64,000 nucleotides of DNA from Promicromonospora thailandica (GTDB lineage Bacteria > Actinomycetota > Actinomycetes > Actinomycetales > Cellulomonadaceae), in assembly GCF_024171955.1 (NCBI RefSeq), contig NZ_JAMTCS010000009.1:124001-188000 (forward strand), written 5' to 3'. Below the pieces are notes generated by a model. It did not search any database. It was not told where the DNA came from and saw only the letters and a program-made list of their open reading frames with translations. A program made the position numbers and the translations under genes. This document shows positions 1-64,000 of the stretch, one piece after another; within the stretch, counting starts at the first letter, position 1; each line of letters begins with the position of its first letter.

Positions 1-1
1 G

Positions 2-748
2 CTCTCGGAGTTCGCGGTGGCGGAGGACGTGTTCACGCGCCTCTGGACGCCGGGCGCGCACCTGCGGCTCGTGGCGCCGTCCGAGGGCGACCCGCTGCTG
101 CTGGTGGACGGCGCGCCGTGGCGCCGCGGCCGTCCGGACCCGCGGGCCAACGCCCGCCGCTCGGTGTCCGAGGTCGTGTCCGGGCCGTGGGGTACGCACC
201 GCTACCGCGTGGCGGCCGACGGCTTCTGGCAGGTGCACCGCGCCGCGCCGGCCCTGCTGACGGGCGCCGTGCTCGACGCGACCGGCGCGACGGCGGGGGA
301 GCTCGCCGGGGCGACCGTGCTGGACCTGTACTCCGGAGCGGGGCTGTTCACGCTCCCGCTCGCGGACGCCGTCGGCCCGCAGGGGCGGGTGATCGCCGTC
401 GAGGGCGACGAGCGCGCCGTGAAGGACGCGCGCCGCAACGCGCACGCGTTCGACCAGGTGCGGCTCGAGGTGGGCGCCGTGGAGCAGGTGCTGGCCGGGG
501 ACGTCCCCGCGGCCGACGTCGTCGTGCTGGACCCGCCGCGCACGGGTGCCGGCCGCGCGGTGGTCGACGCGATCGCCGCGCGCGACCCGCGCCGGATCGT
601 GTACGTGGCCTGCGACCCGGCCGCCCTGGCGCGCGACGTGGGCTACCTCGCGGCGCACGGGTACACGTTGTCCGGCGTACGCGGGTTCGACCTCTTCCCG
701 CACACGCACCACGTCGAGGCCGTGGCCGTGCTGGACCGGCGGGGCTGA
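2..748 (+). CDS. RNA 5-methyluridine methyltransferase, TrmA/RlmD family (C-terminal part)
   Basis: This is the end of a class I SAM-dependent RNA methyltransferase that methylates C5 of a uridine in tRNA or 23S rRNA through a catalytic cysteine. The frame is open to the left edge, so the true start and N-terminal part lie outside the window; the GTG at 17 is only the first visible possible start. The SAM-binding motif DLYSGAGLFTLPLA, the DPPRTGAG motif, the catalytic-cysteine loop YVACDPAALARD and the family-typical end FDLFPHTHHVEAVAVL are all present. Family assignment is firm. Which uridine is modified cannot be told from this fragment. Confidence 0.9.
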   Translation, partial: LSEFAVAEDVFTRLWTPGAHLRLVAPSEGDPLLLVDGAPWRRGRPDPRANARRSVSEVVSGPWGTHRYRVAADGFWQVHRAAPALLTGAVLDATGATAGELAGATVLDLYSGAGLFTLPLADAVGPQGRVIAVEGDERAVKDARRNAHAFDQVRLEVGAVEQVLAGDVPAADVVVLDPPRTGAGRAVVDAIAARDPRRIVYVACDPAALARDVGYLAAHGYTLSGVRGFDLFPHTHHVEAVAVLDRRG

Positions 749-788
749 CGGGCAATATGGACAAAACACCCCCGTCGAGGCGCATAGG

Positions 789-1625
789 ATGCGGGTCGTG
801 CGGACAGGCATCGTGAAGCGGTGGGTGGTGGGCGGCGCGCTGGCCGTCGGGGTGGCGGCGGCGTTCGTGCTGGCCGTGGTGGTGGGCATGTTCCTCGGCG
901 GCGGCAGCTACGTCGCGGGCGACACGGCGGTGGCGGTGCCCACGGCGATGCCGGCCGCGGCGGTCTCGCCCACGCCCGGCTCCACGCCCGACCGGGTGGC
1001 CACGGGGGAGACGGCGCTGCCCACCCCGCTGCCGACCCCGACGGCGCCGCTGCCCCGGACCGGGGCCAAGCCGGCGATCGCCCTGTTCGTGGGCGACTCC
1101 TACACGGCCGGCCAGCGGGCCTCCACGCCGGACGCCCGGTGGAGCTCGCTCGTGGCCGGCACCATGCACTGGACCGAGCGCAACGTCGCCGACGGCGGCA
1201 CCGGGTTCGTGACCCGGTACCCGGGCCGCGGCCTGCTGTCCTACGCCGAGCAGCTGCGGTCCGTGAAGTACCCGAAGCGCATCGACGTGGTGGTGATCGC
1301 GGGCGGGCAGAACGACTTCGACGAGCTGCGCACCGAGCCGGGCACCGTGTTCAGGGCGGTCGACGAGACCTACGCGCTCGCCGCGCGGCGCTTCCCGGAC
1401 GCGCGGATTATCGCCGTCGGCCCCTCCACGCCCTGGGCGGTGGGGCTGGAGGCCCGTGCCCTGGACAGCGCGGTGCGGGCGGCGGCCGAGCGCTACGGCG
1501 CCACGTACGTGTCCCTCATCGACCCGAACGTGGTGCGCCGCGACCACCTCGACGCCGACGGGATCCACGTGACCGACGAGGGCTACGCCGCGATCGCGCG
1601 CCGGGTCGTCACGCAGATATCTTGA
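789..1625 (+). CDS. SGNH/GDSL-family hydrolase, membrane-anchored or secreted
   Basis: This is a 278-residue esterase-like protein. The N-terminus is short and basic and is followed by a hydrophobic segment (about residues 10-35), which reads as a signal anchor or signal peptide; a Pro/Thr/Ala-rich linker follows to about residue 95. The catalytic domain shows block I FVGDSYTAG (Ser104), block III GGQND, and block V DADGIHVTDEGY (Asp257, His260), so the Ser-Asp-His set of SGNH hydrolases is complete. The substrate is unknown. The start could be ATG 789 or GTG 798. The hexamer TAGGAT (785-790) lies 7 nt before the GTG, which would suit a leaderless transcript starting there. The stop codon lies inside the palindrome that precedes aconitase. 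Confidence 0.85.
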   Translation: MRVVRTGIVKRWVVGGALAVGVAAAFVLAVVVGMFLGGGSYVAGDTAVAVPTAMPAAAVSPTPGSTPDRVATGETALPTPLPTPTAPLPRTGAKPAIALFVGDSYTAGQRASTPDARWSSLVAGTMHWTERNVADGGTGFVTRYPGRGLLSYAEQLRSVKYPKRIDVVVIAGGQNDFDELRTEPGTVFRAVDETYALAARRFPDARIIAVGPSTPWAVGLEARALDSAVRAAAERYGATYVSLIDPNVVRRDHLDADGIHVTDEGYAAIARRVVTQIS

Positions 1626-1635
1626 CGTCAAGATA
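1618..1635. promoter_or_regulatory. 18-bp perfect palindrome upstream of aconitase (candidate MarR/TamR-type operator)
   Basis: The sequence TATCTTGACGTCAAGATA is a perfect palindrome 132 bp before the aconitase start. It overlaps the last codons of the preceding hydrolase. It contains TTGACG (1622-1627), which could serve as a -35 box, with a TATGCT-like -10 at 1643-1648, although the 15-bp spacing is short. TamR, a MarR/UrtR-family regulator of Streptomyces, is reported to control aconitase, and operators of that family are 18-bp palindromes; the link made here is inference. No regulator gene of this kind is next to it. Confidence 0.6.
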
Positions 1636-1767
1636 AATGCGTTATGCTGGGCGGAGCAGCCCGGCCTAGGCTGGGTGAAGCCCCCTGGAACCCCCGCGAC
1701 GGCTCCATCGCGCGACGACAGCGCCTCGTGAGAGCCGACGCACCGTCAGCCCCGCAAAGGAGCCAGA

Positions 1768-4527
<2,760 letters not shown>

Positions 4528-4535
4528 CCCGAAGT

Positions 4536-4612
4536 AGAACTGCAGCGAGATAGAACTGCCGCCCACCCCGGAAGGGTGGGCGGCAGCTCTCGTTCTATCT
4601 CGCTGCAGTTCT
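4536..4612. terminator. Composite two-part hairpin between convergent acnA and cupredoxin genes
   Basis: An inner perfect 13-bp stem (4556-4568 with 4574-4586, loop CGGAA) is enclosed by an outer perfect 20-bp stem (4536-4555 with 4593-4612). A 6-nt bulge, CTCTCG (4587-4592), lies on the right side. The word GAGATAGAACTGC occurs as tandem, partly broken copies on the left and as its reverse complement on the right. It sits between two convergent genes, so a bidirectional terminator is the simplest role. There is no T-run, as is common in high-GC actinobacteria. Confidence 0.75.
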
Positions 4613-4628
4613 ATCTCGGCGGGGTGGG

Positions 4629-6539
4629 TCAGCGGCCGACGTCGGACTGGCGGGCGGCCCGGATCAGCTTCGTGGCCTCCTGCGGCGTGATGAGGTCGAC
4701 GTCGTCGAGCTGGTCGGCGACCTGCGTCACGTGCAGGACGAAGGCGCTGTGGCTGATCCACGCCCCGTCCGCGTCGACCAGGTCGGCGATGGTGCAGCCG
4801 TTGCCCGTGTCGACGTTGGCGACCTTGCTGTCCTTGTTGCCGATGATGACCGTCGGGCGCTCGTCGGAGACGGGGCACGCGTCGATCGTGGACCGGGACA
4901 CCGAGAAGCGCAGCGTCCCGGTGCGGGTCACGTTCCCGGCGTTGTCCGTGGCCCGGTAGGCCAGCGCGTGCGCCCCCGGGTCGGTGACGTCGAACGGGCC
5001 GGTGTACTCCCGGAACGCGGTGTCGCCGAACGCGTACTCGACGAACGCCACCCCGGACTCGTCGTCCCGCGCGCTGATCGACACCGTCGCGACCTCGAGG
5101 TAGACCCCGTAGTCGTCCTGGTCGCCGTCGACCTGCGCCGACGCGATCGGCGGCGTGACGTCCGGCGGGTCCGCCCCGCCCACGACCACGACGTCCACCG
5201 AACCCGGCTCCGACGTGTTGCCCGCCGCGTCCGTGGCCCGGTACGTCAGCGTGTGCGAGCCGGTCACATCGACCAGCACGGGGTCGCCGTAGTCGGTCCA
5301 GCCCGCGCCGTCCAGGTCGTACTCGACGCTCGTCACCTCGGACGCCTCGTCCTCGGCCATCAGGTGCACGGTGGCCGAGCCGACGTACGCGCCGTCCCCG
5401 TCCTGCTCGCCCATGACGTGCGCCGTCACGGTCGGGGGAGTGGTGTCCTCCTGCGAGGGCTCCACCACGGTGAACGTCGCCGAACCCTCCTGCGAGACGT
5501 TGCCGGCGTTGTCCGTGGCCCGGTAGGTGACCGTGTGCTCGCCCGGTGCGTCGACCACCACGGGGTCCGTGTAGGCCGCGTACCCGGCGCCGTCCAGGTC
5601 GTACTCCACGCTCGCCACACCCGAGCCGGCGTCCAGCGCCGACAGGTTGACGGTCGCGGTGCCGACGTAGGCGCCGTCCTCGTCGAGATCGCCGGTCACC
5701 TCGGCCGTGACCGTGGGCGCCGTCGTGTCCTCGCCGTCGGCGGACACCACGGTGACCTCCACCGAGCCGGGCTCGGAGACGTTCCCCGCGTTGTCCGTGG
5801 CCCGGTGGGTCAGCGTGTACGTGCCCGGCTCGTCGAGCACGACCGGCTCGCCGTAGGGCACGTAGTCGCCGCCGTCCAGCGCGTACTCGACGGAGGCGAC
5901 GCCCGAGGCGTCGTCCTCGGCCGCCAGGCTCACGGTGGCCGACCCGATGTAGGCGCCGTCACCGTCCTGCTGCCCGGCGACCTGCGCCGTCACGACCGGG
6001 GCCGTGGTGTCCTCGCCCGGGCCGTCGGTGACCACGAGCTCGCCCACCATGGTGCCGTGCCCCGGGATGGCGCAGAAGTACCGGTACGTGCCCGGGGTCA
6101 GCTCGACCTCGGCCTCGTAGCGGCCCCCGTTGCTGTCCAGGGGGTTGGCGAGGATGTCCAGCGTGACGTCGTGGTTGTACCCCGGCGTGCTGGTGTCGAA
6201 CGTCAGCGTGTGGCTCATGGCGATGTTGTTGCCGGTCGCCGTGCTGTTCTCGAAGACGATCGTCGTCGGCCCCGCCGTCGCGGTGGCCGGCGCCGACGCG
6301 TACTGCGTCACGCTGGCGCTCGCCGTCCAGGTCAGCACCTGGCCGGCGACCTCGGCGGCGGCGCCGTCGGCCGCCGTCGCGGCCTCGGGCGCCTTCGGCG
6401 CGCTCCCGGCCGGGGGAGACCACGCGGTCACGCCCTCGTCCTTGGGCTCCACGGCCGCGGCTCCGGTCGAGGCCAGCGGCAGCGCCACGAGGGCACCGAC
6501 CGCCACCCCCGCCAGGAGGCGGGACAGCTTCTGTCTCAT
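4629..6539 (-). CDS. Secreted cupredoxin / Ig-repeat protein with C-terminal two-cysteine module
   Basis: This is a 636-residue exported protein. ATG 6539 is preferred over an in-frame start at 6578: it gives a clean signal peptide (MRQKLSRLLAGVAVGALVALP, ending near AAAVEP) and has AGGAGAGG just upstream. An N-terminal cupredoxin-like domain (about residues 50-175) ends in YFCAIPGHGTMVGEL; His110, Cys156, His161 and Met164 form a plausible type 1 copper site. Four Ig-like repeats of about 90 residues follow, most beginning DTTxPxVTA and containing YRATDNAGN. The C-terminus holds a module (Cys555, Cys582) also found in the neighbouring dehydrogenase. It is last in a minus-strand cluster with that dehydrogenase and a laccase. 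Copper binding and electron transfer are inferred. Confidence 0.85.
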   Translation of the reverse strand: MRQKLSRLLAGVAVGALVALPLASTGAAAVEPKDEGVTAWSPPAGSAPKAPEAATAADGAAAEVAGQVLTWTASASVTQYASAPATATAGPTTIVFENSTATGNNIAMSHTLTFDTSTPGYNHDVTLDILANPLDSNGGRYEAEVELTPGTYRYFCAIPGHGTMVGELVVTDGPGEDTTAPVVTAQVAGQQDGDGAYIGSATVSLAAEDDASGVASVEYALDGGDYVPYGEPVVLDEPGTYTLTHRATDNAGNVSEPGSVEVTVVSADGEDTTAPTVTAEVTGDLDEDGAYVGTATVNLSALDAGSGVASVEYDLDGAGYAAYTDPVVVDAPGEHTVTYRATDNAGNVSQEGSATFTVVEPSQEDTTPPTVTAHVMGEQDGDGAYVGSATVHLMAEDEASEVTSVEYDLDGAGWTDYGDPVLVDVTGSHTLTYRATDAAGNTSEPGSVDVVVVGGADPPDVTPPIASAQVDGDQDDYGVYLEVATVSISARDDESGVAFVEYAFGDTAFREYTGPFDVTDPGAHALAYRATDNAGNVTRTGTLRFSVSRSTIDACPVSDERPTVIIGNKDSKVANVDTGNGCTIADLVDADGAWISHSAFVLHVTQVADQLDDVDLITPQEATKLIRAARQSDVGR

Positions 6540-6574
6540 GGGCCTACCTCTCCTGTTCGTCTCCGCCCGCGTGC

Positions 6575-9500
6575 TCACAGGTCACGCACCCGGATGTTGC
6601 GGAACTCCATGGCGTCCGCGTCGCTGTGGTTCTGCAGGCCGATGTACCCCTCGAGGAACTGCCGCAGGTCCGTGGGCGGGTCGCCCGCACGCGAGGACTC
6701 CTTGCCCGGCGAGTTCTCGAACTCGTTGATGACCTCGCCGTTGCGGATGATCGTGTACTGCTGGCCGACCACCTGGATCTCGTAGTCGTTCCACTCGCCC
6801 TTGGGGGTCACCCCGGCCTGGTCGAGGGTGTTCGGGTCGAAGTTGTACACCGAGCCCGTCTTCTGCGGCTCTCCGGTGGCCCCGTCGTAGATCTGGATCT
6901 CGTGGCCGCAGTAGATCGCCACCCAGGCCTCGTCGTCGGTGCCCTGCCCGCACTCGGGCTGCTCGTCACGCGGCAGCCGCGGGTCCGGGAACCGGGTGAA
7001 CACGCCGCTGTTGGCGCTGCGCCCCTCCGGTGCGGTGTCCTTGAACTGGAGCTTGAGCGAGAAGTCGCCCAGCTCCTCGCCCGGGTACCAGAGCATGCCC
7101 AGGCCGCCCGTGGCCAGGATGGAGCCGTCCGGCTTCAGGTCGAACTTGCCGCCCGGGGCCTGCCGCCAGCCGGCCAGCGACTCGGCCGTGCCGTCGAACA
7201 GCCACCGGTAGCCGGTGGGGGCGTTCTCCCCGCCGATGCCGGACTCCTGCGCGGCGGCCACCAGGGCCTTGCGCTCCTTCTTGGTCACGACCTTGTCCGC
7301 GAGGAGCTGGTCGGCCACCGCGGTCACGTGGTTCACGAACCGGCCGTTGGTGTCCCACTCGGCCTCGTCCCGGACCAGGTCGTTGATGGTGCAGCCGCCC
7401 AGGTCGTCGTTGGCGACCGTGCTGTCCACCTCGCCGACGTGCACCGTGGCCCGGTCGTCCGGGATGGTGCACTCGGTGGTGACCGGCACGTCGACCGTGG
7501 TGGTCTCGCCGTCGGCGTAGGTCACCGTCAGCGTCGCCTCGTAGCTGCCCACGCGGGCGTAGGTGTGCCGCGGGTTCGCCTCGGTCGAGGTGCTGCCGTC
7601 GCCGAAGTCCCAGGCGTAGGAGACGCCGCCAGACGGGCTGCCCGTGAAGGCGACCGTCAGCGGGTCGCTCTGCACGCTGGCGCCGGACCCGGCCGGGACC
7701 GGCGTGGCCGGGCCGCCCGTGTAGCTGATCCGGACCAGCTTCTGCCGGTTGGTCAGGGAGAAGAAGCCCCCGCCGTAGTCCAGCAGGTAGAGCGCCCCGT
7801 CCGGACCGAACTTGGCGTCCATCCACTGCTCGACGGCGGCGTTCCCGTTGCCGCCGCGGACGATCTGGCGCAGGTCCTCGGCGAAGACCGGGGGACCGGC
7901 CTCGTCGACGGTGTCCGGGTTCACCGTGACGGCGATCCGGTTGTTCGCGTTCGACTGGTCACCGATGAACCACTTGTCGTCCCAGTACTCCGGCCACGCC
8001 ACACCGCTGTCGGTGTCGACCTGCGACCGGTGGTAGGTCGGGCCGTCCATGATGGCCTGGCCGCCGCCCCGCAGGTACGGCTGCGTGTACGTGGCCTCCT
8101 CGTCGACGTACGACGGGATGCCGTCCTCGCCGATCGGGAAGACCGGGCCGCCGCCGCTGGGCGAGTACCAGATCATGTTGTCCCGCACCGGCGGGAGGTC
8201 CACCAGGCCGGTGTTGCGCGGCGAGGTGTTCTTCAGGTTGTCGCAGTCGTACCAGCCGGTCAGGACGCTCGCGTCCTCGTTGCTCCGGTCACGGTACGGC
8301 TGCCCGTCGCCCATGCAGTACGGCCAGCCCTGGTTGCCCGCCGACGTGATGATCGTGGCGGTCTCGTACTTGGCCGGGCCGAGCTCCGGGTTCGGCAGGC
8401 TCGCGTCGGGCCCCACCCAGGCGGCCGTCAGCCAGTCGTTCTCCTTGTCGTAGGCCAGGCGCGAGATGTTGCGCACGCCCATGACGTAGATCTCCGGCCG
8501 CGTCTTGTCCGCCGGGTACTCGCCCTCGGGGAAGAGGTTGCCCTCCGGGATCGTGTACGTGCCGTCCGGCTCCGGGTGGATCCGCAGGATCTTGCCGTTC
8601 AGGTCGTTCGTGTTGCCCGCCGTGCGGCGCGCGTCCTGGAACGAGATGCCCGCGAACTCCTGCGTCCAGTTGTTGCCCGAGTAGCCGTCCGAGCCGCCCG
8701 ACGAGTTGCTGTCACCGGAGCCGATGTACAGGTTCCCGTCGTTGTCGAAGTCCATGCCGCCGCCCGCGTGGCAGCAGCTGTGGATCTGCGTGTCCCAGTG
8801 CAGCAGGTCCACGCGCGTGGCCTGGTCGATGGTGTTCGCCTCGGCGTCGTACGTGAACCGCGAGACGGTCCGCTGACCCACGCGCCGCTCCACGTCGATC
8901 GACTCGTGCGGCATCCAGTAGAGGTAGACCCACTGGTTCTCCTCGAAGTTCGGGTCCAGCGTGATGCCCAGCAGACCCTCCTCGTTCTTGACCAGCTCGC
9001 TGCCGCTGCCGCGGTTGCCCATCACGTCGAGGGTGGTGAGCAGCGTCGTCGACTCCGACTCCGGGTCCCAGCGGTGCACCGTGCCGCAGCCCAGGCCCAC
9101 GTCCGGGTCCTCCCACGGCACGACCGGCCCGGACGGGCACGCGGCCTTGCCGATGTAGAAGACGCCGCCGTCGGGCGCCACCGTCAGGCCGTGCGGCTCA
9201 CCGATCTGGTCCAGCTGGCCCGAGGCGTTCTGCGCCGTCAGGCGCTCGGCCTCGTAGTTCGCCGCGATGGTCGCCTGGCAGTCGCCGCGCACCATGCCCG
9301 TGGACCACAGCAGACCGCCCAGCAGGTGCGCGCGGAAGTCCTCCTCGGCGTAGCTCGCCGTCGTGCCGCCCATGCCCGTGTAGAACGACCGGCCGCCGTC
9401 GTAGTCGCGGCACCACGAGATCGGGTGGAAGGCGCCGTTCGCGCCCTTGCCCGGGTCGTAGTCCCACTCCTGCACCTGCGCGACGGTGTGCACGTCGCCG

Positions 9501-10567
9501 ATCGGGTTCGGCGACCAGTTCAGCCACCGGTCCGAGCGGGTCCAGTTCAGCGGCAGCCCCTCGTTGGCGGGGTGGTCGCGGTCGACGACGTTCACCGTCG
9601 CCTCCTGCACCGGCACCACCGGGTCGGGCTCCTCCTCGGCGGACGCGTCGAACAGCTCGATCTCGGCGAGCTGCGTCAGGTCGTCGCCCGCGTTCGCCGT
9701 GATGTCGAGCCGGTAGTGCTGGTAGGCCGTCTCGTTCTCGAACCGGTAGTCCATCGGCGTGAACCGGTCGGGGAACTCCTGACCCTCCTGCGCGTCCAGG
9801 TCGGTCCACGTCTCGCCGTCGGTCGAGCCCTGCAGCGTCCAGGCCTGCGGGTCGCGGCCGGCGAAGTCGTTGGCCGACGTCAGCGCGTAGCGCGTGGCCA
9901 CGGCGGGCTCCGCCAGCTCCAGGTCGATGACCGCCGTCGGCTCGAACGCGAGCCACTTGGTGTTGGTGTCGCCGTCGATCAGGTTCGGGGCGTCCTCGTT
10001 CGGCGGGTTCTCGGCGCTCGCGGTGACGCTCGCGACCTCCAGCGGGTCCGGCAGGTTGCCGGCCGGCCGGGTGCCGATCAGCCCGGTGAACCACTGCGAA
10101 CGGTCCTGGGCGCGCGCGGCGTCGCGCACGCCGAGGAAGCCGCCGCCACCTTGGACGTACCCCTTGAGCGCGTCCTCCTGGGCCGTGCTCAGCTCGACGC
10201 CCTCGGCGGAGAGGAAGACCACGCCGCGGTAGTCCGCGAGGTTCTTCGCGGTGAAGACCTTCGGGTCGCTCGCCGTGTGCACGGTGAACCCGTTCTGGGC
10301 GCCGAGCTCACGGAAGGTCTTGACGGCGGTCGTGACCGGGTCCTTCTGCTGTGCCGGTGCCCCGTAGAACACCAGCACCGTGACGTCCGCGGCGTCCTGC
10401 GCGGCCGCCACCGGGGCGGTGTCCGCGACCGCGGTGCGCTGCGCCTGGGCGGGCACCGTCGCCATGCTGACGACGAGCGCCGCTCCGGCGAGCGCGGCGA
10501 ACGCGCCCCGTACCGTTCTGCGCGAGGCGGCCGCCCCGCGTGTCCTGCGTCGTAATGTCCGTTCCAT
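6575..10567 (-). CDS. Secreted multidomain ThuA / discoidin-like / PQQ-type sugar dehydrogenase / PKD / DUF1080 protein
   Basis: This is a 1330-residue exported protein. ATG 10567 is preferred to the GTG just before it; AAGGGAG lies upstream. Order: signal peptide (1-42); first half of a ThuA-like glutamine-amidotransferase fold (about 62-170); a discoidin-like insert (about 178-309, with NLIDGDTNTKWLA); the rest of ThuA (about 321-427); a soluble glucose/sorbosone dehydrogenase-type beta-propeller (about 440-920, with EPHGLTVAPDGG and HSCCHAGGGMDFDNDGN); a PKD domain (YAWDFGDGS); a two-cysteine module (Cys1033, Cys1059); and a DUF1080 (3-keto-disaccharide hydrolase-like) lectin-fold domain (1117-1330). 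It probably binds and oxidises sugars outside the cell using PQQ; substrate and cofactor are inferred. The spacing to laccase (31 bp) suggests an operon. Confidence 0.88.
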   Translation of the reverse strand: MERTLRRRTRGAAASRRTVRGAFAALAGAALVVSMATVPAQAQRTAVADTAPVAAAQDAADVTVLVFYGAPAQQKDPVTTAVKTFRELGAQNGFTVHTASDPKVFTAKNLADYRGVVFLSAEGVELSTAQEDALKGYVQGGGGFLGVRDAARAQDRSQWFTGLIGTRPAGNLPDPLEVASVTASAENPPNEDAPNLIDGDTNTKWLAFEPTAVIDLELAEPAVATRYALTSANDFAGRDPQAWTLQGSTDGETWTDLDAQEGQEFPDRFTPMDYRFENETAYQHYRLDITANAGDDLTQLAEIELFDASAEEEPDPVVPVQEATVNVVDRDHPANEGLPLNWTRSDRWLNWSPNPIGDVHTVAQVQEWDYDPGKGANGAFHPISWCRDYDGGRSFYTGMGGTTASYAEEDFRAHLLGGLLWSTGMVRGDCQATIAANYEAERLTAQNASGQLDQIGEPHGLTVAPDGGVFYIGKAACPSGPVVPWEDPDVGLGCGTVHRWDPESESTTLLTTLDVMGNRGSGSELVKNEEGLLGITLDPNFEENQWVYLYWMPHESIDVERRVGQRTVSRFTYDAEANTIDQATRVDLLHWDTQIHSCCHAGGGMDFDNDGNLYIGSGDSNSSGGSDGYSGNNWTQEFAGISFQDARRTAGNTNDLNGKILRIHPEPDGTYTIPEGNLFPEGEYPADKTRPEIYVMGVRNISRLAYDKENDWLTAAWVGPDASLPNPELGPAKYETATIITSAGNQGWPYCMGDGQPYRDRSNEDASVLTGWYDCDNLKNTSPRNTGLVDLPPVRDNMIWYSPSGGGPVFPIGEDGIPSYVDEEATYTQPYLRGGGQAIMDGPTYHRSQVDTDSGVAWPEYWDDKWFIGDQSNANNRIAVTVNPDTVDEAGPPVFAEDLRQIVRGGNGNAAVEQWMDAKFGPDGALYLLDYGGGFFSLTNRQKLVRISYTGGPATPVPAGSGASVQSDPLTVAFTGSPSGGVSYAWDFGDGSTSTEANPRHTYARVGSYEATLTVTYADGETTTVDVPVTTECTIPDDRATVHVGEVDSTVANDDLGGCTINDLVRDEAEWDTNGRFVNHVTAVADQLLADKVVTKKERKALVAAAQESGIGGENAPTGYRWLFDGTAESLAGWRQAPGGKFDLKPDGSILATGGLGMLWYPGEELGDFSLKLQFKDTAPEGRSANSGVFTRFPDPRLPRDEQPECGQGTDDEAWVAIYCGHEIQIYDGATGEPQKTGSVYNFDPNTLDQAGVTPKGEWNDYEIQVVGQQYTIIRNGEVINEFENSPGKESSRAGDPPTDLRQFLEGYIGLQNHSDADAMEFRNIRVRDL

Positions 10568-10598
10568 CACTGCTCCCTTGCGCGTGAGTGCGTGCTGG

Positions 10599-11681
10599 TC
10601 AGTGGCCGGAGTGGCCCGAGGCCTCGGCGTCCGTGCCTGCCTTCGTGTCCGCCTTCGTGTCCGACGCCGCGGCGTGGCTCCCGTGGTCGTGGAACCGGTC
10701 GATGGCGTCCTGCGCGCCCTCGGGCATGGAGCCGTCGGCGTTGCGCACCAGGAAGATGCCCGCCATGCCGCCGTCCGAGTGGAACTGGACGTGGCAGTGG
10801 TACATCCAGGCGCCCGCGCCCACCCGCTGCCCGGCCTTGACCTGGAAGCCGAACGAGTCGCCGGGGTTGAGGTCGCGGGTGTCGATCACCTGGCTGGGGT
10901 CGTCGGGCCCGGTGAGGTACCCGGTCCGGTTGTTGGCCCAGCGGTGGGCGTGCAGGTGGAACGTGTGGAACTGGTCCCCGTGCCCGATGGCGAGGAACTC
11001 CACCGTCTCGCCCAGGTTCGCCTCGAACATCGGGGTGTCCGGCGCCGACCTGTTGTTGATCGTCATGTCGTTGAACACGACCGTGTAGGTGCGGTCCGGC
11101 AGCACGTCGCCCTTGCGGCGCACGATCAGGCCGCCGTACAGGCCCGCGCGCAGGCCCGCCGTGCCGTGCTCGCCGTCCATCGCGTGGTCGTGGTACTGCC
11201 AGTAGCCGGCGCTGCCCGGCACCCAGTGGCCGTCGTCGAGCTGGGTCTGCACGTGGCTGCGCCAGGTGTACGTGCGCGTCTCGCCGGGCTCGTTGAAGGA
11301 CGCGTTGAACGGGCTGCCGTCGGAGTCGGTCGAGTAGTCCACGCCGTGCGGGTGGATGGACAGGCGCTTGTCGGTGTTGTTCACCAGCTCGATCTGGAGG
11401 GTGTCGCCCTCCCACATCTCCAGCAGCGGTCCGGGGATCGTGGCCTTGCCCGGGGCCAGGCCGTATCCGTACTGCCCGCCGGACAGCTTCTCCGCGTAGA
11501 TGGTGATGTGCCGGGTGGTGCCCAGCGTGGTGATCGGCCCGGGTCCGGCCGCGACCGCGCTGTCGGCGCCGAGCGCGAGGGCTGCCGTCGGGGCCATCAG
11601 GCCGGCGAGCGTCCCGGTGAGGACCGTACGGCGGGACACGCCGCCCCGCATGGTTCGGGTGTCAGAGCTGTTCTCAGGCAT
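10599..11681 (-). CDS. Two-domain multicopper oxidase (small laccase type), Tat-exported
   Basis: This is a 360-residue laccase-like oxidase that couples oxidation of phenols or other donors to reduction of O2 to water. A twin-arginine signal (VSRRTVLTG, residues 15-23) directs export of a folded copper protein. Copper motifs are complete: HPH (110-112), HDH (164-166), HTFHLH (239-244) and [12 protein letters not shown] (295-306). Length and the HCHVQxHSDxGM signature match the Streptomyces two-domain small laccases, which act as trimers. The C-terminus is rich in His and Asp. The start is ATG with GGAG just upstream. It is the first gene of the three-gene secreted redox cluster. Confidence 0.92.
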
Positions 11682-12049
11682 GCGTCTCCGTTCGACACCG
11701 CCGGGCGGGCGGTCGGGCCGGCCCGGCGAGACAGGGATCGGGAGGGATGGGGGCAGCTGACAGCGGTGTCACGAGGTGGACCACATCGTCGTTCCCTCCC
11801 AGGACGTCGGCTCGTGGCCGTCAGCGGCGACGGCCACGCCCTCATGACCCATGCGGCCGCCTTGCCGGGATGGCGAGGGTTGGCTCGCATGCGTGGTGTG
11901 CACCACAAAGTGGCTTTGTGAACCTATGGCGACTTCTGCCGAGTGTCAAGCAAAAGATGACGGACAATCGCCAGACTTCATCGGCTCGCACGGGTAAAAG
12001 GGGTGGTGAGACTGCTGCTCGCGCGCACCTTCCACCCCCACGCGAGGCG
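11682..12049. promoter_or_regulatory. Upstream region of the laccase cluster with overlapping inverted repeats
   Basis: This 368-bp gene-free stretch lies upstream of laccase and downstream of a membrane-protein gene, both on the minus strand. It holds two overlapping inverted repeats: GTGGTG-TG-CACCAC (11893-11906) and CACAAAG-TGG-CTTTGTG (11904-11920). These could be an operator pair for the secreted oxidase cluster. The stretch 11920-12005 is less GC-rich than its surroundings and probably contains the promoter. I recognise no known copper-regulator box. Nothing else stands out. Confidence 0.45.
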
Positions 12050-12667
12050 TCACAGAGCGGGCAGCAGCACCCAGAGGCCCGTCGCGACCAGGGTCGCGCC
12101 CGTGAGCAGGCCGGTCAGCGGGTGCACCAGGGCCACCGTGGGCCGGGCCAGCCGGGGGCGGGTGAGCGGACGCAGCGCCCACCCCAGCGGCCAGGCGAGC
12201 AGCGCGACGGCGACACCCGCCGCGCCGCCGAGGTACAGGGCCGGCACGTCGAGGGTGTCCGCGATCACCACGAGCTGGAGGCCCGTCGAGACGGCGACGA
12301 CCGTCGGGATGAGGTGCACGCGGGACTTGCCCACGGTGACCCCGGCCTTGGCGTCGTCCTTCGCCGCGGCCACCGCCCGGCGGTACCTGCTGGCGAGGAG
12401 GCCGGTGCACAGCCGCGTGAGCCCCGCGTGGACCAGCAGTGCCGCGGCGTAGATGGCCACCACGCCGCCCGTCACCACGGTGCCGTCGGACCATGCCCGG
12501 ACGGCGGCCAGGGCGCCGGCCGTCGCCAGGGCCGCCGCGGCGGCCGCCCCGGCGACCGGCAGCACGCGGGTCCAGGGGCCTGAGTGGCGTACGGTCCAGC
12601 CGAACCAGGCGGCGGCCAGGAGCCCCGCCGCCGTCGCTGCCAGGGCATGATCGCTCGCGTGCTCCAT
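12050..12667 (-). CDS. Polytopic membrane protein of unknown function
   Basis: This is a 205-residue protein with about five or six hydrophobic segments rich in Ala, Leu and Val. A basic cytoplasmic loop (SRYRRAVAAAKDDAKAGVTVGKSR) sits mid-protein. I recognise no catalytic motif or family. The start ATG has a good ribosome-binding site (GGAGGGAAG). It lies between the laccase cluster and an alpha/beta hydrolase, all on the minus strand, but the gaps are large enough for separate transcription. It is real by codon use and start context. Confidence 0.7.
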   Translation of the reverse strand: MEHASDHALAATAAGLLAAAWFGWTVRHSGPWTRVLPVAGAAAAAALATAGALAAVRAWSDGTVVTGGVVAIYAAALLVHAGLTRLCTGLLASRYRRAVAAAKDDAKAGVTVGKSRVHLIPTVVAVSTGLQLVVIADTLDVPALYLGGAAGVAVALLAWPLGWALRPLTRPRLARPTVALVHPLTGLLTGATLVATGLWVLLPAL

Positions 12668-12729
12668 GGTCTTCCCTCCACCCGGAAAAACGGCACAAAC
12701 CGGGCGGAAGCCTAGATCGTTTCCGCAGG

Positions 12730-13629
12730 TCAGGGAAGGTTTTGCGTATCCCGCTGGTGATGTCGCGCGACGTTCACGCGGTGTTCACCACCGCCGGCCG
12801 CGACGTGGCCCACGACCGCGGCGCGCGCGGCCGCCTCGTCGAGCGCGCTGTTGTGCCCGGCGTCCACCTCGAGCAGCCGGCTGCGGGGGTGTGCGGCGTG
12901 CAGCGCCCGGGCCGCGGCGGCCGGCACCTCGCGGTCGCGGGTGCCGTGCACGAAGAGCGCGGGTGCCGGGGCGGGGTGGCGCAACAGGTCGAACCGGTCC
13001 ACCGGGTCGCGGTCCGCGGGGAACAGTCGGGCAGCGACCAGCGCGGCGTGCCGGGCGTCCAGCGCGGGCGGCATGTCGATGGTCCGCAGGAAGCCCGCGT
13101 TCAGGGCGCTGAACGACGGGACGGCGGCCACGGTCGCGAGCACGGCGCCCGGCAGGCCCTCCGCAAGGGCGATGCCCGCGGCGAGCCCGCCGAACGAGTG
13201 GCCGACGACGCCGGCGAACGGTCCGGCGTCGTCGGCGATCCGGCGGGCGATCGCGAGGTGGTCCAGGATCGTCGTGCGTCGTCCGGTGGAGTCGCCGTGG
13301 GCCACGCCGTCGAAGGCGAGCACGTGGTGGCCCGCCTGCTCCAGGTCGTCCACGAGGCGCGCGAACCGAGACGCGCGCGACTGCCAGCCGTGCACGAGCA
13401 GCACCGGGCTGCCCGCCGGGTCGCCCCACGCGTAGGTGGCGACCCGCTCGCCCGCGACGCGCAGCTCGCCGCGTCGCGCCCGCTCGTGGGTGGCGCGGTC
13501 CGCCTCGCGCACCGGGGTGCGGGGGCCGATCGTGCGGAACAGCCGGTAGGCGGCCGTCACGGCGAGGGATGGCGCCAGGCGGCCCGTCGTCCGGAACGCG
13601 GCGCGGACGGCGGGGTGGATCCGGGGCAT
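12730..13629 (-). CDS. Alpha/beta hydrolase
   Basis: This is a 299-residue serine hydrolase of the alpha/beta fold. The oxyanion motif is HGW (80-82), the nucleophile elbow is GHSFGG with Ser145, a likely acid Asp follows in HGTRDREVP, and the catalytic His lies near the C-terminus in DAGHNS. The N-terminal 40 residues may associate with the membrane. ATG 13629 is chosen because AGGAG lies 5 nt upstream; the frame runs further upstream but crosses the operator. It is divergent from a TetR-type gene across a long palindrome, so that regulator probably represses it. The substrate is unknown. Confidence 0.88.
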   Translation of the reverse strand: MPRIHPAVRAAFRTTGRLAPSLAVTAAYRLFRTIGPRTPVREADRATHERARRGELRVAGERVATYAWGDPAGSPVLLVHGWQSRASRFARLVDDLEQAGHHVLAFDGVAHGDSTGRRTTILDHLAIARRIADDAGPFAGVVGHSFGGLAAGIALAEGLPGAVLATVAAVPSFSALNAGFLRTIDMPPALDARHAALVAARLFPADRDPVDRFDLLRHPAPAPALFVHGTRDREVPAAAARALHAAHPRSRLLEVDAGHNSALDEAAARAAVVGHVAAGGGEHRVNVARHHQRDTQNLP

Positions 13630-13654
13630 GGGGGCTCCTGTCGAAAGTGTCTGG

Positions 13655-13685
13655 ACGACCGTACGGATAGTATCCGAACGGTCGT
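13655..13685. promoter_or_regulatory. 31-bp operator-like palindrome between hydrolase and TetR genes
   Basis: The palindrome is centred on 13670. The core CGGATA-G-TATCCG is perfect, and the outer arms ACGACCGT and ACGGTCGT are also complementary, with one mismatched pair between core and arms. AAAGTGT and ACACTTT flank it symmetrically. It fills most of the 68 bp between the two divergent starts, the usual arrangement for a TetR-family repressor controlling itself and a neighbour. Confidence 0.8.
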
Positions 13686-13697
13686 ACACTTTCCACC

Positions 13698-14387
13698 ATG
13701 ACCATGGGACGGGGCACCGGGACGGGTGCACGGCCGGCACCGGAGACCGACGGGCGGCGCCTGCGCGGCGACCGCACCCGCCGCGTCGTGCTCGACACCG
13801 CCGTCCAGGAGGCATCCGTGAGCGGCCTGGACGCGCTGTCGTTCGGCGCTCTGGCGGCGTCCGGCCCCGTCAACAAGAGTGCCGTCGCAGGCCTCTTCGG
13901 GTCCAAGGAGGGGCTGCAGCTCGCCACCGTCGAGCGCGCCCGCCAGATCTACACCGAGCACGTGATCGTCCCGGCCCGCGGCGCCCGGCGCGGCCTGCCC
14001 CGGCTGTGGGCACTGCTGCTGGCCTGGACCGAGTACTCCCGGGCGCGGGTGTTCCGCGGCGGGTGCTTCTTCCGCACCGTCGAGGTCGAGTTCGACATGC
14101 GGCAGGGCGCCGTGCGCGACGCCGTCGTCGCGGCACAGCGCACCTGGGAGTCCTACCTGGTGCACCACGCGCGCCTCGCGGTCGACGCCGGCGAGCTCGC
14201 CGCCGACACCGACCCCGAGCAGGTCGCCTTCGAGGTCGGCGCGGTACTCAACGCCGCCAACGACCGGTCCCTGCTGCTGGGCGACGACGCCGTCTACGAC
14301 AGGGCGCTCGCCGCCGCGCGCGCCCTCCTGGTGGCGCACGGCGCCGACCCCGACGCCCTGGCCGGCAGCACTCCTGGGCCGGGTTAG
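13698..14387 (+). CDS. TetR/AcrR-family transcriptional regulator
   Basis: This is a 229-residue regulator. The N-terminal helix-turn-helix spans about residues 20-65 (LSFGALAASGPVNKSAVAGLFGSK) and is followed by a helical ligand-binding domain with no recognisable ligand signature. The extra N-terminal 15 residues are Gly/Thr/Arg-rich. It is divergent from an alpha/beta hydrolase and shares a 31-bp palindrome with it, so it probably represses both genes and is released by a hydrolase substrate or related compound. The TAG stop codon is also the beginning of a TAGGGT hexamer 6 nt before the next gene's start. Confidence 0.9.
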   Translation: MTMGRGTGTGARPAPETDGRRLRGDRTRRVVLDTAVQEASVSGLDALSFGALAASGPVNKSAVAGLFGSKEGLQLATVERARQIYTEHVIVPARGARRGLPRLWALLLAWTEYSRARVFRGGCFFRTVEVEFDMRQGAVRDAVVAAQRTWESYLVHHARLAVDAGELAADTDPEQVAFEVGAVLNAANDRSLLLGDDAVYDRALAAARALLVAHGADPDALAGSTPGPG

Positions 14388-14396
14388 GGTCGTTCG

Positions 14397-15110
14397 GTGA
14401 GCTCCACAGCATCCGCACGAGCATCCGCACGAGAGTCCGCACGCACGCAGCTGGTCGCCCTCGCCGAGCGGGGCTTCGAGGAGCCGTGGCCGCACGCCCG
14501 CGGCGCCTTCACGGGCGACGCCCGCCCCGCGTCGGTGCTCGTGCTGTTCGGCGTGCTCGACGACCTCCCGGCCGACCGTGCCCCGGACGCCGACACCGTG
14601 GTGCCCGCCGACCTCGACGTCCTGCTCCTGGCCCGGGCCGCGACCCTGCGCAGCCACGCCGGCCAGGTCGCGTTCCCCGGCGGCCGCGCCGAGGACGGGG
14701 AGGACGCCGTCACGGCGGCCCTGCGCGAGGCCGAGGAGGAGACGGGTCTCGACCCCGCCGGCGTCGAGGTGCTCGGCGCGTTCGGCGAGCTGCCCATGCC
14801 CGTGAGCAACCACGTGGTCACGCCCGTGCTCGGCTGGTGGGCGCGCCCCACGCCCGTGCGCGTGGTGGACGTCGCCGAGTCGGCCCACGTCTTCCGCGCC
14901 CCCGTCGCGGACCTGCTGGACCCCGCCAACCGGTTCACCACCGTCATGCGCCGCGGTCGTCAGACCTGGCGGGGCCCCGGCTTCCACGTGCACGACGGCG
15001 ACGTGACCCACCTCGTGTGGGGGTTCACCGGCGGCATCCTCGACGCCATGTTCGACCAGCTCGGCTGGACCGAGACCTGGGACCGCACCCGAGAGCTGGA
15101 GATCAGCTGA
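14397..15110 (+). CDS. NUDIX hydrolase, coenzyme A diphosphatase type
   Basis: This is a 237-residue hydrolase of the CoA pyrophosphatase subgroup, which cleaves CoA to 3',5'-ADP and 4'-phosphopantetheine. The complete NUDIX box spans GRAEDGE through REAEEETGL, and just before it LRSHAGQVAFPGG is the subgroup signature. The start GTG has no Shine-Dalgarno but is preceded by TAGGGT (14385-14390) at 6 nt, consistent with a leaderless transcript. Near the N-terminus a 12-bp tandem repeat encodes Ala-Ser-Ala-Arg runs. Its stop overlaps the start of the next gene (TGATG). Confidence 0.9.
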   Translation: MSSTASARASARESARTQLVALAERGFEEPWPHARGAFTGDARPASVLVLFGVLDDLPADRAPDADTVVPADLDVLLLARAATLRSHAGQVAFPGGRAEDGEDAVTAALREAEEETGLDPAGVEVLGAFGELPMPVSNHVVTPVLGWWARPTPVRVVDVAESAHVFRAPVADLLDPANRFTTVMRRGRQTWRGPGFHVHDGDVTHLVWGFTGGILDAMFDQLGWTETWDRTRELEIS

Positions 15111-16078
15111 TGACGACCCCGACGACCGCAGAGACCACCCCGGGAACCGCGGAGGTGACCCGCGACGCGATCCGCGCCGCCGCGGTCCTCGTCCGCCCGC
15201 ACGTGCGGCACACGCCCGTGCTCGACGTAGACCTCGCCGACCTCGGCGGCCCCGCCCACCCGCTCGCGCTCAAGCTCGAGTGCCTCCAGCACTCCGGCTC
15301 CTTCAAGGCCCGCGGCGCCTTCACCAGCCTGCTCACCCGCGACGTGCCCGCAGCCGGGGTCGTCGCCGCCTCGGGCGGCAACCACGGCGCCGCCGTCGCC
15401 TACGCCGCCGCACGCCTGGGCGTCCCCGCCACGATCTTCGTGCCCAGCGTGACGTCCGCGGCCAAGGCCGACCGCATCCGCGGCTACGGAGCCACCCTCG
15501 TGGTCGGCGGCGACCGGTACGCCGACGCGCTCGCGGCCAGCGAGGAGTTCGTCGCCGGCACCGGCGCCATGACCGTGCACGCCTACGACCAGCCCGCCAC
15601 GCTCGTCGGGCAGGGCACCCTCGGCCTCGAGATCGGGCAGGACCTGCCCGACCTCGACACCCTCCTGGTCGCCGTCGGCGGTGGCGGGCTCATCGGCGGC
15701 ATCGCCGCCTGGTTCCGCGGCGACGTCCGCGTCGTGGCCGTCGAGCCCGAGGGCGCCCCCACCCTGCACCGGGCGCTCGCGGCGGGCGAGCCCGTCGACG
15801 CCCCCACCGAGGGCGTCGCCGCCGACTCGCTCGCACCCCAGCAGGTCGGCCGGCTCATGTTCCCCATCGCCCAGCAGTACGTCGCCGAGTCCGTGCTGGT
15901 GAGCGACGACGACATCGTGTCCGCGCAGCGTGCCCTCTGGGACGCGGCCCGCGTCGTGGCCGAGCCGGGCGGCGCGACGGCGCTCGCGGCGCTGCTCTCC
16001 GGCGCCTACGTGCCCGAGCCGGGCGAACGCGTGGCGGTGCTCGTCTGCGGCGCCAACACGACGGCCGTCCAGCTCTGA
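15110..16078 (+). CDS. Threonine/serine dehydratase (PLP fold type II)
   Basis: This is a 322-residue PLP enzyme that would deaminate threonine or serine to the 2-oxo acid. The PLP lysine is Lys66 in SGSFKARGA, the substrate loop is SGGNHG, and the phosphate-binding glycine loop is GGGGLIGG. It lacks the C-terminal ACT-like regulatory domain of biosynthetic IlvA, so a catabolic dehydratase or serine racemase role fits better. The ATG overlaps the NUDIX stop codon by one base, implying translational coupling. Confidence 0.9.
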   Translation: MTTPTTAETTPGTAEVTRDAIRAAAVLVRPHVRHTPVLDVDLADLGGPAHPLALKLECLQHSGSFKARGAFTSLLTRDVPAAGVVAASGGNHGAAVAYAAARLGVPATIFVPSVTSAAKADRIRGYGATLVVGGDRYADALAASEEFVAGTGAMTVHAYDQPATLVGQGTLGLEIGQDLPDLDTLLVAVGGGGLIGGIAAWFRGDVRVVAVEPEGAPTLHRALAAGEPVDAPTEGVAADSLAPQQVGRLMFPIAQQYVAESVLVSDDDIVSAQRALWDAARVVAEPGGATALAALLSGAYVPEPGERVAVLVCGANTTAVQL

Positions 16079-16082
16079 GGGC

Positions 16083-16775
16083 TCAGTCCTCGTCCTCGTC
16101 CTCCTCGTCGTCGGGACCCGCGACGAGCAGGTCGATGTGCACCCCGAGCAGCGTCCCGTCCGCGGCGTGCGTGGTGACCACGGGGTAGAAGCCGTCGCCC
16201 CAGCCCGAGTGGGTGAGCACCACGTTCTCACCGGCCCGGGCCAGCGGCATCGTGATGTTCGCGCTGCCCTCGCGGTAGTGGTCCGCGGAGTCCATGAGCT
16301 CGAACCACGAGCCGGGCTCGCCCGAGTCGAACAGCAGGTCGTACCAGTCGGTCGAGTCCGGCGGCATGCACCGGGTGATCGCCTCGGCGTCCGCGAACCC
16401 GACGGTGCCCGCGTCGACGCCGACCCCGTAGTGCTCGCCGTCGTCCGCGGGCTCGGCGCCCTCCGGCGTGACGCCCCGCACCTCGGCGACGGGCGCGGCG
16501 TCCGAGATCACGAGCGACAGGTACGCCTCCCGCGGGTGGCTGCCGTCGCGCTCCTGCGAGACGTCGGCCACCGTGACGAACACGGGGTAGGAGCCCGGCT
16601 CGACACGCACCACCAGGCTCTCGCCCAGGGAGACGTACGGGTCGGACGCCTCGATGCGTCCCGACGGTGCGTGGAGCACGCCGAGGGCGTGCACCGTCTG
16701 GGGGTAGGGGGTGCCGTCGGGTGTCCCGTCCAGCAGCGCGAAGAAGGGCTGGTCGTACGCCGTGCCTGAGGTCAT
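16083..16775 (-). CDS. DUF4241 domain protein
   Basis: This is a 230-residue protein with the DUF4241 C-terminal signature (SGWGDGFYPVVTTHAADG, then a hydrophobic strand). The function of the family is unknown. The protein has no signal peptide or membrane segment and ends in a strongly acidic tail (DDEEDEDED). It is convergent with the dehydratase gene, with only 4 bp between stops. No Shine-Dalgarno is obvious before ATG 16775. Confidence 0.8.
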   Translation of the reverse strand: MTSGTAYDQPFFALLDGTPDGTPYPQTVHALGVLHAPSGRIEASDPYVSLGESLVVRVEPGSYPVFVTVADVSQERDGSHPREAYLSLVISDAAPVAEVRGVTPEGAEPADDGEHYGVGVDAGTVGFADAEAITRCMPPDSTDWYDLLFDSGEPGSWFELMDSADHYREGSANITMPLARAGENVVLTHSGWGDGFYPVVTTHAADGTLLGVHIDLLVAGPDDEEDEDED

Positions 16776-16809
16776 GCTGGGAAGGTAGCGGGACCCACTG
16801 ACACTGTGC

Positions 16810-17700
16810 TCAGCCGAGGAGCTGCGCCATCGCGTGCTCCCCGACCCCCACCATCACCGGGTGGGTGTCGGGGTAGGAGAAGCAGATGGTCGTGTACAGC
16901 AGGGCCCAGCCCTGGGCACGGCGCCACATCCCCGCGTCCCAGCCGCGTCCGCCCCGGGCGCGGGCGTCCACCACGGCGCGGAACCGGCGCCGGCCCTCCG
17001 CGTCGAACGTCAGCCACATCGCGCCGAGGTCGGACGCCGGGTCGCCGCTGGTCACGTCCCCGAAGTCGATGACGGCCGCCAGGCGGCCGCCGTCGGCCAC
17101 GAGGTTGGCCGGGTGCGGGTCGCCGTGCAGCCACATCGCCACGCCGTCGTACTCCGGCGCCGACACGGCGTCGGCCCACAGGGCACGGGCGCGCCGGTGC
17201 AGGCGCTCGGGGAGCAGCGGCAGGCGGTCCTCGAACGTCGCCTGGCGCTCGCCGACCGGGATGCCGCGGAACCTGTTGCCGGGTGCGTCCTCCGGCGCCG
17301 GCCGGTGCAGCGCCACGAACACGTGCGCCAGCTGCTCGGCCCACGCCGTCCGCTCGGGGACCGGGACATCGGCCGCGGGGACGCCGTCCGCCCAGCGCAC
17401 CACGCCCCACGGCCACGGGTACCCGAGCGCGGCGCTGGGGGTGCCGACCCGCACCGGGGCGGGCACCGGCACGGGCAGGCGCGGCGCGAGCAGGGGGAGC
17501 ACGCTGTGCTCGTTGCGCATGAGCTGCGCCCCGAGCTCGCGGCGGGGCAGCCGCAGCGCGAGGTCGTCGCCCAGCCGGACCATCACGTTGTCCCAGCCGT
17601 TCGCCACGATCCGCAGCGGGCGGTCCGCGAGGTCGGGGTGCTGCTCGGCGAGCAGCGACCGGGCGAGGTCGACGGTCACGTCGAGGTCGGCGGCGACCAC
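16810..17700 (-). CDS. Aminoglycoside phosphotransferase (APH)-family kinase
   Basis: This is a 296-residue small-molecule kinase of the APH/choline-kinase fold. The catalytic loop is WLHGDPHPANLV and the metal-binding motif is VIDFGDVTSGDP. The ATP-binding lobe contains NGWDNVMVRLGDDLALRLPRR. The true substrate could be an aminoglycoside, homoserine or another hydroxyl compound. GTG 17700 is chosen because GGAGG lies 6 nt upstream. It is divergent from the DUF1801 gene. Confidence 0.87.
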   Translation of the reverse strand: MVAADLDVTVDLARSLLAEQHPDLADRPLRIVANGWDNVMVRLGDDLALRLPRRELGAQLMRNEHSVLPLLAPRLPVPVPAPVRVGTPSAALGYPWPWGVVRWADGVPAADVPVPERTAWAEQLAHVFVALHRPAPEDAPGNRFRGIPVGERQATFEDRLPLLPERLHRRARALWADAVSAPEYDGVAMWLHGDPHPANLVADGGRLAAVIDFGDVTSGDPASDLGAMWLTFDAEGRRRFRAVVDARARGGRGWDAGMWRRAQGWALLYTTICFSYPDTHPVMVGVGEHAMAQLLG

Positions 17701-17781
17701 GGGCGTCCTCCGGGGTGTGTGGCGGGCGGGGGCGGCCCACGCTACCGGGCGCGGCCCTGCCGGGGCGGGGATACTGGGGGC

Positions 17782-18210
17782 ATGGTCACCACCTGGACCG
17801 ACGCCGACCCCGACGCGTACCTCGACGCGGTGACCCCGGCCGTGCGGCGACGGGACGCGCTGACGCTCCGTGAGCTCATGGAACGGGTCACGGGCGAGCC
17901 GCCGCGCATGTTCGGGAGCTCGATCGTGGGCTTCGGCGAGTACCGCTACGAGTACCCGAGCGGACGCTCGGGGCACGCGGCCGCCGCGTCGTTCGCGCCC
18001 CGGCGGGCCGCCACCACGGTCTACCTGCCGGACGGCGTCGGCGCGCACGCCGGGCTGCTGGAGCGCCTCGGGCCGCACACCACCGGCGTCGGCTGCCTGT
18101 ACCTCAAGGACCTCGGCGCCGTGGACCTCACGGTGCTGGAGGAGATCGTGCGCCGGTCGTGGGAGACGGTGAGCGGCGGGACGTTCGGGCAGCGGGCGCG
18201 GGAGTCCTGA
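17782..18210 (+). CDS. DUF1801 domain protein
   Basis: This is a 142-residue protein with the DUF1801 features: an N-terminal helical region with RRRDALTLRELMERVTGEPP, the aromatic GFGEYRYEYPSGRSG, and a C-terminal GCLYLKDLGAVDLTVLEEIV. Family function is unknown. GATACT (17770-17775) lies 6 nt before the ATG, which fits a leaderless promoter. It is divergent from the APH-type kinase. Confidence 0.85.
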   Translation: MVTTWTDADPDAYLDAVTPAVRRRDALTLRELMERVTGEPPRMFGSSIVGFGEYRYEYPSGRSGHAAAASFAPRRAATTVYLPDGVGAHAGLLERLGPHTTGVGCLYLKDLGAVDLTVLEEIVRRSWETVSGGTFGQRARES

Positions 18211-18288
18211 GCGGCGGCCCGGGCAACGGCCCGGGAACGTTCGGCGGCCCGATCGCGTTGACACCAGGCCCGACGACGAGGAGACCCG

Positions 18289-20397
18289 GTGCAGTCACGC
18301 CCGACCGAGCAGTTCCCCGAGCAGCAGACCCCGCAGCGGCCCGCCCAGCAGGCCGTCGAGCAGGCGTACGTGGACGCCCTGTACGCCCGCCTGGACGCCG
18401 ACACCGCCCGCGTGCGGGCCGACCTCGGCGCGGCGCTGCGCGAGAAGGGCGACCCGGAGGACGCGTACACGCGGGAGGTCCGCGTCGCGATGCTGGACCG
18501 CCGGGTCCGCGCGCTCGACGCGGCCGAGCACCACCTCTGCTTCGGGCGCATCGACCACGCCGACGGCGGCTCGCTGCACCTCGGCCGCACCGGGCTGAGC
18601 GACGGCGACGAGCAGCTCCTCGTGGACTGGCGCGCCGAAGCCGCCCGCCCGTTCTACGCCGCCACGGCGGCACACCCCATGGGCCTGCGCCGACGGCGGC
18701 ACCTGGGCCTGGACGGCCGCCGCGTCGCCCGCGTGAGCGACGAGATCCTGGACGGCTCCGACCCGGGGCCGGACGACGTCGTCGGCGACGGGCCGCTCCT
18801 GGAGGCGATCAGCGCCCGGCGCACCGGCCGGATGCACGAGGTCGTGGCGACGCTGCAGGCCGAGCAGGACGCGATCATCCGGTCCGCGCACCGCGGCGTC
18901 ACCGTCGTGGAGGGCGGGCCCGGCACCGGCAAGACGGTGGTCGCGCTGCACCGCGCCGCGTACGTCCTGGCGGGCTTCGAGGACGCGCGGGCCGACGGCG
19001 TGCTGGTGCTCGGTCCCAACGCCCGGTTCCTCGACTACATCGCGGAGGTGCTGCCGTCGCTCGGCGAGAACGACGTCACCCTGAGCACCGCCGACCGCCT
19101 GGTCGCCGACGCCCTGTCGGACGTGCTGCCGGACGCGGCGTCGGCCACGCCCGGGTACGAGCTGCGCCGGGCGGCCGGGGACGTGCGCCTGGCCGACGAG
19201 CTGGCGGAGATCGTGCGCGGCTACCAGGCGCCCTCGGGCACCCTGACGGTGCTGGTCGACGGCGACCCGGCGACGCTCGACGAGCACGCCCTGGCCGAGG
19301 CGCGGGAGAACGCGGCCGGCACCGGGCTGCCGCACAACCAGGCCCGCGCGGTGTTCAAGGACCTGGTCGTGGACTTCGTGGCCGACGAGGTGCAGGCCCG
19401 GGCGCGGGTGCTGCTGGCGAGGCTGGACGAGGACATCGAGGTGCTCACCGGCGGCGTGAACGTCGACAAGGCCGCCGCGGCGGACCTGGCGCGGCTCGGC
19501 TTCGCGCCGGACGAGGGCGGCGCGTTCGGGCACGCCGCGGCCGTGGCCGAGCTGGACCCGGGCGCGCTGCGCGCCGAGCTGACGGGCGACCTGGCCCTGG
19601 AACGGGCGGTCGAGGCCGCGTGGCCCCGGCTGGAGGCCCAGGACGTCGTGCTGGACCTGCTGGACGCCCGCCCGGAGCTCGCGGCCCACGACGGCGCCCC
19701 CGGCGCCCCGTGGTCGGTCGCCCACCTGCCGCTGCTGGACGAGGCCGAGCACCTGCTGAACGGCCCGCCCGCGCGGACGTACGGGCACGTCGTCGTGGAC
19801 GAGGCGCAGGAGCTGACGCCGATGCAGTGGCGGTCGGTCCTGCGGCGCTGCCCGGGCCGGTCCATGACCGTGGTCGGCGACCTGGCGCAGGCCGGGCCGG
19901 CCACGGGGGCGGCGTCCTGGGCGGACGCGCTGGGCGCCGACCTGGCGCGGCGGGCCGACGTGCGCACCCTGACCGTCTGCTACCGCACCACCGCCGAGGT
20001 GCTGGCCGAGGCCGCGCCGCTGCTCGGGCGGATCGCCCCGGACCAGGAGCGGGCCCGGGCCGTGCGGCACGGGGACGCGCCCCGGCACCGCGCCGCACCG
20101 GACGACCTCGCCGCGGCCGTGGCGGAGGAGGTCGGCCGCGAGCTCGGCCACGGGGACCTCGTGGCCGTCGTCGCCGCCGACGACGCCGTGCCCGCCCTCG
20201 CCCGGGCCGTCGGCGACGCCGCCAACGCGGCAGGCGCGGTGCGCGTGGTGCCGGTCTCGCAGGTGCGCGGCCTGGAGTTCGACGCCGTCGTCGTGGCCGA
20301 CCCCGAGGGCATCACCGCGGCCCGTCCGGGCGGGGAGCGTGACCTCTACGTCGCGCTCACCCGGCCGACACGCCGGCTGGTGGTCGTCGAGGCGTGA
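18289..20397 (+). CDS. helR: HelR-type RNA polymerase-recycling ATPase (HelD family)
   Basis: This is a 702-residue UvrD-like ATPase of the HelD family. HelR proteins of actinobacteria displace stalled or rifamycin-bound RNA polymerase and give tolerance to rifamycins. Walker A is GPGTGKT (210-216) and Walker B is VVVDEAQEL (Asp504-Gln507). The N-terminal coiled-coil arm (about 20-80) and the LCFGRIDHADGG and LLVDWRAEAARPFY motifs are typical. The start is GTG with AGGAG upstream. In Streptomyces, helR is preceded by a rifamycin-associated element; I see direct repeats of CGGCCCGGG upstream but cannot call that element. It is convergent with guaB1. Confidence 0.85.
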   Translation: MQSRPTEQFPEQQTPQRPAQQAVEQAYVDALYARLDADTARVRADLGAALREKGDPEDAYTREVRVAMLDRRVRALDAAEHHLCFGRIDHADGGSLHLGRTGLSDGDEQLLVDWRAEAARPFYAATAAHPMGLRRRRHLGLDGRRVARVSDEILDGSDPGPDDVVGDGPLLEAISARRTGRMHEVVATLQAEQDAIIRSAHRGVTVVEGGPGTGKTVVALHRAAYVLAGFEDARADGVLVLGPNARFLDYIAEVLPSLGENDVTLSTADRLVADALSDVLPDAASATPGYELRRAAGDVRLADELAEIVRGYQAPSGTLTVLVDGDPATLDEHALAEARENAAGTGLPHNQARAVFKDLVVDFVADEVQARARVLLARLDEDIEVLTGGVNVDKAAAADLARLGFAPDEGGAFGHAAAVAELDPGALRAELTGDLALERAVEAAWPRLEAQDVVLDLLDARPELAAHDGAPGAPWSVAHLPLLDEAEHLLNGPPARTYGHVVVDEAQELTPMQWRSVLRRCPGRSMTVVGDLAQAGPATGAASWADALGADLARRADVRTLTVCYRTTAEVLAEAAPLLGRIAPDQERARAVRHGDAPRHRAAPDDLAAAVAEEVGRELGHGDLVAVVAADDAVPALARAVGDAANAAGAVRVVPVSQVRGLEFDAVVVADPEGITAARPGGERDLYVALTRPTRRLVVVEA

Positions 20398-20422
20398 CCT
20401 CCGCGGCCCCGGCCGGCGCCGC

Positions 20423-23942
<3,520 letters not shown>

Positions 23943-23946
<4 letters not shown>

Positions 23947-25040
23947 GCGCCGGGATGACGGGAACCGGCCGCACCGTCGGCGTCGAGGAAGAGCTCATGC
24001 TGGTCGGGCACGACGGCGCACCCATCGCCCGGGCGCAGGACGTGATCGGCAGCGCGCGGCCCGACGACGGGCCGCTCGAGTACGAGCTCATGGAGGAGCA
24101 GATCGAGACGGCCACCCCGCCGCGCTCGTCGCTCGAGGACATCGCCGCCGCGATCCGGGAGGGCCGCGCCGGGGCCCAGGCCGCCGCCGAGCGGCACGAC
24201 GCGCGCATCGCCGCACTGGCCACCTCGCCGCTGGCGCTCGCCGGCACGACGGTCGGCAAGCTGCGCTACCTCCTGGCGCGGGCCGAGTTCGGCCTGACGG
24301 CGCGCGAACAGCTCACCAGCGGCTGCCACGTCCACGTCTCGGTGGCGGACGATGCCGAAGGTGTCGCCGTCCTCGACCGGATCAGCCCGTGGCTGGCGCC
24401 GCTGCTGGCGCTGTCGGCGAACTCGCCCTACTGGATGGGCGACGACTCGGGGTACGCGAGCTTCCGGTCGCAGGTCTGGGCCCGGTGGCACACGGCCGGC
24501 CCGACCCGGCGGTTCGGCAGCCCCGAGGCGTACCACGACGCCGTCAAGAGCCTGGTCGCCACCGGCACCATCCTCGACGAGGGCATGGTGTACTTCGACG
24601 CCCGGCTGTCGGCCCGCTACCCCACGGTCGAGATCCGCGTGGCGGACGTGTGCCTGTCCGCGGACACGGCGACGCTCCTGGCGGCGCTCGCCCGCGCGCT
24701 GGTGGAGACGGCGGCCCGGGCCCGGGACACCCCGGCGCCGGACGTGCCCGTCGAGATCCTGCGCACGGCCCTGTGGCGGGCCGGGCGGTCCGGTCTCAAG
24801 GACGACCTCGTGGACCCGCGCACCTGGCGGCCGGCCCCGGCGCACGACGTCGTCGGCGCCCTGGTGGCCCACGTGCGCGAGGCGCTGGTCGACCAGGGCG
24901 ACCTCGACACCGTCACCGAGCTGCTCGGCGGCCTGTGGGCGTCGGGCGGCGGCGCAGCCCGGCAGCGTGCCTGGGCCGCGGAGTCGGACGGCGACCTCGC
25001 GGCCGTCGCCCGGCGCGCGGCAGAGGCGACGCTGGCCTGA
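23943..25040 (+). CDS. Carboxylate-amine ligase, GCS2/YbdK family
   Basis: This is a 365-residue ATP-dependent ligase related to glutamate-cysteine ligase 2 (YbdK). The signature starts are [10 protein letters not shown] and ETATPPRSS, followed by SGCHVHVSV and a C-terminal [10 protein letters not shown] strand. The family joins a carboxylate to an amine; some actinobacterial homologues act on cysteine and glutamate, but the substrate here is unknown. GTG 23943 overlaps the dxs stop (GTGA), so it is probably translated from the dxs message. Confidence 0.87.
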
Positions 25041-25047
25041 CCGCCGC

Positions 25048-25479
25048 TCACCACGCCCGGCCGGGGGCGCCCCGCCGCCCGGTGTGCGGTTCCGCCACCA
25101 GCACGGCGGCGTCGCAGCCGAACAGGAGCGCGAGCACACCGACCTGGTCGAGCGTCCACGCCGTCCGGCCGCGGAACCGGGCGGAGACCGCCGCCCGGGA
25201 CAGCCCCACCTCGGCCGCGATCTGCATCTGGCTGAGGCCGCGCCGTGCGGCCTCGAACCGGATGGTGGCGGCGCACAGCTGGGCGAGGCCGTCGGTGTAG
25301 AGCGTCGGGGCGCGACGCTCCCGGACGACGGGCTGGAGCGCGTCGTCGAGGTCCGGGTCGAGCCCGTCCGGGTCGTCGAGGTTGCTGAGGTCGATGCCCA
25401 GCACCTGGGCGAGGTCGGCGTCGAGCGGTCGGTCGATGTAGGGGTGCGGGGTGCGCGGGGTGTCGTCGGCTGCGGCCAT
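25048..25479 (-). CDS. Helix-turn-helix (XRE-like) protein
   Basis: This is a 143-residue protein with a C-terminal XRE-type HTH (LSQMQIAAEVGLSRAAVSARF) and an acidic N-terminal half (DLSNLDDPDGLDPDLDDAL). ATG 25479 is chosen; the frame continues upstream into repetitive DNA that is unlikely to be coding. Target and partner are unknown. It is convergent with the GCS2 ligase gene, with 7 bp between stops. Confidence 0.75.
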   Translation of the reverse strand: MAAADDTPRTPHPYIDRPLDADLAQVLGIDLSNLDDPDGLDPDLDDALQPVVRERRAPTLYTDGLAQLCAATIRFEAARRGLSQMQIAAEVGLSRAAVSARFRGRTAWTLDQVGVLALLFGCDAAVLVAEPHTGRRGAPGRAW

Positions 25480-25546
25480 GACACCAGCCTGCCCGCCCGT
25501 CCTCCCGGGTGCGCCGCTCCGTCCACAGGTCTGGAGGTCTGCGCGC

Positions 25547-25640
25547 CCTGGACCGCCCCTGAACGGCACCGAATCGTCCTGAACGGCCCTGGGCTTGTCC
25601 TGACGGCCCCGGGCTTGTCCTGACTGCCCTGGGGAGCCGG
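25547..25640. repeat. Degenerate direct repeats of about 24 bp
   Basis: Three to four imperfect copies built on CTGAACGGCCCTGGGCTTGTC-like units (shown here in part: GGGCTTGTCCTGACGGCCC) lie upstream of the HTH gene. They belong to the 597-bp gene-free stretch 25480-26076 between the divergent HTH and GNAT genes, which also contains a 9-bp minisatellite and a long hairpin. No gene is supported in that stretch. Confidence 0.6.
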
Positions 25641-25689
25641 ACTGCCAGGCGTGCCTGGAACGCTCGGACTGGCCGAGCACGTCGGGGAA

Positions 25690-25821
25690 TGCCGGGCCTG
25701 CTGGGATCGCCGGGAGTGCCGGGCCTGCCGGGCCTGCCGGGACTGCCGAAAGAGCCGAGCCTGCCGGAAGTGCCAGTAGTGCCGGGAGTGCCGGGCGCGC
25801 CGGGAGCGCCCGGGAGTGCCC
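25690..25821. repeat. 9-bp minisatellite (TGCCGGGMS)
   Basis: About 14 tandem, diverged copies of a 9-bp unit resembling TGCCGGGAG or TGCCGGGCC occur here. Because the period is a multiple of three, both strands read through as Gly-Pro-rich, collagen-like peptides, but no start, ribosome-binding site or stable domain supports translation. It looks like slippage-generated intergenic DNA. Confidence 0.75.
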
Positions 25822-25888
25822 TGTGGCGCGCCGCGGGGCGCCTCGCCTCGCGGGTGGGGTGCCGGCTGGGCCAGATCGCGTCGACGTC

Positions 25889-25945
25889 AGCCACGACGAG
25901 TCTTCGTGAGCCGAACAGTACGGCTCACGAAGACTCGTCGCGGCT
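25889..25945. repeat. Long hairpin in a divergent intergenic region
   Basis: Two 25-nt arms (25889-25913 and 25921-25945) pair with one mismatch around a 7-nt loop, AACAGTA. The inner 20 bp (CGACGAGTCTTCGTGAGCCG and its complement) are perfect. It lies about 130 bp upstream of the GNAT gene and 400 bp upstream of the HTH gene. No gene ends here, so a terminator role is not obvious. Confidence 0.8.
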
Positions 25946-26076
25946 CAGGCGAACGGAATCAGGCCTGCCCGGCACCCGCTCGACGAAGAACCTCGTCGCC
26001 GCGGCGGAATGTCCGTTCCGACGTGCGGAGGCGGGATTCCTTGCGGCGCGGGGGCCGGAGCGGCGAGGGTGGACGG

Positions 26077-26754
26077 ATGGATCTGGATACCGCCTTCCCG
26101 CCCTTCGGCCTGCGGCTCACCAGCGGCGACCTCGAGCTGCGCATGCCGCACGACGGGGAGCTGCTCGCGCTGGCCGACGTCGCGCTTGCGGGGCTGCATG
26201 CGCCCGGCAGCCGGCCGTTCATGCGCGAGTGGAACCTCGGCGACCCGGCCCGGGTGCGGATCGACCTGCTGCAGTTCCACTGGAGGCGGCGTGCCGCCAT
26301 GTCGGCCGAGAGCTGGGCGCTGGAGCTGGTCGTGCTCCGCGACGGCGTGCCGATCGGCGTGCAGGGCGCCCACGCCGCCGAGTTCCCGCTGCTGCGCACC
26401 GCGGAGACCGAGTCGTGGCTGGGGCTGGAGTACCAGGGGCAGGGGATCGGCAGGCGGATGCGCCTGATGATGCTGCACCTGCTGTTCGAGGGCTTCGGCG
26501 CCGTCGAGGCGACGACGGGCGCGTTCGCGGACAACCCGCAGTCGAACGGCCTGTCCCGGTCGCTCGGGTACACGCCGAACGGGCAGGTGCGGCACGACCG
26601 GGAGGGCGAGGTGGCCACGGAGCACCGCTTCCGCATGGCGCGCGAGACGTGGGACGCGCGGCCCGCCGAGCACCGGCCCGACATCACCCTGGAGGGCGTG
26701 GGCCCGGTGCGCGCGATGCTGGGGATGGACGAGCCGGCGGCCGCGCCCGCATAG
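26077..26754 (+). CDS. GNAT-family N-acetyltransferase (RimJ/RimL-like)
   Basis: This is a 225-residue acetyl-CoA-dependent acyltransferase. The acetyl-CoA loop is LEYQGQGIGRRMRLMML, and FADNPQSNGLSRSLGYTPNG is the typical C-terminal motif of RimJ/RimL-type enzymes. The acceptor is unknown. ATG 26077 is chosen from context, with GAGGGTGG upstream. Its stop is 3 bp from the convergent PPOX gene's stop. Confidence 0.87.
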   Translation: MDLDTAFPPFGLRLTSGDLELRMPHDGELLALADVALAGLHAPGSRPFMREWNLGDPARVRIDLLQFHWRRRAAMSAESWALELVVLRDGVPIGVQGAHAAEFPLLRTAETESWLGLEYQGQGIGRRMRLMMLHLLFEGFGAVEATTGAFADNPQSNGLSRSLGYTPNGQVRHDREGEVATEHRFRMARETWDARPAEHRPDITLEGVGPVRAMLGMDEPAAAPA

Positions 26755-26757
26755 CCG

Positions 26758-27402
26758 TCAGCCGTAGATCGTGTCGGCGTACCGCGGGCCGTAGTACGCC
26801 TCGACCTCGTCGAGCGTCTGGTCCTGCCGCTCGAGCGTGTGCGCGATCACCGCGCGGCCCGGCACGGCCTCCGGCTCCCAGGTCTCCGGGTCCCAGGCGC
26901 GCGAACGCAGGAACGCCTTGGAGCAGTGGTGGAACACCTCCTCGACGTCCACCTCCAGCGCGAGCACCGGCACGTTGCGGCGCACCTGGAGCTCCGCGAG
27001 GTAGGGCGCGTCGCGCACGAGGCGCGCCCTGCCGTTGACCCGCAGGGTGTCGCCGCGGCCCGGGAGGAGAAAGATGAGTCCCACGTGCGGGTTGGCCAGC
27101 ACGTTGAGGAACCCGTCGGTGCGGCGGTTGCCGGGGCGCTCCGGGATCGCGAGGGTCCGCTCGTCCAGCACGCGCACGAGCGAGCCCGCGGGGTCTCCCT
27201 TCGGGGAGACGTCGACGGTCCCGTCGGCGTCGGACGTCGCGACAAGGCACAGGGGCGAGGCCTCGAGCCACCGACGGTCGAGGTCGTGCAGCGCGGTGCG
27301 CACCTTGCCCGCGGCCGGGCCCAGCGGCGGCGGGACGATCTCGCGGAGCTCCTCCACCGTCGTGACGGGCGTTCCGCCGAACCTGCTCTGCTCGAGGGTC
27401 AT
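26758..27402 (-). CDS. Pyridoxamine 5'-phosphate oxidase-family flavoprotein
   Basis: This is a 214-residue split-barrel flavoprotein of the PPOX group (MSMEG_1061-like FMN-dependent subfamily). PLCLVATSDADGTVDVSPKGDPAG forms the core FMN-binding strands, and a Cys-Ser-Lys-Ala motif follows in FHHCSKAFLRS. A role in FMN- or F420-dependent redox chemistry is inferred from the fold. ATG 27402 fixes an N-terminus of MTLEQSRFGG. Confidence 0.85.
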   Translation of the reverse strand: MTLEQSRFGGTPVTTVEELREIVPPPLGPAAGKVRTALHDLDRRWLEASPLCLVATSDADGTVDVSPKGDPAGSLVRVLDERTLAIPERPGNRRTDGFLNVLANPHVGLIFLLPGRGDTLRVNGRARLVRDAPYLAELQVRRNVPVLALEVDVEEVFHHCSKAFLRSRAWDPETWEPEAVPGRAVIAHTLERQDQTLDEVEAYYGPRYADTIYG

Positions 27403-27478
27403 GCGCCCAACATAGACCCGCCGTACAGGACCGGCGCAGATGGGACATGTCAGACCATCCGGGTACGCTCGCAGCGCC

Positions 27479-29680
27479 ATGACCGAGCAGAGCACCCTCA
27501 CCGACCCCGCGGACGCCCCCGCCGTCCCGCCCCGCACGTGGAAGCCGCGCGCGGCCCGCCGCGTCCTGGACCAGGCCCGGGACCTGCTCGCGGACGCCCG
27601 GCTGCTCACGACCGCGGACCTCGACCTGCGCGAGCGCGTCCGCGACGCGTACACGGCCACCCGCGAGGTGCGCGTGCACGCCGGGCTGCGCACCGTGCCC
27701 GTCATGGCCCTGGAGGAGCGGCGCAAGAAGCTGCGCGTCGCCGTCCTGGAGAAGGCCGGCTTCACGCAGGTCACGCAGGTGCTCGTGGCCGGCACCGAGC
27801 GGCTCGTGGCCGCGGGCATCGGCGCGGGCACCGCCCGGCTCGCCGTGTCCGCTGCACGCGAGCTCGCCGACGAGGTCGACGCCGACCTGCGCTTCCGCAT
27901 AGACGTCGACCCCGACGACCCGTACGCGACCGTGCTGGTCCAGGCGCTGTACGCCTTCGGGCTCGCCACCGACGCCCGCCACCGGCACCTCGACGAGGCG
28001 CGCCGCGTGGCCGACGTCGTCCCCGCCCGGCTCGAGCCGGCGCTCCCGGCCACCAGCCTGTGGCGACGCCTCATGACCCCCGCCGACCGCCGGTCGGCGG
28101 CCCACGCCGCCGTCTCGGTGCTCGCCGACCAGGTCACGGCCGCCCGCCTGACCGACGACGCGCGGGCGGTGCGCGCCGCCGTCGGGCAACCGCCCGAGGG
28201 AGCCCAGGTGTGGGCCGACTTCGAGGCCCGGTCCGCCGAGTACTACGGGCTGCTCTCCCAGGTGGTCGACCTCGGCGACGACCACGAGGCCGCCGAGGGT
28301 GGCCTGCCCGCCGACGTCGTGCGGCGGGTCGAGGCCCAGCCCCTGGACCGCAGCCTGCTGCGCGCCAGCCTGCGTGGCTACCAGCAGTTCGGCGCGAAGT
28401 ACGCCCTGGTGCAGCGCCGCACGATCCTCGGCGACGAGATGGGCCTGGGCAAGACCATGCAGTCCATCGCGGTCGCCGCGCACCTGGTGGCCACCGGCGG
28501 CACCCACGTGCTCGTGGTCTGCCCGGCGAGCGTCGTCACCAACTGGAAGCGGGAGGTGGAGCAGCACTCCGACCTCACCGCCGTGGTGCTGCACGGAACC
28601 GACCGGGAGCAGGCGGCGGCCCGCTGGGCCGACGACGGCGGCGTCGCGGTCACCACCTTCGAGGTGCTCGGCCGGCTCGACCTGCCCCACGACCTGCGGC
28701 CCGCGCTCACGGTCGTCGACGAGGCGCACTACGTGAAGAACCCCGAGACCCTGCGCGGCCGCGAGGTGCGGCGCTGGGCCGACCGCTCCGACCGCGTCCT
28801 GTTCCTGTCCGGTACACCGATGGAGAACAAGGTCGCCGAGTTCAAGAACATGGTGGGCTACCTCCAGCCCGAGGTCGCCGCGCAGCTCGACCCCAACGCG
28901 GGGCTGTCGGGCGCCAAGGCGTTCCGCCGCATCGTCGCGCCCGCCTACCTGCGCCGCAACCAGGAGGACGTGCTCACCGAGCTGCCCGAGATGGTGCAGG
29001 TCGAGGAGTGGGAGCAGTTCGGTCCGGTCGACGGCGCCGCCTACCGCGACGCGGTGCTCGCCGGGAACTTCATGTCGATGCGCCAGGCCGCGTTCGCGGT
29101 CTCCGACGCGGCCGACTCCGCCAAGCTCGTGCGCCTGCGCGAGCTCGTCACCGAGGCCGTCGACGGCGGCCGCCGCGTCATCGTCTTCTCCTACTTCCTC
29201 TCGGTGCTGGACCAGGTCATGAACCTGCTCGGCGACCTTGCCGTCGGCCCGCTGACCGGAGCCGTACCCGTGCCCGAGCGGCAGGCCATGGTCGACGCGC
29301 TGTCCGCACCCGGCGGACCGTCCGTGCTGGTCAGTCAGATCACCGCCGGGGGCGTCGGCCTCAACGTGCAGGCCGCCAGCGTGGTCATCTTCTGCGAGCC
29401 CCAGGTCAAGCCCACCATCGAGGCGCAGGCCGTCGCCCGCGCCCACCGCATGGGCCAGACCCGCACCGTCCAGGTGCACCGGCTCCTCGTGGAGCAGTCC
29501 GTGGACCAGCGCATGATGGAGATTCTCGGCTCCAAGGCCGCGCTCTTCGAGGAGTTCGCCCGGCAGTCCGAGATCACCGACGCGTCGCCCTCCGCGGTCG
29601 ACGTCGACGCGCCCTCCGAGACCTCGCTCTCACGCACCATCCTCGCCGAGGAGCAGCGCCGCCTCGGCAGCCCGGTGTGA
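27479..29680 (+). CDS. SNF2-family DEAD/DEAH helicase
   Basis: This is a 733-residue ATPase of the SNF2 group. The N-terminal 290 residues are an uncharacterised helical region. Motor motifs: I DEMGLGKTMQ, II DEAHYVKN, III SGTPMENK, and motif V-VI ITAGGVGLNVQAA to ARAHRMGQTRTV. The protein would translocate on double-stranded DNA or remodel DNA-protein complexes. There is no nuclease or methyltransferase partner next to it, so a defence role is not supported. The downstream ATPase gene begins 45 bp after the stop. Confidence 0.9.
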   Translation: MTEQSTLTDPADAPAVPPRTWKPRAARRVLDQARDLLADARLLTTADLDLRERVRDAYTATREVRVHAGLRTVPVMALEERRKKLRVAVLEKAGFTQVTQVLVAGTERLVAAGIGAGTARLAVSAARELADEVDADLRFRIDVDPDDPYATVLVQALYAFGLATDARHRHLDEARRVADVVPARLEPALPATSLWRRLMTPADRRSAAHAAVSVLADQVTAARLTDDARAVRAAVGQPPEGAQVWADFEARSAEYYGLLSQVVDLGDDHEAAEGGLPADVVRRVEAQPLDRSLLRASLRGYQQFGAKYALVQRRTILGDEMGLGKTMQSIAVAAHLVATGGTHVLVVCPASVVTNWKREVEQHSDLTAVVLHGTDREQAAARWADDGGVAVTTFEVLGRLDLPHDLRPALTVVDEAHYVKNPETLRGREVRRWADRSDRVLFLSGTPMENKVAEFKNMVGYLQPEVAAQLDPNAGLSGAKAFRRIVAPAYLRRNQEDVLTELPEMVQVEEWEQFGPVDGAAYRDAVLAGNFMSMRQAAFAVSDAADSAKLVRLRELVTEAVDGGRRVIVFSYFLSVLDQVMNLLGDLAVGPLTGAVPVPERQAMVDALSAPGGPSVLVSQITAGGVGLNVQAASVVIFCEPQVKPTIEAQAVARAHRMGQTRTVQVHRLLVEQSVDQRMMEILGSKAALFEEFARQSEITDASPSAVDVDAPSETSLSRTILAEEQRRLGSPV

Positions 29681-29725
29681 CGACACAGCCGGGCACGACG
29701 GGTGTGATAACCGCAGGATGCGGAC

Positions 29726-32347
29726 ATGGGGTTCACTGACGTGGTGCCCCTGCCGTCGACACGCTCCGGTACGACCCCCACGCACGCCACCTCACCCGCA
29801 CGGCTGCTCGCACCCGCGCGCCGCACCGTGCCGTTCGTGGGCCGCGCCGCCGAGCTGGCGTCGTACCGCGCCTGGTGCGCCGACCCGCGGCCCGTCGCCG
29901 TACGCCTGGTCAGCGGCCCGCGCGGCGTCGGCAAGACGCGGCTCGCCCGCGAGATCGCGCACACGCAGGCACGCACGGGCTGGACCTGCCTCCACGTACC
30001 CGACGGCGCGGAGCGCACCGCCCTCGCCACCGTGCCCGAGGGCGTCCCCGCGCTCCTCCTCGTCGACGACGCCGCCGGCCGGGGCCCGGCGCTCACGGAC
30101 CTGCTGCGGTCCGCGGCGCGGCGCCGGACCGGGACCCTGCGCATCCTGCTGGTGGCGCGCGAGGCGGGCGTCTGGTTCGACCGTCTGGAGACGGGCGATC
30201 CGGGCACGGAGGCGCTGCTCGGACCGGCGCGCGTCGACCGGGCGCTGCGGGCGGAGGTGCTCCCGGGACAGGTGGACGCGCGCATGGTGGCGGCGTTCGC
30301 CGGGCCGTTCGCCGAGGCCCGCGGGCTGGCGGCGCCGGAGATGGTCGTCGCGTCCGTGCCGGGCAACGGTGCCCGCATGCTCGACCTGCAGGCGGCGGCC
30401 CTGTGCGCCGTCCTGCGGACCCGGGCGGACCGGCCGGCCGGTCCGGTGCCGGTAGACGTGGCCGACGCGCTCGACGAGCTGCTCGAGCACGAGCGCTGGA
30501 GCTGGTTCCGCTCTGCGGAGGAGGCCGGCGTGCTGGGGGAGAAGGGTTTCCTGCCCGAGGCCATGGACGCGCTCGTGGCCGCGGCGACGCTGACGGACGT
30601 GCGGACGCCCGAGCTCGCGGAAGGGCTGGTGCGGCGGGTCGGCGTGGTGCTGCCGGGCGCGGTGCCGGGGGCGCCGGACCGGGTCCCTTCCCCGGGCGGC
30701 GAACGGGTGGCGCGGTGGCTCCTCGACCTGGACCCTGCGCGGTCGCTGCCCGGCCGGCTGACCGACCCCCATCTGCTCGCGGAGCTGGCCGACGTGCCCG
30801 GCCTGCTCGGTGCGTCCGTGGGCACCGGGGACCCGTCCTCGGGGCCGTCGGCCGCGCTCCGGGCTGCCCTGCGGATGGCCGACGCTGTGGCCGAGCGGCT
30901 CGACGCGCGGACCGAGGACCACGGCCCGGCGGTGGACCGGCTGGGCGCGGTGGTCGCGGCGCTGCCGGAGGACCACGACGTGCTGCGGAGGGTGTCCGGG
31001 GCGCTGCCGCACCCGTCGCTGGCGCTGGGGGAGCTGCGGGCCGAGCTCGCGCTGCGGACGCTGGCCGCGGTCGGCGCGCGAGATGCGGGTCCCGACGACC
31101 GCGAGCGGCTCGCCGAGGCGGCCCGCGATGCGGGCGCCGCCCTGCGCGCCGTGGGCCGGCCGCGCGAGGCGGAGCGGCACGAACGCCGGGCGGAGGCCGC
31201 GCTCCGCGAGCTCGCCGCGGCCGATCCCGGCCGGTTCCGCCCGCGCCTGGCCGCTCTGCTCGCGGGACTCGGCGCGTCGTACGCGGACCAGGGGCGTCCC
31301 GCTGAGGCGGCGGGCTGTGCCCGGGAGGCGGTCGAGCTGTTCCGCCGCACGGCCGCGGACCGGCCCGACGGCGCGAACGCGGGCGTGGCGGACGCCGGCC
31401 TGGCGGACGCGCTGTCGGTCCTGGCCGCGGCGTCCGCCGCGCTCGGGGACGTGCCGGCCGCCCTGGCCGCGAGCCGCGAGGCGGCGGACTTCTGGCGTGG
31501 TCTCGCGGCCGAGGAGCGGTCCGCGCCGGGCCTGGCGCGGACGCTGACCGACGTCGCGCGGAACCTGGCGGCGCTCGGGCGCACGGCGGAGGCGGTCGGC
31601 CCCGCCGACGAGGCGCTGCGGCTGTGGCGGAGCCTGGCCGGGAGCGACCCGGACCGGCACCTGCCCGGCCTGGGCGACACGCTGCGGGTGGCGGGCAAGG
31701 GTCTGGCCGCTCAGAGCGCCGGTGAGGTCGCGGTGGCGTACCTCGAGGAGGCGCTCGACGTGCACCGGCGCACCGCCGAGGAGAATCCGGGCCGGTACCT
31801 GCCGGACCTCGCGGACTCGCTCCAGGCGCTCGGCGAGGTGCTGTCGGAGGCCGGCCGGGGCCAGGAGGGCGTCACGCTCCAGCGGGAGGCCGTCGAGGTG
31901 CAGCGCCGGCTCGTGGCCGACGACCCCGGGCGGTACCGGCCGCGGCTGGCCGGCGCGCTGTCGGCCGTCGGCTCCGCGTACTCCCGCCTGGACCGGCCGC
32001 TGGCGGCCCTGGACGCGGAGCGCGAGGCGACCCGGACGTGGCGGGAGCTGGCCGCCGTCGAACCGGGTCGTTACGTGCCCCGCCTGGCGCGGTCGCTGAC
32101 CACGGTGAGCACGAGCTTCTCCGGCCTGCGGCTCGACGACGAGGCGGTGGCCCCGGCCGCCGAGGCGGTGGAGCTGCTGCGCGGGCTGGTGGAGCGGGAC
32201 GCGGGTGATGCCGCCGTTCCGGAAAGAGACCGGCACCGGGCGCTGCTGGCCGAGGCCCTGCGCGCACTGGCCCTCGCGCTGCACGACCAGGAGCGTTTCG
32301 GGGAGGCGCAGGCGGCCCGTGCGGAGGCGGAGGACCTGGCCCGATGA
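29726..32347 (+). CDS. STAND-like ATPase with C-terminal TPR-like repeats
   Basis: This is an 873-residue protein. A short leader is followed by VPFVGRAAEL (35-44), Walker A GPRGVGKT (64-71, Lys70) and Walker B ALLLVDDA (about 109-116). The C-terminal half (about 430-873) is a series of roughly 45-residue helical pairs with PGRYxPxLAxxL-like turns, resembling the TPR units of bacterial STAND proteins. No effector domain is visible, so it may be a sensor or regulator needing a partner. A possible small coupled ORF overlaps its stop, and a low-GC HTH gene follows. Confidence 0.82.
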   Translation: MGFTDVVPLPSTRSGTTPTHATSPARLLAPARRTVPFVGRAAELASYRAWCADPRPVAVRLVSGPRGVGKTRLAREIAHTQARTGWTCLHVPDGAERTALATVPEGVPALLLVDDAAGRGPALTDLLRSAARRRTGTLRILLVAREAGVWFDRLETGDPGTEALLGPARVDRALRAEVLPGQVDARMVAAFAGPFAEARGLAAPEMVVASVPGNGARMLDLQAAALCAVLRTRADRPAGPVPVDVADALDELLEHERWSWFRSAEEAGVLGEKGFLPEAMDALVAAATLTDVRTPELAEGLVRRVGVVLPGAVPGAPDRVPSPGGERVARWLLDLDPARSLPGRLTDPHLLAELADVPGLLGASVGTGDPSSGPSAALRAALRMADAVAERLDARTEDHGPAVDRLGAVVAALPEDHDVLRRVSGALPHPSLALGELRAELALRTLAAVGARDAGPDDRERLAEAARDAGAALRAVGRPREAERHERRAEAALRELAAADPGRFRPRLAALLAGLGASYADQGRPAEAAGCAREAVELFRRTAADRPDGANAGVADAGLADALSVLAAASAALGDVPAALAASREAADFWRGLAAEERSAPGLARTLTDVARNLAALGRTAEAVGPADEALRLWRSLAGSDPDRHLPGLGDTLRVAGKGLAAQSAGEVAVAYLEEALDVHRRTAEENPGRYLPDLADSLQALGEVLSEAGRGQEGVTLQREAVEVQRRLVADDPGRYRPRLAGALSAVGSAYSRLDRPLAALDAEREATRTWRELAAVEPGRYVPRLARSLTTVSTSFSGLRLDDEAVAPAAEAVELLRGLVERDAGDAAVPERDRHRALLAEALRALALALHDQERFGEAQAARAEAEDLAR

Positions 32348-32469
32348 CTGCGGAGCCGTCCGGCGTCGGTGACGGCGACCGCCACGACGGTTTCGTGACG
32401 GTGGAGCGCGTGATGACGTGGGCGTTTCTTCGCGGACCTGTCGAGGGTGAGATTTCATTGCCTCTTTAA
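32344..32469 (+). CDS. Possible small ORF coupled to the STAND-like gene
   Basis: An ATG overlaps the stop of the preceding gene (ATGA) and opens a 41-codon frame ending MTWAFLRGPVEGEISLPL. The coupling arrangement is typical of actinobacterial operons, but length and composition alone do not prove translation. It resembles nothing I know. Confidence 0.25.
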   Translation: MTAEPSGVGDGDRHDGFVTVERVMTWAFLRGPVEGEISLPL

Positions 32470-32561
32470 CCGCAAGAGTGGAGAAAAGAATCATCGTTCA
32501 ATATCGCAACTCGCACCGATTCGACTGGACTCCGGGCGCCTGGAAGCGCAAGACTTGCCGT

Positions 32562-32786
32562 GTGAACGAAATCACATTGGAAGCCGAAGCCAGGACGCAG
32601 GACCTCACCACGCTCGAAGCCGCGCGACTGCTGGGTGTGTCGAAGCTCCACGTCATCGACCTGCTGGAAGCGGGCGAGATCGATTACCACATGGTCGGTA
32701 CGGACCTCCGGTTCGACGCCGCGGAGATCGCCTCCTACAAGACGGACCGCGAGCACCGCGACGCGGAGTCCCTCGTATCCGCATGA
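32562..32786 (+). CDS. Excisionase-family (MerR-like HTH_17) DNA-binding protein
   Basis: This is a 74-residue protein with the compact winged HTH found in excisionases and in many small actinobacterial regulators: TTLEAARLLGVSKLHVIDLL, then GTDLRFDAAEIASYK. GTG 32562 gives the best fit; the same frame is open upstream to an ATG at 32478. The 32,450-32,620 stretch is visibly less GC-rich than its surroundings. No integrase or PIN-domain toxin, the usual partners of this fold, is present next to it. Confidence 0.7.
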   Translation: MNEITLEAEARTQDLTTLEAARLLGVSKLHVIDLLEAGEIDYHMVGTDLRFDAAEIASYKTDREHRDAESLVSA

Positions 32787-32907
32787 CCCCCGCGCAGCGG
32801 GCGCCCTGGCGCTTCCGCTGACGCCGTGCGGGAGCCTCGCGTACCTGCGATGCCACGCACTCCGACGCCTGAGCGCACGTTCGTCACCAACAGAACGTGC
32901 GCTCTTG

Positions 32908-33540
32908 TCATGTCCAGGCCACCGGCGCGAGCTCCTGCGGGCCGTCCGCGACCAGGGTCGCGACCGTCCCGGCGGCGACGGGCCGTCCGCCCCACGCGTC
33001 GACGCCGACGTTGATCTGGCGGCCGCGCTGCCGCCAGGTGGTGTGCACGTGGCCGTGCACCACCCAGCCGCCGCGGTCCGCGGGCCGGTACTCGACGTAC
33101 CGGTCCTCGCCGTGCGAGTCACCCGAGTACGGGAAGTGGGACAGGGTCATGTCTCGGCCGTCGACGACGACCGTCGCGGGGCTGTCGTGGATCTCGGCGA
33201 AGCCGGCGTCCAGGTAGCGCTGCCGCGCGGCCGTGCGCCGCCGCTCCCGGGTCTCCGGGTCGCCCGTGCGCAGGGCGCGGTCGCCCGCCCAGCAGCGGTC
33301 GTGGTTGCCGGGCACCAGGAGCTTCCGCCCGGCGAGACGGCCGACGCAGGCGAGCGACTCGTCCAGGGCGCCGAGGGCGACGTCCCCGAGCACCCAGACG
33401 GTGTCGCCGTCGCCGACCGTCTCGTTCCAGAGCCCGACCAGCCGGTCGTTCATCGCCGGGACGTCGGGGAACGGGCGGCCCGTGTACCGGATGATGTTGA
33501 GGTGTCCGAGGTGCAGGTCGGACGTGAAGTACGTAGTCAT
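32908..33540 (-). CDS. Metallophosphoesterase
   Basis: This is a 210-residue calcineurin-like phosphoesterase. The dimetal motifs are TSDLHLGH, VLGDVALG, PGNHDR, LSHFPY and VHGHVHTTW. The substrate is unknown; small proteins of this type often act on nucleotides. ATG 33540 begins MTTYFTSDLHLGH; an in-frame start five codons upstream is possible. Confidence 0.88.
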   Translation of the reverse strand: MTTYFTSDLHLGHLNIIRYTGRPFPDVPAMNDRLVGLWNETVGDGDTVWVLGDVALGALDESLACVGRLAGRKLLVPGNHDRCWAGDRALRTGDPETRERRRTAARQRYLDAGFAEIHDSPATVVVDGRDMTLSHFPYSGDSHGEDRYVEYRPADRGGWVVHGHVHTTWRQRGRQINVGVDAWGGRPVAAGTVATLVADGPQELAPVAWT

Positions 33541-33568
33541 GTCGGTCGTATTCAACCGTGTCCCGGCG

Positions 33569-33610
33569 GTCAGCGCCCGTAGGTCAGCGCTCGTAGGTCA
33601 GCGCTCGTAG
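33569..33610. repeat. Three tandem 14-bp units at the end of a membrane-protein gene
   Basis: Units 33569-33582, 33583-33596 and 33597-33610 have the form GTCAGCGCTCGTAG, with one base change in the first. Read on the minus strand, each encodes the same ending, Tyr-Glu-Arg-stop or its Gly-Arg variant, so the 3' end of the gene has been triplicated downstream of its stop codon. Confidence 0.85.
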
Positions 33611-35445
33611 GTCCACGTGCAGAAGGACCCGCTGGCCGTGAAGGTCTCCTTCGTGACGCCTTCCTCGTACCAGCCGGCCACGACGCCGTCGTGCCGGGTG
33701 GCGGTGAGGTAGGTCCCGGCGGGCAGCGTGACCGTGGTGCTCGGGTGCGTCAGCGAGTAGCCCGAGCACACGGGCGCGTCGCCGTCCCGGGTGACCGGTT
33801 CGCAGTCGTCGCAGGCATCGATCTGCACGCTGCCGGTGGCAGGCCCGGAGTAGACCAGCTCGAACGGTTCCGGGCTGTAGTTGTAGTACGTGATCGTCAC
33901 GGTCCCGTCGGGTTCGTCCCGCGCGGGCAGCTTCACGCCGGCGTCGGGGTCGACGCTCGCGATGCCGACGGCGATCGCGAGGCGCTCCGCGTACTCGGCC
34001 TGGTCCGACCGCGGGTAGGAGTCGGCGACCGCGTCCAGGTTCGTCAGGGCCGTCGTGTGCTGCTCGCCCTCGAACATGCGCACCGCGCACTTCACGAGAC
34101 CGGCGGGCACCTTCGCGCGGGCCTTGTCGGCCAACGCGCTGACCTCGGCGGAGTCGAACCCCGCGAGGTACGCCGTCGACTCCGCCGCCCGCCTCGTGTC
34201 GGTGCACCCGCCCATCCGCCCGAGGCCCGCGATCACGTCGTCCCGCCATGCGGCGAGCTCTCCGGGCAGCTCCTGCGCGGGGTCGCTCGTGGGGTGCTCC
34301 GCGAGGAGCTCGTCGAGCATGGGCCGTGCCGTGGCGAACACCCCTTGCTTCGTCGAGAGCAGACCGCACTCGCTCAGAGCCTTCGGCAGCTCGTCCTGGG
34401 CCGTGGCCCGCAGCGGTCCCGCGACGCCGTCCTCGGCGAAGTGCCGTACCGCGGCGACGGCGTTGCAGGGCCCGGTGCCCTTGGCCTGGTCGTAGAGATC
34501 CTCGACCAGGCCGGGGACCCGCTCCGCGGCGCGTGAGCCCGGGTGCTCGGTCGTGGTGCGCACGTAGGTGGCGTAGGCGTTGTCGTAGAGCTTCTCGTAC
34601 GGCGGGAACACGGTGCCTGCCGCGTCGAGGTCCTCCTGGGCCTGCACCAGGTCGTGGGCCAGGTACTGCTCCAGCACCTCGTTCTGCGTCACCACGTACG
34701 CGGTGGCCAGCAGCGGGACGACGGCGAGCGTCGCCCACGCCACCCGGCGCGCGGCACGGGGCGACCACACCGTGCGCGGCGGAGTGGGCTCCGCGACCCG
34801 CCGGACGCGACGCCGGGCCAGGAGGGCGCCGTCGACGGCGAACAGCAGCAGCGCGCCGAGGTAGCCCAGCGCCCACCAGACCGCGATCGGCTCGCGGCCG
34901 ATCGGCAGGGCGACCCACACCAGACCCGACGTCGCTGCCAGGGCGACCACGAGCCGCACCCACGCCCGCAGGTGCAGGTAGCCGAGACCCAGCCCGCTCA
35001 GGTTGAGGAGCGCCGCGGTGAGCGGCCGGGCGGCAGGCGCGGGGACGACGGCGGTGCCCGCCGGGTTGTCGGGTGCCTCGACGGTCGTCTCGGTCGCTCC
35101 GCCCGCGGCCCCGGACGGGGCGTCGCCGGTGACGTGGCCCGAGAGGTCGGCCGGGATATCGGCGGGGACGCCGGCCGACGTCTCCTCCGGGAGGGGTGCG
35201 GACCGATCGCCCTGGTCGTCCGCCGAGCCGTGAGGCGGCACCTCGTCCGACTCCTCGCCCGGGCCTTCCAGCCTGTCGTCCGGAACGGCGCCCAGGACGG
35301 CGTCCAGCATGGTGTCCGGCCTCGTGTCCGGCCTCGTGTCCGACCCGGCGCGGGACGTGGCCTCGGACGGGGTGCCCGGCGCGCTCGCCGGTGCGTCGTC
35401 CGCCGGCCGGCCGGCCGGCGCGGGCGACGTCTTCTCGGTGCTCAT
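33598..35445 (-). CDS. Large membrane protein with acidic cytoplasmic tail and extracytoplasmic domain
   Basis: This is a 615-residue protein I do not recognise. Residues 1-145 are Pro/Ala/Asp/Glu-rich and disordered, with a short RPDTRPDT repeat. Three hydrophobic segments follow (about 150-225), then a basic loop, a fourth segment (VAWATLAVVPLLATAYVV), and an approximately 350-residue domain. That domain has several Cys residues, including CDDCEP, and a C-terminal beta-rich portion. The arrangement suggests a membrane-anchored sensor or envelope protein with its large domain outside. ATG 35445 is chosen; the frame runs 8 codons further upstream. Confidence 0.75.
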   Translation of the reverse strand: MSTEKTSPAPAGRPADDAPASAPGTPSEATSRAGSDTRPDTRPDTMLDAVLGAVPDDRLEGPGEESDEVPPHGSADDQGDRSAPLPEETSAGVPADIPADLSGHVTGDAPSGAAGGATETTVEAPDNPAGTAVVPAPAARPLTAALLNLSGLGLGYLHLRAWVRLVVALAATSGLVWVALPIGREPIAVWWALGYLGALLLFAVDGALLARRRVRRVAEPTPPRTVWSPRAARRVAWATLAVVPLLATAYVVTQNEVLEQYLAHDLVQAQEDLDAAGTVFPPYEKLYDNAYATYVRTTTEHPGSRAAERVPGLVEDLYDQAKGTGPCNAVAAVRHFAEDGVAGPLRATAQDELPKALSECGLLSTKQGVFATARPMLDELLAEHPTSDPAQELPGELAAWRDDVIAGLGRMGGCTDTRRAAESTAYLAGFDSAEVSALADKARAKVPAGLVKCAVRMFEGEQHTTALTNLDAVADSYPRSDQAEYAERLAIAVGIASVDPDAGVKLPARDEPDGTVTITYYNYSPEPFELVYSGPATGSVQIDACDDCEPVTRDGDAPVCSGYSLTHPSTTVTLPAGTYLTATRHDGVVAGWYEEGVTKETFTASGSFCTWTYER

Positions 35446-35584
35446 GAGCCGCGATGCTAGGTCCAACAACGGGGCGAAAAGCTCGAAAAGCAGCGGTTGG
35501 CCGGGTGATTTGTCCGCTGAGTCCGAACCGTAATCGCCTCATGACCGATCGGACATATGCGGCTTGGTGCGCGATGATCGGCGG

Positions 35585-36997
35585 GTGGACCTCGTCGTCG
35601 ACCTCAGCCACCGCGCCGGGCGCACCGACGCGATCTACCGCGCCCTGCACGGCGCCCTGACCAGCGGGCGGGTCCCGGCGGGGGAGCGGCTCCCCTCGAC
35701 GCGTGACCTGGCGCGCGACCTCAGGGTGTCCCGCGCCAGCGTGGCCACGGCCTACGAACGCCTCGTGGCGGAGGGGTTCCTGGAGTCCCGCCCGGGGGCG
35801 GGCACGTACGCGACCGCGGCCGCCGGCGACGTGCCACCCGCCCGGCGGCGCAGCCCGGGCGCACTGCGCCCGCGACAGGGCTGGCGCTGGAGCCCGCGGC
35901 CGGTCAGCGGCGACGCACCCGCGCCCGCCCACGACTTCCGCGTCGGCATCCCCGACGCGAGCCTCTTCCCGTTCGACACGTGGCGCCGCATCCTGGCGGC
36001 CGAGTCGCGTGCGGGCGGCGCGTCGGCGGGCAGCTACAGCGGCCCCGCCGGCCTGCCGCGGTTCCGCGCCGCCGTCGCCCGCTACGTGTCGGGGGCGCGC
36101 GGCGTGCACGCGGGCGCGGACGACGTCATCGCCACCACGGGTGCGCAGCAGGCGCTCGACCTGGTGGCGCGCGTGCTGCTGGAGCCCGGCGACGTCGTGG
36201 CGGTCGAAGACCCGGGTTATCCCGAGGCGCGCGAGCTGTTCGCGCTGCACGGTGCCCGCGTGGTGCCCGTGCCGGTCGACGCCGAGGGCCTGGTCGTGGA
36301 CGAGATCCCCGCCCGCGCCCGTCTGGTCTACACCACGCCGTCGCACCAGTTCCCGCTCGGGATGCCCCTGTCGCTGGCCCGGCGCCGGGCGCTGCTCGCG
36401 CACGCGGCGCGGCACGGCACGGCCGTGGTCGAGGACGACTACGACAGCGAGTTCCGCCGCACCCGCCGGCCGCTGGAGTCGCTCCAGGCCCTCGATCGGG
36501 ACGGCCGCGTGGTCTACGTGGGCACCTTCTCCAAGTCGCTGCTGCCCGGCCTGCGCGTCGGGTACCTGGTGGCACCGCCCTCCCTGCGGGACGCCCTGCT
36601 CGCGGCGCGGCAGCTCACCGACGGACACGGCGCCGTGCACGTGCAGGCGGCGCTCGCCCGCCTCATCGACGACGGCCTGCTCGCGCGCCACGTCCGCAAG
36701 GCGTCGGCCCGGTACGCCGAGCGGCACGAGATCCTGCTGGACGCCCTGGCCGGCCTGCCCGTCGAGCCGGTCCCGTCCGCCGCGGGTCTGCACGTGGCCG
36801 CCTACCTGACGGCGGACGCCGCCGTCGGCTCACGGACGCTGGTCGCGCGAGCCCGGCGCCGGTCCGTCGCGGTCGAGTCCCTCGGCGCCTTCGCGACCGG
36901 ACTGCACCGGGACGGCCTGGTGCTCGGGATCGGCGGCGCGGTCACGAGCTCGATCCGGCCAGGGATCCAGGAGCTGGGGCGTCTGCTGGCTCCGTGA
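35585..36997 (+). CDS. MocR/PdxR-type GntR regulator with aminotransferase domain
   Basis: This is a 470-residue regulator. The N-terminal winged HTH is GntR-like (LPSTRDLARDLRVSRASVATAYERL), joined to a class I aminotransferase fold with the PLP lysine in GTFSKSLLPGLRVGYL. MocR proteins sense PLP or amino-acid adducts and control pyridoxal, GABA or transporter genes. GTG 35585 starts the conserved part; GTG 35564 is an alternative. Its last 56 bp overlap the convergent permease gene, a possible target. Confidence 0.87.
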   Translation: MDLVVDLSHRAGRTDAIYRALHGALTSGRVPAGERLPSTRDLARDLRVSRASVATAYERLVAEGFLESRPGAGTYATAAAGDVPPARRRSPGALRPRQGWRWSPRPVSGDAPAPAHDFRVGIPDASLFPFDTWRRILAAESRAGGASAGSYSGPAGLPRFRAAVARYVSGARGVHAGADDVIATTGAQQALDLVARVLLEPGDVVAVEDPGYPEARELFALHGARVVPVPVDAEGLVVDEIPARARLVYTTPSHQFPLGMPLSLARRRALLAHAARHGTAVVEDDYDSEFRRTRRPLESLQALDRDGRVVYVGTFSKSLLPGLRVGYLVAPPSLRDALLAARQLTDGHGAVHVQAALARLIDDGLLARHVRKASARYAERHEILLDALAGLPVEPVPSAAGLHVAAYLTADAAVGSRTLVARARRRSVAVESLGAFATGLHRDGLVLGIGGAVTSSIRPGIQELGRLLAP

Positions 36998-38261
36998 CCG
37001 GCGGCGCACCGGCACCTGCCGCCGTAGCGGCGCGGCCGCGCCGCCGGCGCCATGTAGACCAGGCCAGGCCGCCGAGCGCGGCCAGGACCGTCCCGGTCAT
37101 GTGCGCCCCGGACATCACCAGCAGGCCGAGCGCGGCGACCAGCGAGACCACCGCGCACCACCACGCGACGCCCCACCGGGGCAGCAGGCGCAGCGCCGCG
37201 GCCGCGCCCACGACGTAGAGCAGCGAGAACGTGGCGGTCGCCAGGAGCAGGATCGCGTCCGTGGACTGGTGCAGGACGGCGAGCAGGGCCGTGGTGCCGA
37301 GGGCGACGACGGTGATGAGGGCGAGCGAGCGCCGCGGTGTGCGCCCCGGCGCGGCCGCGAGGACGGCGGGCAGGGCGCCGTCGCGGGCCAGGGCGGCGCC
37401 CATCCGGCTGCCGCCCGCGAAGTACACGTTGATGGCGCCGACCGTCAGGAGCACGGCCACGACCGTGGTGACGGGCCGGGCGGCCTCGCCGAAGCCGAGC
37501 ACCAGCAGGTCCGACAGCGGAGCCGGACCCGGGTTCGGCCCGAGCACGGCGACCGTCGCGAACGCGACGCCCAGGTACAGCACGCCCACGGCGGCGACCG
37601 CGATGGCCGTCGCGCGGGGGATGTCGCGGTCCGGCCGGCGGTACTCGGCCGACAGCGAGCCCAGGATCTCCCAGCCGGCGAACGCCCAGACGAGCAGGGC
37701 GGCCGCCGGCCCGACCGCGCCCCAGCCGTGCGGGGCGAACGGCGCCAGGTGGGCGGGCTGCGCGTGCGGCAGCGCGACCACCACGGCCACGGCGAGCAGG
37801 AGCGCCACCGAGCCGGCGATGGCGAGCTGCGCCGTGCCGGAGACCCGCAGGTCGAACCAGTTCATGACCGCGCACACCGCGATGATGCCGACCGTGGTGG
37901 CCAGCGCGGCGCCGGCGCCGCCGCCGGTGGCGTCGGCGACGTAGGCGCCCGCGAAGCCCGCCGCGGCGGGCGCGCCCACCGGGATGGTCGCGTAGAAGGC
38001 CCAGCCGACCATGGTCGAGGCCCGCTCCCCGAACGCGAGGCGGGCGTAGGTGGCCACACCGCCGCCGTCCGGGTGCCGGGCGCCCAGAGCGGCGAAGGTC
38101 GTGGCGAGCGGCACGGACAGGAGGACGAGCCCGGCCCAGGCGACCAGGGACGCGGGTCCGGCGAGGTCGGCGGCGAGAGCCGGGAGCGAGATGACGCCGG
38201 TGCCGAGCATGGCACCGAGGGTGAGCGCTGCGCCCTGGGGGACGCTGAGACCGTTTCGCAT
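36942..38261 (-). CDS. APC-family amino acid permease
   Basis: This is a 439-residue permease with about 12 membrane segments. The first helix carries the APC signature (GAALTLGAMLGTGVISLP), the substrate-binding glycine-rich break of the family. It would import or exchange an amino acid or amine with the help of an ion gradient. The C-terminal tail is Ala/Pro/Ser-rich and overlaps the convergent MocR-type regulator gene. Confidence 0.9.
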   Translation of the reverse strand: MRNGLSVPQGAALTLGAMLGTGVISLPALAADLAGPASLVAWAGLVLLSVPLATTFAALGARHPDGGGVATYARLAFGERASTMVGWAFYATIPVGAPAAAGFAGAYVADATGGGAGAALATTVGIIAVCAVMNWFDLRVSGTAQLAIAGSVALLLAVAVVVALPHAQPAHLAPFAPHGWGAVGPAAALLVWAFAGWEILGSLSAEYRRPDRDIPRATAIAVAAVGVLYLGVAFATVAVLGPNPGPAPLSDLLVLGFGEAARPVTTVVAVLLTVGAINVYFAGGSRMGAALARDGALPAVLAAAPGRTPRRSLALITVVALGTTALLAVLHQSTDAILLLATATFSLLYVVGAAAALRLLPRWGVAWWCAVVSLVAALGLLVMSGAHMTGTVLAALGGLAWSTWRRRRGRAATAAGAGAPPVTEPADAPAPGSLAGSSS

Positions 38262-38270
38262 GCCCCGAAG

Positions 38271-40085
38271 CTATGGCTCCGGTGGACCGCTGAACGGGCC
38301 GGTCCGGGCCCGATCGTCCAGTCCACTCCGCAGGGTCACGGCACCAGGTCCGGTGCCCGCCCGCGCCTGCTCGCGCACGTGCTGCAGGCCCGCGGTGGTC
38401 GCGACCACGTACACCCGGTCGCCGGGCTGCAGGTAGCGCCCGGCCGCCGGCTCGATGAGGTGGCCGCCCCCTCCGCTGTCGAACGAGAGCGTGCGCACCG
38501 CCAGCAGGCGGCTCTTCATGCCCGGCCCCGCCCCGGGGACGTCGAGCTCGGCGGAGTGCCGCCCGACCAGCCGGCTGTGCTCGCCGACCTCGATCTCGGC
38601 CAGCACGAGCACCCGGTCCCGGTAGGGGATCGTCGCCTTGACCTCCTGGCCGATCATCGCCGCGGCGAACCAGGGCGCCGCCAGGAAGGACGAGCTGAGG
38701 CCCACCGAGTCGGGCACCTCCCGGCGGATCCGGCGCGAGAGGTCGCGGTCGTAGACGCGCAGGACGGTCCGCAGCGGCGGGGCGTCGACCGCGCGGGGGA
38801 CCGACCGCGCCGCGAAGCCCACGCCGATCGTCGTGGCGCCGCCGCTCGTGACCACGACGATCGCCTGGGCCGCGCCGACGTACGCGCTGCGCAGCGTGGT
38901 CGCGCGGCGCGCGTCGCCGATGACGACGGGCACGTCGCGGGCCCGGGCGACGGCGATGCCGCGCGCCGCCTCGTCGACGTCGACCGCGACCACCGGGACG
39001 CCGCGCCGGTCCAGGGAACGCACGATGCGCGTGCCGAGGTCGCCCATGCCGACCACCACGACGTGCCCGGACATCCGGTGCAGCGGCGCGCCCGTGTCGA
39101 GCAGGCGGCGCGTGCGCACCACGCCGTCGACCACCACACCCGTGACCCACGGGATCACGGCGACGCTGACGACCGTCAGCGCCACCTGGGTGGCCTTCAC
39201 GACCGGGACCGCCTCGTGGTCGGGATCGCTGCCCGCCAGGGACGGCAGCACCGCCTCGTAGAGCGCGTCCGCCCAGGACGACCCCGTCGCCAGCCGGATG
39301 GTCACCGCGCCGAGCAGCACCACCACGACCAGCACACCCGCCGCGATCAGCAGGTTGCGGCCGGAGGTGATCGTGAGGGAGCGCAGGTACTCGCGCAACC
39401 TGCGGTGGCGGTGCGGGTCCACCTCGTCCTCGTCGGGTTCGAGGTCGGCGCGGACCTCGGGCAGCACGTCGTCCTCGGCGGCGTCGGCCAGCAGCACCTT
39501 CGGCGTCAGGTGCGGCCCCTCGACGTCGGAGGGCAGCGTCACCACCGCGCCGTCGGCGGCGGTGGCGAACAGGACCATCCGCGCGGGCAGGGCCTCCTCG
39601 TCGTCGGTGACCGTGACGAGCCGGCGATGGTGCACGGGCAGGCGGATCTGCCGGCGCAGGGCCGCGGCGACGATCTCCGGCGCCGCGAAGGCCGACGACG
39701 AGAGCACCGTGCAGCGGTCGCGCTCCAGGTGCCGGCCGAGCGACTCGTCGAAGATCCGGACCACCACGTGCAGCCGGGGCCACTTCTCCCGCAGCAGCAG
39801 CGCGAGCGCCACGTTGCCGCCGTCGTCCTGGTCGACGAGCGCGGCGGACAGGGCGCGGTCGGCGCCGGCGGCCGTCAGCGCCCCCTCGTCGACGCGGGCG
39901 GCCTCCAGGACCTCGACCGCGGGCAGGTCCGCCATCTGCTGCGCGTACCGCGACGTACGGTCCGGCACCAGCACGGCCACCGTGCCGCGGAACCGGGTGC
40001 CGAGCGCGCGCGTGAGGCGCAGGGCGAGCGCGCCGTCGCCGACGACGACGTAGTGGGCTCGCGTACCCGGGGTGGCATCCGTCAT
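38271..40085 (-). CDS. TrkA-type RCK-domain membrane protein (ion channel/transport-like)
   Basis: This is a 604-residue protein with two nucleotide-binding RCK modules flanking a membrane part. Each begins with a Rossmann glycine motif: HYVVVGDGALALRL (N-terminal) and HVVVVGMGDLGTRI (central). Two clear membrane helices (LLIAAGVLVVVVLLGAVTI and VALTVVSVAVIPWVTGVVV) surround a short pore-like segment. That segment reads VLPSLAGSDPD where a K+ channel would have TVGYGD, so the selectivity filter is missing. Conduction is doubtful; an NAD-responsive regulator is also possible. The C-terminus has a TrkA-C-like part. ATG 40085 is chosen. Confidence 0.8.
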   Translation of the reverse strand: MTDATPGTRAHYVVVGDGALALRLTRALGTRFRGTVAVLVPDRTSRYAQQMADLPAVEVLEAARVDEGALTAAGADRALSAALVDQDDGGNVALALLLREKWPRLHVVVRIFDESLGRHLERDRCTVLSSSAFAAPEIVAAALRRQIRLPVHHRRLVTVTDDEEALPARMVLFATAADGAVVTLPSDVEGPHLTPKVLLADAAEDDVLPEVRADLEPDEDEVDPHRHRRLREYLRSLTITSGRNLLIAAGVLVVVVLLGAVTIRLATGSSWADALYEAVLPSLAGSDPDHEAVPVVKATQVALTVVSVAVIPWVTGVVVDGVVRTRRLLDTGAPLHRMSGHVVVVGMGDLGTRIVRSLDRRGVPVVAVDVDEAARGIAVARARDVPVVIGDARRATTLRSAYVGAAQAIVVVTSGGATTIGVGFAARSVPRAVDAPPLRTVLRVYDRDLSRRIRREVPDSVGLSSSFLAAPWFAAAMIGQEVKATIPYRDRVLVLAEIEVGEHSRLVGRHSAELDVPGAGPGMKSRLLAVRTLSFDSGGGGHLIEPAAGRYLQPGDRVYVVATTAGLQHVREQARAGTGPGAVTLRSGLDDRARTGPFSGPPEP

Positions 40086-40166
40086 GGCCGCGAGCGTAGC
40101 GGGACCCTCCGACACGCCGGGCGCGGGTGCGCCGGATGCCGGAGGGTCCCGTGGGTGCCGTCGGTG

Positions 40167-42293
40167 TCAGCCGGCGGCGGGAACGTTCGCCACGCCGTCC
40201 GGCAGGAACCGCCGGCCGAGCACCTTCTCGCTGTAGCCCGTGCGGTCCAGGTACGGCGTGATGCCGCCCGTGTGGAAGCCCCAGCCGGCGCCGAGGATCA
40301 TCGCCAGGTCGATCTGCTGCGGGCCGGGCACGACGCCCTCGTCCAGCATCAGGCCGATCTCGGTGGTCAGGGCCGTGAGCACCGAGTCGAGCACGCCCTC
40401 GGCGTCGAGCACGCCCGGCTCGCCAGGGTGGGCGGGCCCGAAGTACTCCTGGATCGCCGGGTTCACCGGCTTGGGCAGGCCCTTGGCCGGGGCGTCCAGC
40501 ACCACGCGGGCGCCGTCCTCCACGATCTTCGCCAGGCCCTGCGAGGCCGGGATGCGGTCCCCGAGGTTCTCGCGCAGCGAGGTGAGCACGTGCAGCGCCA
40601 CGGCCGGACCCACGAGGTCGGTGAGCTCGAACGTCGGCATCGGGAATCCGAGCGGCGCGAGCGCGCGGTCCGCGACCTCGACCGGGGTGCCGCCCTCGAT
40701 CGCGTCCACGACCTGGCCCATGACCAGCAGCAGGAGGCGGTTGACGATGAAGCCCGGACGGTCGGCGGAACCGATCGCCGTCTTGCGGAGCTTCTTGGTC
40801 ACGGCGAACGCCGTGGCGAGCGCCTCGTCCGAGGTCTTGTCGGCCTTGATCACCTCGACCAGCGGCATCTGGGCCACGGGGTTGAAGAAGTGGATGCCGA
40901 CCACGCGCTCGGGGTGGGCCAGGTCCGCGGCCATCTCGGTGACGGAGAGCGCGGAGGTGTTCGTCGCGAGGACCGTCTCGGGGGCGATGATGCCCTCGAG
41001 CTCGGCGAACACCTTCTTCTTGAGCCCCATCACCTCGGTCACGGCCTCGATCACGAAGTCGCAGGAGGCGAACTCCGTGATGTCCGTGGTGCCGGACACC
41101 GAGGCGACGATGCGCGTGGCGGCCTCCGGCGTCAGACGCCCGCGCCCGGCCAGCTTCTCGGCCGTCTCGCGGACGAAGCCCAGGCCCTTGTCGACCCGCT
41201 CCTGGTCCAGGTCGCGCATGACGACGGGGACGCCGAGCCGCTGCGCGAACAGGAACGCCATCTGCGCGGCCATGAGGCCCGCGCCCACGACGCCGACCCG
41301 GGTGATCGGCCGGGCAAGCTTCGGGTCGGGTGCGCCCTCGGGCTTCTTGCCCGCGCCCACGAGGTTGAACGCGTAGATGCTGGCGCGCATCTCGTCGGTC
41401 ATGATCAGGTCCGCGAGGGCCTGGTCCTCGGCCGCGAACGCCTCCTCCTTGGTGGCGTTCCGGGCCGCTGCGATCAGCTCGAGCGCGCGGGCCGGGGCGG
41501 GGCGCGACGTACCGACCACGGCGTCCAGCCGGGCCTTCGCGGCGCCGACGACGGCGTCCCACACGGGCTGCGGGTCGAGCTCGCGGCGCGGCACCTCGAT
41601 CTCGCCGGTGACCACCTTGGCGGCCCACTCGATCGACCGCTCCAGGAAGTCGGCGGCCTCGAACAGCTCGTCGACCAGGCCGATCTCCAGAGCCTCGGCG
41701 GGCTTGAACGGCTTGTTGGCCGCGGGCCGCGTCAGGATGACGTCGACGGCCTTCTCCACGCCCACCAGGCGCGGCACGAGGTAGGCGCCGCCCCAGCCGG
41801 GCACGAGGCCGATACCGGTCTCGGGCAGGCCGAGGGCCGCGGCGTCGGACGCGACGGTGCGGTAGTCGCAGTTGAGCGCGACCTCGAGGCCGCCGCCCAG
41901 CGCCAGGCCGTTGACGAACGCGAACGTCGGCACCCCGGTCTCGGCGCGCAGGTCGCCCAGGATCGTGTACGCGGCGTGGCCCATGCGGCCCAGCTCGACG
42001 GCCTCGTCGTGGCCGTGCACCGACGTGATGCCCTTGAGGTCGGCGCCCGCGGCGACGAAGTAGGGCTTGCCCGTCACGCCGACGGCGGCGATCTCGCCGG
42101 CCCGGGCGCGGTCGCGGACGACCTCCAGGGCTGCCTTGAGCTCGGCGATCCCGGCCGGGCCGAGCGTGTTCGGCTTGGTGTGGTCCAGGCCGTTGTCGAG
42201 CGTGACCAGGGCCAGGGTGCCCGCGCCGCCGGGGAGCCGCACGTCCCGGACGAGGGAGTGCGTGACGCGCTCGGTGAAGGTGTTCTCGGTCAC
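40167..42293 (-). CDS. fadB: Fatty-acid oxidation multifunctional protein (enoyl-CoA hydratase / 3-hydroxyacyl-CoA dehydrogenase)
   Basis: This is a 708-residue two-function enzyme of beta-oxidation. The N-terminal crotonase part (about 1-190) carries AFVNGLALGGGLEVALNCDYR. The 3-hydroxyacyl-CoA dehydrogenase part begins with RVGVVGAGLMAAQMAFLFAQ and includes FFNPVAQMPLVEVI and GFIVNRLL. It converts enoyl-CoA to 3-ketoacyl-CoA. The start is GTG, only 3 bp after the thiolase stop, so the two form one operon. Confidence 0.95.
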   Translation of the reverse strand: MTENTFTERVTHSLVRDVRLPGGAGTLALVTLDNGLDHTKPNTLGPAGIAELKAALEVVRDRARAGEIAAVGVTGKPYFVAAGADLKGITSVHGHDEAVELGRMGHAAYTILGDLRAETGVPTFAFVNGLALGGGLEVALNCDYRTVASDAAALGLPETGIGLVPGWGGAYLVPRLVGVEKAVDVILTRPAANKPFKPAEALEIGLVDELFEAADFLERSIEWAAKVVTGEIEVPRRELDPQPVWDAVVGAAKARLDAVVGTSRPAPARALELIAAARNATKEEAFAAEDQALADLIMTDEMRASIYAFNLVGAGKKPEGAPDPKLARPITRVGVVGAGLMAAQMAFLFAQRLGVPVVMRDLDQERVDKGLGFVRETAEKLAGRGRLTPEAATRIVASVSGTTDITEFASCDFVIEAVTEVMGLKKKVFAELEGIIAPETVLATNTSALSVTEMAADLAHPERVVGIHFFNPVAQMPLVEVIKADKTSDEALATAFAVTKKLRKTAIGSADRPGFIVNRLLLLVMGQVVDAIEGGTPVEVADRALAPLGFPMPTFELTDLVGPAVALHVLTSLRENLGDRIPASQGLAKIVEDGARVVLDAPAKGLPKPVNPAIQEYFGPAHPGEPGVLDAEGVLDSVLTALTTEIGLMLDEGVVPGPQQIDLAMILGAGWGFHTGGITPYLDRTGYSEKVLGRRFLPDGVANVPAAG

Positions 42294-42296
42294 GGG

Positions 42297-43547
42297 TCAG
42301 TTCTCCTCGTCCGTGTGGCCGGAGTAGTCGGCGTGGTGCGGGTTCTCCCAGATGACGCTGCCGCCCTGGCCCAGGCCCACGCACATCGCGGTGAGCCCGT
42401 AGCGCACCTCGGGGTGCTGCTCGAACTGGCGCGCGAGCTGCGTCATGAGGCGCACGCCGGAGCTCGCGAGGGGGTGGCCCATGGCGATGGCGCCGCCGTA
42501 GGGGTTGACGCGCGGGTCGTCGTCGGCGATGCCGTAGTGGTCCAGGAAGGACAGCACCTGCACCGCGAAGGCCTCGTTCAGCTCGAACAGGCCGATGTCG
42601 TCGATGGTCAGGCCGGCCGCCTTGAGCGCCTTGTCCGTGGACGGCACCGGACCGTAGCCCATGATCTCCGGCGGCACGCCGGCGAAGCCGTAGGAGACCA
42701 GGCGCATCTTCGCGGGCAGGCCCAGCTCGGCTGCGGCGTCGCCCGAGGCGAGGATGGCGGCGGTGGCGCCGTCGGTCAGCGGGGACGACGTGGCCGGGGT
42801 GACGCGGCCGCCCGGGCGGAACGGCGTCTTGAGACCCTGGATGGACTCGAAGGAGGTCTCCGGGCGGGGCAGCTCGTCGGCCGTGGCCAGGCCCCAGCCG
42901 AGCTCCGCCGAGCGGACGGCGACCGGCACCAGGTCGGGTTCGATGTCGCCGTTGGCCAGCGCCTTGGCGTACTTGGCCTGCGACTCGACGGCGAACCGGT
43001 CGGCGCGCTCCTTGGTGAGCTGCGGGAACTTGTCGTGCAGGTTCTCCGCGGTGACGCCCATGTTGAGGGCCTGGGGGTCCACGAGCTTCTCGGCCACGAA
43101 CCGGGGGTTGACGTCGGCGTCGAACCCCATCGGGTGGCGGCCCATGTGCTCCACGCCGCCCGCGATCACGACGTCGGCGGCGCCCATGGCGATGCCCGCG
43201 GCGGTGGTGGTGGCGGCCGTCATGGCGCCGGCGCACATGCGGTCGATGGCGTAGCCCGGCACGGACTGGGGGAGGCCGGCGAGCATGCCCACGGTGCGCC
43301 CGAGGGTGAGCCCCTGGTCGCCCTGCTGCGTGGTGGCGGCGATCGCCACCTCGTCGATGCGCTCCGGCGGGAGCTCGGGGTGCCGCCGCAGCAGCTCGCG
43401 CACCACCTTGACGATCAGGTCGTCGGCACGCGTCTGTGCGTACAGGCCGTCAGGCTTGGCCTTGCCGAACGGGGTGCGGGCGCCGTCGACGAAGACGACG
43501 TCGCGTACCGCACGACGGGCACGCGGTGTTTCCGGGGCTGCGGTCAT
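42297..43547 (-). CDS. fadA: Acetyl-CoA acyltransferase (3-ketoacyl-CoA thiolase)
   Basis: This is a 416-residue thiolase that cleaves 3-ketoacyl-CoA in beta-oxidation. The nucleophile is in IDRMCAGAMTAA; the second motif is NEAFAVQVLS, and GGAIAMGHPLASSG and CVGLGQGGS complete the active site. ATG 43547 is chosen because AGGAG lies upstream; a TTG three codons earlier is possible. It precedes fadB. The upstream 200 bp hold two palindromes and a TTTACC/TGTATC promoter-like pair. Confidence 0.95.
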   Translation of the reverse strand: MTAAPETPRARRAVRDVVFVDGARTPFGKAKPDGLYAQTRADDLIVKVVRELLRRHPELPPERIDEVAIAATTQQGDQGLTLGRTVGMLAGLPQSVPGYAIDRMCAGAMTAATTTAAGIAMGAADVVIAGGVEHMGRHPMGFDADVNPRFVAEKLVDPQALNMGVTAENLHDKFPQLTKERADRFAVESQAKYAKALANGDIEPDLVPVAVRSAELGWGLATADELPRPETSFESIQGLKTPFRPGGRVTPATSSPLTDGATAAILASGDAAAELGLPAKMRLVSYGFAGVPPEIMGYGPVPSTDKALKAAGLTIDDIGLFELNEAFAVQVLSFLDHYGIADDDPRVNPYGGAIAMGHPLASSGVRLMTQLARQFEQHPEVRYGLTAMCVGLGQGGSVIWENPHHADYSGHTDEEN

Positions 43548-43586
43548 CAGCTCCAACTCCTGGTTCGGGGACGGCGACGTCCGATG

Positions 43587-43631
43587 AGCGACGTCGCTGG
43601 TTCGAGATACACGCTACCGCGAGTATCGGTA
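43587..43631. promoter_or_regulatory. Promoter-proximal palindromes upstream of fadA-fadB
   Basis: Two inverted repeats lie 40-85 bp upstream of fadA: AGCGACGTCGCT (43587-43598, perfect) and TACCG-7 bp-CGGTA (43615-43631). On the minus strand the second overlaps a possible -35 TTTACC with a -10 TGTATC downstream. This placement suits a fatty-acid-responsive TetR or GntR repressor; no such gene is in the window. Confidence 0.5.
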
Positions 43632-43738
43632 AAAAGCACGCACGATCTGAGACCCAGTTCGGGGGCGTCTGAAACGGAGTCTCCGGGGGTGGGTGCCCGT
43701 CGATCCGCGAGCTCGGTCACGTGCAGTCGCGCGCCGAC

Positions 43739-43804
43739 GACTTCGGTCGCTTGCCTCGAGATCGGTCGATTGAACGACCGATCTCGAGGCAAGCGACCGA
43801 AGTC
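43739..43804. repeat. 30-bp perfect hairpin
   Basis: Arms 43739-43768 and 43775-43804 are exactly complementary around a 6-nt loop, ATTGAA. The right arm contains GACCGAAGTC, which then recurs as the core of the tandem repeats that follow. The hairpin lies 3' of the femX-like gene and upstream of fadA. Confidence 0.9.
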
Positions 43805-44040
43805 AGCGTGAGGGGTGACCCATGTGACCGAAGTCAGCGTGAGGAAGGGACCCACATGACCGAAGTCAGCGCGAGGGAGGTACCCATGTGACCGAAGTCA
43901 GCGTGAGGAAGGGACCCACATGACCGATGTCAGCGCGAGGGAGGTACCCAAGCGACCGATGTCAGCGCGAGGGGCACCCACATGACCCAAGTCAGCGCGA
44001 GGCGGGACGCAAGCGACCGGAGTCAGCGCGGTGCCCCGCC
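43791..44040. repeat. Eight tandem repeats with a 32-bp period
   Basis: The core GTCAGCG starts at 43802, 43833, 43865, 43897, 43929, 43961, 43991 and 44022, giving periods of 30-32 bp. The fuller unit is TGACCGAAGTCAGCGYGAGG followed by a variable GGGACCCA-like part. Neighbouring units alternate between two versions (GTGACC...AAGGGACC and ATGACC...GAGGTACC), suggesting a 64-bp higher-order duplication. The array ends 6 bp before the stop of the FemABX-type gene on the minus strand. Confidence 0.9.
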
Positions 44041-44046
44041 CAGGGG

Positions 44047-45099
44047 TCAGCCGCGGCGGAGCTTGCGGACCACCTTCTTGGCGGTCGGCAGCGCCGTGTT
44101 CCAGGTGTTGTACCAGCGGGAGAAGGCGACGTCGATGGAGCCCGCCAGCTCGTCGGTGTGCTTGGCGAAGCTCTTCTTGAAGTCGCTGATGCCGTCGTTG
44201 AGCAGGCCGTTCATGTCGTACCGCACCAGGCCCTGCTCCTGGGCGATCTCGATGGTGCGCCAGTACGTGGGCGCCGTGGCCGTCGCCTTGCGGCCGGCGT
44301 CGTTGCCGCCGCCGTACAGCAGGAACGAGGTGCTGGCCGAGTTGACGCACCAGGCGAACGTCGCGGGCGCGTCGTCGATGTACGTGGCCACCAGCACCGA
44401 ACGCTCGCCGAGCTCGCGGTGGATGTCGAGGTAGTACTTGTCGTGGTGGATCGCGAACCCGGCGCGCTCGGCGGTCTCCTTGTAGACGTCGAGCACGCGC
44501 AGCACCTCGGACTCCTCGGTCACCCGGCGGATGTCCATCCCCGACCGGGTGCCCTTGCGGATCTCGTAGCGCGTGGACTTGCGCATGTCGGCGAGCAGCT
44601 CGTCCTTCGACCGCGTGAGGTCGAGGATCAGGGTGCTCGGGATCATGATGTGGTTCGGCGCCACCCGCTGCCCGGCCAGGTCGAGCTGCGTCCCGGCGGG
44701 CCAGTCGGGCTCGAGCGTGATGCCGACGCCGCCCACGTTCTCGCGCGCCCACTGCACCACGGTGTTGGTCACGGCGTTGCGCGTCGCGGTGTCGCCCACG
44801 CCGAACACGGCCTGCGCCGTCTCGCCGTCGTGGTGCGCCACCACGGGGCCGCGCGGCACGTAGGACAGTGCGCGGAACTGCGCGGGCAGGGGCCGCACGA
44901 GGAGCTGTGCCAGGCCCACCGTCGTGCCGTCCTCGGTCACGCGCAGGCGGTGCGCGCGCCAGCTGCCGGCCGCCTTGACCTCACCCCACCCCCAGAGCTG
45001 GAGCGGGTGCCCGCCCAGGGCGAGGACCTCGCGGTCCCAGGTCGAGGGTTCGGTGACGACGTCGACGGCGAGCGTGATGGGCTCCGACAGGGCTGGCAT
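44047..45099 (-). CDS. FemABX-family aminoacyltransferase (peptidoglycan bridge formation)
   Basis: This is a 350-residue protein of the Fem family, which transfers amino acids from aminoacyl-tRNA to the side chain of the stem-peptide diamino acid. The GNAT-like twin fold shows LQLWGWGEVKAAGSWRAHRL at the start and TRYEIRKGTRSGM mid-protein. The end carries RYDMNGLLNDGISDFKKSF, matching the conserved YDxxG...G...FK region. The amino acid added cannot be read from sequence. A peptide-ligase-like ATP-grasp gene lies 3.6 kb away. Confidence 0.9.
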   Translation of the reverse strand: MPALSEPITLAVDVVTEPSTWDREVLALGGHPLQLWGWGEVKAAGSWRAHRLRVTEDGTTVGLAQLLVRPLPAQFRALSYVPRGPVVAHHDGETAQAVFGVGDTATRNAVTNTVVQWARENVGGVGITLEPDWPAGTQLDLAGQRVAPNHIMIPSTLILDLTRSKDELLADMRKSTRYEIRKGTRSGMDIRRVTEESEVLRVLDVYKETAERAGFAIHHDKYYLDIHRELGERSVLVATYIDDAPATFAWCVNSASTSFLLYGGGNDAGRKATATAPTYWRTIEIAQEQGLVRYDMNGLLNDGISDFKKSFAKHTDELAGSIDVAFSRWYNTWNTALPTAKKVVRKLRRG

Positions 45100-45132
45100 G
45101 GGGACGACTCTACTGGGGTGCGGGGTGCGCTT

Positions 45133-46446
45133 TCACACCGGGTCGGCAGGTGAGTCAGCGGGGGACTCACCAGGTAACTCAGCAGGCCGCGCGGTCGCCG
45201 CGTCGGCGAACGCCCGCTCCAGGCCCTCCGCCACGAGCCCGATCTGCCACTCGCGCGCGCCGCGGCCGCGCAGGAACTCGGCGATGCCCGCGGCGTCGGC
45301 CGTCGCGGGCGGCGTCCAGCACAGGCGACGCAGGGCGTCGGGCTGCAGCAGGTTCTCCACGGGCACGCTGAGCTCGTCCGACAGCCGCGTCACGAGCTCG
45401 CGCGCGAACGCGAGGCGCCGGGCGGCCACCGGGTCGCGGTCGCCCCAGGTCCGCGGCGGCGGCGGTCCGTCGGAGCGGGGCCCGCGCACGGTCGGCAGCT
45501 CCGAGTCGGGCAGGGCGCGCGCCTCGTCGATGGCCCGTTGCCAGTAGGCGGCCCGGCGCTTGGTGCCCTTGCCGCCGAACTCCTGCAGCGTCACGAGCTG
45601 GCCCGCGGTGCGCGGCATCGCCTTGGCCGCCGCGACGATGGCGCGGTCGGGCAGCACGCGGCCCGGCGACACGTCGCGCGCCCGGGCGCTCGCGTCGCGC
45701 GCGAGCCACAGGGAGCGGACGGCGGCCACCTGGCGCGGGTTGCGCAGCACGTGCATGCCGGACGTGCGGCGCCACGGGTCCACGCGCGGCGCGGGCGGGG
45801 GAGCGGTGCGCACGGCCTCGAACTCCTGCTCGGCCCACTCCCACTTGCCCGCGGCCACGAGCCGCTCGGCGAGCCGGTCGCGCAGCTCCACCAGCACCTC
45901 GACGTCGAGCGCGGCGTACCGCAGCCAGTCCTCGGGCAGCGGGCGGGTGGACCAGTCGACCGCGGAGTGCTCCTTGGCCAGCCCCAGGCCCAGCACCTCC
46001 GCGACGACGGCCGCGAGGCCCACGCGCTCCATACCAAGCAGTCGCGCGGCGAGCTCGGTGTCGAAGATCCGCGCGGGGCGCAGACCGTGCGCGGCGAACC
46101 CGGGCAGGTCCTGGGAGGCGGCGTGCAGCACGAACTCGGCGTCGCCGACCGCCTCGCCCAGCGGGGAGAGGTCCGGCACACCGACGGGGTCGATCAGCGC
46201 GGTGCCCGCACCCTCGCGGCGCAGCTGGACCAGGTAGGTCGCCTGCCCGTACCGGTACCCGGACGCGCGCTCGGCGTCGCCCGCGACGGGTCCGGACCCG
46301 TCGGCGAACGCCTCGACGACGCGCGCGAACGCACCCGGTGTCGCCACGACGTCGGGCAGCCCGTCGGCGGGCTCGGTCAGCGGCGTGACGGGTGGTGGCA
46401 CGGGCGTCGATGTCTCCGCGGGGACTCCTCGCTCCGTGGTGGTCAT
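45133..46446 (-). CDS. rnd: Ribonuclease D (DEDD 3'-5' exonuclease with HRDC domain)
   Basis: This is a 437-residue exonuclease for 3' maturation of tRNA and other RNAs. The N-terminal DEDD fold shows AGDAERASGYRYGQ (motif I), IFDTELAARLLG (motif II) and YAALDVEVLVEL (motif III). A HRDC domain follows at about 230-300. The ATG overlaps the stop of the DUF3000 gene (ATGA), an arrangement conserved in many actinobacteria. Confidence 0.92.
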   Translation of the reverse strand: MTTTERGVPAETSTPVPPPVTPLTEPADGLPDVVATPGAFARVVEAFADGSGPVAGDAERASGYRYGQATYLVQLRREGAGTALIDPVGVPDLSPLGEAVGDAEFVLHAASQDLPGFAAHGLRPARIFDTELAARLLGMERVGLAAVVAEVLGLGLAKEHSAVDWSTRPLPEDWLRYAALDVEVLVELRDRLAERLVAAGKWEWAEQEFEAVRTAPPPAPRVDPWRRTSGMHVLRNPRQVAAVRSLWLARDASARARDVSPGRVLPDRAIVAAAKAMPRTAGQLVTLQEFGGKGTKRRAAYWQRAIDEARALPDSELPTVRGPRSDGPPPPRTWGDRDPVAARRLAFARELVTRLSDELSVPVENLLQPDALRRLCWTPPATADAAGIAEFLRGRGAREWQIGLVAEGLERAFADAATARPAELPGESPADSPADPV

Positions 46447-47111
46447 GGGCCTACCGTATGGCGTTGCCTCGAACGGTCGGAAAAACGCCTGGTGAGAGCC
46501 GCGACGCCGTCGGGCAGCGGGGGCACGCCCGCCGCCATGGCGAGCAGGGCGGCCCACGCGCGCAGGTGGGTGCCGAGGTGGGTGTCCAGCGGTGTCCACG
46601 ACGCGCGGATCTCGAGGTCGACGGCGTCCGGGGCGCCGTCGAGCGCGCCGTAGCTCTGCGAGAGCACCCGGGTCACGGTGCCGCCCTCGGCGACGGTGCC
46701 CGCGCCGGGCTCGAGGCCCACGGACTGGAGGCACTCGCCCACCCAGGACCAGGCGACGTCGGCGAGCATCGGGTCGGCCGCCATCTCCGGCTCGAGCGTC
46801 GCGCGCACGAGGGTCACCACGCGGAACGTGCCGTGCCAGGCCTCCTGGCCGGCCGGGTCGTGCAGCACGACGAACCGTCCGGTGGCCAGCGGCTCCTCGG
46901 CGTGGTCGTGGTCCTCGGGGCCCGCGGGCCCCGCCGACGGACCGGACGCCCCCGGGAGCACGTCGCCCGCCAGGGCCGCGCTGAACGGCGCCACCCGGCG
47001 CGGCGCGGGGATCTCCGTCAGGCGCACCTCGGCGCGCAGGGCCTGGTGCCGCAGGTCGGCGAGAGCCGCTGCGAAGTCGACGGGGACGCCGGTGGGCGGG
47101 CCGCTGGTCAC
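46443..47111 (-). CDS. DUF3000 domain protein
   Basis: This is a 222-residue actinobacterial protein of unknown function, normally found directly upstream of RNase D as here. It includes FAAALADLRHQALRAEVRLTEIPAPRR, the family N-terminus, and ends with a basic tail. GTG 47111 is chosen; the frame is open ten codons further. Coupling to RNase D suggests a link to RNA processing, which is inference. Confidence 0.87.
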   Translation of the reverse strand: MTSGPPTGVPVDFAAALADLRHQALRAEVRLTEIPAPRRVAPFSAALAGDVLPGASGPSAGPAGPEDHDHAEEPLATGRFVVLHDPAGQEAWHGTFRVVTLVRATLEPEMAADPMLADVAWSWVGECLQSVGLEPGAGTVAEGGTVTRVLSQSYGALDGAPDAVDLEIRASWTPLDTHLGTHLRAWAALLAMAAGVPPLPDGVAALTRRFSDRSRQRHTVGP

Positions 47112-47275
47112 CCTGCCACCGTACGTCCGCCCGGCGGTCACCCGGCGGAGGCGCGCGGCCGTCGCCGGATCGTGACCTGCGTCGCCGCCGCTTCGCGGGC
47201 CCGACTAGGCTGGACGAGGGTCACGGCGCGCCGTGCGTGGGCCGGCCCGGTTCCCACTGCAGAAGGAGCAAGAAC

Positions 47276-48712
47276 GTGTCAGGCACAGCACAGATCGGCG
47301 TCACCGGGCTGGCGGTGATGGGTCGCAACCTCGCGCGGAACTTCGCACGTCACGGGTACACCGTGGCCGTCCACAACCGCTCGTACGCCCGCACGCAGTC
47401 CCTCGTCGAGGAGCACGGCGACGAGGGCACCTTCGTGCCCAGCGAGTCGATGGCGGACTTCGTCGCCTCGCTCGAGCGGCCGCGCAAGGTCGTCATCATG
47501 GTCAAGGCCGGCGGTCCCACCGACGCCGTCATCGACGAGCTGGTGCCCCTGCTGGAGGAGGGCGACATCGTCGTCGACGCCGGCAACGCGCACTTCCCGG
47601 ACACCATCCGGCGCGAGGCGGCGCTCAAGGAGCACGGCCTGCACTTCGTGGGCACCGGTGTGTCCGGCGGCGAGGAGGGCGCGCTCAACGGCCCGTCCAT
47701 CATGCCGGGCGGCACGCGCGAGGCGTACGAGTCCCTGGGCCCGATCCTGGAGGACATCTCCGCGAAGGTGGACGGCGTGCCGTGCGCCACCTACGTGGGC
47801 TCCGACGGTGCCGGGCACTTCGTGAAGATGGTGCACAACGGCATCGAGTACGCGGACATGCAGCTCATCGCCGAGGCGTACGACCTGCTGCGCCAGGGCC
47901 TGGGGGCCTCGGCGGCGGAGATCGGCGAGATCTTCGCGCAGTGGAACACGGGCGACCTGGAGTCGTTCCTCATCGAGATCACGGCCGACGTGCTCAAGCA
48001 CACCGACGCCGACACCGGCAAGGCCTTCGTCGACATCATCCTCGACCAGGCCGAGCAGAAGGGCACCGGCCGCTGGACCGTGCAGAACGGCCTGGACCTC
48101 GGCGTGCCGATCACGGGCATCGCGGAGGCGACGTTCGCCCGTGCGCTGTCCGGCTCGGTGCCGCAGCGCGAGGCCGCGCGCGCAGTCCTGCCGGCCCACG
48201 CCGCGCAGTGGGAGGTCAAGGACCGGGACGCCTTCATCGAGGACGTCCGCCAGGCCCTGTACGCCTCCAAGGTGGTCGCCTACTCGCAGGGCTTCGACCA
48301 GATCGCCGCGGCCGCCACGGAGTACGGCTGGGACATCGACCGGGGCGCGATGGCCCGGATCTGGCGCGGTGGCTGCATCATCCGCGCCCGCTTCCTGAAC
48401 CGCATCACCGAGGCGTACGAGCGTGCCGCGGACCTGCCGCTGCTGCTCGCCGACGAGTACTTCACCGACGCCGTCGCGAGCGGTCTGCCCGCGTGGCGCC
48501 GCGTCGTGGCCGGGGCGGCCCAGAACGGCGTGCCCACGCCCGCGTTCTCGTCCTCGCTCGCGTACTACGACGGCGTCCGCGCCGAGCGGCTGCCCGCCGC
48601 CCTGGTGCAGGCACAGCGCGACTTCTTCGGCGCGCACACCTACAAGCGAGTCGACCGCGAGGGCACGTTCCACACCGAATGGTCCGGCGACCGCACGGAG
48701 GCCGAGGCGTGA
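47276..48712 (+). CDS. gndA: 6-phosphogluconate dehydrogenase, decarboxylating (NADP-dependent)
   Basis: This is a 478-residue enzyme of the oxidative pentose phosphate pathway that makes ribulose 5-phosphate, CO2 and NADPH. The Rossmann motif is GVTGLAVMGRNLARNFARHG, and the family signature GVSGGEEGALNGPSIMPGG with the catalytic-Lys region GHFVKMVHNGIEY is present. The start is GTG with AGAAGGAG just before it. The following ATP-grasp gene overlaps the stop by 4 bp (GTGA). Confidence 0.97.
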   Translation: MSGTAQIGVTGLAVMGRNLARNFARHGYTVAVHNRSYARTQSLVEEHGDEGTFVPSESMADFVASLERPRKVVIMVKAGGPTDAVIDELVPLLEEGDIVVDAGNAHFPDTIRREAALKEHGLHFVGTGVSGGEEGALNGPSIMPGGTREAYESLGPILEDISAKVDGVPCATYVGSDGAGHFVKMVHNGIEYADMQLIAEAYDLLRQGLGASAAEIGEIFAQWNTGDLESFLIEITADVLKHTDADTGKAFVDIILDQAEQKGTGRWTVQNGLDLGVPITGIAEATFARALSGSVPQREAARAVLPAHAAQWEVKDRDAFIEDVRQALYASKVVAYSQGFDQIAAAATEYGWDIDRGAMARIWRGGCIIRARFLNRITEAYERAADLPLLLADEYFTDAVASGLPAWRRVVAGAAQNGVPTPAFSSSLAYYDGVRAERLPAALVQAQRDFFGAHTYKRVDREGTFHTEWSGDRTEAEA

Positions 48713-50010
48713 GCGGTATCCCCGCGGAGCAGGTGCCGGGTCAGGGCGCGGCGCAGTCCGTCCCGGAGATGCTGGTGGTGGGCGTCGGCGGCGACGTCGG
48801 CATGTACGCCCTGGTGCGCGCGTTCCACGAGCAGTACCGCACGCCTGCGGTGGTGCTGTCCAAGGTGGCCACCCGCGCGATGCAGGACTCGGCGATCGCC
48901 GAGAACGTGGTCGTGCCGAACCTGGACGAGGTGGACGTGCTCCTCTCGACCCTGGAGGGCCTCGCCCAGCAGCACCGCGACAAGGTGCTGGTGCTGCTGA
49001 CGAACGCCGACTGGCACGTGCGCACCGTGATCCTGAACCGGGAGCGGCTGGAGGCGGCGGGCTACGTGCTGCCGTACCCGTCGCTCCCGGTGCTGGAGCA
49101 GGTGAGCAGCAAGGAGGGCTTCGCCGAGGTGTGCGACCGGCTCGGCATCCCGACGCCGCGCACGGTCGCCGTCGACGTCGCCAAGCTGGTGGCGGACGGC
49201 GGCCGCGCCGCGGTCCCGGGCCTGGAGGTCGACCTCCAGTTCCCGGTGGTCGGCAAGCCGTCCAACAGCGCCGAGTGGTACTACGTGGACTTCCCCGGCA
49301 AGGCGAAGATCCACCACATCGACTCGCGCGCCGAGCTCGACGAGCTGCTGGGCCACCTCGCGGACGCGAACTTCCCGGGCACCTTCCTGGTGCAGGAGTT
49401 CATCCCGGGCGACGAGACGCAGATGCGGTCCCTGACCGCGTACCGCGACACGTCGGGCGCGGTGACGCTGCTGGCCACGGGCCGGGTGCTCCTGGAGGAG
49501 CACACGCCGGGCACGCTCGGCATCCCGGCGGCGATCCTGGTGGAGCCGTACGACGACGCCATGGACGCCGCGACCCGGTTCCTCGACGAGACCGGGTACG
49601 TGGGCTTCGCGAACTTCGACTACAAGCTGGACCCGCGCACGGGCCGGCACGTGTACTTCGAGGTGAACCCGCGCATCGGCCGCAACAACTACTACGTGAC
49701 GGCGGGCGGGGCCAACGTGGCCCGTGTGCTCGTGGAGGACTGGGTGCTGCGGCGCCCGATCCGCCCGGTGCACGCCGTGCGCGAGGTGCTGTACACGGTG
49801 GTGCCGTTCGGCCTGCTGGCGAAGTACGTGCTGGACCCGGAGCTCAAGACCCGGATCAAGGCGCTCAAGGCGAGCGGCGACGTGGTCAACCCCCTCAAGT
49901 ACGACGGCGACTCGGGCCTCAAGCGCCGGCTCATCGTCGAGGGCATCACGCAGAACTACCGCCGCAAGTACGCGCAGTACTACCCGGAGCCGACGTCGAC
50001 GGGCTACTGA
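48709..50010 (+). CDS. ATP-grasp carboxylate-amine ligase
   Basis: This is a 433-residue ATP-grasp protein. The N-terminal pre-ATP-grasp part is MLVVGVGGDVGMYALVRAF; the ATP-grasp core contains QFPVVGKPSNSAEWYYVDF, LVQEFIPGDETQMRSLTAY and the metal/ATP motif VYFEVNPRIGRNNYY. The family joins an amino acid or peptide to a carboxylate, and relatives include D-aspartate ligases of peptidoglycan cross-bridges. It is coupled to gnd, with a hairpin right after the stop. The substrate is inferred only. Confidence 0.88.
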   Translation: MSGIPAEQVPGQGAAQSVPEMLVVGVGGDVGMYALVRAFHEQYRTPAVVLSKVATRAMQDSAIAENVVVPNLDEVDVLLSTLEGLAQQHRDKVLVLLTNADWHVRTVILNRERLEAAGYVLPYPSLPVLEQVSSKEGFAEVCDRLGIPTPRTVAVDVAKLVADGGRAAVPGLEVDLQFPVVGKPSNSAEWYYVDFPGKAKIHHIDSRAELDELLGHLADANFPGTFLVQEFIPGDETQMRSLTAYRDTSGAVTLLATGRVLLEEHTPGTLGIPAAILVEPYDDAMDAATRFLDETGYVGFANFDYKLDPRTGRHVYFEVNPRIGRNNYYVTAGGANVARVLVEDWVLRRPIRPVHAVREVLYTVVPFGLLAKYVLDPELKTRIKALKASGDVVNPLKYDGDSGLKRRLIVEGITQNYRRKYAQYYPEPTSTGY

Positions 50011-50032
50011 CCCGCCCCGTCCCGCACGTGTC

Positions 50033-50066
50033 AGACGCTCAGGTCGCCCCCGCGGCCTGAGCGTCT
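50033..50066. terminator. Hairpin terminator after the gnd/ATP-grasp operon
   Basis: AGACGCTCAGG (50033-50043) and CCTGAGCGTCT (50056-50066) pair perfectly 22 bp after the stop codon, and partly complementary CGTG and CACG flank the stem. There is no T-run. The 190 bp from here to the DUF805 gene contain its promoter region and short inverted repeats (TGCGC-GCCGTG-GCGCA and CCGGA-GATT-TCCGG), nothing else. Confidence 0.75.
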
Positions 50067-50203
50067 GCCACGTTGCGGGTGGTTTTCTCACCCATGGGGA
50101 GTTCTGCCCTCTTTTGCACTTGTGCGCGCCGTGGCGCATCGGGACACTATGTGCGCACTTACCGGAGATTTCCGGCACAAAACGTGAGAGAGGCAATTCC
50201 CTG

Positions 50204-50665
50204 ATGTCGTTCATCGAGTCCATCCGGACCGTGCTGGCGAAGTACGCGGTCTTCAGCGGCCGCGCCCGGCGTTCCGAGTTCTGGTGGTACTACCTCGCCC
50301 TGGCCATCGTCGAGGGCGTGCTCTACTTCGCGCTCGTCGTCCCGGGCCTGACCGCGTACACGACGGCCACGATGGAGTACGCCATGGCCGGTGACCCGAG
50401 CGCCGCCGTGCCCGCCATGCCCGGCTCGCTGGCGGTCGGCTACCTCGTCGTCTCGCTGGTCGCGCTCGCGCTCCTGCTGCCGACGCTGGCCGTGATCGTC
50501 CGCCGCCTGCACGACACCGGCAAGCCCGGTGCCCTGGCGTTCCTGCTCCTGATCCCGGTCGTCAACTTCATCCTGATCATCGTCTGGGGCGCCACGGCCG
50601 GCACCCCGGGCCCGAACCAGTACGGTCCGGACCCCAAGGCCGCCGACCAGCCCGTCGCGGCCTGA
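50204..50665 (+). CDS. DUF805 membrane protein
   Basis: This is a 153-residue protein with the DUF805 plan: a start of SIRTVLAKYAVFSGRARRSEFWW, three or four membrane segments, and a C-terminal VRRLHDTGKPG motif before the last helix. The family is widespread and its role unknown. The ATG is preceded by GAGAGAGG at somewhat long spacing, and the upstream stretch is the least GC-rich nearby. Confidence 0.85.
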   Translation: MSFIESIRTVLAKYAVFSGRARRSEFWWYYLALAIVEGVLYFALVVPGLTAYTTATMEYAMAGDPSAAVPAMPGSLAVGYLVVSLVALALLLPTLAVIVRRLHDTGKPGALAFLLLIPVVNFILIIVWGATAGTPGPNQYGPDPKAADQPVAA

Positions 50666-50744
50666 GACGCGGACTGAGACGCGGACTGAGACCAGGCACC
50701 GGGTCACGGCGCAGGACGCCGTGGCCTGACCTAGGGTGAACCGC

Positions 50745-51383
50745 ATGACCAGCCCCCGCCCCGTCCTCGTCGTCGGTGGCGGGGGCTACGTCGGCAGCCG
50801 GGTCGCCCACGGCCTGGCTGCCGACGGACGCCCGGTGCTCGCCGCCTCCCGCCACCCGGTCGAGGACGCCGGACCTGGCGTGACCCCCGTCGTGTACGGC
50901 ACCCTGCCCACGCTGCCCGACGCCGTCCGCGCCACCTGCGCGGACGCCGGGCTCCCGCTGCCCGGCGCCGTCGTGGCGTCCATCGGCGGCTGGCACAAGG
51001 GCGCCACCCTGCTCGACGACGACCCCGAGCGGTGGACGGCGACCCTGGCGTCCCACCTCACCGCGCACCTCGACGCCGCCCGCGCCCTCGCACCCCTCCT
51101 GCGGCCCGGCGACCCCTACGTCGTGCTCAACGGCGCGGCGTCCCGCGAGCCCATGGCCGGCTCCGGCGCGATCAGCGTCACCGGCGCCGGCCTCGCCATG
51201 CTCGTCCAGGTGCTGCGCCGGGAGACGGACGGCGTGCGCTTCCACGAGCTCGTCATCGACCACGCCGTCGCGGGCGACGACCGCAACGAGGACCCGGCCC
51301 AGACCCGGACCCCCGCACAGGTGGTGCGGGCCCTCGGCGAGGTGCTGGACCAGCCCGGCGCAGCCGCCGTCGTGCACGTGTGA
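50745..51383 (+). CDS. Short-chain dehydrogenase/reductase-like NAD(P) protein
   Basis: This is a 212-residue Rossmann protein starting PVLVVGGGGYVGSRVAHGLA. The catalytic Tyr/Lys pair of classical SDRs is not obvious: the region VVLNGAASREPMAGSGAISVTGAG has Ser but no YxxxK. It may be an atypical or inactive SDR, or a NAD(P)-binding regulator. ATG 50745 has AGGGTG 8 nt upstream; TAGGGT at 7 nt would also fit a leaderless start. Confidence 0.75.
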   Translation: MTSPRPVLVVGGGGYVGSRVAHGLAADGRPVLAASRHPVEDAGPGVTPVVYGTLPTLPDAVRATCADAGLPLPGAVVASIGGWHKGATLLDDDPERWTATLASHLTAHLDAARALAPLLRPGDPYVVLNGAASREPMAGSGAISVTGAGLAMLVQVLRRETDGVRFHELVIDHAVAGDDRNEDPAQTRTPAQVVRALGEVLDQPGAAAVVHV

Positions 51384-51436
51384 CGTTGCTCTCCTGAGCC
51401 GCCCGGGGCCGCCGCCCGCCGGTAATCTTCTGCCTC

Positions 51437-52486
51437 GTGACAGCCCCCTCCACGACCGACGCCCAGTCCGTTGCGACCGCCCTCAGCGCGGTCCGGCCGC
51501 AGGTCCCCGTCGACCGGCTCGTCACCGACCTCGTCCCGCCGCGCCACTTCGCGGACGCCCGGTTCGCCACCTACCGCGCCAACCCCGCGCACCCCAGCCA
51601 GGGCCGCGCGCTGACCCGGCTGCAGGAGATCGCCCAGCAGGTCACCGCGCCCCGGCGCGGACTGTTCGCCCGCCGCAAGGCGGCCCCCGCCGTCTACCTC
51701 GACGGCGGCTTCGGCGTCGGCAAGACCCACCTGCTCACCTCGCTCGCCCACGCCGTGGGCGAGGCGCACGGTACCGACGCCGTCGCCTACGGCACGTTCG
51801 TCGAGTACACCAACCTCGTGGGCGCCCTCGGCTTCCACCGGACCGTCGAGGCCCTCGCGGTCAAGAAGCTCGTCTGCATCGACGAGTTCGAGCTCGACGA
51901 CGCGGGCGACACCACCCTCATGTCGCGCCTCATGCGCGAGCTCGCCGACCGGGACGTGGCGCTCGCGGCGACGTCGAACACGCTGCCCGACGCGCTCGGC
52001 GAGGGGCGCTTCGCGGCCCAGGACTTCCAGCGCGAGATCAAGGCGCTGTCCGACCGGTTCGAGACCCTGCGGGTCGACGGCGAGGACTACCGCCACCGCG
52101 ACGTCGTCACCGACTCCGAGCCGCTGAGCGAGGCCGAGGTGACCGCGGCGGCCGCGGCCCGTCCCGGCGCCACGCTCGACGCGTTCGACGACCTGCTCGA
52201 CCACCTCGCCACCGTGCACCCCAGCCGCTACGGCGCGCTGCTCGACGGCGTCACCGTCGTCGCCCTGACGGGGGTGCACCCGGTGGAGGCGCAGGCCGTG
52301 GCGCTGCGCCTCGTGGTCCTCGTCGACCGGCTCTACGACCGCGACGTGCCGGTGCTCCTGGGCGGCGACGGCGACACGCGCGGCCTGTTCACGCCCGAGA
52401 TGCTCGCCGGCGGCTACCGCAAGAAGTACTACCGGGCCCTGTCGCGCCTGGGCGCCCTGGCCGAGGAGGGCCGGGCTCTGCTCTGA
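51437..52486 (+). CDS. zapE: Cell division protein ZapE (AFG1-like ATPase)
   Basis: This is a 349-residue AAA-type ATPase. Walker A is GGFGVGKTHLL, Walker B is KLVCIDEFELDD, and the sensor I region is AATSNTLPDALGEGRF. In Escherichia coli, ZapE acts at the Z-ring under stress; the role in actinobacteria is less clear. GTG 51437 is preceded by TAATCT at 8 nt, again leaderless-like. A long hairpin separates it from the convergent PPK2 gene. Confidence 0.92.
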   Translation: MTAPSTTDAQSVATALSAVRPQVPVDRLVTDLVPPRHFADARFATYRANPAHPSQGRALTRLQEIAQQVTAPRRGLFARRKAAPAVYLDGGFGVGKTHLLTSLAHAVGEAHGTDAVAYGTFVEYTNLVGALGFHRTVEALAVKKLVCIDEFELDDAGDTTLMSRLMRELADRDVALAATSNTLPDALGEGRFAAQDFQREIKALSDRFETLRVDGEDYRHRDVVTDSEPLSEAEVTAAAAARPGATLDAFDDLLDHLATVHPSRYGALLDGVTVVALTGVHPVEAQAVALRLVVLVDRLYDRDVPVLLGGDGDTRGLFTPEMLAGGYRKKYYRALSRLGALAEEGRALL

Positions 52487-52491
52487 CCCGC

Positions 52492-52548
52492 TGAGTGCGG
52501 GATGTTCGCCCTTCCGGCACACGAAAAAGGGCGAACATCCCGCACTCA
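52492..52548. terminator. 22-bp perfect hairpin between convergent zapE and ppk2 genes
   Basis: Arms 52492-52513 and 52527-52548 (containing GAGTGCGGGATGTTCGCCC and its complement) pair without mismatch around a 13-nt loop, CCGGCACACGAAA. On the minus strand an apparent T-run follows the inner base. It fills nearly all of the 69-bp gap and is probably a bidirectional terminator. Confidence 0.85.
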
Positions 52549-52555
52549 AGGGCGG

Positions 52556-53479
52556 TCAGGTGGCGGAGAGGCGGGCCCTTTCCGCCGCGACGTCGAAGTC
52601 CGCGGGCGGCCAGCCCAGGTCCAGGGAGCGCAGCGCGCCCGTCAGGAGCTCCGTGACGGCCAGGCGGGCGTACCACTTCCGGTCCGCGGGGACGGCGTAC
52701 CAGGGCGCCTCGTCCGTCGAGGTGCGGTCCAGCAGCTCCTGGTAGGCCGCGACGTACTCGGGGAACTTGCGGTGCACGTCGATGTCGCCGGGGTCGTACT
52801 TCCAGTGCTTGTCCGGCCGGTCGAGGCGCTCGGCCAGGCGCGCCTTCTGCTCGCCCGGCGACACGAGCAGCGCCACCTTCACGAGCACCGTGCCCGACGC
52901 CGCCACCTCCGCCTCGAACTCCTTCAGCTCGCGGAAGTGCGTGCGCCACGTCTTGACGGGCTCCAGACGGTCCACGCGGACCACCAGCACCTGCTCGTGG
53001 TGCGAGCGGTCGAACACACCGAGGTAGCCCGGCCGGGGCAGGGCGTTGCGGACGCGCCACAGGTAGCCGTGCTCCCTCTCCTCCGGAGTCGGCACGCCGA
53101 AGCTGCGGTGCATGACGCCCTGCGGGTCCACCATGCCCACGACGTGCCGCACGATGCCGCCCTTGCCGGACGTGTCCAGCCCCTGCAGCACCAGCAGCAC
53201 CGACCGGTCGCCGCCCGTGCGGCCGTGCGCGAACAGGCGCTCCTGCAGGTCGGCGAGCTCGGGTGCGCGGGCGGCCAGCAGCGCCTCGGCGTCCCGCCGT
53301 CTGCCGGACCAGCCGGGCGTGGACGCCGCGTCGACGGCGCTCAGGTCGGTGCCGCGTGCCCAGCGGAGCGCCTCGGCGGGCGGGACGTCCCAGAGGGCGC
53401 CGGGGTCGTGCGCGGCCGCCTTCCTGCTCTTCTTCGACTTCTTCGACGTCTTCGTCGAGCCCTTCGCAGCCTTCGCCAT
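52556..53479 (-). CDS. ppk2: Polyphosphate kinase 2-family protein
   Basis: This is a 307-residue PPK2-type kinase that would phosphorylate nucleotides with polyphosphate, or the reverse. Walker A is LQGLDTSGKGGIVRHV; the DRSHHEQ and RVRNALPRPGYLGVF motifs are typical. The first 22 residues are a Lys/Ser-rich low-complexity tail (KAAKGSTKTSKKSKKSRK). Whether it is class I, II or III needs a residue-level comparison. Confidence 0.92.
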   Translation of the reverse strand: MAKAAKGSTKTSKKSKKSRKAAAHDPGALWDVPPAEALRWARGTDLSAVDAASTPGWSGRRRDAEALLAARAPELADLQERLFAHGRTGGDRSVLLVLQGLDTSGKGGIVRHVVGMVDPQGVMHRSFGVPTPEEREHGYLWRVRNALPRPGYLGVFDRSHHEQVLVVRVDRLEPVKTWRTHFRELKEFEAEVAASGTVLVKVALLVSPGEQKARLAERLDRPDKHWKYDPGDIDVHRKFPEYVAAYQELLDRTSTDEAPWYAVPADRKWYARLAVTELLTGALRSLDLGWPPADFDVAAERARLSAT

Positions 53480-53534
53480 CGGGTGCCTCCTTCACGCGGG
53501 GCCGACGCCGCCGGTCCGGTTCCAGGCTCCCAGG

Positions 53535-55355
53535 TCAGGCGTCGGCGCGCAGCACGGCGGTCATCCGCGGCGGCACGGTGAGCGTGTCCCCGACCAGGCG
53601 GGTCGCCCCCGGCTCCCAGGCCGCGGCCAGGCGGTAGGAACCGGGCAGGGGCGCCTTCACGGCACCCTCGGCGGGACGCAGCAGGCTGCCCAGGCGCAGC
53701 GCGGCCAGGCCGTGCCCCGTGTTCAGCACGAACGCCAGGGTGCCGCGCAGCACCGCGATCACCGAGCGGTCGGCGCTCGACCGGATCTCCAGGGGCAGGT
53801 CCAGCTCCTCGGCCACGCCGTGCCGGATCGCGATCAGGTCGCGCGCCCACCGCACCAGGCGGCGCTCGTTGTCGTTGCGGGGCACCACCGGGGCGTGCAC
53901 GGTGTCCAGGACCAGCGGGTTGCCCGCCAGGATGACGGTGGCGAGCACGCTGGCGCGGATGTCGACGTCGTCCACGGCCAGCAGCGCGGTGGCCGGGCTC
54001 TCCTCGCCCGCCCACGGCACGGTGAGCTGCGTGGCGGGCAGCCGCGTGATGTCCTCGACCACGCTCGCGCCGGCCCGGACCCGGCTGCGCCGTCCGCCGT
54101 TCTGGCGGGTCGCCCGGCGCACGGACGGGTGCACCAGGTCGGCGAGCATCTGCAGGGCCTGGATGTCCTCGGTGCGGCCCGGGCCGGACAGGATGCGCAG
54201 CAGGATCGACGTCAGCCGGTCGCTGCGGCCGGGACCGTCCACGAGCAGGCTGAACCGCCGGTCGAGCTGCTCGCCGAGGCCCACCACGTAGTCGGCCAGC
54301 TCACCCAGGAACGGGTTGGGGGAGCGGTCCACGAGCGCGTCGACGTCGAGCACCAGGCCGTCCACGTGGTACTCGCGCAGCCAGTGCCGGGCGTCGTCGA
54401 CCAGGAAGTCGCGCGGGCCGCGGCTGCCGCTGCCCTCGAGGTTGATGCGGTCGCCCACGTAGTCGGTGCGGACCGTGGGGGCCGACGGCACCTTGCCGGC
54501 CCGCGTGCCGATGCTCGGCACCTGGCCGGTGCGGAGCTGGATGGGCCCCGTGCGCGGGCGGTCCAGGGGTACCTGGCCGGTGCGCGGCCGCATCGCCTGG
54601 ACGGCGTGCTCGCCCGCGTCGCCGAGGTCGGGCCGGGGCGCGCGCGGCCGCCCGCCACCGCCCATGAGGTACGGCCCGTACGCCTCCAGGCCGAGCTCGT
54701 CGGCCACGGCCCACCGGTAGGGGATGTCCAGGACGACGGCGAGACCCGCGGCGTGCGCGGCGTCGACGAACCGCTGGAGCGCGCGCGGGCCGCCGTACGG
54801 CTCGTGCACCGAGTACAGGCGCACGCCGCGCGAGGGGCCCAGGGCCGGGTCGAAGGCGGCGACGGGCGCGAGCTCGACGCCGTGCAGGCCCATCTCGGCG
54901 ACCGTCGGCAGCAGCCGCGCGGCGGCGTCGAGCGTGCCCTCGGGCGTGAAGGTCTCGACGTCCACGTGCATGAGCACGCTCGTGGACAGGTCCGGCGGGG
55001 ACCAGGTGCCGTCGGTCCACTCGAAGGCCGGGTCGAACACCCGGGTGGGGCCGTGGATGCCCTGCGGCAGCCAGACGCTGCGCGGGTCGGGCAGCAGCGG
55101 CCCGCCGTCCACGGAGTAGCCGTAGTCGGTGCCGTGGCCGAGCACGCTGTCGGCGCCCCAGTACCCGGGCTCACCGGCGCCCACGAGGCGCAGCGGCATG
55201 TGCTCCGGCTCCTCGTAGGGGTCGTAGGGCACGAGCACCTCGATGATGCGGGCACGCGGCGCCCACACCACCGGTCTGGGCCCGGGAACGGGCATGTCGG
55301 GGCCAGGTCGGGGCGGTGGTGTGGTCCCTCCGGTTCCACTCCTCGGTCCGGTCAC
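53535..55355 (-). CDS. Degenerate maltooligosyltrehalose trehalohydrolase (TreZ)-like GH13 protein
   Basis: This 606-residue protein has the TreZ layout: an N-terminal CBM48-like part, LPDPRSVWLPQGIHGPTRVFD, and HVDVETFTPEGTLDAAARLLP. Key GH13 regions are altered. Region I reads VVLDIPYRWA where YNH is usual, region II reads DGLVLDVDA where RxD is expected, the acid Glu region reads LLVDGPG, and no FxxNHD motif is seen. A Pro/Arg/Thr-rich insert (around residues 255-295, with two RTGQVP repeats) interrupts the barrel. Catalytic activity as a trehalohydrolase is therefore unlikely. It is 10 bp downstream of glgX and probably co-transcribed. Confidence 0.75.
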   Translation of the reverse strand: MTGPRSGTGGTTPPPRPGPDMPVPGPRPVVWAPRARIIEVLVPYDPYEEPEHMPLRLVGAGEPGYWGADSVLGHGTDYGYSVDGGPLLPDPRSVWLPQGIHGPTRVFDPAFEWTDGTWSPPDLSTSVLMHVDVETFTPEGTLDAAARLLPTVAEMGLHGVELAPVAAFDPALGPSRGVRLYSVHEPYGGPRALQRFVDAAHAAGLAVVLDIPYRWAVADELGLEAYGPYLMGGGGRPRAPRPDLGDAGEHAVQAMRPRTGQVPLDRPRTGPIQLRTGQVPSIGTRAGKVPSAPTVRTDYVGDRINLEGSGSRGPRDFLVDDARHWLREYHVDGLVLDVDALVDRSPNPFLGELADYVVGLGEQLDRRFSLLVDGPGRSDRLTSILLRILSGPGRTEDIQALQMLADLVHPSVRRATRQNGGRRSRVRAGASVVEDITRLPATQLTVPWAGEESPATALLAVDDVDIRASVLATVILAGNPLVLDTVHAPVVPRNDNERRLVRWARDLIAIRHGVAEELDLPLEIRSSADRSVIAVLRGTLAFVLNTGHGLAALRLGSLLRPAEGAVKAPLPGSYRLAAAWEPGATRLVGDTLTVPPRMTAVLRADA

Positions 55356-55365
55356 GGCCGACAGC

Positions 55366-57513
<2,148 letters not shown>

Positions 57514-57654
57514 CGCACGATCATGACACCCCTCGGCGGTGCTCGCGGGGAGAAGTCGTGGTGGGCGTGCCGTGGACGTGGAGGCTTGGCAGGGATCGCA
57601 AAATACTGTGCCATGCGGATGCGAGCGGACCGAGGTTGCTGCGAGGATGGTCAC

Positions 57655-57900
57655 ATGATCACGGGGGAACCCCAGTCCGCCACAGGACCCGCCGAGTCAG
57701 CTCCGACCGACCTGATCGACGAGTCCAACGCTTCCTACGCCCACATCGCGCCGCCGGCGGTCCGCCGCGCCGCGACCCGTCGTGGCCTGCTCGGGGGCGG
57801 TGACGTCTCCAAGGCGCCCCGCAACCTCGCGGGCTGCGAGCTCGACCCGATCTCAGGAGCCTCCAGCGGGGTCTCCTGGGACGACCCGGAAGAGCTCTGA
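57655..57900 (+). CDS. Small protein of unknown function
   Basis: This is an 81-residue soluble protein with no recognisable domain. The middle (AHIAPPAVRRAATRRGLLGGGDVSKAP) is basic and the end is acidic (WDDPEEL). ATG 57655 has GAGGATGG upstream, and the stop is followed after 60 bp by an 8-bp perfect hairpin (57961-57980). It is divergent from glgX across about 140 bp. Confidence 0.6.
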   Translation: MITGEPQSATGPAESAPTDLIDESNASYAHIAPPAVRRAATRRGLLGGGDVSKAPRNLAGCELDPISGASSGVSWDDPEEL

Positions 57901-57960
57901 CCCGACGGGTCTGACCCGCCGCGTCCGCGAGGACCCGCGGGACCTGGCGCGACGTGGTGC

Positions 57961-57980
57961 CCGGTGCGACGCCGCACCGG
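57961..57980. terminator. Hairpin downstream of the small gene
   Basis: CCGGTGCG-ACGC-CGCACCGG pairs perfectly. The 219-bp interval 57901-58119 also contains two exact adjacent copies of a 16-bp unit, GCCGTGTGTTGCCGGC, ending near 58112. Otherwise nothing was found in it. Confidence 0.55.
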
Positions 57981-58119
57981 CGCCGAGGGTCGCCAGGCGC
58001 TTCGACGTGCCGTGCGACGGTGCGGCGCCCCGGGTGTTTCGCCTGGTGTGTAGCTGGCGCCAGGTGCTCCTGCCGGGCGGGCCGTGTGTTGCCGGCGCCG
58101 TGTGTTGCCGGCCGCCCGC

Positions 58120-58395
58120 TCAGCGGGGCAGGCGCGCGGGGTCGACCGGGATGATGCGCGGCATGCCCGCGGGCGCCACGGCGCTGAGCGCGAGGTAGCG
58201 CGCCTCGGCGCGGTGCAGCCGGATGTGCTCGTCCAGCGACCACTGCGGGCCGTTGGTCAGCGTCATGCCGCAGGAGCAGTCGATCTCCTCGCGGTCGCCC
58301 GGCAGGTTCCGCACCAGGCCGACGGTGACGTGGGAGGCGCGCGCGTCGGCCTTGGCCCGGTGCATCGCGGCGCTCACGGGCGCATGTTCGCTCAC
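58120..58395 (-). CDS. Small protein with Cys/His pattern
   Basis: This is a 91-residue protein. CSCGMTLTNGPQWSLDEHIRLHR places two Cys and two His so that a zinc site is possible (C-x-C...H-x3-H). Start GTG 58395 has TAGGGTGGGGG upstream. I do not recognise the family. A mirror-symmetric repeat array lies immediately upstream. Confidence 0.6.
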   Translation of the reverse strand: MSEHAPVSAAMHRAKADARASHVTVGLVRNLPGDREEIDCSCGMTLTNGPQWSLDEHIRLHRAEARYLALSAVAPAGMPRIIPVDPARLPR

Positions 58396-58419
58396 GCCCC
58401 CACCCTAAGCGCGCGGCGG

Positions 58420-58775
58420 CGCCCCGCCGAGACCTGGTGTCGCGTCGCTGCCGTGCTCCGGCGCGGCGCGCGAGATCTGGTGCAGCGACCCTTGGCGGCT
58501 CCTGGTGCGCGCTGAGATCTGGGGGCCGTGCCCCGCCATGCTGCTGGCGCCCCGCCGAGATCTGGGGTCGCGTCGCCGAGATCTGGGGTCCGCGCCGAGA
58601 TCTGGCAGTGCGCCACCAGATCTCAGCGTCAGCGCCAGATCTCAGCGGCGCGACCCCAGATCTCGGCGACGGAGCGGCGGTCCGGCTGCGGCAGTGCAGC
58701 GGCGACACCAGATCTCGGCGCGGCGGCCTCCGGCGTCAGCGGCGCGACACCAGATCTCGGCGGCGGAGCGCCCGC
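58420..58775. repeat. Mirror-symmetric AGATCT repeat array
   Basis: Ten exact AGATCT hexamers plus one AGACCT occur. Those at 58430, 58473, 58515, 58558, 58579 and 58598 are followed by GG; those at 58618, 58637, 58658, 58710 and 58752 are preceded by CC, so orientation flips at about 58610. Spacing mirrors outward from the centre (19, 21, 43, 42 on one side; 19, 21, 52, 42 on the other). A 20-bp unit, CGCCGAGATCTGGGGTCGCG, occurs in exact inverted copies. The array fills the region 3' of the cystathionine gamma-synthase gene, so a strong, multi-armed terminator is possible. Confidence 0.9.
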
Positions 58776-58786
58776 CGTCCCCCCCG

Positions 58787-59980
58787 TCAGAGGCGGGACA
58801 GGGCCTGCTCGACGTCCTCCAGGAGGTCCGTCACGTCCTCCAGGCCCACCGACAGGCGCACGATCGACGGCGGCACCTCCGCCTCCGTGCCACGCACCGA
58901 CGCGTGCGTCATCTCGCTCGGGTAGTTGACCAGCGACTCCACGCCGCCGAGCGACTCGGCCAGGAGGAACACCCGGGTCGACTCGGCGAAGGTCCGCGCT
59001 GCGGCCTCCCCGCCGGCCAGGTCGAGCGAGATCATGCCGCCGAACCGCGACATCTGGTGCGCCGCGACCTTGTGGCCAGGGTGGTCCGGCAGGCCCGGAT
59101 ACAGCACGCGGCCGACGGCGGGGTGGTGCACCAGGCGCTCGGCGAGGGTCTGGGCGTTCTCCGAGTGGCGCTGCATCCGCACGGCGAGCGTCTTGATGCC
59201 GCGCGTGGTCAGGAACGCGTCGAACGGGCTGGACACGGCTCCCGCCGCGAACTGGACGTAGCGCACCTGCTCGGCGAGCTCGTCGGCGCCGTCGCGCAGC
59301 ACGACGGCGCCGCCCACCACGTCGGAGTGCCCGCCCAGGTACTTGGTCGTGGAGTGCACCACCACGTCGGCGCCGAGGTCGAGCGGGCGCTGCAGCGCGG
59401 GGGAGGCGAACGTGTTGTCCACCACCAGGAGCAGCCCGTTGTCGTGCGCGAGCTGGGCCAGCGCGGGGATGTCGCTGATCTTCATCAGCGGGTTGGACGG
59501 CGTCTCCACCCACAGGATCTTCGTCTCGGGCCGGACCGCGGCGCGCACGGCGTCGAGGTCCGAGGTGTCGACGGTCGTGTGCGCCACGCCGGCCTTGCCG
59601 TGCACCGTGCGCACGAGGCGGTGCGTGCCGCCGTAGACGTCGTTCGGCACGAGCACGTGGTCCCCGGGCGCGACGACGGCCCGCAGCAGCGCGTCCTCGG
59701 CGGCCAGGCCGGAGGCGAACGACACGCCGTGCGCGCCGCCCTCGATCGCCGCGAGCTGCTCCTCCAGGGCGGTGCGCGTGGGGTTGCCGCCGCGCGAGTA
59801 CTCGTACCCGCCGCGGAGGTTGCCGATGCCGTCCTGCGCGTAGGTGGACGTGACGTGGATCGCCGGGATGGCGTCCCCGGTCGACGGGTCGGGGTGCTGC
59901 CCCGCGTGGATCGCGAGGGTGTCGAACCGGCTGGGCCTGACGTCGTTCGTGCCGGCGTCGTTCGTGCTGGCGTCGTTCAT
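58787..59980 (-). CDS. metB: Cystathionine gamma-synthase/lyase-type PLP enzyme
   Basis: This is a 397-residue Cys/Met-metabolism PLP enzyme. VVHSTTKYLGGHSDVVGG carries the PLP lysine, and IHVTSTYAQDGIGNLRGGYEYSRGGNPTR is the family start. It either makes cystathionine from O-acylhomoserine or splits it to cysteine; the neighbouring cystathionine beta-synthase and cysteine-type leader favour a role in the reverse route to cysteine. The first 12 residues come from a 15-bp tandem repeat (NDASTNDAGTND). It lies 45 bp downstream of cbs. Confidence 0.93.
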   Translation of the reverse strand: MNDASTNDAGTNDVRPSRFDTLAIHAGQHPDPSTGDAIPAIHVTSTYAQDGIGNLRGGYEYSRGGNPTRTALEEQLAAIEGGAHGVSFASGLAAEDALLRAVVAPGDHVLVPNDVYGGTHRLVRTVHGKAGVAHTTVDTSDLDAVRAAVRPETKILWVETPSNPLMKISDIPALAQLAHDNGLLLVVDNTFASPALQRPLDLGADVVVHSTTKYLGGHSDVVGGAVVLRDGADELAEQVRYVQFAAGAVSSPFDAFLTTRGIKTLAVRMQRHSENAQTLAERLVHHPAVGRVLYPGLPDHPGHKVAAHQMSRFGGMISLDLAGGEAAARTFAESTRVFLLAESLGGVESLVNYPSEMTHASVRGTEAEVPPSIVRLSVGLEDVTDLLEDVEQALSRL

Positions 59981-60025
59981 GGTGGTCTCTTCTCGGGGTC
60001 GCGGTCGTGCGGTGGAGGGCGGCCG

Positions 60026-61393
60026 TCAGACCGCGAGGTAGTCGAGCAGGTCGGACCGGGACACGACGCCGAGCGCCTTGCCGCCGTCGGTCACGAGCAG
60101 GGCGGTCTCGCCGGTCAGGGCCGCCCGCAGCGTGCCGACCGGCTCGTTGACGCCGATGAGCGGCAGGGGGCGGCCGATGAGCCCGCCCACCTCGTCCGAC
60201 AGGTTCGCCTTGCCGGCGAACACGCCGTCGAGCAGCTCGTCCTCGTGCACGGCTCCGGCGATCTCGCCGAGCACCACGGGCGGCTCCGCGGTGAGCACGA
60301 GCAGCTGGGAGACGCCGGACCGCGTCATCCGGTCGATCGCCTCGCGCACCGTGTCCGTGGGGTGCACGTAGAGCACCGGCGGGGTGCGGTCGGCCTTGGC
60401 GGCCAGCACGTCCGCGACGGTGTGGTCCTCGATCGCGGGAGAGAACCCGTAGGACCGCATCCAGGTGTCGTTGAAGATCTTGCCCAGGTAGCCGCGGCCG
60501 CCGTCGGGCAGCAGCACCACGACCACGTCGTCCGCGGTCAGGTCGCGTGCCGCCCGGAGGGCGGCGACGACGGCCATGCCGCTGGAGCCGCCCACGAGGA
60601 TGCCCTCCTCCCGGGCGAGCCGGCGCGTCATCGCGAACGACTCGGCGTCGCTCACCGCGATGATCTCGTGCGGCACGCTCGGGTCGTACGCGGTGGGCCA
60701 GAAGTCCTCGCCCACGCCCTCGACGAGGTAGGGCCGGCCGGTGCCACCGGAGTAGACGGACCCCTCGGGGTCGGCGCCGATGATGCGCACCCGGTCGCCC
60801 GAGACCTCGCGCAGGTAGCGGCCGGTGCCGGTGATGGTGCCGCCCGTGCCGACGCCGGCGACGAAGTGCGTCACGCGGCCCTCGGTGTCGCGCCAGATCT
60901 CGGGGCCGGTCGTCTCGTAGTGGGAGCGCGGCCCGTTGGGGTTGGAGTACTGGTCGGGCTTGAAGGCACCCGGGATCTCACGCACCAGGCGGTCGCTCAC
61001 CGAGTAGTAGGACTCGGGGCTGTCGGGCGCCACCGCCGTCGGCGTCACGACGACCTCGGCGCCGTACGCGGTCAGCACGTTGCGCTTGTCCTCGCCCACC
61101 TTGTCCGGCAGCACGAAGACACAGCGGTACCCGCGCTGCTGGGCCACCAGCGCCAGGCCGACGCCGGTGTTGCCCGAGGTGGGCTCGACGATGGTGCCGC
61201 CGGGCCGGAGCTTGCCCTCACGCTCGGCCGCGTCGATGATGCGGCCCGCGATACGGTCCTTGGAGGAGCCGCCGGGGTTGAGGTACTCGAGCTTGACGAG
61301 CACCGTCGCGTCGGTGACGCCCTCGGTGACGTGGCCGAGCCGGACCAGGGGGGTGTTGCCGACGAGCTCGACGACAGAATTGACGTACTGCAC
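60026..61393 (-). CDS. cbs: Cystathionine beta-synthase
   Basis: This is a 455-residue enzyme joining serine and homocysteine to cystathionine. The PLP part (about 1-320) carries LNPGGSSKDRIA with the PLP lysine, EPTSGNTGVGLA and VAGVGTGGTITGTGRYL; two CBS motifs form the C-terminal 115 residues. GTG 61393 is chosen: the family N-terminus (MQYVNSVVELVGNTPLVRLG) begins there and AGGAAGAG precedes it. Its ribosome-binding site is complementary to a polycysteine leader 60-90 bp upstream. Confidence 0.95.
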   Translation of the reverse strand: MQYVNSVVELVGNTPLVRLGHVTEGVTDATVLVKLEYLNPGGSSKDRIAGRIIDAAEREGKLRPGGTIVEPTSGNTGVGLALVAQQRGYRCVFVLPDKVGEDKRNVLTAYGAEVVVTPTAVAPDSPESYYSVSDRLVREIPGAFKPDQYSNPNGPRSHYETTGPEIWRDTEGRVTHFVAGVGTGGTITGTGRYLREVSGDRVRIIGADPEGSVYSGGTGRPYLVEGVGEDFWPTAYDPSVPHEIIAVSDAESFAMTRRLAREEGILVGGSSGMAVVAALRAARDLTADDVVVVLLPDGGRGYLGKIFNDTWMRSYGFSPAIEDHTVADVLAAKADRTPPVLYVHPTDTVREAIDRMTRSGVSQLLVLTAEPPVVLGEIAGAVHEDELLDGVFAGKANLSDEVGGLIGRPLPLIGVNEPVGTLRAALTGETALLVTDGGKALGVVSRSDLLDYLAV

Positions 61394-61458
61394 CTGTTTC
61401 TCTTCCTGTTCTGTGCGCGCGACGGCGCGCGCGGGGGACTGACGGACCGGGAGGGTGG

Positions 61459-61491
61459 TCAGTGACAGCAACAGGAGAGCGGTGCGAGCAC
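61459..61491 (-). CDS. Polycysteine leader peptide (cysteine-responsive attenuator)
   Basis: An 11-codon frame encodes MLAPLSCCCH and stops 65 nt before cbs. The GTG start is preceded at 6 nt by TACAGT (61503-61498), so the transcript would begin at the start codon. Codons 5-8 (CTCTCCTGTT, 61479-61470) can pair with the cbs ribosome-binding region AACAGGAAGAG (61410-61400), with one bulged A. A 7-bp hairpin (61415-61432) lies between. Mycobacteria use such leaderless polycysteine ORFs to sense cysteine; here a ribosome stalled on scarce Cys-tRNA would keep the site open. This role is inferred. Confidence 0.75.
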   Translation of the reverse strand: MLAPLSCCCH

Positions 61492-61497
61492 GTCGCC

Positions 61498-61503
61498 ACT
61501 GTA
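61498..61503 (-). promoter_or_regulatory. Predicted -10 box of the leader-cbs transcript
   Basis: TACAGT (read on the minus strand) lies 6 nt before the leader GTG, giving a TANNNT -10 with a transcription start at the codon. The -35 region is weak. The promoter sits just after the DUF2277 stop codon. Confidence 0.55.
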
Positions 61504-61517
61504 GCGGCGCGGGCCGC

Positions 61518-61841
61518 TCAGTGCGAGTGCGCGATGCCCAGCTCGTGCATCCGCTCATGCTCCTCGCGGTCCTTGATGCGCTGCGCGATGCGCGCCTGGA
61601 CCTCCGCGCGGCGCAGCGGCGGCACCGTCTTGGGCGGCTGACGGCGTTCGGGCAGCTCGTCGAGCAGGCGCGTCACGATGTCGGCGATCTCGGCGGTCGC
61701 CCGCTCCACGGGGTCACGCGTGGCGTCGCTGACCTTCGTCACACCCGTCACCTTGCGCACGAACTGCAGGGCGGCGGCCGTGATCTCCTCGTCGGTGGCG
61801 GCGGGTTCGAGGCCCCGCAGCGTGGTGATGTTCCGGCACAT
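61518..61841 (-). CDS. DUF2277 protein
   Basis: This is a 107-residue protein with the DUF2277 signature: the start MCRNITTLRGLEPAATDEEI, then AALQFVRKVTGVTKVSDA. The C-terminal 40 residues are charged and helical. The family is widespread in actinobacteria and functionally unknown. It lies upstream of the cbs operon, with its stop 27 bp from the leader start. Confidence 0.87.
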   Translation of the reverse strand: MCRNITTLRGLEPAATDEEITAAALQFVRKVTGVTKVSDATRDPVERATAEIADIVTRLLDELPERRQPPKTVPPLRRAEVQARIAQRIKDREEHERMHELGIAHSH

Positions 61842-61913
61842 GTCTCGACGGTACGCCGGGTGCCGCCGCCCCGGGAGGGCGCGGGGCGGCGGCAGCGCGG
61901 CGTCAGTGCCTCG

Positions 61914-63362
61914 TCAGTGCGAGGTGGCCTGGTCGCGCCGGCCGCGTGCGGGGATCGCCGCGGCCACCGCCGCGGCCACGACGGCGACGCCGCAGCCGAG
62001 CAGCAGCGCCACCCGGAACCCGTTCTCGGTGGGCAGGGTGTGCTCCCCGACGGTGGTGCTCATCCGGGCCAGGACGACGCCGACCACCGCCGCGGACGCC
62101 GAGGTGCCGATGGACCGCATGAGCGCGTTGAAGCCGTTGGCGGCGGCCTTCTCCGTGGCGGGCACCGAGCCGAGGATGATCGCGGGCATCGCGCCGTACG
62201 CGAGGCCGACGCCCGCCGCGGCGACGAAGGCCGTGGTGGCGAGCCCCAGGAGCGTGCCCATCGCGAGGGTCGACAGCCCGTAGCCCAGCGCCATCACGAG
62301 GCCGCCGACCACGAGCGTGGTCTTGGGGCCGCGGGCGCGTGTGATCCGTGCGCCCACGGGGGACATGAGCGTCATGGCGAGGCCGGACGGCGCCATCCAC
62401 AGTCCCATCTGCAGCATCGACTGGCCCAGGCCGAACCCGGTCGCCGTCGGCGCCTGCATGAGCTGCGGCAGGATCAGGGACTGCGCGTACATGGCGAACC
62501 CGACGAGGATCGACGCCAGGTTGGTCAGCAGCACGGCGGGCCGGGCGGTCGTGCGCAGGTCGACCAGCGGGTCGGCGGTGCGCAGCTCCCAGCGGCCCCA
62601 TGCCAGCAGCACGACGACGGAGCCGCCGAACAGGCCAAGCACGAGCGGGCTGCCCCAGCCCCAGTCGGCGCCCTGCGAGACGGCGAGCAGCAGGGCCACC
62701 AGGCCGGCGGCGAGGCCGAGCACGCCGATGTGGTCGAACCGGCTCCGTACGCGGGCCGGTGCGGCGGGTGCGGGAACGCTCCGCCAGACGGCGAGGCCGA
62801 CGGCGACCGCGCACGCCGTGACGAGCCAGAAGAGGATGCGCCAGCTGGCGAGCTCGGCGACGGCGGCGGCGAACGGCAGGCCGAGCGCGCCGCCGATGCC
62901 GAGCGAGGCGCTCATCAGCGCGATGGCCCCGGCGGTGCGCTCCCGGGGCAGCAGGTCGTGCAGCATGCTGATGCCGAGCGGGATGAAGCCCGTGGCCAGC
63001 CCCTGCAGCGCGCGCCCCGTGACCATGACGGGCACCGTGGTCGCCACGGCGCAGACCGCCGAGCCGAGCGCCAGCGGCGCGAGGGACACCAGGAGCATCC
63101 GCTTCTTGCCGTACAGGTCGCCCAGGCGCCCGGAGACCGGGGTGCAGACCGCCCCCACGAGCAGGGTCACGGTGATGATCCAGGAGGTCTGGGACGCGGG
63201 GGCGTCGAAGATGACCGGCAGCGACGCGATGATCGGGACCACGAGGGTCTGGGTCATGGCCACGACGATGCCGCCGACGGCGAGGATCGCGACGATGCGG
63301 TGCGGGTGGATCGCCGCGGCGGTGCTCGCGCCGTCGGCGGGTCGGGACGAGGTGGTCGTCAC
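61914..63362 (-). CDS. MFS transporter, DHA2 (EmrB/QacA)-like drug exporter
   Basis: This is a 482-residue transporter with about 14 membrane helices. The family motif GRLGDLYGKKR lies after helix 2, and GIGGALGLPFAAAV matches motif C of drug/proton antiporters. The start is GTG with AAGGAG upstream. It is divergent from a MarR-type gene, and two identical 17-bp palindromes fill the gap, so repression by that MarR and induction by an exported compound are likely. Confidence 0.93.
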   Translation of the reverse strand: MTTTSSRPADGASTAAAIHPHRIVAILAVGGIVVAMTQTLVVPIIASLPVIFDAPASQTSWIITVTLLVGAVCTPVSGRLGDLYGKKRMLLVSLAPLALGSAVCAVATTVPVMVTGRALQGLATGFIPLGISMLHDLLPRERTAGAIALMSASLGIGGALGLPFAAAVAELASWRILFWLVTACAVAVGLAVWRSVPAPAAPARVRSRFDHIGVLGLAAGLVALLLAVSQGADWGWGSPLVLGLFGGSVVVLLAWGRWELRTADPLVDLRTTARPAVLLTNLASILVGFAMYAQSLILPQLMQAPTATGFGLGQSMLQMGLWMAPSGLAMTLMSPVGARITRARGPKTTLVVGGLVMALGYGLSTLAMGTLLGLATTAFVAAAGVGLAYGAMPAIILGSVPATEKAAANGFNALMRSIGTSASAAVVGVVLARMSTTVGEHTLPTENGFRVALLLGCGVAVVAAAVAAAIPARGRRDQATSH

Positions 63363-63382
63363 GATGCTCCTTGAAGAGTGGG

Positions 63383-63399
63383 ATGTGCATCATGCACAT
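63383..63399. promoter_or_regulatory. MarR operator 1 (exporter-proximal)
   Basis: ATGTGCAT-C-ATGCACAT is a perfect 17-bp palindrome located 20 bp before the exporter start. An identical copy differing only at the central base lies 46 bp away. Paired copies in a divergent promoter suit a MarR dimer acting on both genes. Confidence 0.85.
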
Positions 63400-63428
63400 G
63401 GGGTGGGACGCACCCAGCGTGCCATACG

Positions 63429-63445
63429 ATGTGCATGATGCACAT
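63429..63445. promoter_or_regulatory. MarR operator 2 (regulator-proximal)
   Basis: ATGTGCAT-G-ATGCACAT is the second copy, 33 bp before the MarR start. A CAATAT-like -10 lies just after it, so bound repressor would block the promoter of the regulator gene. Confidence 0.85.
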
Positions 63446-63478
63446 TCAATATCGTGACGGCGGGCCCGGGGGTGGACG

Positions 63479-63937
63479 ATGACGTCCTCGATCGATCGGA
63501 TCGAGTACGAAGGCATGCTGTTCGGGAGGCACCTGACGTCGCTGCCGGCCGGCCGGTCGCGCCGCCGGGGCGGCCTGCTCGACCCGAGCGCCTACGTGCT
63601 GCTGAGCCTGCTCGAGGCCGGGGGGCCGTCCACCATCGCGCAGCTCACCGCCGCCACCGGGCTGGACGCCTCGACGCTCAACCGCCAGACGGCCGCGCTG
63701 CGCACGGCGGGGCTCGCGGAGCGGTTCGAGGACCCTGACGGCGGGCCGGCGCGCAAGCTGCGGCTGTCCGAGCACGGGCGGCGGATGCTGGACGAGGAGC
63801 GGCGGGCCAGCCGGGACTCGCTCGCCGAGCTCGTGACCGACTGGTCCGAGGAGGACCGGGCGCGGTTCGCCGAGCTCCTCGCCCGGTGCAACCGTGCGGT
63901 CGAGGAGCGCTCGGGGCGGTACTGGCCACGTCCCTGA
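63479..63937 (+). CDS. MarR-family transcriptional regulator
   Basis: This is a 152-residue winged-HTH regulator. The recognition helix region is PSTIAQLTAATGLDASTLNRQTAAL, and the wing is LAERFEDPDGGPARKLRLSEHG. It probably represses the divergent exporter and itself through the twin palindromes upstream. The ligand is unknown. Confidence 0.92.
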   Translation: MTSSIDRIEYEGMLFGRHLTSLPAGRSRRRGGLLDPSAYVLLSLLEAGGPSTIAQLTAATGLDASTLNRQTAALRTAGLAERFEDPDGGPARKLRLSEHGRRMLDEERRASRDSLAELVTDWSEEDRARFAELLARCNRAVEERSGRYWPRP

Positions 63938-63966
63938 CCCCCGGGCGCTTGACCCGGCGCGTGATC

Positions 63967-63983
63967 AAGTGATTTAGTCACTT
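63967..63983. promoter_or_regulatory. Inverted repeat before the next gene at the window edge
   Basis: AAGTGA-TTTAG-TCACTT lies directly before an ATG at 63985. It resembles a short operator overlapping the promoter; TTTAGT within it could be the -10 box. Confidence 0.5.
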
Positions 63984-63984
63984 C

Positions 63985-64000
63985 ATGACTCAAGGTAGAG
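63985..64000 (+). CDS. Possible start of the next gene (partial)
   Basis: ATG 63985 opens a frame (MTQGR) cut by the window end after five codons. The operator-like palindrome right before it supports a real start; no identity can be given. Confidence 0.4.

Follow-up and report, generated by a model that had tools for sequence, protein, structure and literature searches.

The window analysed here, a 64-kb stretch of the Promicromonospora thailandica genome, carries on its minus strand a cystathionine beta-synthase gene (cbs) and a neighboring gene of the cystathionine gamma-synthase/lyase family (cgl-like). A very short, cysteine-rich ORF lies upstream of cbs. The features of the locus are given below in the order in which they are read on the minus strand.

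61518-61841, same strand as the leader: DUF2277 gene, with its 3' end 26 bases before the leader GTG
61503-61498, minus strand: -10-like box TACAGT, 6 nt upstream of the leader GTG, read from the sequence
61491-61459, minus strand: leaderless-looking leader ORF, MLAPLSCCCH, with GTG start and TGA stop; putative 5' end placed by the box spacing
61465-61473, minus strand: Cys codons TGT TGC TGT, the putative stall site and the core of the anti-RBS strand in the P. thailandica leader
61410-61400, minus strand: AACAGGAAGAG, holding the cbs Shine-Dalgarno sequence, read from the sequence
61402-61407, minus strand: AGGAAG, the Shine-Dalgarno core of cbs
61393-61391, minus strand: GTG start of cbs, read from the sequence
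60026-61393, minus strand: cbs, cystathionine beta-synthase, with a GTG start; TIGR01137 above cut-off, PALP and CBS domains
58787-59980, minus strand: cystathionine gamma-synthase/lyase family gene (cgl-like); NCBIfam NF005871 above cut-off

The initial annotation had described a TACAGT box, a 6-nt gap, a GTG and the peptide MLAPLSCCCH on the minus strand, and all of these were present when we re-read the sequence. The codons of the leader ORF (61491-61459, minus strand) are GTG CTC GCA CCG CTC TCC TGT TGC TGT CAC TGA. The leader GTG is 98 nt from cbs, and a spacer of 65 bases follows the leader ORF, which is probably located at the start of the operon mRNA. A consensus scan of positions 61300-61650 found neither a TTGACA-type promoter pair or -35 consensus nor an intrinsic terminator with a T run before cbs. 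An Rfam scan of 60900-61900 gave two matches, both far below their gathering scores, and none at gathering score was obtained in scans of four loci. A known Rfam regulatory RNA was therefore rejected as an identification.

The leader precedes genes of cysteine and sulfur metabolism, cbs and the cgl-like gene, which form a putative operon. Within 1.5-kb flanks, a cgl-like gene is found 3' of cbs at 25 of 25 leader-bearing loci, compared with 66 of 80 loci without a leader. Upstream of cbs, DUF2277 was found within the same flanks only at the 7 genus loci included among 105 loci. The operon had been assigned to reverse transsulfuration; cbs and the cgl-family gene do adjoin, while the direction of the second enzyme is undecidable from sequence, and we consider the assignment likely. 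Just past the 3' end of the cgl-like gene, at 58422-58762, short copies of CCGAGATCTGG are clustered, with at least four in one orientation and then several in the opposite one. The window has 10 matches to this sequence where 0.5 would be expected, and seven of the 10 fall within the cluster.

We scanned both strands of the window for a TANNNT box followed after 4-9 nt by a start codon and a short ORF containing Cys-Cys. The single match was the cbs leader, whether the ORF was limited to 38 or to 30 codons. In 6.4 Mb of simulated DNA with the trinucleotide make-up of the window, the same scan on one strand found one such ORF (limit of 30 codons) and none with three adjacent Cys. The observation of a cbs leader is confirmed as real, and the initial annotation understated it. 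Two more TGYTGYTGYCRNTGA sites occur in the genome (L200 and L201), with no box-plus-ORF combination around either, and no leader was found before the cysK-like paralogue in the 13 loci scanned.

A cbs gene of the P. thailandica type is present in 11 of the 13 genus genomes searched; the other two have only cysK-like matches, with 46-47% identity or weaker. TACAGT, a gap of 6-7 bases, GTG-CTC and a peptide ending in CCC-His or CCC-Arg occur at all 11 genus cbs loci. Among the genus leaders TCCTGTTGCTGT is kept apart from a Ser-to-Ala change in L091, and AACAGGAAG, at the Shine-Dalgarno core, is unchanged in 11 of 11 loci. Leaders of 9 and of 10 codons both occur in the genus, so the length varies by whole codons.

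Similar leaders of 7-14 codons were identified at 18 further cbs loci, in Microbacteriaceae, Occultella and one genome of the same family. Their peptides include VLLSLCCR, VNISRSCCRR, VFVIPSCCRR, VLRCCRP and MVLCTRLCCC. Of the 80 named cbs loci, 15 had leaders in the strict scan (ORF of at most 30 codons); one of the 15, L004, duplicates the record of a genus locus and was excluded from the distinct leaders. In the same family the strict scan detected a leader at 1 of the 79 loci scanned out of 93 cbs matches, 14 having been left out. On the reverse strands of all 170 upstream regions, two of which were shorter than 400 bases, the strict scan gave no leader. Three more loci, found under a relaxed rule, have a box and an ORF with Cys-x-Cys; these three leaders beyond the genus differ in this respect from the adjacent Cys codons otherwise present near the ORF end. 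Five loci with a Cys-rich ORF but no box were excluded from the leader counts. In the leaders beyond the genus the TANNNT box is 6-7 nt before the start, in a scan that required the box but allowed 4-9 nt. The comparison across relatives that the initial annotation had proposed thus found the Cys run and the box-to-GTG spacing kept in the genus and in relatives.

The 170 regions contain 33 box-plus-short-ORF combinations, nearly all of which belong to 30 loci with Cys leaders. Their reverse strands contain 11 such combinations and no Cys leader, the relaxed rule included. When 19 other residue doublets were tried, LL, SS, RR, TT and II were found, all within Cys leaders except one LL. For a later set, 393 genomes of the class were drawn, 309 had a cbs match and the upstream DNA of 29 loci was examined. 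Leaders were present at 8 of these 29 loci, all among the nine best-scoring relatives, and at none of the 29 on the reverse strand. Most of the cbs loci examined, in the 170-region set and the later set, are without such a leader. By eye, three of nine leaderless relatives (L007, L012 and L018) have a TANNNT-like box some tens of bases from cbs with no leader between.

The choice of Cys codon in the leaders is unusual. TGT makes up 38 of 46 Cys codons in the 18 leaders beyond the genus, compared with 10 of 136 in the relatives' cbs genes (Fisher 4e-22, a rough value given the non-independence of codons in related species). The share is 22 of 33 in the genus leaders and 19 of 24 in the leaders of the later set. 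TGT is rare in these genomes, and five window genes have 2 TGT among 13 Cys codons (2:11). The P. thailandica leader alone has two TGT among three, which is not significantly different from the window genes. TGT is also frequent in leaders with little predicted RBS pairing (L036, L059 and L219), so selection may have acted on slow decoding in addition to pairing.

The first 115 bases of the putative transcript have a predicted folding energy of -51.5 kcal/mol (z -4.94), and none of 200 shuffled sequences folded as well. In the predicted fold, nearly the whole leader ORF forms a helix with the cbs RBS and start codon, and this helix closes a three-way junction with these elements:

61465-61491, minus strand: predicted sequestering helix, 5' strand, spanning almost all of the leader ORF
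61385-61414, minus strand: 3' strand of the predicted sequestering helix, comprising ACAG, the Shine-Dalgarno sequence in AACAGGAAGAG, the cbs start codon and the next codons
61438-61463, minus strand: predicted inner hairpin A, ACTGAC/GTCAGT, at the leader stop
61415-61432, minus strand: predicted inner hairpin B, GCGCGC, G+C-rich, with no T run after it

The predicted pairs are GUGCU with AGUAC, GCACC with GGUGC (the cbs start codon included), and CUCUCCUGUU plus CUGU, the latter from the last Cys codons, with ACAG-AACAGG-A-AGAG. A 10-bp match with a bulge between CTCTCCTGTT and AACAGG(A)AGAG, as first described, is present, but its extent was underestimated, since a longer predicted helix, of which this match is the central part, reaches over the start codon. 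The antisense element had also been placed within the Cys codons. Here the whole ORF is antisense, although Cys codons do form the core in some lineages: five leaders from the Agromyces-Leifsonia group, as well as L112, pair with the RBS through them, and elsewhere the pairing falls on other codons.

An RNAalifold consensus of the 11 genus leaders has the same form as the single-sequence fold. The consensus structure has 97.5 percent of cells paired, and slid versions of it have 20-49 percent, a result that is partly expected because the structure was derived from the same 11 sequences. Only 2 of 33 consensus pairs have changed on both sides, both in hairpin B and none in the main stem, whose pairs hardly vary in the genus. 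Covariation therefore gives the stem no support, and we rejected it as proof of the main stem. As an alternative, we compared RBS-ORF pairing among leaders whose sequences have diverged beyond alignment.

The share of the RBS paired to the ORF is 0.43-0.71 in the 11 genus leaders, against shuffled means of 0.19-0.28; taken singly, 6 of the 11 reach the 5% level (60 shuffles). The mean share in 17 leaders beyond the genus is 0.47; shuffling the ORF and the spacer lowers it to 0.15 (Wilcoxon p 0.0005). L056, a near copy of L036 with a share of 0.0, was omitted from this test. A share of at least 0.42 was found in 12 of the 17, compared with 23 of 138 leaderless upstream regions, and little RBS-ORF pairing was found in 5 of the 17. 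In the later set, 7 of 8 leaders have a share of at least 0.45 and one has little pairing. The initial claim of leader-RBS pairing holds as a prediction in all 11 genus leaders and most of the others. The fold z is at or below -2 in 4 of the 18 leaders beyond the genus. Synonymous recoding under a usage null gave pairing as good in at most 5% of cases for 9 of 11 genus leaders, with a codon table slightly off owing to one window gene counted out of frame. The uniform null, which is unaffected by this, gave at most 5% for 11 of 11 genus leaders and 5 of 18 others.

We consider it quite probable that the cbs-cgl leader is a cysteine-responsive, ribosome-mediated translational attenuator. In mycobacterial systems of this type, stalled ribosomes reportedly block sequestration of the downstream RBS, and the computed structures agree with RBS sequestration of that kind. 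The leader ORF and its conservation, the spacing of the box, the conserved capacity for pairing and the bias in Cys codons are all read in the sequences; to these the proposal adds a putative start site, ribosome stalling and a cysteine response of a given sign and size. Judging from the box spacing, transcription would start at the leader GTG, and the ten-codon leader would be translated by a 70S ribosome. With ample Cys-tRNA the ribosome would complete the leader and depart, and the freed leader ORF would pair with the cbs Shine-Dalgarno sequence and start codon, so that the three-way junction would lower expression of cbs and the downstream gene. With scarce Cys-tRNA the ribosome would pause at TGT-TGC-TGT and mask the antisense strand, leaving the RBS open and allowing cbs-cgl to make cysteine. 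The parts of the earlier interpretation that are open to a test by sequence came out mainly in its favor.

In a folding model of the 11 genus leaders, the mean unpaired fraction of the Shine-Dalgarno core is 0.20 when the ORF is free, and the start codon is closed. With a ribosome on the Cys codons the core is 0.52-0.58 unpaired, the start codon still being mostly paired (0.13-0.21 open). The core is 0.47 open with an initiating ribosome and 0.65 with a terminating one; this similarity means that the model cannot separate stalling from occupancy. The proposal of cysteine sensing draws on the conserved Cys run and on precedent.

The same model result could reflect translational coupling, in which translation of a leader of any amino acids would open the cbs RBS with no sensing of cysteine, as a ribosome anywhere on the leader, initiating or terminating included, frees the Shine-Dalgarno core. 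We regard this as improbable, since the Cys run persists where other leader residues and the DNA differ and since the leader stands before a sulfur operon and has a strong TGT preference. Transcription attenuation, in which the leader ribosome would decide intrinsic or Rho-dependent termination before cbs, is a common mode among leader-peptide attenuators; a 2005 study (PMC1262725), in its cysteine section, weakly suggested Rho for the cys leaders of mycobacteria, and hairpin B is G+C-rich. It seems unlikely at this locus, where a terminator-like site is absent from 61300-61650 and where, in the genus as in most of the relatives tested, it is the RBS itself that is predicted to pair.

The short ORF could also have arisen by chance within a structured 5' leader whose signal is something else, a protein or a metabolite. 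The very stable leader fold and the absence of a match at gathering score in the Rfam scans (60900-61900 and four loci) are compatible with such an origin. The simulation predicts about one such ORF in 6.4 Mb, but the ORF is found before cbs repeatedly, in lineages with differing folds, and we consider a chance origin highly improbable. Returning to the translational attenuator, its most compact form is a doubtful but possible one in which sensor, start site and repressor would be a single 27-nt stretch, the leaderless ORF itself, with its start codon, being antisense to the cbs RBS and start. If this is true, initiation on the sensor itself and expression of the target gene would be turned off by one helix, and the leader would act as a self-gating, all-or-none switch for cysteine that passes between genera with the operon.

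A tree of 105 CBS proteins, made by a quick method with SH-aLRT supports, grouped the genus proteins with those of Agromyces and other Microbacteriaceae on branches with 88, 98 and 99 percent support. Eighteen of the 19 same-family CBS proteins in the tree were apart from the genus group; the 19th, L112, is leader-bearing. The leader label changes 8 times on the tree, compared with about 22 times in shuffles. The placement of the genus cbs with the Microbacteriaceae and the small number of leader changes indicate that the cbs operon was probably exchanged between families together with its leader. That cbs is nearer to Agromyces than to most cbs of its own family, and is absent from 2 of 13 genus genomes, also suggests operon transfer. 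Three records in the tree (L061, L068 and L082) have odd titles: Vibrio cholerae and Sporosarcina records have Arthrobacter-like cbs, and the Rhodococcus-titled one was placed in Cyanobacteriota by the tree tool. These three are probably mislabelled or misread.

In M. smegmatis, genes are controlled by attenuation through upstream leaderless ORFs with contiguous Cys codons, and ribosome speed on these codons is described as setting downstream translation (Canestrari et al. 2020, Mol Microbiol 114:93), and Shell et al. (2015) listed candidate Cys leaders before cysA2, Rv0485 and nirA (PMC4633059). This work bears out the earlier statement that cysteine-sensing leaderless ORFs are known in mycobacteria. 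The cbs leaders are like these in being leaderless-looking, having Cys codons and preceding cysteine or sulfur genes, and differ from the ORFs described there in their target (cbs-cgl), their lineages and their length of 7-14 codons. In the genus leaders almost the whole ORF is the predicted anti-RBS strand.

Seliverstov et al. (2005) predicted Cys leaders before the cys operons of Mycobacterium and Propionibacterium acnes and also before Bifidobacterium longum cbs (PMC1262725), the last being, as here, a Cys-run leader upstream of cbs. The cysteine section of that paper reports no conserved terminator hairpins in the mycobacterial regions, suggests Rho, and names no leaderless start, RBS pairing or Micrococcales species. 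The uORFC-8-2 motif before cysS in Rhodobacterales (PMC8632094) is similarly a structured leader whose uORF contains tandem Cys codons; it differs in ending in an apparent intrinsic terminator, and hence in using transcription attenuation, and in being dominated by UGC. The novelty claimed for a Cys leader before a cbs operon is weakened by the 2005 B. longum prediction, as given in PMC1262725, and by the mycobacterial work. Among the matches listed in our literature search no paper dealt with such a leader in Promicromonospora or Microbacteriaceae, and a search of PMC11540073 and PMC9426449 for terms on leaders and attenuation gave nothing relevant. The device is best filed, on present sequence comparisons, with the leaderless poly-Cys attenuators, at what would be a new operon and in new lineages.

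A scan of six stretches round sulfur genes besides the window identified another candidate leader.

G000:C6 about 163778-163882 (L197:10779-10883), minus strand, outside the window: second Cys-rich, leaderless-looking ORF

This ORF ends in TCACDRCRSCLH (CACDRCRSCLH in the P. thailandica genome) and stands before a nitrite/sulfite reductase gene, with a cysH-like gene next in line. The ORF is present in each of the 13 genus genomes (13 of 13), always with ACDxCRSC, and TANNNT lies 7 bases before its ATG in the 12 where the alignment reaches far enough.

If these interpretations are correct, cysteine attenuation by leaderless poly-Cys ORFs would extend from the mycobacteria to another actinobacterial order and to the cbs-cgl (transsulfuration) operon. 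The cbs leader is very small and well conserved, with natural variants and with close relatives in which no leader was detected, and could be used to study the tuning of codons, stalling and RBS pairing. Together, the cbs leader and the leader of the sulfite reductase-cysH genes suggest a gene set that would be co-ordinated by the speed of the ribosome on Cys codons.
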